A stretch of DNA of 31,303 bases from Thoreauomyces humboldtii (taxonomy: Eukaryota > Chytridiomycota > Chytridiomycetes > Spizellomycetales > Powellomycetaceae): positions 1 to 31,303 of the forward strand of contig JADGJA010000194.1 in assembly GCA_027596035.1 (NCBI GenBank). Reading direction: 5' to 3'. Shown here piece by piece: positions 1-31,303 of this stretch. Numbering within the stretch: the first letter of the stretch is position 1; each line of letters starts with the position of its first letter. Made by a program: the position numbers and the translations under genes. The notes below the pieces were generated by a model. That model was given only the letters and a program-made list of their open reading frames with translations, made no database searches and was not told the origin of the DNA.

Positions 1-163
1 GCGCACTCCTGCATCCCTCATGGCTTGAGATCGGGGTCACCGTGGTGACAACTTTGGAGAAGGCAAGTCAGCGAATGGCGGTGGCGGTGGGCGGTGGGGA
101 GCGAGCGCCCAGTTTGCCGGATTTGCACCTGGCCGTCATTGGCAAGCCTCACGGTCCAAGGGG

Positions 164-175
164 TTTAGGGTTAGG
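164..175 (+). repeat. Telomere-like TTTAGGGTTAGG motif
   Basis: Two adjacent, partly complete TTAGGG units lie at 164-175. TTAGGG is the telomere repeat of most filamentous fungi. Two units can occur by chance, so this only hints at an old telomere-proximal junction. Confidence 0.3.
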
Positions 176-401
176 AGAGAGAGCGTGGACTCGAGCTGTA
201 CGTACGGTCAGACGGTCATGCCGTGTGTTGTTCAAGCGTTCAAGGCTTCAAGGAGAAGGAGACGATTCGACAGTATCGTGCTGTCCATTTCGCGAGGGAG
301 TCACAGGGAGAGACTCAAGGGCCAAAGCATCATCGCTCACTTGTCCGATCCCACTTTGCACGTGGATGCAACCATCGTGAACGAGATGGTTCGTCTCGTG
401 A

Positions 402-1646
402 GGGGGGGATCTGTGCCGCGAAGACGCCAAGCGACGGCTACGAATGGCCATGGAAGTCGGGGCCGGAAATGTTTCCAGCTTCATCAAAGCCAACAACGAC
501 GTCCGCACCTAGGACGTCCTCGAAGACTTGGAGCGGGCTCGAGACGCCCCGGGATCAACATGTCAGAGAACCCCGCAAGAATGGGACACAACGGAACTTT
601 TGTGGTTCCTGGCGGACCTCTTTATTGCCCATGAAGCTGGCGCCACGAACTTCTTCGGTTCCGGAAGGTTTGACCCATGGTAAGTCCGAAGTTGGCCTCC
701 CATGATCGAACAGAATTCAAAAGCTTACACGTCTTGTTCAAGTCCTCTCGTTCACCGTCTCCGCCAAAACCGGAACGAGATCGCCCACGATCGTCAGTAT
801 CGTATTCTACTTCAAAGCAAGCCACTGTCGGACCAGTTCCTCCGAACTTTCATCGACAACGCCGTTGCGGTTGCCGAGCTTTCGAGTGACTTTTTGCGTG
901 AAGCCGATCGACGATACCGAGACTTGAAAAGTGGACGGGCTCCTCGCTCCAACGCCCAGAGCGCGATCGATGCGGCGAACCACGAACGTCTCCTCTGTGA
1001 GGCGGAGGCTCTGGCCTCGGCCGCTCGCACGAAGATGCTCGTCCAGAAGCGCCTGGAGATCGAAGCTCTGATGGCCCTCAATAAGCAGCGTGAGCTGCAG
1101 AAGTCTGACAAGGACAAGGCGTCCTCCACCTGCACCCACAAGCGAAAACGCAGAGATGACGACATCGAGAACGAAGAGCCACGCTCCGAGAAACGCCCGG
1201 CGGCGGGAGGGTTTTCGGCGAGGACAACCGCAGCGACGGTTGAAGCCAGCGGACCCCCCGACAGCATCCTTGAGGGGATGCATCTGCCATCGGGGGCCGC
1301 TGTGCGCCCGTCACAGAGACTTTGGGGAACGGACATTTTTCAGCACTCTCTCTACGGTCGAAGGGTCAGGGGCAATGAGACGGTCGAAGCCAGCGGACCC
1401 CCCGACAGCATCCTTGAGTTGATGCCGTCGGGGGCCGCTGTGCGCCCGTCACAGAGACTTTGGGGAACGGACATTTTTCAGCACTCTCTCTGCGGTCGAA
1501 GGGTCAGGGGCAATGAGACGGTCGAAGCCAGCGGACCCCCCGACAGCATCCTTGAGGGGATGCATCTGCCGTCGGGAGGCCGCTGTGCGCCCGTCAAGAG
1601 GCTTTGCGGAACGGGCATTCCTCTGCTTCTCGCTTTCCTCGTCTGA
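402..1646 (+). pseudogene. Divergent copy 0 of the coiled-coil gene family (two exons, one internal stop)
   Basis: Two exon-like blocks join in phase. The first (open from 402) ends at 679 in a helical segment reading EWDTTELLWFLADLF; a 63-bp GT-AG intron (680-742) follows; the second runs 743-1646. The join gives DPC then PLVHRLRQNRNEIAHD. Exon 2 encodes a long charged helix rich in Ala, Glu and Arg (about 765-1100), a basic KRKRRDDD patch near 1140-1165, then three 46-48-residue repeats. A TAG at 510-512 interrupts exon 1 inside otherwise continuous coding sequence (NNDVRT-stop-DVLEDLERARD). The arrangement resembles copies A to C (W/D-rich helix, intron, coiled coil, basic tail), but similarity is low, so family membership is tentative. 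No function is recognised. The true 5' end is not seen; there is another in-frame stop at 399-401. Confidence 0.45.
1242..1645 (+). repeat. Triplicated 138-144-bp in-frame tandem repeat
   Basis: Three near-identical units start at 1242, 1386 and 1524, each with gaagccagcggacccccc. The periods are 144 and 138 bp, both multiples of three, so copy 0 encodes a 46-48-residue repeat (VEASGPPDSILE... to ...LYGRRVRGNET). Unit 2 lacks 6 bp relative to unit 1, and unit 3 diverges after about 1575. High identity against decayed surroundings suggests recent expansion. Confidence 0.9.
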
Positions 1647-1777
1647 TCGCGCATCGGATCTCGTTAACGGCGAGCTAAAGAAGAGAAGAAGAAGAGCAAC
1701 AGAACCATCAGCTTTCGAACTCCCATCAAGCCTAAGCATCCTTCCGTACGTACCGTCGCTACATTGTCGATTTCAAC
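1615..1777. repeat. Left arm of imperfect inverted repeat (partner 6801-6952)
   Basis: The reverse complement of this segment matches 6801-6952 almost throughout. Shared blocks include GTACGTACGGAAGG, a run rich in CTTCTTCTT and GAGATCCGATGCGCGATCAGACG. It sits exactly between the end of copy 0 and the start of copy A, so it may be the family's promoter or spacer rather than a transposon terminus. Confidence 0.8.
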
Positions 1778-1809
1778 TTCGCTAAAGGTGTTCGACACGT
1801 TTTAGAACC

Positions 1810-3194
1810 ATGCCACAATCCTGGAAAGACTGGGTGACGGAGACGATGAATTACCACATTGAGCACCCGCGACGATCGTTCGACTGCGAGAACTTCGAGG
1901 AACTAGCGAAGGAAGTCCTCTTGGAGGCAAAAGAAGATAGCCCGCGCTATCCCGACGTCCGCTGGCCACGGACCATCAGCAAGGAAGTGGTCTGGGCGAC
2001 GATGCTGGAATCAGTCTGGCAGCGATACCTGTCCGCCTTCGATGCTTCCTGGAGGCAGCTCGGCAGGGATACCGATTTACCTGGGGATGTTTCAGCGGAC
2101 GAAGCAGAACCAGGTTGACCTCGGTCGCGTCAACGGTATCAGCACCAGCACCAGTTACCACTGCGGGCAGCGGCTCATAGTCACCAGAGCGCCGCCAGCG
2201 ATCCCCTTCTCCTCTCAGGACTCCCAAGAAGCAGGAAGGTCTCTCCCAAGGACGCGACGGATATCAGCGAGAAGATCCGCCACGCCACATGGCACGCTCT
2301 CAGTAACTTCGCATACTTGAGGGAGGACATCCTCGACGAAGATGTTGTAGAAGCATTCGTGCGTTGGAGAAAGGGCACGAACAAAAGCTCCAAGGTAGAC
2401 ACAACAAGATGATCATCTCGGCTAGATCGCGCTTCCGTTTCGCGAGGACGCTGAATGATTTCTTAGATGACTAAGGATCGCAGCGGCTGGGACCTCGCGG
2501 ATCTCCTCAGGTTCTTCATCAGGAACATTGACCGGGTTGTGTTTCCCGACGAGCTAGTCTCATGCTTCGTCGGCCCGAATGCGTACAATTCACGGTGAGT
2601 AAGACTTTGAGCATATCAGCGGAGGCAAACACTCATCGAGAGTTTTTGATCAGCCCCATCTTTGAGGCGTGCAAGGAAGACCGTATCACTTGGTCGCACG
2701 ATGTTCACGGTCGCTGTCTGGTTGCCGGGAGCCGCAATCGAGTTGACCGAACTTCTCGGCGATCCTTGTCCGACGCTGCACAAGCAAGAGCGTCGTTTCC
2801 ACCGGCTTGCAGCTGGTGTTTCGGACCCCGATCACTGGGAGGCGAAGCTCGGCGATCCTTGTCCGACGCTGCACGAGCAAGAGCGTCGTTTCCACCGGCT
2901 TGCTGGTGTTTCGGACGCCGATCAGTGGGAGGCGAAGCTTCGCGACGCGCGAGCAGAGTTCGCGAGCTTGAAGCTCGCGTGGTGAAGGCAAACCTTGCCA
3001 AGGAACAGGCCCTCGCGAAGATCGAGAAGCTGAAAGCCAGGACAGAAGCCGGAAGAAACGTTCACGGTCGCAGCAACCGTGGCCGCCAGCGTAGATCTTC
3101 AAACCCTGGCTCTGGCATTGGAGATCGCTCTTGTCGTCGTCGATCTTCACAAAGCGGAACCGATGTCGCTCCCCAACCCAATGAGCAGCATTAG
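1810..3194 (+). pseudogene. Copy A of the SR-rich coiled-coil gene family, frameshifted
   Basis: An ATG at 1810 opens a 102-codon block (MPQSWKDWVTETMNYHIEHP), followed by a Ser/Thr/Ala-rich stretch and SPERRQRSPSPL near 2181-2216. Then come SEKIRHATWHALSNFAYLRE (about 2270-2330), a plausible intron 2395-2475 and the helical block WDLADLLRFFIR. The block DELVSCFVGPNAYN ends at a GTGAGT donor (2595). Downstream are the IELTELLGDPCP block (2733-2768), a tandemly duplicated QERRFHRL segment and a coiled coil VVKANLAKEQALAKIEKLKA. A TAG (2178-2180) and at least two frame changes break it, so it is scored as a pseudogene, though unrecognised introns could rescue part. The same order of blocks recurs in copies B and C on the other strand. 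Confidence 0.6.
2758..2940 (+). repeat. 93-bp in-frame tandem duplication inside copy A
   Basis: The unit beginning ggcgatccttgtccgacgct at 2758 is repeated at 2851. The period is 93 bp (31 codons); the second unit has a 3-bp deletion. Both encode GDPCPTLHxQERRFHRL...GVSDxDxWEAKL, duplicating the conserved core of the family. Confidence 0.9.
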
Positions 3195-3197
3195 CGC

Positions 3198-3850
3198 GTG
3201 ATCGAGCTGACTGACCTTCTCGGAGATCCGTGCCCAGCTCTCCAAACTCAGGAGCACCAAGGCCAGGAGCTCCAGGAGATGAGCCCAGGCGGGATCGTTT
3301 GGTTTGGACACTTCCAAAAGTTCGGACACTTCCAAGGTACATATAAGGCGTTGTGCTGATGTTATGATCGCAATCCTCCGACGGTGCATCGGTGGGTCGT
3401 GGCGCGAGGGAGGGTGCCGGGGCCGTTGACACAAGTCGCACACTTTCCCCCTTCCCTTCCCAGTCAACACACACGAGAGCATTCCACACTTCGCATACAT
3501 AGGACGTTCCCGTAAATCTCTCCCCTATTTTTTCTTTTTTCCTTTCTTCTCTGCGGTGGTCTTCTCGTAGGCATGAACCGCAAAAAATGGCTTGGATGGC
3601 TCGGGATGCACGAGCGGAGGCCGAGGCCCGCGAACTTTGGAGGACAAGGCCCTGAAGAACCTTGAGAAGATCCAACCCAAGAAGAACGAGAAGCCCAGGA
3701 AGCGTTCCCCGAGACCACAGCAGCACCCGTAGCCGCAGCCGCCACCGTCATGGGAACCATCGCTCTCGTCGTCCCTGTCCTAAGCCTAGCCGACGTCCCT
3801 CCCGCTGCCGCGACCAGGAGGAAGCAGCGGTCGGGAGAAACAGCTGAATG
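3198..3850 (+). pseudogene. Truncated copy D of the coiled-coil family
   Basis: This copy begins directly downstream of copy A. Positions 3198-3300 read VIELTDLLGDPCPALQTQEH, matching the IELTELLGDPCPTLHEQE block of copies A to C, but the frame stops near 3357. The tail reappears at 3590-3711 as RDARAEAEAREL, then in another frame EDKALKNLEKIQPKKNEKPR and KRSPRPQQ, corresponding to the coiled coil and basic tail of copy B. About 250 bp of unrelated pyrimidine-rich DNA separates the two parts. The upstream helical module is missing. It is a 5'-truncated, interrupted relic lying head to tail with copy A. Confidence 0.5.
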
Positions 3851-4670
3851 ACGGTTAACCGAGAGATGCATGGCCGTCGGTTGCACTGCGGTGTGGCGGA
3901 ATGGCAAGTCAACCCGCCCTCCTCTCTCGTCACCGCCACGACAACTCTTCTCAATGACAATCCGACGAAACGGGGAATGGGCCTATTCCCACGCAAAGCT
4001 TGCCATTTGGAAGTCTCGGATTAGCTGTTGCAGCCTGTCATGTGGAGGAAGCCTGGGAAGGTCTTTTGGACAGGGATGGACATGATAGCTCGCGACGGGC
4101 TCGTCCTGGGAATCGATAGCAAGGCTCCGTGCGAGGGAAGGCGGGTCTGGGTTTGGTATGGACACACTGACATGCTGGGATGACGTTGCGGAGTGAAGCA
4201 TGTCTATTATCGCTGGAAAACGGTTGTAGGTGGATCGCACGCGCAACCTGTCTGAAGCAATGTGGGAGAGGGTGGAAGGATCTGTATCGCCGGGAGGAGC
4301 AGGATCCTTGCACGATTCAGAATGAATATCATGCCATTTGGCAAGCTGGTGAAGAACAGCGTCAAGCTTGGTCCGATTCTGTAATCGTCCAGCAGGCCGC
4401 GAGCCTGGCGCATCGGCAGGACCCAGCCATGCCTGCGGAAATCGATGCCGGGTTCACATCCGTCTCCGAGCAGACGTTACGCTCATGTTAGTTTCATCCC
4501 CGTCATCAGACTTCGGGAACGGTTGCAATTCATTCAAATCGTTACAAGATAGGGGAAAGCACTTTCTCAACGGAAACAGAAACACCGATACGCCAATGAC
4601 GGCGGCTTGGTGCTCGGCGGAGTGCAAACAAAGAAAGGAAAGGAACCAACGAGCGGAAGCATCGGAAGTT
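3851..4670. other. Gene-poor stretch
   Basis: Short open frames exist on both strands (for example + 4180-4491, 103 codons), but none shows a recognisable domain, homology to the repeated family or convincing splice structure. I see nothing firm here. Confidence 0.5.
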
Positions 4671-5436
4671 TCAAGAGCGGCTTGGAGGGTAGTTACGGAA
4701 TGTGACCGACTTACGCGGCTTGGTCACGGCAGAGATGGCATGCGTCCACTTGTAGCGTGCGTCTCCCGTGAAGACGTAGACTGAACGCGGAGAAAGCCGC
4801 AAGCAAACGGGCGGTGTGGAAGTGGGATTGCCCACGCGACGCATTGCGAGCTGACATTCCGACTGCAGTGAAACGCCCAACACCCAACTCCCAAAGCTGG
4901 GGTCATCCACGTGCGCACCCAGAATTGCTCTTGCTGAGTAGTGAACGACAAGGCCGTTGACGTTGGAGAGACCGGGTACCAGATGACCGACGGCCTGCAC
5001 TTCGGTTGGCAAGACGATACGCGAGACGCAAGCTGCCCACAACTGTTGCATCCAGGCAGGCGAACCCCGATAGGGTTGCGTCCAGTAGTATCTATGAGGG
5101 GAATACTGAAATATGAATCGTAAAGTTTGCAAAGTGAATGACGGGCCAGAGAGAGTAATCGTAACGGCATTCTCACTCAATTCAATACCGGAGCGCCGGA
5201 CTTCAGCTCGTCCGGTTCGCGATCAATGTCAGCCAACAGCTTCGTCTCTCCGGCAGCGGTTAAGACATCCTCGATGAAGAACAGCCCTGGGCAATCCGGG
5301 CACACGGCCGCGCGGGTGACTTGATGGCACCTGTAGTTACGGCACGGGAGCGCGAGCGTGTGTTGAAAGCGGGTGCATCTTGGTCTTTGTCGGACGTCGC
5401 GGTTTTGCGTTTGAGGCGGCCGAGGGTAGACTTCAT
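4671..5436 (-). CDS. AlkB-like 2-oxoglutarate/Fe(II) dioxygenase
   Basis: Three exons on the minus strand (5436-5331, 5286-5189, 5105-4671) join in phase across introns of 44 and 83 bp, giving 212 residues. The AlkB-type jelly-roll signature is clear. GLFFIEDVL opens the fold (36-44); AHVDDPSFG carries the HxD iron ligands (H133, D135); RSVYVFTGDARYKWTHAI supplies the distal histidine H190; RKSVTFR holds the 2-oxoglutarate-binding arginines (R199, R205). The family oxidatively demethylates nucleic acids or proteins; which substrate cannot be told here. About 210 residues is compact, near the ALKBH6/ALKBH7 size range. The first intron and the GTATTG donor of the second are my inference; the catalytic exon is solid. 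It lies between two relic clusters on the same strand as the PARP gene, about 7.5 kb away. Confidence 0.82.
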
Positions 5437-6800
5437 TGTTGCGGCACGAAAGAGCGACTGTTTAGCGTATTTGCGTATTCAGACTTGAGCAGCTTCCACG
5501 AAGACGCTCGGTTTTCAATGGTAGAGTGGATCCCGCGAAACTGGGATATCGAGGGCGTTCTTGCACTGCAAGAGTGGGTTTCCTGCTTGTCGCGAAAGCC
5601 CGGCGGAACCAACAAATGGTACAGGATGCCGAAAAACAGCTGTCTCAAGATGAGACAGAGGCTTGCCTGGTTACAGAGCACATTTCCTCTGACCCAGCTC
5701 ACGTGAAAGAAGACGAGCGAGATAGGTTCGAGTCTGCCCCATTCAGTCACAAAAGCTGTCCTGAGGGCGACCGGCAGGGCTGGGCTACATGTAAAGGAGC
5801 CGAAGATCAGGGAGCGTCAATCCCTCGTCCCCATATGCTTTGACGTGTCTACTAACTAACTCATCTGACGCTAGCACGGCCCATTCCTCAACTATCTTCC
5901 TGTGTTTTACTGCTAATGACTTTCATCACCTTTTCGTTCAGAGATTCGTTTTTCATACGTCTTGTCGCCACTGTTTTCGACAGAGTGGCCGCGCGAGAGG
6001 AGTACCAACTCACATGTAGCTCGGGCATTGAGCTGAAAGCTTGCTAAGTGAGGTCCACGCAGCGCTGACAGGATTGATGAGCTAAAGGTTGGAGCTGAGG
6101 TGCTGGCGAGCAAGAGTGGGATTCAAGTTGCAGGGATTCCATCCCTATTAACGGAAGCATGTGGAGCTGCGAGACTAGCGATGGTGATGTAGCTTCATGT
6201 CGCGGGGGGGAAGGGGGGAGGCGAGGACTTGCACCTTCCAGACTAATTTGCTACGCTACGCGACCCCCTCCCCCGCCCCCACCCCGATATACTTTGACCG
6301 ACCATGAATCTTCGCCATTCTCTTCCGATGTTCGACGGCTACCAATCTTTCCACTCAACGCCCATTCCCACGATCTTCACATATGCCATATGAACTAGAT
6401 ACATCACATAGAGCGGTGGTGTTCGAGGCCAACACCGCCGAGTGGGGAGATTTTTGACAGAGAGTGGCTTGGACATTTCGCCGAGCGCTTCAGCGCGAGC
6501 GATATTCTCATGCCCACGAGCGTCGAAAGCGGACCACGAGCGGGGCCGACAACTACTGCTCGAATAATGTACCGAGTATATTCCACACTTTCTGATTGCA
6601 AGTGTTATGGGAAGAGAGAGGAACTGCAAAAAGCGCGCTTTAGCATTGAGTCTGAAAAAAGTCAGGAAAAAGAGAAGTCCGCAAGAGTGATATGTAATAG
6701 TTATAGGTCCGCCTGCCAGGCGATACGAGCGATATAGTGCGTTGCGCGAGCGGCGCCCAAGGCGCTGTCGAGCACCACGGGTCGCGAGTCGCCGTGCGCA
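5437..6800. other. Gene-poor stretch with low-complexity tracts
   Basis: Several overlapping short frames (for example + 5380-5706 and + 5526-5843) show no domain and conflict with one another. A G-rich tract (about 6200-6222), a C-rich tract (about 6264-6286) and a strong hairpin (6414-6440) are present. The first roughly 200 bp should contain the AlkB-like gene's promoter; no clear TATA box was found. Confidence 0.5.
6414..6440. other. Ten-base-pair hairpin with 7-nt loop
   Basis: Arms 6414-6423 (cggtggtgtt) and 6431-6440 (aacaccgccg) pair over 10 bp with a single G-T wobble around the loop cgaggcc. There is no tRNA-like context or following T-tract. Role unknown. Confidence 0.6.
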
Positions 6801-6952
6801 GTTGAAATCGACGAGGTACGTACGGAAGGGTGCTCTGGCTTGATGGGCATTCAAAAGCTGATAGTTCTCCTGCTCTTCTTCTTTTCTTCAGCTCGCTGTT
6901 GACGAGATCCGATGCGCGATCAGACGGAGGAAAGCGAGAAGCAGCGGAATGC
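6801..6952. repeat. Right arm of imperfect inverted repeat (partner 1615-1777)
   Basis: This is the reverse-complement partner of 1615-1777, in the orientation expected if a minus-strand family copy had once begun to its left. Neither flank shows a recognisable continuation of the family coding sequence, so this arm is probably an orphan remnant. Confidence 0.8.
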
Positions 6953-7480
6953 GCAGACGGTTTCGAGGTCGTCGAGGGCCGTGCGCAGCAGGTCCCGCTG
7001 TCGACTGGCCGTGCTACGCAAGAGCCTCAAGACTCGAGATGTCCGAAGTCCGCCCTCGGCTTTCTTCCCTCAGGCACGGCCGAGGCACGGTGTCGTCGGG
7101 ACATTCGCAAGGTAACGACTGAGAGTCTGGCAAGGAAACCTATTGAAGCAAGAAACCATCAACCCGCTCTTTAGCAACAGGGACTCGGCAACACTTTCCT
7201 CGCTCCTTCACGCCTCGTTCCAGTTCCGGTCGCAGCTCCTCATTCCGGGAAGTCAAATCCTCGTCGCGCTCAACACAGCTCCTTCCGCATACTATGCAGG
7301 CCGACAGTACGAGGGCAAGCCGCGGAAGGGAAAGCTTGCCGCGAAGACGTGGCCGAGGAGGCTCGAGCAGTTCTCTTTCCTCAGAAGCGATAGCGAGAAG
7401 AGACACGGCGAATGTCCCTCCGTAGACCTGAGTGTCCAGCGAACGTCACTTCAGGATCTCAGCAAGATGATCGCTCTTGA

Positions 7481-7848
7481 CTGCCCCCATCGGCTGACAT
7501 CCCTCCGGTTCCGATCGATCAACGACTGGGTATCTGGGACCCGGGATGGAAAAAACTCGCTTCTTCATCACTTTTCGACCGGATATTGGACGACTGGATG
7601 CAACTGGAGAAATCGCTGCAGACAGGAGACGTCGCACATGGACTGTTCGTGGTGCACCGACGAGAACGCGTTGGAAGCCTTCGCCTCGCACCGACGGGGT
7701 CCCGTCAGAGGAAGCCCAAGACCCAGCCTTGGAGTATCCAGAGGGACACCCCGACCGGTACTTGAGGGATGCTCTCGACACGCTCCAGTGCTTTCGCATG
7801 GCCATCCAGGAGCGCAATGATTCTTGGGGTGGGGGCCCAGAAATGTGA
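7481..7848 (+). pseudogene. Frameshifted coding relic of unknown family
   Basis: One frame, open from 7481, reads like real protein (RLGIWDPGWKKL, FDRILDDWMQLEKSLQTGD). Near 7690-7710 the protein-like signal moves to another frame (LEYPEGHPDRYLRDALDTLQ) that ends at a stop at 7846-7848. No pair of splice sites restores phase, so a small indel is likelier than an intron. An upstream frame (7143-7480) may be part of it. The family is not recognised, and no similarity to the SR-rich family is visible. Confidence 0.35.
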
Positions 7849-8385
7849 AAGGTAGGGAGATTGACCCTCAAGTTTGCCTGGATAATCCCAGTCGCGCTGA
7901 TTCTCCTTGACCTGCAAGATCGTAGAGAACCTTACAGAGGCCAGTTAAACGTTACAAACAAAGGCTGTCTCCGTGACCTGCCCGGTCGCGGACGCTTTCA
8001 ACCTTCAAAGTCGAAAACGGCGGATCTCATTATCTCGGAGCTCCGTGGCGGTAGCAACCAAAGACGAAATCACCTCGAAAAACCAACATGCAATCTTGAA
8101 GACCTTGATGCCATCCTTTCCATCCGGAATTCCGAGAACCATAACGACACTCACGGCTGCCGGCAAGGCCACCGAGAGATCTCACTTGCGAGATCGAGCG
8201 CTTTCGCGGCTGCTGCTCCTCTGGTCGCGGGAAGGGATGCGATGTGGGCTGGGAGTTGGGGATCGACGACGAGATTGACGGCTCACATGACGACGGCGAC
8301 GGCGACGGCGACGTGGCCCGGTGCAGCCACAGACGCTGTTGTCAGATGAGCATATCTCGAACCTGTGCAAGAGCTTCGCCCATCA
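7849..8385. other. Gene-poor stretch with GACGGC microsatellite
   Basis: The open frames here (+ 7861-8349 and 7973-8278) overlap in different frames without domains. A short GACGGC repeat lies at about 8293-8313. No gene can be supported. Confidence 0.45.
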
Positions 8386-8770
8386 CTATACTTTGAGCAG
8401 TACAGTTAGGCGCAAGCGGACGATTGTTGCGGGCGAGGAGACCGTTGTCGTCTCTCGGAATGACGATCGAGCTAAGGAACGACCCCGTATACACCGGAAG
8501 AGCTCCGGTGATGAGGGTCTTGAGGGTTGGAGTTCGTAGTTTGGCGCTAGAGCTTTGCTTGCGAGCTTCTGTTGAGAGCATGGCTTTAGAAGCTTTGCGG
8601 GAGAAGGTCCTTCTTGGTTTCTGACTTGACAACTGCAGAAAGGGACGCCCGCACACCTCGCCTGTATTGTGCGTACTCGGGAAATGGAGGCTTTACCCGT
8701 GTCCCGGCAAACAAAGGTCGAGGGAACAAAGGACCAAGCGAACAAGGGGCGAACAAAGTCCCTGGGACTG

Positions 8771-9603
8771 GGACTACGACCGCGGCTGCGGCTGCGAGTG
8801 AAGTTGCTGCCGCCGCTGCTGCTGCTGCTGTCTCGAGAACGCTTCTTCGTCCTCTTGTCTTTCCTGGCTTTCAGCTTCTCAATCTTTGCGAGGTCCTCTT
8901 CTTTGGCAAGGTTTGCCTTCACCACGTGAGCTTCAAGCTCGCGAAGCTTCGCATCCCAGTGATCGGCGTCCGAAACACCAGCTGCAAGCGGGTGGAAGCG
9001 ACGCTCTTGCTCGTGCAGCGTCGGACAAGGATCGCCGCGAAGTTCGGTCAACTCGATTGCGCGCGTCAAACTCTGTGTGATGGCAATGTCGGGGTCCTCG
9101 GGGCATCGCGTGGCATCTGACGCAGATGAGGGTGGGATTCTGGCATAGCTATTGGACCGTTTCCAGCATCCTCGCCCCAAACCACTTCTTTCCTGATGAT
9201 CCTTGGGCATCGGAACGTCCGAATCCCAATCCTGCCGAACCAAGTCCGCCAGTCCGATCCTTGGGCGACGGCGACTAGGACTACGACCGCGGCTGCGGCT
9301 GCGACTGAGATTGCTGCCGCTGCTGCTGCCGCTGCTGTCTCGAGAACGCTTCTTCGCCCTCTTGTCTTTCCTGGCTTTCAGCTTCTCAATCTTTGCGAGG
9401 TCCTTTTCTTTGGCAAGGTTTGCCTTCACCACTTCGCATACCAGAGGTCGGCGTTCGAAACACCAGCTGCAAGCCGGTGGAAGCAACGCTCTTGCTCGTG
9501 CAGGGTCAGACAAAGGATCACCGAGAAGTTCTGTCAACTCGATTGCCCGTTTCAAACTCTGCGTGATGGCAATGTCGGGGTCCGCGGGGCCTCGCGTGGC
9601 ATC
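8771..9603 (-). repeat. 507-bp-offset in-frame duplication within copy B
   Basis: Segment 8771-9113 recurs at 9278-9603, starting with ggactacgaccgcggctgcg in both. The offset of 507 bp is 169 codons, so the long frame survives. Both units encode the IELTELLGDP block, coiled coil and SR tract; the 9278 unit has a short deletion in the middle of the block. Confidence 0.92.
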
Positions 9604-9960
9604 AGCAACCAGACAGCGACCGGACTGCGGCTCCCGGCAACCAGACAGGCGATCGTGAGCATCGTGAGATCAAGTGATACGGTCTTCTATGCACGCCTCA
9701 AAGATGGGGCTGATCCAAAACTCTCGCTGAGTGTTTGCTTCCGCTGATATGCTTAACGTCTTACTCACCGTGGGTTGTAGGCATTCGGGCCGACGAAACA
9801 CGAGACTAGCTCATTGGGATACACAACCAGGCATGGTCCTGATGAGGAACCAGAGGAGATCCGCGAGGTCCAACCGCTGCAATTCTTGGTTAACTAAAAA
9901 ATCATTCCGCATCCTCGCAAAAAAGGAAGCGCAATCTAGACAAGACGATCATCTTGTTGC

Positions 9961-10000
9961 CTACCTTGGAGTTTCTGTTCCTACCTTGGAGTTTCTGTTC
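9961..10000. repeat. Perfect 20-bp tandem duplication
   Basis: The sequence ctaccttggagtttctgttc occurs twice in a row at 9961-9980 and 9981-10000, at the position of a likely exon end in copy B (the minus-strand reading contains AACTCCAAG then GTAGG, a possible donor, twice). It is consistent with replication slippage in a pseudogene. Confidence 0.95.
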
Positions 10001-10180
10001 GTGCCGAGTCTCCAGGGTATGAGATCTTCTACAACATCTTCGTCGAGGATATCCTCCTTCAAGTACGCGAAGCCACTCAGAGCGGGTCATGTCGCGTGAG
10101 GGATTCTCCATGATGTTCATCGCGTCCCTCGGAGACCTTCGACGGCTACTTTCTCGGCGTCTTCAGAGTACGAGTTGATC

Positions 10181-11288
10181 TCAAGAACGCTTTCTGATCT
10201 TCTCGTCGTTTATGGCTTGTCTCTTCTGGATCTCCTTAGGGACCTCATCCTTCAAGCGCGGGGCTCGGCTTCCCGCTCGTGCGTCCCGAATATTCTGGTC
10301 CTGTCAGCCGCGCTCGAAACACCACTTGCGAGCCGGAGGAATCGGCGCTCCTGGTCGTGGAACGCGGGACACGGATCTCCGAGAAGTTCTGTCAGCTCGA
10401 TCGCGCTCTTAAGACTCTGCGGCCCGGCAATCAGACAGCGACCATGCACGCCGTGTGGCAAAGCAACGGGTTTTTCGTAGGCTTCCAGTATAAAGGAAAG
10501 CAAGACTCCGCGAGTACATGGTTTGGATGTGCTCAAAGCCTTACTCACAATGGATCGCAGGAATTCCCAATAAAGCACGACACTAGCTCGTTCGGGTTGA
10601 CGAGCTTGTCGTTATGGAAATAAAAAATCAGGGGAGATCTGCGAGGTCCCAACCACGCGTATCTTCCCTGGCGGATTTCTGCTCTCTTGTTTGCTACATC
10701 TTCGGTGGGGATATCCTCCCTCAAGTACGCGAAGCCGCTCAGGGCGTGCGATGTGGCGTGCCGGATCGAGACTTTCGACGGCTGCTTCTTCTGAGTCTTG
10801 AGAGGAGAAGGCGATCGCTGTCGGCGCTCTGGCGATCCTGAGCTGCTGCCAGCAGTGGTACTGGTGCTAGAGGTGCTGCTTGCTGTTGCCGTTGACGCGA
10901 CCGAGGTTGACGAAGGGGATTGTGCAGGAACCCCAAGATTGGAAACCAAGAAACCCCTCTTGACTGAACCTGCCTCCGCAGGCAGACACAAGCTCTCATC
11001 CTTGAGAACCCGAGACTCTTGAATAGATCTCGTATTTGGACATACCCGAGACTTTCCCTCACGAAAAACGATGTACAAGAGATCTCGATGCTGTACGCTT
11101 CTGGTGTGAATGTAACGAACCATATCAGACGATGTGACGCGCCTGTCCTTTCGGCTTCTTCCTGAACAGTCGGTGGTTCCACTAAACTTGTTGCTCCCAG
11201 TTTTCTCCATGGCTCCCCTGGAATCGCGCACCAACTCGATCCACTCTACGTGGCCGCTGACCTGCGACCGTCTAATTCCTCTAATCAT
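10181..11288 (-). pseudogene. Copy C of the SR-rich coiled-coil family, the most complete copy
   Basis: ATG at 11288. The first block (11288-10549) is open for 246 codons. It has a basic N-terminus, a Ser/Thr-rich linker (TSVASTATASSTSSTSTTAG), SPERRQRSPSPLKTQKKQ, the IRHATSHALSGFAYLREDI block and NPNELVSCFIGN, ending at a GTGAGTAAG donor (10548). Downstream, SAIELTELLGDPCPAFHDQ (about 10400-10340) resumes the family core, but the frame must shift to read the tail IRDARAGSRAPRLKDE and EKIRKRS, with a stop at 10181-10183. The acceptor site does not restore phase as far as I can tell. It may be a gene with an unrecognised intron or a recent pseudogene. It lies immediately upstream of copy B in the same orientation. 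No known domain is recognised. Confidence 0.55.
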
Positions 11289-11369
11289 CTCCTTCTCGTT
11301 CTACGCACATGATCAGCAACGTTGTCAAAATAAGAAAAGCAGAATACGGGATACGCGTGACCGGAGCGT

Positions 11370-12227
11370 CTAGATGTAATCGGGATCGTCCGAGCCCACA
11401 TCATCCTGCCGCACGTGGTGGAACGCGTTGTCGTAAGAAGCCTTCCAAGCGGGTCGTTCCTCGTCGAGAGGCAGAGCTTTGAACGCGCGAGCCGGATCCT
11501 CCTTCAGTGCCGCGTGGTATCGAGATATGCACCATGCGTAGCAGAGCTGACGTGGGGGAGAGCAGAGCGATGGAGAAGGAAGGGCGTCAGGGTGTTGCTT
11601 GACCGAATGTCAAGTGTTCGTGCGTGGAGCACTCACGTAGAGGACCGAGTATAGCAGATGACCGACCCCACCTGCCAAAGGGACGACCCAATCCTGGTCG
11701 CATCGTCGCCACGGCTGGTTGTGAGGGCCCTCATGGTGCGGTAGAGTGAGGAGCCAGAAGCAGGGTAGGGCAGACACGATGACCATGGGACAGCAGATCA
11801 GGGTCCAAACTTTTGTCCACTCGACGCCACGGACACTTCGCTGTTCGAGGGAAAGCAGTCAGCACATGCAAAGAGTGCCTTACCTCCGTGCTCCTCCAGG
11901 GATACGAAGAACGAACCGAGCGGACGGCGAGTTGTTGGAGGAGCATGGGCACTACCGACCCAATGAGCTCGGCCCACCAACGGCGATCAAAGATTGGCAA
12001 ATCAAAGGGCGCCTTAACGTAGAGATGCATGATGATGGTGGATGCCTGAGATGAGTGCAAGTGAAGGTGGACCGCTAGTCGGTGAGCTACGTCGAGGTGT
12101 GGTGGAGTCCATTTGGGACACCCACAATGAAGATTGTCTGCAAGACGAGGATCCGGCGACGGAGTGGAGATGCCGCGTTGAGGTCCTTGAGCTCCTCGAT
12201 GATGTACGCTACGACTGCATCCATCAT
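11370..12227 (-). CDS. Multi-pass membrane protein of unknown family
   Basis: Four exons (12227-12126, 12045-11884, 11840-11637, 11546-11370) join with all three junctions in phase 0 across introns of 80, 43 and 90 bp, giving 214 residues. Four hydrophobic segments are visible: about residues 26-44 (ILVLQTIFIASTIIMHLYV), 61-75, 98-120 (VWTLICCPMVIVSALPCFWL) and 140-165. The N-terminus is acidic/helical; the C-terminal 50 residues are charged and end in DDPDYI. The start is the ATG pair at 12227/12224 in context ATCACCATGATG; no in-frame upstream ATG was found. I do not recognise the family. It lies 666 bp downstream of the PARP gene on the same strand. The 43-bp intron is very short, but its removal is needed to keep the frame open. 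Confidence 0.65.
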
Positions 12228-12893
12228 GGTGATCGTGGGGCAGACACGTCGTAAGGTGTCGTACCGTGAGCCATCTCGAGGTGAGGTGAGGTATGCGTCG
12301 AGAGGTTCGCAGCACAGTGGCGCAGCTTCTCATGGCATGAAGGTCTTCTTCCCTTTCTCTGCTTTCGTAAGCCGGAATCTCCGACGCTTCTGTGCGACGT
12401 GAGGATGCCGCACAAGCCCCGCCGCTTGCATCTTGCAGTCAATCTGTTCAACTCCGACCCGATTACCTAATGCCGTCAGTTAACAAGGCGGTCACCCTGG
12501 GATTCGAACCACACCATCCAGTCCCCCGGTTTCGGTTTCGTTGGATCCTTGGACCGGAGGTGTACCGCGGCATTGGTCGGGATCATCCCCCGCCAACCAG
12601 GAGGAAACGTGGACGTTTTCGTAGGCATGGGGAATCGGCTGGAATGTAAGCCTGCTTGAGCGGATCGCGTAATCTCTTGTCCGCATCGTTCATCTGGCAC
12701 GGCAAGTAGAGACGACGTACTCGACGTCTCGTCTCATAACCTGTTTTGTGCTGCTGGTCAAGTCACCCCCCTCCCACACGCCTCAAACAACCAAACCGAA
12801 CCACATGAAATCGGTACATGTGTAAGATCAATCAAATGGTGGACTGCAAACAAAGGGAAAATGATGGTCCACGACAACAAAAAGGACAAAAGT
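12228..12893. other. Intergenic region between membrane-protein gene and PARP gene
   Basis: This holds the 3' flank of the PARP gene and the promoter of the membrane-protein gene. A 74-codon minus-strand frame (12700-12476, ending DWMVWFESQGDRLVN) looks faintly protein-like but has no domain or paralogue. A match to the tRNA B-box (GGTTCGAATCC, minus strand near 12500-12510) lacks stems. Confidence 0.5.
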
Positions 12894-15800
12894 CTAATCG
12901 TCATCGTCGGTCTCCTCAGACGTGTCATCTAGGGTCTCTACAGCCGGAAGAGTATACCAGATCGTCCAAGCGATGACTTTCGCGACCTGATGCTCCCCGA
13001 CCGTCGTGGCAGCTGAGACGTCCATGGCGTTCGGGTCCGTCGACGGGAGAGCAGCAAGGGTTACGGTGGCGTCCTCGCTAGGCTGGTCCGCGGTCGGTTC
13101 GGGCAGGTTGATGTGAGTGGAGAGGAGCAGACGCGAAGAGTCCAGTCCAGCTCGACCGTCGGTCGCCGCGCGTTCGGAGGTGCGGATCTCGAGTTTCTTG
13201 TCTTTTGCCAACCACCGGATCGTTGGGAAGTAGCGGTTCGGGACGGGGGATGCGGGCAACGAGGCGGTTGCCAGGCATGCATCTTGGGAGGTCAGAACGC
13301 TAAAACAAAGAAAAGCGGTCGGCTATCGGGCTCCTCATCGTGGCGATCGGAACGGGCACGGCTTCTCACCTCACGGTCTTCAGCGCGCCGTCAAGGCGAA
13401 CGCGAACATCTGTCGCAGCTCCCGCTTGGAGATGCAGCTCGACGGTACCCATCGACGGTTCGACGGCAAGCTCGATCGACCAGTTCTTGTGGACGTTCAA
13501 CTTTTTGTTGGCGACGACCGAACCTCCCGTCGGCAATCGGATGCCCTCGGCCTCGCAAACGGCTCCACCCGTGACATCCAAGCTCTGCTTCGCATAGGCA
13601 AAGACCAGGTTGTCACCAGGCTGACGAAGGTTCGGCGCGATGTGGTTGAACGTCCTGGCGTGGGCCGCGGTCTTTTGGTTCCGACACTCGCGACCGTACC
13701 AGCAGTTCGGACGGTCCCGGACGGCGACGGGAAGGTCGTTTCGGTGAGTTACCATGTAGGCGTAGAGAGCCTCGGAACAGACAATGTCGCTGCAAGTGTT
13801 GCAGATCTCGCTGTGCATTTGAAGCTCAGTCGCGCACACGAAGCGAGATTCTATCGCGGTGATGGACGATCGGGAGTGTCAGTAGACGTAGGACACGAAA
13901 AGGACCAGGTTTTCCCATAAGTCAAGGACGGAAATCGTACTCACCGTAAAGGTTCTCGCTCACATAGCGATCCACAAACTCCTTCCATATCCTTTCAACA
14001 GAGTCACCACGCGCATGGATCAACGCCGCGCAAGCCGCCTTCTCGAAGGCATTCTTACTCAAAGCCCCTTCAAAAACAACTCCAGCCGACTCATCCTCCG
14101 CAAACTTCTGGTCCCGATAGTCCGCTACTGTTTTCAAGAATCCATGCTTTTCGCACAGAATACAGGTACTGGCGTCCCGAACGAGAACGACGTAACGGAT
14201 GCGGACCTGAGCCGCATCGTAAACAATGTACTCGTCGTACCTCAGCGATCGCCTGATTGGATGTCCTGACGAGTCTTTGCGAAGGACATGCTCTTGGACG
14301 GGTCCTTGGGGAACGACGACGCCGTCCGGATATGACAGGGATCTGGAGGGTCCCGTCATGCCGAGACCAATGGTGCAGATGGATTCGCCGGGGGCCTTGT
14401 CCATGTTCTGCGACTGTTCCAGCTCGTTTGGTTTCTCCCCGACGGCCACGTCGCAGAGCAGGAGACATGAGTAACTGGGGAACTGCGCTGGGGAAACGGC
14501 GTAACTTATGCTCTTGGCAAACATGGAACCGAAGTACAGTCCGCGACCGAACATGGATCCGTTCGCAGCGCAAGGGGTGATACGCAAGCCCTGATGCAGG
14601 ATCCCCAGAAAATTGCTCGATCTGAAAGCCGGTCGGTTTAGCCCAGCGTCTTTCACAGGCTGCGAGCACCGCCACGTTAGAGCTACCTCGACCCATGCCA
14701 CAGCAACTTTGTCGGCTCCTTTTCGAAGGGTTGGAAACGTTCATGTTCGCCATCTTTCTTTACGGCGAAAAGATGCACAATCTCGTGTTTTGACGACTCG
14801 CGAGTATCGTGTAGATACTCCTCCACGATCTGGAATTCATCTCCCTCACGATCGTTGACATGTCGGAACTCGCAACGCACCGCGTCCACGAGGTAATCGG
14901 TGGGATGAACCGTGTCCTTTTTCGAGTGAGCCGCAAGGAGCAGCATGCTCGCCGAGTCGACGTACTGCAGGTCCGCGAGCTACAGAAGATATCGACCGAA
15001 GAGGGTTTAAGAGCACGCAGGTCAAAGTATGCGATGATAAGACGCGTACCCTTTGCATCTCCCTGGTTAGCTGAAACCGGTTGGTGATGGGTCGCAGGCC
15101 ACAGTGCCTATCACCCGTCGATGGCATGATGGAATAGTATTGGCTGCTGAGTTTGACGAGTGTCTCGTTCATGCTCTTCAAAGCCTTCACGTCGGGGATC
15201 GGAGCCAGATCGAGGACCCCCTTCTCCTCAAGGCGTTCCTTGATCTCCTTCAGGATTGCATTGGCTGCTTGTACGGTCTTGCGGTCTACGTTCCCGATCT
15301 CGAGGTCAAGGTGGGAGTCGTGCACAGCGGTTTCCAGAGCAGGGAGGTCCGAGACAAGCCGGAAGAAGTCGGTCACGGCCTGAGCCTGGACAGGGCGAGG
15401 GCTCCCGTCCTTCAAGTGGTTGAAGGCGGGAGTGGGCACCGGAACGTGATCTCTGATCTTCTTGGAAACGGACCAGTAGCGGCCGGGTTTTCTCTCGTAG
15501 CTCTCTGCCCCAGCTGGCGTGGGGTCCCAGACGTTCCCGGACTTGGTCTTAAAGATCTTGGTAAACTCCAGGATAGCTTCTTGGGCTGTGGGGAACGGCG
15601 TGCGTTGATGCATGCCGTCTTCGCCCAATCCTCCGAATCGCGTGAGCAGCACGTATGAGTTGCGCAGTCTATCGTGAGCCAGCTGCATCTTGTAAAACGA
15701 GTTGGACCCGTGATGACCACGACTGAGATCCGTCTTCGTCATCATCACGTCGTAGGGTGTATCATGCTCCTCGTCGAAGACGACTTCGGCGGTCAGGCTC

Positions 15801-18800
15801 GTAAGTCCGATGTAAGGGTCGAGCTTGCAGGCCGCGTGACGTTCCTGCTTCTCCAGTTCCGCAGGTGAGAGTCCGAGGTCCTTTGCCCGCTGCACTTGCA
15901 TGGCCGCTTCCTTGATTTTGGCGGCTGCCACGATGTCGCTTCGAGCCATATCAGCATCCGCTTCCACGTCCACTCTCATGATGGGAACCCTATCAACGTC
16001 CATGGAATTGCGACCCGCTTCCGGATTCTTCGCTACAGCATCCTTCGATCCCAGCTCTAGAAGCTTTTTGTACATGACTTTCGACTTGTGGGTATACGCG
16101 AGATCGATCGCTCGTAAGCCTTCAAAGGAATCATCAGTGAGACCGACCGCAAAATCTTCGAGACAAACAGGATAACAGACCTTTCTTATTCGCAACCTCA
16201 AGGTCCAGTCCCCGATCCACCGCAAGAGCCAGCATCGCCACGTTTTCGTAAAGTCCGATGGGTCGGGGCGCCACGATCAGGTGCGCAAGTGTCTGACCAT
16301 CCGAGTTTCTCGCGTTCAGGTAATCCAAGCTCAACGTCCTCGCATTGCTCAGGATCCGTTTCAAGCAATCTGTGCGATCCAAAATCGCACAGAGCATGAG
16401 CGAGGTGTTGTCGGACGGATCGTGACAGGTGGAGAGAACCGTAATATCTGCTCCTTTGAGAAGTACAGCCTGATAAACGCGAATATTTAGCACGAAGAGA
16501 AAGAGCAGGTCAACAAAGTATGACGACGGTGCATACATCGAGGAAGGTAGGGTCACACTGGAGGATAGCGTGGTCAACGACCGTCTGTCCAGACTCCTCG
16601 TCGATGCGGTTGACATCGACATTTACTTCGGCGAACCTTTCGACGCATTTAGCCCTTTCCTGGTGCGATCGACAACGGTACAAGGCCATTTGGAATGGCG
16701 TGCGGTGGTCTGTCGGGTGCGGGAGGTTCACGTTTCCTTTATATTTGATCAGAACCTAGGTGCAGTCATTGAGGACATCAAACGATCAGCCAACCAAAAC
16801 TCCGTTTGCGAGAAAACCTTAAAAGTCTTACATCAAAAGCCGGGTTCTTATCTTTGACAGTCTGCAATGGAGAAAATCCAGAATGTGGATGCAGGATGTT
16901 CGGATCCGCTCCCGCCTTGAGCAGCATCTCCAAAATGCCTTTGCCCTCTTTCGGCACATCGCACGTCAAGACGGCAAAGATCGGTGGAACGAGGTCGGTA
17001 TCTTTTTCCTCCTGGAAAGCGGGCAGGTTGAGATCGGCACCAGCTTCCAAAAGGGCCCGTATTTTTGCAGTGTCCTTTTTTTGCAGAGCGACGACGAGCG
17101 GCGTCCGTCTCAGACCGTCTGTTGTGACCTTGACGTCGTTGAGCGCGACTCCCTTTGCGATGAGACTCTACGAATCTCGCACTGGTCAGTGCCAATTTGT
17201 CCGATGCAGCAGCTTGTCATCACGTACCTGGAGGACACGAACGTCCGAGGCCATGGCCGCATAGTGGGCCAAGGTGGGCCCTTCGAACTCGGTCTCGGAA
17301 GGAAGCTGGAACGACTGCTCCAAGATCATTTGAATGACCTCCTTGTTTCCGTCGGCCATGGCATAACTCAATGCCGTGCGGCCGTGATTGTCCTTGACGA
17401 CCCATTCCTTGCCGTCCACGACCTGGACCAGGATCCTGACGATCTCTTCGTGTCCGTACATGGCAGCGTAGTGCAAGGCGGCGCGTCCTTGGGAATCGGT
17501 ACGGAGAGGATCCAGACCCAGGCTGCGTATGGCATCGTATATCTCGACGCTGTATTCTACCCATTCCTGCGCGTTGAGAGGTCGGTGGTCCACTATAACG
17601 TGAAGAAGGGTTTGACAGCTGCTGGAGGTGGTGGCAAGAAGCTCCTGTCGGGACGCGCGAGTGATGAGCAGGACAGCGAGATGGAATTTGCCTGATGTTC
17701 AACCATAGTTAGCGAAAATCTTAATTCTGCGCACGACCTTTCCAGGGGTTTTCCTCACCGGTAGTCAAAGCATCGCTGATAGCGTTAAGCACATCGACGC
17801 CCTTTTCCATGATCATGTAAGCCAAGGACATGAAACCCTTGCTCAAGGTATATCTGAACACGCTCGCCTCGACTCCCGAACTGGGAACAACGGACCCGTC
17901 CGTCCCGGCTCCCGTCTTCGCGAGCATGACGGCGAAGTCGATGTGCTCATGAAGCAGACCGACGTCGATCGGTCTGTTCGTGTCGCGATCGGGTCGGTCC
18001 ACAACGGCACCCTTGTTGATGAGATAGGAGCTGCTCGTGAACGCTCCCACGCGTCCAGCGTAGTGTAAGGGTGTTCGACCGAACCTAGGGAAGCACACGT
18101 AGCGCGAAGACAGCATGAGTCTCCAAAACACTGGATCGTCAGACCCTCACGAACACGAAGCTTTCTCACTTGTCAGGAAGGTCAGGTTGGATGTTTGGCA
18201 CGGACAGGAGATAGCTGACGATCTCGATCGGATCCGCCTTCGCATTGGAGACTCGCTTCTCCCACCGGTTCGTGAACCACTCCTTTCCGGAGTCGCCTCG
18301 AAACTCTACAGCCTCGTCCTCCTTCGCGTTCCTCCGCCTCGCTTCCGCCTTCTTCCTCTCAGGTGCCAGGATCCATCCCTCCTCGTCTCGGCCATCGACC
18401 AACAGACTCTCCGCTATCTTTTTAAGAGCCAAGATCGCCGCCTCTCGTTTCTTCTCGGCCGCGTTGAAAGACGCCTGGAGGTCGGCCTGGACCTCAGATA
18501 TGTGCATGGCGGGGATCTGTAAGATGTCGACAAAGGCGATGTGGAGGGGAGTTCGTCCTTGGACGTCCACCGCGTTGATGGGAGCGCCTGCCGCAAGCAA
18601 GAGTCGTTCGAGACGGAGGGAGGTGTTGACGGCCCCTTTTGAATCCTCGATCGCGAGGTGCAGCGGTGTTGATAGGTTCTTTTCGTGAAAACCAATACCG
18701 ATGAGTTCCGGAACACATCGCACAAACCCCGAAATCATCACAAGAAACAACGCATAGCCCGTACCTTATCTTTGACGTCCGTTCTAGCACCTGCATCCAG

Positions 18801-21800
18801 GAGCATCTTGACCATCTTCCAATCGTTCCTCTTGACTGCGACATGAAGAGCCCACCGTCCATCCCCGTCCCCAGTCATAACATTGACATCGGACCTCTTC
18901 TCACCGCGCAATAGAGCTTCGATCACGTCCCTCTGTCCATTCTGGACCGCCTTGACCAGCGGCGTCCCCTCGTCACCTTTCTCCCCGCTCCTCAACTCCC
19001 TGTCCGCACCGGCAGCCAACAACAACTCCACCACGTCCACGAATCCCTTTGCAGCCGCCAAGTGAAGCGCAGCCGACCCCGTCGAATCCCTATGATCCAC
19101 ATTGCAGTCCCGTCCGGTCTCGAGGATCGCCACCGCCGTCTCGCTGGTATCCCGTTCCAGGGCCAACAGGAGTGCCGTCTTCCTTCGCCAGGTGCTGGTG
19201 ACGACGGCGAGATCGGACGTTCGGACGTCGAGGATCAGACGGACGAGATCCATGTTCTTCGTCAGCACGGCTCTCATAACGACGGTTTCGTTCGTCTTCG
19301 CGTTTCGGACGTTGACGTCGGCTCCCAGGTCCAGGAGGATCCTGACGGCCGCCAGGTTCGATCTCCTCACGAATGCGTTCAGGGCGCGATCTCCTTGCTC
19401 CTCGACCATCGAGTCGACCCTTTGGAGAGGACAGGCCGTCAGGAACGCCTGCAGGAGACTGATCGATATCCGGGGTGGTCCCGTGTCGTTATCTGGGATC
19501 GTCTCGTCCTCCGCGGTTGGCCGCAAGGTCAGATGCGACAGCTGTTGGAGTGGCGACAGCCCATCGGGAATCGCCGGGATCGTGGGATCAACTTTCGCGT
19601 CCAGCAACAGCTTGATGCAAGCCTCCCAGCGAGTTCGGGGGGGTGTGAATTGCAGGGTGAAGGCGTTACATGTCTTTGGGAATGCAGCCGGTGGGAGTTC
19701 GAGGGCAAGGTGAAGTGGCGTTGTGGAAACCCTCGATTCCGGCGTCGACGTCGACCCGCATCCCTTGTCCAAAAGAAATTTCAAAAGGGTGGGATCCTGC
19801 CATTTCGCAGCGTAATGTAGTGCACTCCATCCGGTATGGACAGGTTGGTCGTCGCCAGGTTTGTAACCGTCAGGCAACGTAACCTTTCCCGAGACGTCGG
19901 CACCGAAATCGTTCACGAGGATGTTGACGAAGGCAATCTGCGCGAAATACATTTAGAGCGTCAAAACAGCGGGCTCGTCAGTCTCCGACCCCTGAAGCTG
20001 ATAGCCAAAGAAAGCAACGCCCATCGCTTCACTCACCGTCGCATCCCAAGTGAGGTCCATCTCGACAATCTTCGTCCCGCTGACCGTGGAGTTCCCAAAA
20101 GTGCCACCCCCGGTTCCAAACACATGCGTACTCGCTGAGAGGAAGGTATCCCTCTCCTGGATCTGCCTCTCACCCGCCTTTTTGACGACACCGACCACGC
20201 CCCTGAAGCCTTGATCGTCCGGTTCCTCCACGACCTCCTTCAACTCATCCTTATCGGCATCCTTCAAGATCTCGCACATCTTCCAGATCTCCGCCAGTTT
20301 CGGTTCCGCCTTGGTTCTCAGACGCTCTCGGGTGGGATGGTCGCCGTGGGCTCGAAGGTCGCGGCTCCAGTTGGGCACGACGCAGGATGATTCGATCTCG
20401 GCGATCTCGGTGGAGAGGATCGAGACGACGTTGGAGCCCTTCAGACTGGCTTTGCGGCTCATGAGGGCGACGGCTTGGACAAAGTTCTTCTTGGCGAGGG
20501 CGATCTGGAGCGGGGTTTCCTCGGATTTGGTCTTTGCGTTCAGATCCGAGCCTGTGATAAGAACGATGTGGAAACGTCATCGAGAAATCAGTGATGAAAC
20601 CGAGGGGTTTAACATTGAGGACGCACAAGCTTACCAGCATCCATTAGAAGGTTCCCCAGCTCCCTCCAAGCCGCTTCGATCTCTCGCTTGCGCTCCTCTT
20701 CAGAACGTGGCACGCCCTGTTCGACCCCTTGCTGCGCGATCAGGTCCGTGGTAGCCCACCTATGCAACGCCGTGCGACCTTCCTGATCCTTGATCCCCGG
20801 ATCCGCACCTCGGGTCAAGAGGGCCCTCGCCTTGTTCAACATCCTCTCGCTTTCGTTCGGTGTCTGGGGACACGTCGTGGTGAGATTGTGGAGCATGGTC
20901 GCGCCCTGGGGATCCAAGGTGTTGACGTCGACCTCCGGGACGGCTAGGAGCTGGTCCACGGAATGTCCCTTCAGGTCCGTTATGGAGATGGGGGTGGACT
21001 GCCAACAATTTCGGGCGTTTGGGTCGGCTCCGAGTACAAGGAGGAGGTGGACGAGCGAGCGCCATCCGAAGGCGGCAGCGTAGTGGAGAGCGGTATTGTT
21101 GGAAGTGTCGGATGCTTCTAAGTTGGAGCCGAGGAGAAGGAGGTGCTTGCAGACCTCAAAGTGCCCTGCATGGATCGGAAATGGTGTGCAAGCAGTGGGA
21201 TGAGTGACTATGGAGATGATCGTTACTAGGTTTCGTCTTTACCATTCTTGGCAGCATGGATCAGCGGCACCCTTCCGAACCTATCTCTAGGCTGCAACTC
21301 GGCCTTCTTTTCCAAAAGGAAAGCCACGACGTCCAAGTGTCCTCTCATGGCCGCAAGATGCAAGGGAGCAAACTTTGTCTTCGTAGCAGGGGCATCGATG
21401 GCCGCGCCGGCCAAGACCAGGACGCGGACGGCCTCGAGATGACCATGAAACGCCGCAAAGTGCAGAGCGCGACTCTTGTCCTTCAACATGGTGTGATCCG
21501 GATCCATCCCGTTCGCTTTCAGGAGGACCTCCAGGTTCCTCGCTCGTCCGTACCTCGCGGCGAGGAGGAGCGGGGTGTGCCGAAGCTTGTCTTCCTTCGA
21601 GCAATCCATCCCCCGGGCGAGGAGGAACTCGAGACCATCGGGCTCGCTGCATGCGGCGGCGAAGTGGAGGACGGTTCGACCGCGTTCGTCGGGTTCGGTG
21701 GCTTCCGACGGGTCAAGTTTCTCGATGAGCTCTTGGAGGAACGTCGGGGATGGGTTGATGGCTGCCAATCTTGATGAGGCAGGTGGGAGGTCAGAATAAA

Positions 21801-23606
21801 TAACGGAAAACGCAGTGAGCGGATGCTTACTGCAAGGGAGTGATCGCCGAGTTCCCCGTCGCTTTCTTCAGGATCTGGTTCTTGCGGTACGTGGGAAGCG
21901 AACCTCCATCTACCGGCTTCGGGTCGAGATCAGCTTGTGTGATCTTTATCGTCCATCACGCCCAAAACCTACATTCATGACAGCATTATGCAGCTCGTTG
22001 AACCCATACCCATCATTCGCCGTCAAACTCTTGACCAAATGCCGACACATTCCGATCCTTCCAGCGGCAGCGACCTCATATATACCATACTGTCCGATGA
22101 TGCCCGTGATGCCACGATGCCTGGTGTGCCAGTAATCAAAGGTCTCGATATGGATGTCGGTAGCCGTGAGGACGGTGGTGACGCTCATCTGTCCTCTGGG
22201 ATGATGACCGTGTTCCTCCCTCCTCTTCGGAGAACAGGTGAAGATCTCGTCCGCCAGGCCGCACAGGAAGGCGTTGTTGCCCTCCCTGTTTCCTCTGGAC
22301 TCGTTGAGTGCCGCAATGGCGTGGCCGAAGGTCCGATTGCTGACGTGGCCCGTGTCGCTGGCGGCCATGGTCTTCCACGCGACGCGTCGTGGGTTCCGGT
22401 CGAAGTCGTCGTACAGGAGCTTGAGAGCGGGTACGTCGTTGAGGACGAGGGCTCGGAAGACTGCCGTGTCGTGGGGAACGTCCGGTTTGCAGGAGTGGTC
22501 GGGAGGTCCGATCTTCTGGCGCTCGTCGAGGACTGCGTTCAGGAGGTCATCGGATGGGATTTCGAGGGCTCTGCTGAACTCGTTGGTGGAGCAACCGGGA
22601 CAGCAGGTCGTGTCAGGAGTGTCTTGGTCGTCGGGTAAGATGGAGAGCGTGTAAGTCTCGGACGGGATGAGGGCACGAGCAGCGATTCGCGTCTTGATAG
22701 CCGCCTTCTCGGCGGCGAGGATGGATGCCTTGGTGACTCGGACCGGTTTCACGACCTTGACCTTTGCCATGCGTTTCCTCGTCTTGTTCAAGGGCTCGCC
22801 GTCCTCGTTCACATCCATAGCATCCTTCGCCTCGGCCTCCTCGTCCACGTCGATCTTGACGACGGTGACGCGCCGCTTCTTCCTGGCCGGTTTGGCATCG
22901 TTATCGGGCGTGTCCTCGTAGGAACGGGACACGCGACCCTTGGCCTTGGAGGCTCGAAACTGGGCGATGAGGTCGGCTTCGACCTCCTCCTCGGGTACCC
23001 ACTCGTTGGCGTCGTCCGAGAAGCCTTCCCACTTGACGAGGAAGAGCTTTCGACCTCCTTTGGTCTTTTGTGCCAGGACGCGTTCGGCCCAGATGGTGTC
23101 GCGGTCGCTGTCCTCGTCCGAATCGTCGTCGTTGTCATCGTCAACGTCACCGTCAACGTCAGTGCCATCGTCTTGGTCTTCTCCGTCGTCTCCATCTTCC
23201 TGTACCTCTTCCATGTCTTCGCCTTGGCTCTGCGCTTCATCGTCGCTGTTCACAAGGCCGCCACCTCGGTCGGCGTTACCGCTGGGACCTGGCGAGTCGT
23301 TGTCGCTGACGACGGGACGCTTTCTCTTCCCCTTCCTTGATGAGGAAGGTTTTGGCAACGCAGGCGTGGCAACGCGTGGGGTCGGTGTGGCGGCGATGTC
23401 GATCCTGTTCCTCTTTCGCGAGACAGGGGTGGCGGTGGGTCTCGAAGTGACTGCCGGTGATGCCGATGTTGCCTTTGGAGTCAGCACGCTCTTGAGTCGA
23501 GTCGACTGAAGTGACGGGTGCGGTTAGCGCGAGCGGCCAGTGGGTAAGATGGTTCGCAATGTGGGGTTACCCTGCGCCTATCGCTACCGTCATTGTCGTT
23601 GCCCAT
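12894..23606 (-). CDS. Giant chromodomain-ankyrin-WGR-PARP-PBZ protein (3156 aa, 18 exons)
   Basis: Exons: 23606-23571, 23505-21973, 21916-21831, 21769-21243, 21165-20635, 20551-20037, 19937-18765, 18678-18170, 18084-17759, 17691-17228, 17167-16832, 16755-16537, 16469-16181, 16119-15050, 14979-14687, 14621-13945, 13850-13370, 13299-12894. All 17 GT-AG introns (56-99 bp) keep phase; the CDS is 9471 bp. Domains: acidic tract (about 100-148); chromodomain (150-198, FLVKWEGFSDDANEWVPEEE); about 35 ankyrin repeats (about 485-2206, for example FAPLHLAAMRGHLDVVAFLL); WGR-type domain (about 2280-2397, motif altered to FGG); PARP regulatory domain (about 2421-2538); PARP catalytic domain with H2633 (LLWHGSR), Y2665 (MFGRGLYF) and E2766 (YDEYIVYD); PBZ finger (2908-2932); unknown C-terminal region; DDDD end. 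Family knowledge predicts NAD+-dependent poly(ADP-ribosyl)ation. Chromatin targeting is inferred. The ATG is in CCACCATGGG. The third intron's acceptor is the least certain junction. Confidence 0.93.
13639..13713 (-). other. PBZ (PAR-binding zinc finger)-coding segment of the PARP gene
   Basis: It codes for RPNCWYGRECRNQ, four further residues, then HARTFNHI. This fits the PBZ consensus [KR]xxCx[FY]GxxCxbbxxxxHxxx[FY]xH at every defined position, with C2911, C2917, H2925 and H2931 as zinc ligands. PBZ fingers bind poly(ADP-ribose) in APLF and CHFR. A preceding His/Cys cluster (HSEICNTCSDIVC, 2874-2886) may form a second zinc site. Confidence 0.88.
22948..23094 (-). other. Chromodomain-coding segment of the PARP gene
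   Basis: It codes for WAERVLAQKTKGGRKLFLVK followed by WEGFSDDANEWVPEEEVE and an AQFRA helix. This matches the canonical chromodomain pattern (VEKVL...LVKWxGF...NxWxPxxxL). Of the three HP1 aromatic-cage positions, W and F in KWEGF are kept, while the first appears shifted (I then W). Methyl-lysine binding is plausible but unproven. Confidence 0.85.
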
Positions 23607-24413
23607 GGTGGTGGGAGGTACAGTAGATCTGCTCCTCGCCCCGTGTCCCTCGTTGAGACGAAGGGGATTGGAACTTTGGAGATGTGAGATGTGCGAGATG
23701 GGCGGCGCAACGCGTTTGTGGGAAGGACAGCGGCGGCGACATGAGCGAGAGAGACGCCCAAAGAGAGAGAAGCCGCACCGCACGGTTCACTCTCGCACAA
23801 GAGACACACACACACGACTTGAGCAAGCCACGCACGCACGCACCACCGGCAGCCCTCTGTTGGCGATCCCCCTCGTTGTCTGACAAGTGGTGTTTATAAC
23901 TTTTTGAGTTTCTGGGTTTCTTCAAGCAGGACGACATCTGGTCTTTTTTGCATTGATGGCAGGGGGCTCATGTCCTTCCCACCGCGCGACTGGCTGGCTG
24001 TATCGATACATTGTGTGCCGGGAGACAGGACCCGGAGACGGTGCAGGACCTGAACATTCGTGCTAGGGTCGCTGTTGGCTTTCGTTCCGTCCTCGGCCCA
24101 TCTCCTCAGGTATCGAAAAGACCTTTACAGAAGGTCCGAAGATGTTGATGGTCGCAAAAAGGGAATCGAAATGGCAGGGAGGGACAGAGCAGAGAGAACT
24201 TGGGGGTTCTTTAGGTTCTTCCAGTTGAAAGATGTGTACATGTACTTCAGGCGACACGTTTTGCCACCATTCGATATGTTGCTCGTCGAACCGCCATGGA
24301 CAGTGCGACCGTTGGATCGAGATGCTCTCATTCAGATTCAAAAAAAGAAAGCAAGAAAAGGCAAGAAGGGTGGTGGGGGTCCATCATCCGAATCCTCGAC
24401 CCCCATCCCTCGT
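23607..24413. other. PARP-gene upstream region with CA/CGCA microsatellites
   Basis: This 807-bp gap holds the PARP promoter and 5' UTR and the 3' flank of the small gene on its right. ACACACACACAC (about 23806-23817) and CGCACGCACGCAC (about 23831-23843) tracts lie in the presumed 5' UTR. No independent gene is supported; frames here are low complexity. Confidence 0.5.
23894..23899 (-). promoter_or_regulatory. Possible TATA box for the PARP gene
   Basis: TTATAA (minus strand reads GTTATAAACA) lies about 288 bp upstream of the ATG at 23606. The distance would imply a long 5' UTR. It is a weak, position-only call. Confidence 0.25.
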
Positions 24414-24815
24414 TTAAAGTCTCAGACGCACGTTCTCGACGCGATCAAAGGCGTCCATGCCGACCCTCCTACCCTCGTCCCCGTTCATCCTCGCCGCCTC
24501 CATCCCCTTCCTACTGCCGCTCTCCCTCTCCAACGCCTCGGTCCTCCTCTCCAGCTCCCTCATGTGACGCACGAGCTCGTCGTGGGACACGCTCCGGGCC
24601 TGGACGGGATCCCACTCGTTGACCAGACGCATGTCGACCAGGCCGTGGGGCGACGTGATGGGCTCGGCGAGGAGAGGGTGGTCCGGGAACGAGGACAGGA
24701 TGGTCCGGGTCTGACCGCCGATGCCGATGCCGCCGACCATCGAGGACGGAAGGATGCGGACTCGGAGGCCGCCGCGTGCGAGGTGCTGTTTGACGCTGGA
24801 TGTGAGTCTGAACAT
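24414..24815 (-). CDS. Small protein with possible mitochondrial presequence
   Basis: An uninterrupted 133-codon frame from an ATG at 24815. The first 30 residues are basic, hydroxylated and free of acidic residues (MFRLTSSVKQHLARGGLRVR), which suggests a mitochondrial targeting sequence. A Gly/Ile/Thr-rich segment follows, then SFPDHPLLAEPITSPHGLVD and a predicted charged helix (HDELVRHMRELERRTEALER, about 78-97). The tail is charged and ends RLRL. I do not recognise the family. Single-exon, same strand as the PARP gene and 807 bp upstream of it. A longer frame on the opposite strand (24060-24881) is rejected because it is antisense low-complexity sequence. Confidence 0.6.
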   Translation of the reverse strand: MFRLTSSVKQHLARGGLRVRILPSSMVGGIGIGGQTRTILSSFPDHPLLAEPITSPHGLVDMRLVNEWDPVQARSVSHDELVRHMRELERRTEALERESGSRKGMEAARMNGDEGRRVGMDAFDRVENVRLRL

Positions 24816-26088
24816 TTTCCCTTTTTTTTGGTATCGTTCGTTTTGGCTCGAGTTTGGTTCTTTTCCTCGGGGATGATGTGAGAGGAGCGAGCGGTGCGCT
24901 TTCCTTTTCCTCGCTCATATATGCCATTCGGGGGGGTTTTTTTTTTTCGCTCAGTCACATGGTTTCCCAAATCATGTGAAGCGAGAACGGTGCCGAAAGC
25001 GGTCGAGAACAGAAGAACGACGAGGCAACCATCGCCCATTGGTGATTCTGTCAATGCGCATTCAGCAGGCAAATGGCGGGAGACGCAGACCTCGCACGCG
25101 CTCAGGAAGGAATCGGCAGACAGAAATAGACCCATGCCTTCGAATCAAAAACGCGGGAGTTCCGCCCATGAATGATTGCCCTGAAAGTTGCCGTCCGCCG
25201 GAGCCTAGATTGACCGGATTTCGATGATCAATGTGGGCTGCGCCTGATGTACGTACACATGGTTCGACAGAGGTTCTTCGACCACATCTCATCGCAAGGG
25301 TCGCAAGGCTCGATAGACTTCCGGCAAGGCACGGTGGGTGATCCGCGCACTGCTGGGACCGTCACATAAGAGAAAGGGGGCAGCAATCGCATTCGGATTG
25401 ACGGAAAATTAACTACGCAGATGAAGGTATCTCCCCCAAATGGGCTATCGTCTTATTTCATGGTTCTCCGTCCACGCTTCACTGTCCACCAGCTCAACAA
25501 TGACAACGCGAAAGCGCACAGGTAGCTTGACGTTCGAAGCGCCTCCCCTCCTGCGAATCTTAAGCCGAGAGGGCCGCGTCTCGTCGATCAGATCGTACTT
25601 CGTCGGGATCCTACATGAGGTATTTTTGTCGAGGGCGACAGCGGGCTACTAAAAGCAAACGGATACATAAGAAAAAGATTCGCAAGGGGAAGAGCAGAGG
25701 GCCGGACTTACGTGTCGAGGTAGCGCTATTCCGAGGTAAAGACGGGTTTCGGTTCGGAAGCGTGACAAGCATACAGTGCAAAGGTCGTTGTCATCGGTCG
25801 GAGCTCGCTGCTCTACGGAATCCACCGGTGACTGTAGCACGCGGGAAAGATCCCTACGAGCAGGGAGGTCCGAGCGTTGTGCGACCGTTGCAGTGTATTA
25901 TGTTCCGCCCCACCCATTCATTTCGAACCCGTGTCGAATGTGTCCCTCCTTGGGGGTTGACGGATGATGGTGTGTCGATCCTTCCCGTAGAGCGCTGCAT
26001 GCCGACCGCTAGAGTCTGTCTTCAAGTTACTTGCTGTCCGCACCGATCGGTTTCCCCCGCACGATCGGCGATTCTGTTTGTTCGTCGT
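24816..26088. other. Intergenic stretch, no gene supported
   Basis: It contains a G8/T12 homopolymer junction (about 24929-24949) in the promoter region of the small gene to the left. A plus-strand frame (25615-26253) is open for 212 codons, but it has no domain and runs antisense into the neighbouring gene. Nothing else was recognised. Confidence 0.5.
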
Positions 26089-27488
26089 TTACTGGGGTGC
26101 GAGACGATCGGCGATGGTCTGTGCTTCGTCGACCAACGTCTGCGCATGACGAAGGTCAACGGCCGGATCCTCGGTACGCAAGGAAAGACTTGCGTGGCAG
26201 AAGGGATCCTGGTCACACGGCCAGTAAACCGTGTGCTTGGTGACGTTGCATAGTAGAGTCGGCCCATGAGTGTCGGTCCGAGCATACTGGGTTGTCGATT
26301 GACAGTCTAGACGTCCGAGTTGTTTTGGATAACACCGTAGCAACGCCGAAGCGAGGCTAGCGCTGTTCATTTCCCCGCTGTGAACGTCGTAATAACGATC
26401 GAGTTCCTCGCGTACTTCCTCGATTACTTCCTCGAGTAGTGAAAGTGGTGGTTCCGAGGTCGCCGGCGGGTCATCCGATGATGGCTTCGTCGTGAAGGCG
26501 ATGTCCATACTCCCAGGAGTGCGGGCTACGCGGAGGGCGGTTCCCGTCGTGTCATGTGAAGTGTACGTCTCCAGCCTCACTCGCCACTCGTCTCCGTCCT
26601 CTTTCCGCCAGGACATCTTGTAGCGCGCGCCGTTCGTCTCCTCCCCTAGGAACGGCTCTTCGAAGAAGGCGATCTGCACAGTGCAGAAGGATGCGGTGAC
26701 TTGATACCCCATTTCCTGCAGACTTGGGACCCATACGGCGCCAACCAGACTCAATTGCCAGGTTTTGTGAAACTCCGACTTGAACCGGTCTGTCGTCATT
26801 GTGCTGGGTTGAGGAGGGCCTGTAACGGCCCTTGCTGGGTAGGACGCGGTCCTCCAAGCAATGTAACCGAAGTCGACGTAGAAGACGTCTGGGAACTGAA
26901 AGTTTGGCTTTCCGTCCAAAGTTCCGATGAGACGATCCGGTGGCACCTCCCACGGTCCGGAAGCTCCGGGAACTGTCTCGGAGAGCATCAGGTGAATGTT
27001 CTCCTGGACGCTTTGCGCGGGTAAAGTCGATGATCAGGAAGGGGCTCTCGAGACACAGCTCGGGACGAAGACTATCGCACTTACCTAATCCGCTGTTCGA
27101 TGCCATAGTAGCGATCCGGCTCGGGTGACCATGCATTCTCGATGTCAATGGCAACCCAGTCACCGTCCCCTAGGGGTCCAGCGAGATTCTGCTGAACTTT
27201 GAAGTGCGTGGTGTGGTTGGCGGTGCGGCAGCGGCTGACTGCGTTCCAGAACACCACCTTGAGCAACCTGAAGGAGGCGAGGGTAATCTCGTCGTCCTGA
27301 GCTTTGACTGGATGAGCTAGCAGGGTCCCGAAGGGCTCCCAGAAAAGGTGCTTTTGGTTGAACCAGATGTTGGGAAGGCCGGCCACTCGATGCTTCCAGA
27401 TCGAAGAAATCTTCCCAGCGACATGATTGGGGACTCTGACCCTGGGCAAGGGACGACCGTCTTGCCTTCGCTCTGTGGTGACCTCCAT
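26089..27488 (-). CDS. Conserved-looking protein of unknown family (441 aa, two exons)
   Basis: Exon 1 (27488-27085) starts with ATG in CCACAATGGAGG and ends at a GTAAGT donor; a 74-bp intron (27011-27084) follows; exon 2 (27010-26089) continues in phase 2 to a stop. Exon 1 looks globular, with many aromatic residues (PNIWFNQKHLFWEPFG, DWVAIDIENAWSPEPDRYYG). Exon 2 contains FQFPDVFYVDFGYIAWRT, a mixed beta-rich region, an acidic helix (LLEEVIEEVREELDRYYD) and a C-terminus with several Cys (CNVTKHTVYWPCDQDPFC). There is no signal peptide or membrane segment, and I recognise no domain. It is divergent from the Ub-RING gene, sharing a 768-bp intergenic region. A small upstream frame (27955-27788, -) might be an additional 5' exon, but no phase-consistent join was found. 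Confidence 0.68.
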
Positions 27489-28256
27489 TGTGGACGATGG
27501 AGGGCAGAGAGAGAGACGAGCAACGACGAAGCGGCATGTTCTTCGGCCATTCGATCGAGATTAGGGCTAGGGTCCCAGCAGCAACAGCACTAGCACCTCG
27601 CTGGGGGAACCTTTTTGGATCTTGAAAAGTCATCGAAAGAGACAAGGATAAGAAGCCAGGGAACGACGTTGTCTTGCCTGAGGTTTTTGCTCGGCGTCTG
27701 TACTTGTGATGCAGTCCCGTCTTCACCGCTCGCGGCAGGCGCACAGACCTTGACACGACAAGAGACATTTCCCGCGGCGTCCCGCATTCATGTTGCAGAG
27801 ACTGGAGGGAGATCAGTCCAGGAACCTAGCAACTCGACAACGGTCTCGTCACTCCCACCTCTCTGCCATATATGGTATGTTTTCGACAGGTGGTGGACGG
27901 TAAACCAACTGCCCAAGTCGTCCGGTGTTGGTACAAAGTGGTGCGACCCTGCCATGTCTGTTCCGGAGCCTTGCGGTGACGATGTGCGGTGCTGATAGTC
28001 GCGTTGCGGATGGTCAGGGACGAATAGCGAGATCTGACAGAGCGTGTGCAGATGTTCGGTGCAAGTCGTCGCAGTCGAGAAGGGACTGAGGCTGTGTCCC
28101 GTCAAAGGTCAAGTGTCTCTCCACAAGACAATACGGGGTACTCCTGTCAGTGACCAGGGCGTACATAAAAGAGGAGGAGGGGGGGGGACCCGGACCCAAA
28201 CTGTAACTCTGCGGACCTCCTCCTCTCAACGAAGGCAATCCTCCCAGTCCCTCACA
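27489..28256. other. Divergent promoter region
   Basis: 768 bp between divergently transcribed genes. It contains the TATA-like site at 28164-28171 for the right-hand gene. A 55-codon minus-strand frame (27955-27788, with DDLGSWFTVHHLSKTYHIWQ) is protein-like but unplaced, possibly a small ORF or lost exon. Confidence 0.4.
28164..28171 (+). promoter_or_regulatory. TATA-like element of the Ub-RING gene
   Basis: ACATAAAAGAGG lies about 90 bp upstream of the ATG at 28257, followed by a purine run and a CT-rich stretch just before the start. Spacing suits a fungal TATA box with a short 5' UTR. Confidence 0.45.
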
Positions 28257-29558
28257 ATGCCCACCACCATCCTAGTATACGGACTCTCCAGCGTCGCGAC
28301 CCTCAGGGTGCACGACGCCACAGACGAGCAGCCCATGACAATCTCAGACCTCCGAGCTCACATCAAGACCTTCCTCGCCACCCTCCTGGCATCCGCGAAA
28401 GCCGACGCCCCCTCCATAGTCTACGACTTTGAGCTGGCGGCCGGAGAACGCGAGCTGGACGTAGGAACGGACGCATCGCGGCCCGTGTCCTACTTCCGAG
28501 TCTTTTCCACCAGCTTCGTCCTGCGCGTGCAGACTCGAAGGCGAGGTGACGTCTTCTCCGTCGCCGTCAAAACACTTTATGGAAGACAGATGACCTGCGA
28601 TGTCGACACTCTCATGACGGTCAAACAGCTCAAGCATGCGATCAGGTGGGAGGAGGGCATGTCCGAGGATATCCAGCGCATCATCCATGGTGGGAAGCAG
28701 CTGGAAGATTGGTGTAGCCTTTCCGACTACTGCATCACCGATCAAGCGGTCCTGCAGTTGGTACTCAGACTCCGCGGCGGCGGGGGTCCCGGTGTTGAAT
28801 TCGTCGACGTAGGAAACAAGGCCGGACCTGAAAGGATCGGATGGGCCAAGACGGCGCCCGCGTGGTGTGTGGTAGAAAAGGGGATGATCTTGCGCGGCAA
28901 ATGCACGAACTCGTCTTGCAAGGCATACAAGCACACGGTACGGCCCATATCCCCTCCCTTGTTCTCACATGATCTCGACCGACGTGGTTTCTGATCTATC
29001 GCGACCTCTGTGCAGGTCTACATCAACCTCGGGCTCGGAGAATACAATCCTGCCTTCGATTTCCACCACAGTGTATGTCCCACGTGTCATGATGTCGTGG
29101 ACGCAAAGGACTGCGGATTCTCTAAATGCGACTACCGATACTTCGGAATCCGTCGTCGCAAAACCTCAGACCAAGCTCCTCCCACTCCCGAATTATCGGC
29201 CTGGAAGACCGTGACGGACGCCGACGCGTTCCAGCTCTTTCGATCCACTCGTCTCGGAACCGTCGTCTGGTCCCAGTTGCTCTTCCAGACCCGACGTTCG
29301 ACCGATGAAAAGTCGACAACCGCCAGGTGCATGATCTGTCGAATGGACGTGAACGAGGAAGTGAGTCAGGAGCGGAGTCTTCCGTGCAGGCATCGGTTCC
29401 ACGCGACTTGCGTGGCGCCGTGGATCGTGGAGGGGAAGGGATGTCCCCTGTGCTGTCCGCCTGCGGATGCCATCGTGATCCCGTCCTCCGACCCGCGAAA
29501 GTGGATGGTGAAGATTCGTAGGCATGAAAGCACATCGGTGGGCGGTTGCGTAGCGTAG
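28257..29558 (+). CDS. Ubiquitin-like domain / zinc-binding / RING-H2 fusion, putative E3 ligase
   Basis: Two exons (28257-28937, 29016-29558; 78-bp intron, phase 0) give 407 residues. An N-terminal about 95-residue part may be a degenerate beta-grasp. Residues 99-175 match ubiquitin closely (VKTLYG, GGKQLEDWCSLSDY, LQLVLRLRGG). Positions equivalent to K6, K27 and K48 and the L8/I44/V70 patch are kept; K11, K29, K33 and K63 are replaced. A middle Cys-rich segment follows (GKCTNSSCKAY, CPTCHDVVDAKDCGFSKCDY), typical of a fungal/protist family with ubiquitin domains. The C-terminal RING-H2 ligands are C332, C335, C351, H353, H356, C359, C370 and C373. RING-H2 proteins act as E3 ubiquitin ligases. 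LRGG is followed by GGPG, so cleavage by a deubiquitinase is possible but unproven. Start: CACAATGCCC with a CT-rich leader. Confidence 0.88.
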
Positions 29559-29784
29559 CAAGATCGTGTGAATTGTGTGACAAATATATCCTAGCTACTT
29601 GACATGATCTTCTTCTCCCTTCGTCATCGCTAGCGATCAGCGATGTTCCGCTCTCCCATCTGGGCCGTCCTTCCATGTGGGGCTTTTTCAGGGCGTGCGT
29701 TCGAGCAATCGTATCAAGCACGACTAGCTGTGGTTCCACCCGATGCCCATACCCTTTTGTGCAAGAGAAAAAGACACATGTCTG

Positions 29785-30151
29785 ATGCATGTCCCTGTAC
29801 TTTTCCTCGTTGTCGCGGCTCTCATCGCTCAGATCCATGCTGCCATCACTGCGATGGCCGTCTACACCACCAACACCGCTTGTTCGGGCCAACCCGACTT
29901 TTGGGATGTGAATGAACCTGGAGGATCTGTGCGACGAGGCTGTGGCCAAGGGCTGCGACATGGGAGCAAGTGGCGTAGGACGATCCAGGAGAATTTCGTG
30001 TATTGCCGGAGACGGATTCCCCGGTGCCACGGTGTACGACGATGAGAAAGGGACACGATACGGGCATTTGGGATGGATGACGTGCATCACCCACGACAGA
30101 TCGAGAATGTCTTTAGGTCCAAACCTAACAGTGAAGATATGCAGATTCTGA
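29785..30151 (+). pseudogene. Small secreted cysteine-rich protein, apparently frameshifted
   Basis: ATG at 29785 opens a typical signal peptide (HVPVLFLVVAALIAQIHA), followed by YTTNTACSGQPDFWDV. Around 29905-29912 the convincing frame changes: NLEDLCDEAVAKGCDMG, ISCIAGDGFPGATVYDDEKG and WMTC continue to a stop at 30149-30151. The joined reading would have about 115 residues with six cysteines after the signal peptide, like many fungal secreted proteins or effector candidates. No GT-AG pair restores that frame; a 70-bp candidate intron (29905-29974) gives a poorer sequence. It may be a pseudogene or a sequencing indel. Family not recognised. Confidence 0.45.
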
Positions 30152-30230
30152 ACGCAAGCCATGAGGCATCACCGCTTTCGTGAAGAGCGGACGCGCGCGT
30201 ACGACAGCGTCGCACAGGCGCCTGTAGCCA

Positions 30231-30660
30231 TTATAAGGTTTTTGGAACGGCTGTATTTCGGCATGGCCCGTTGGACGGTTGGTTAAGACGTCGGGAAAAG
30301 CCCGCACCGACGTCGCTTTGAGATCGATTCCCGGATGGCAATGGTTGAATCTTGCGCTGTCTCAAGTACACTTTTCCCCAAGTACTGTTGGGCGGCACCC
30401 GTGAACATCGAAGAGTAGGGGGTGTCCGAAGACCGGAAAAGAAAATCGAGGAAACAGGCGATGAGTCCTCCGGGGGTTCCATGCCCCATCACGCATTCTT
30501 GCTTCACATCCCATGTTTTGTTTTTTGGACCTAAAGAACGACCCGGACCAGAGACGGTGACAATCGAGAATAATCTCAGCATATGCCTTGAAGAAAACCG
30601 CTTACCGTCGGTAAGGAATGAGCCCTTACACGTTGCATTCAATTTTTCAGTCTTACTCAC
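30231..30660 (-). pseudogene. Possible distant relic of the coiled-coil family
   Basis: A minus-strand frame of 125 codons contains TPGGLIACFLDFLFRSSDTP then MFTGAAQQYLGK. Its spacing of hydrophobic residues resembles WDLADLLRFFIR...ELVSCFVG in copies A to C, and a GTGAGTAAGACT string lies at about 30650-30661, as at the conserved donor of those copies. The order relative to that donor is not the same, so similarity could be chance. Confidence 0.2.
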
Positions 30661-31303
30661 TGTGATGGGAATGGTCAGGTTCCTTGGGATGATATTTCCC
30701 TACTCTTCGCCATCCCCTCCCTACGCAGCACTTTCCTCGAAGCGCTCGCTCGCTCCCTCTCTGTCCACGCTCGCCCGCTCCCTTTCCACGCAGAACTCGC
30801 TGAGAGGACGAGACGCAAAGGTTCACATTTCCATGGACTTCAGAGAGGCTGTCAAAGAAAAGAGCGTAAAGGAAAAGATAGGGTGGGGAACAGGAGTTCG
30901 CCCTCCCTCCTGAGGACAGCCAAACCCCTCCCCCTCGTCAGATGCTCGCTCCTTTCTCGTTCATCCCAAGCCATCAAAAGAAGCAAAAGCAGATCCAACG
31001 GAGGGCAGCAGAATAGAGAATCTGGGTACGGAAAGACGGATGCGATGCAGGACAAGGGTTGCAAGGAAGCATGTCGGGGTTTTGAATAAAAAGTCCAAGG
31101 TGTGTGTGGGTTGATGGATGTAGGTAGGTACAGGATCGAGTGCAAAGGAGACGAGAAGAGACGGGGGGAGGGGGAGGTGTAAAGATAAGATAAGCTAAGG
31201 TAAGGGGGAGGGGAAATGTAAGAATGGGAAACTAGACACATAGGAGGGCGAAAACGAGATGGAGTGGGAGGGATGGTGATGTACACGAAGATGGGTGAAA
31301 GGG
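30661..31303. other. Compositionally skewed end region, no gene supported
   Basis: Positions 30700-30790 are C/T-rich on the plus strand; 31090-31303 are strongly G/A-rich with GGGGGAGGGGGAGG runs. Such skew suits a promoter/UTR of a gene outside the window. A 144-codon minus frame here is a by-product of the skew. Confidence 0.45.

Follow-up and report, generated by a model that had tools for sequence, protein, structure and literature searches.

The window analysed here, a stretch of 31,303 nucleotides from Thoreauomyces humboldtii, a chytrid of the Spizellomycetales, raises the question of whether one very long gene can encode a chromodomain, an ankyrin array, a WGR domain, a PARP catalytic domain and a PBZ finger in a single chain and, if so, what such a protein would do. 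The product is probably a Clade 1A-type PARP of early-diverging fungi in which a CHFR-like CRD-PBZ unit is fused immediately behind the catalytic domain, and from this composition we infer a mechanism. The fusion, the catalytic triad, a predicted fold of CHFR type, the zinc-ligand pattern and the conservation across fungal phyla can all be read from the sequence.

The gene and its exon junctions

The gene runs from ATG to stop on the minus strand, from 23606 to 12894 (12894..23606; all features described below are on the same strand). Splicing its 18 exons in phase gives 3156 codons and a single stop at the very end, and the translation is identical, letter for letter, to the GenBank protein HKX48_002982 of T. 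humboldtii. In the final exon model four splice sites were chosen by eye and one intron of an earlier scripted model was removed, so that this model is not an independent test of the gene structure. The splice scripts, which were supplied with the start codon of the original prediction, recovered the same stop and most, not all, of the junctions; either the catalytic histidine or the likely N-terminus was missing from the output of the first two. As the hand-adjusted model and the GenBank entry are both predictions, independent support comes from the orthologues.

Five orthologues (one from Powellomyces, three from Geranomyces and one from Rhizophlyctis) align over 2811-2971 residues with identities of 35-46%. 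The alignment is unbroken, with gaps of two residues at most, at junctions 2-6 and 8-16, including the junction between the chromodomain and the ankyrins (exons 2/3) and that between the PARP domain and the PBZ finger (exons 16/17). Junction 7 has a gap in one Geranomyces model, junction 1 lies within the poorly conserved N-terminal end, and junction 17 falls within a tail that is missing from, or dissimilar in, the Powellomyces and Rhizophlyctis models. Two or three adjacent genes might have been wrongly merged, as both the model and the database entry are predictions, but this is very improbable: other genera are colinear over the chromodomain/ankyrin, ankyrin/WGR and PARP/CRD-PBZ boundaries, and the domain order recurs in Endogone and in the other Rhizophlyctis protein. 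A two-gene artefact was rejected on the colinearity of the orthologues. Judged by comparative evidence, the single 18-exon, 3156-residue fusion that had been predicted originally is real and conserved. A promoter and terminator scan gave no signal; the model used for it is bacterial and the host is a fungus.

Relatives and distribution

The 13 Pfam matches of the protein at E<=0.1 include chromodomain, ankyrin, WGR, PARP_reg, PARP, zf-CRD and PBZ families. Clade 1A PARPs, known from Dictyostelium, fungi and Paramecium, consist of ankyrins together with WGR, PRD and PARP domains (Citarelli 2010, PMC2964712); PME-5 and Dictyostelium ADPRT3 are among the 'Clade 1-ank' PARPs (Perina 2014, PMC4245714). 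The Thoreauomyces protein has N-terminal ankyrins, WGR and PARP_reg domains and a His-Tyr-Glu catalytic domain in the same order, a likeness judged from the published domain descriptions of named members (PME-5, ADPRT3). It differs from Clade 1A in the CRD-PBZ unit added behind the catalytic domain, in the chromodomain in front of the ankyrins and in the loss of the WGR arginine. Tankyrases (Clade 4) also combine ankyrins with a PARP domain, but the present protein has WGR and PARP_reg domains and is ruled out as a tankyrase by the lack of any SAM family among the 13 Pfam matches. PARP1-type zinc fingers, PADR1 and BRCT are likewise not among these matches (E<=0.1).

The larger of two database searches, in which scoring was confined to the candidates with the most words in common, yielded 1303 matches, of which the best 120 were considered. 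From the matches listed in both searches, the 31 proteins with both PARP and WGR domains were taken as the family, and the other 100 ankyrin proteins served as controls. Ankyrins, WGR, PARP and CRD occur together in at least 20 fungal proteins, and in 17 of these 20 a full PBZ finger follows the catalytic domain. The 11 other Ank-WGR-PARPs comprise those of Owenia and Pelomyxa, known by name, and nine called non-fungal from their position in the tree. At least eight of the fungal proteins carry the chromodomain as well: those of Thoreauomyces, Powellomyces, Geranomyces (three), Rhizophlyctis rosea (two) and the mucoromycote Endogone. With at least seven other database proteins of this complete architecture, the uniqueness suggested originally is not supported. 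Published orthologues in number had been named as grounds for such a revision; orthologues are indeed deposited, but mostly as hypothetical proteins, and among the open-access papers listed for this combination none presents a chromo-Ank-PARP or a fungal PARP-PBZ protein in its title or abstract opening.

No chromodomain was detected in the proteins of Obelidium, Entophlyctis, Siphonaria, Physocladia, Podochytrium, Chytriomyces, Quaeritorhiza, Dinochytrium, Cladochytrium (which has a SAP domain instead) and Apophysomyces, or in two Entomophthora proteins. The N-termini of the Dinochytrium (a partial record), Quaeritorhiza (1808 aa) and both Entomophthora proteins are short, and there the absence may be an annotation gap. 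The Apophysomyces protein has a sub-threshold chromodomain match (17.9 bits against a cut-off of 25.1), which was not counted.

A tree of the WGR-to-ART region was built from the 31 proteins, all of them other than the original members of Clade 1A. It unites the 20 fungal rows in a single clade (100/99) and also groups the seven chytrid chromodomain proteins (96/94), with Endogone separate, so that the chromodomain label changes twice; this may reflect two gains, or an old gain followed by losses. Five of the eight chromodomain proteins come from Geranomyces and Rhizophlyctis, and the eight are not independent events. The chromodomain profile was built from seven of them, with Endogone as the sole held-out match. 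The sequences suggest that an old gain is more likely than two gains, because the N-terminal position is shared and the Endogone and Rhizophlyctis proteins are 39% identical across 98% of the region from the chromodomain to the first ankyrins.

The catalytic domain and the CRD-PBZ unit

The catalytic domain (residues 2585-2783; 14180..14841 including an intron) matches Pfam PARP with 162.4 bits (cut-off 26.7), and its His-Tyr-Glu triad is intact (His2633, Tyr2665 and Glu2766), on which ground a dead PARP was rejected. The histidine motif anchored the alignment rows, and its occurrence in every row is therefore not an independent observation. The regulatory (helical) domain precedes it (residues 2428-2567; 14893..15382 including an intron; Pfam PARP_reg 46.9 bits, cut-off 26.8).

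The Pfam match to a CHFR-type cysteine-rich domain (zf-CRD, residues 2789-2905; 13720..14164 including an intron) starts six residues past the end of the PARP match, and the PBZ finger follows (residues 2908-2934; 13633..13713). The finger, recognised by Pfam and by alignment with CHFR, has a CxYGxxC core and C-C-H-H zinc ligands at C2911, C2917, H2925 and H2931. The Pfam PBZ score is 21.4 bits in the whole protein, under the cut-off of 22.7, and 29.3 bits, above it, in a six-frame search; zf-CRD alone is below its cut-off. Among ten fungal members scanned, zf-CRD is over the cut-off in four, below it in four and unlisted in two, and the corresponding numbers for PBZ are two, three and five. 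The whole unit is related to the C-terminus of CHFR, solved structures of which bind ligands of the ADP-ribose type, and its predicted fold is of CHFR type. A joint structure model of ART-CRD-PBZ is moderately confident (pTM 0.78), with a poorly predicted PBZ part; in a fold search with this model PARP1-3 occupy the best 50 matches, and CHFR is not among them. One structure alignment comprises 18 of the 20 CRD pieces from fungi, those of Quaeritorhiza and Cladochytrium being excluded for want of a PBZ, and another comprises 13 of the 20. Thus, the PBZ finger of the original prediction is present, but as the last part of a CRD-PBZ unit that is followed by a tail of about 220 residues (residues 2935-3156; 12897..13632 including an intron). 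The first part of this tail can be aligned to the Geranomyces proteins, among six proteins compared.

Writer and reader would accordingly reside in one polypeptide, as had been proposed, the one with an intact triad and the other as a zinc-finger unit resembling the C-terminal part of CHFR. CHFR itself is an FHA-RING-CRD-PBZ ubiquitin ligase with which the Thoreauomyces protein has the CRD-PBZ unit in common; FHA and RING are not among the Pfam matches, and a PARP catalytic domain stands in their place. PBZ together with PARP has been described in Dictyostelium, Entamoeba, Capsaspora and the lancelet (PMC4245714). These proteins, compared here by description, resemble the present one in carrying a writer and a PBZ on one chain; none is fungal, and section 3.4 of that paper mentions no CRD. 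The same 2014 survey stated that it had been unable to find PBZ in Fungi, and its main text has no occurrence of Batrachochytrium or Spizellomyces (Perina 2014, PMC4245714). The T. humboldtii genome has PBZ over the Pfam cut-off at four loci, including this gene, and below it at a fifth. A probable PAR reader of PBZ type is thereby restored to the early-diverging fungi, and a predicted writer and reader on a single chain makes the effect of reading on writing directly testable.

That effect might be inhibitory. The CRD-PBZ unit could act as a brake on the PAR synthesis of its own enzyme, or it could hand PAR-marked proteins over to another protein. This explanation is unlikely, though two observations speak for it: the CRD, six residues after the PARP domain, is near enough for direct feedback, and the CHFR PBZ, which interacts with PARylated PARP1 so that CHFR is stabilised, feeds PAR reading into ubiquitin signalling (PMC4741567).

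The WGR domain, the N-terminal half and a possible mode of action

In PARP1 the WGR arginine is part of a relay from the DNA break to the active site. The WGR domain of the Thoreauomyces protein (residues 2304-2382; 15518..15754; Pfam WGR 56.6 bits, cut-off 22) reads F-G-G at the W-G-R letters. Among the matches listed, the arginine is replaced by Gly, Ala, Gln, Ser or Asp in all 20 fungal rows and kept in all 11 other Ank-WGR-PARPs; one of the latter (jgi17) has no letters in the WGR alignment columns, and its WGRVG is taken from a separate reading. Also among the matches listed, the tryptophan has become Phe in five of the 20 fungal rows and Tyr in four of the ten rows with letters outside the fungal clade, and since it varies there too, a change from W to F carries little weight by itself. 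The absence of the arginine suggests that the binding of a partner or of PAR would matter more for activation, and broken DNA less.

These data bear on the explanation that the protein is a conventional PARP of the DNA-damage response, like PME-5 and Clade 1A, activated by breaks via its WGR and regulatory domains, with the CRD-PBZ unit and the chromodomain aiding recruitment only. The retention of both domains agrees with it, as do the DNA repair roles of many Clade 1 members (PMC2964712) and the DNA-damage role proposed for PME-5 (PMC4245714). It is nevertheless possible rather than probable, given the replaced arginine and a separate BRCT-WGR-PARP of the same fungus, encoded on contig C617, whose WGRVG is intact. 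The clade-wide loss of the arginine beside an intact catalytic domain amounts to a natural test of WGR function.

Five Pfam ankyrin families are above their cut-offs in the whole protein. The long array spans residues about 581-2215 (16019..21684 including introns); against the roughly 35 repeats estimated originally, there are 13 Ank_2 stretches, and a single-repeat model gives 16 matches above 0 bits, including a weak stray in the tail, where each of 50 shuffles gave at most one. A profile made from the family's own repeats proved narrow. A conserved lead-in (residues 310-580; 21685..22614 including introns), read by eye as degenerate ankyrins, carries the motif NESRGNREGNNAF, a relative of which occurs in eight of the 11 Ank-WGR-PARPs outside the fungal clade among the matches listed.

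The chromodomain (residues 147-200, within exon 2; 22942..23103; Pfam Chromo 38.2 bits, cut-off 25.1) matches CBX1 (PDB, E=2.7e-9) and also MPP8 in sequence. Its three aromatic methyl-lysine cage positions, which we take to be as in HP1, are Ile-Trp-Phe in Thoreauomyces, so that two of the three cage residues are kept; the first is Tyr or Phe in HP1 and MPP8. In the HP1 alignment the first position is non-aromatic in all seven chytrid proteins (Ile in Thoreauomyces and Powellomyces, Ala or Val in Geranomyces, Thr or Met in Rhizophlyctis), whereas Endogone has Trp there. At the second position the Trp of KW/RW is retained; at the third, Phe or Tyr occurs, with Leu in a single Rhizophlyctis protein. 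In four of the seven chytrid proteins an aromatic residue stands one place along from the first position, and a bulge could still bring it into the cage. As far as these residues indicate, Endogone has a complete cage and the chytrids an incomplete one, and the Thoreauomyces chromodomain is therefore more likely to contact nucleic acid or some other protein, or to bind methyl-lysine weakly. The proposed docking to chromatin is weakened by this cage and by the loss of the WGR arginine.

By combining these observations, a working cycle can be outlined. By analogy, the ankyrin array would collect substrates and partners, and the chromodomain would provide an accessory contact. Activation would depend less on broken DNA than on the binding of a partner or of PAR. 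The ART domain would make PAR on the gathered partners or on itself, and the CRD-PBZ unit would keep the enzyme on the PAR chains, leading to a longer stay and more modification nearby. Self-reinforcing PARylation is plausible, and the feedback could equally be negative. In its fullest form, the proposal is of a PAR read-write machine, independent of DNA breaks, which would bind the PAR that it makes by means of its own CRD-PBZ, so that PARylation spreads or persists among partners on an ankyrin scaffold of about 1900 residues; such an enzyme would go back to an ancestor of several fungal phyla, and its chromodomain would be an old part, lost or worn in some lines. Taken as a whole this is a tentative proposal, conceivable more than likely. 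Its logic parallels that of the chromodomain-plus-methyltransferase enzymes of heterochromatin.

The BRCT-WGR-PARP gene on contig C617 lies about 8.4 kb from a PARG gene.

Conserved motif and C-terminal tail of the PARP protein

The motif NESRGNREGNNAF occupies residues 413-425 of the PARP protein (window 22267-22305), and the same motif or a variant of it is found in 17 of the 20 fungal and 8 of the 11 other Ank-WGR-PARPs. The tail that follows the PAR-binding-type zinc finger (PBZ) is encoded at window 12897-13632; its first part can be aligned to Geranomyces but has no counterpart in the models of Powellomyces and Rhizophlyctis.

A possible partial copy and the surroundings of the gene

Two pieces of the PARP gene are present on contig C691 of the Thoreauomyces humboldtii genome: L030 (2940-3072) and L028 (10927-11577), which are 94% and 96% identical to the gene of the window, respectively. 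The pieces are oppositely oriented to each other and lie among blocks resembling other parts of the window. They represent either a rearranged partial copy or an assembly effect. C691 also carries copies related to the direct-repeat blocks at about 1230-1650 of the window, in the translation of which VEASGPPDSILE...PSQRLWGTDIF recurs, as judged by eye.

On the forward strand, the neighbouring gene(s) at window 28257-29558 encode a ubiquitin-like domain, with a RING finger in the frame next to it. A match to the 2OG-Fe(II) oxygenase family (50 bits) lies on the reverse strand at 4671-5222.

Other PBZ, PARP and PARG loci in the genome

The genome contains four further PBZ loci, three of which (C661:15117, C335:23094 and C151:13774) score above the Pfam PBZ cut-off. 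In these three, PBZ is the only Pfam match. By eye, the C661 and C335 loci begin with an FHA-like stretch and look APLF-like, and the C151 locus has a DNA-ligase-like motif. The fourth (C792:33228) is under the cut-off; RING and CHFR-type cysteine-rich domains share its PBZ reading frame, and the locus is CHFR-like.

C617 carries both a PARG gene (12039-12917) and a BRCT-WGR-PARP_reg-PARP gene (about 21346-23819), with about 8.4 kb between them. An additional PARP-like catalytic fragment, L027, is located at C454:1024-1209 (30 bits).
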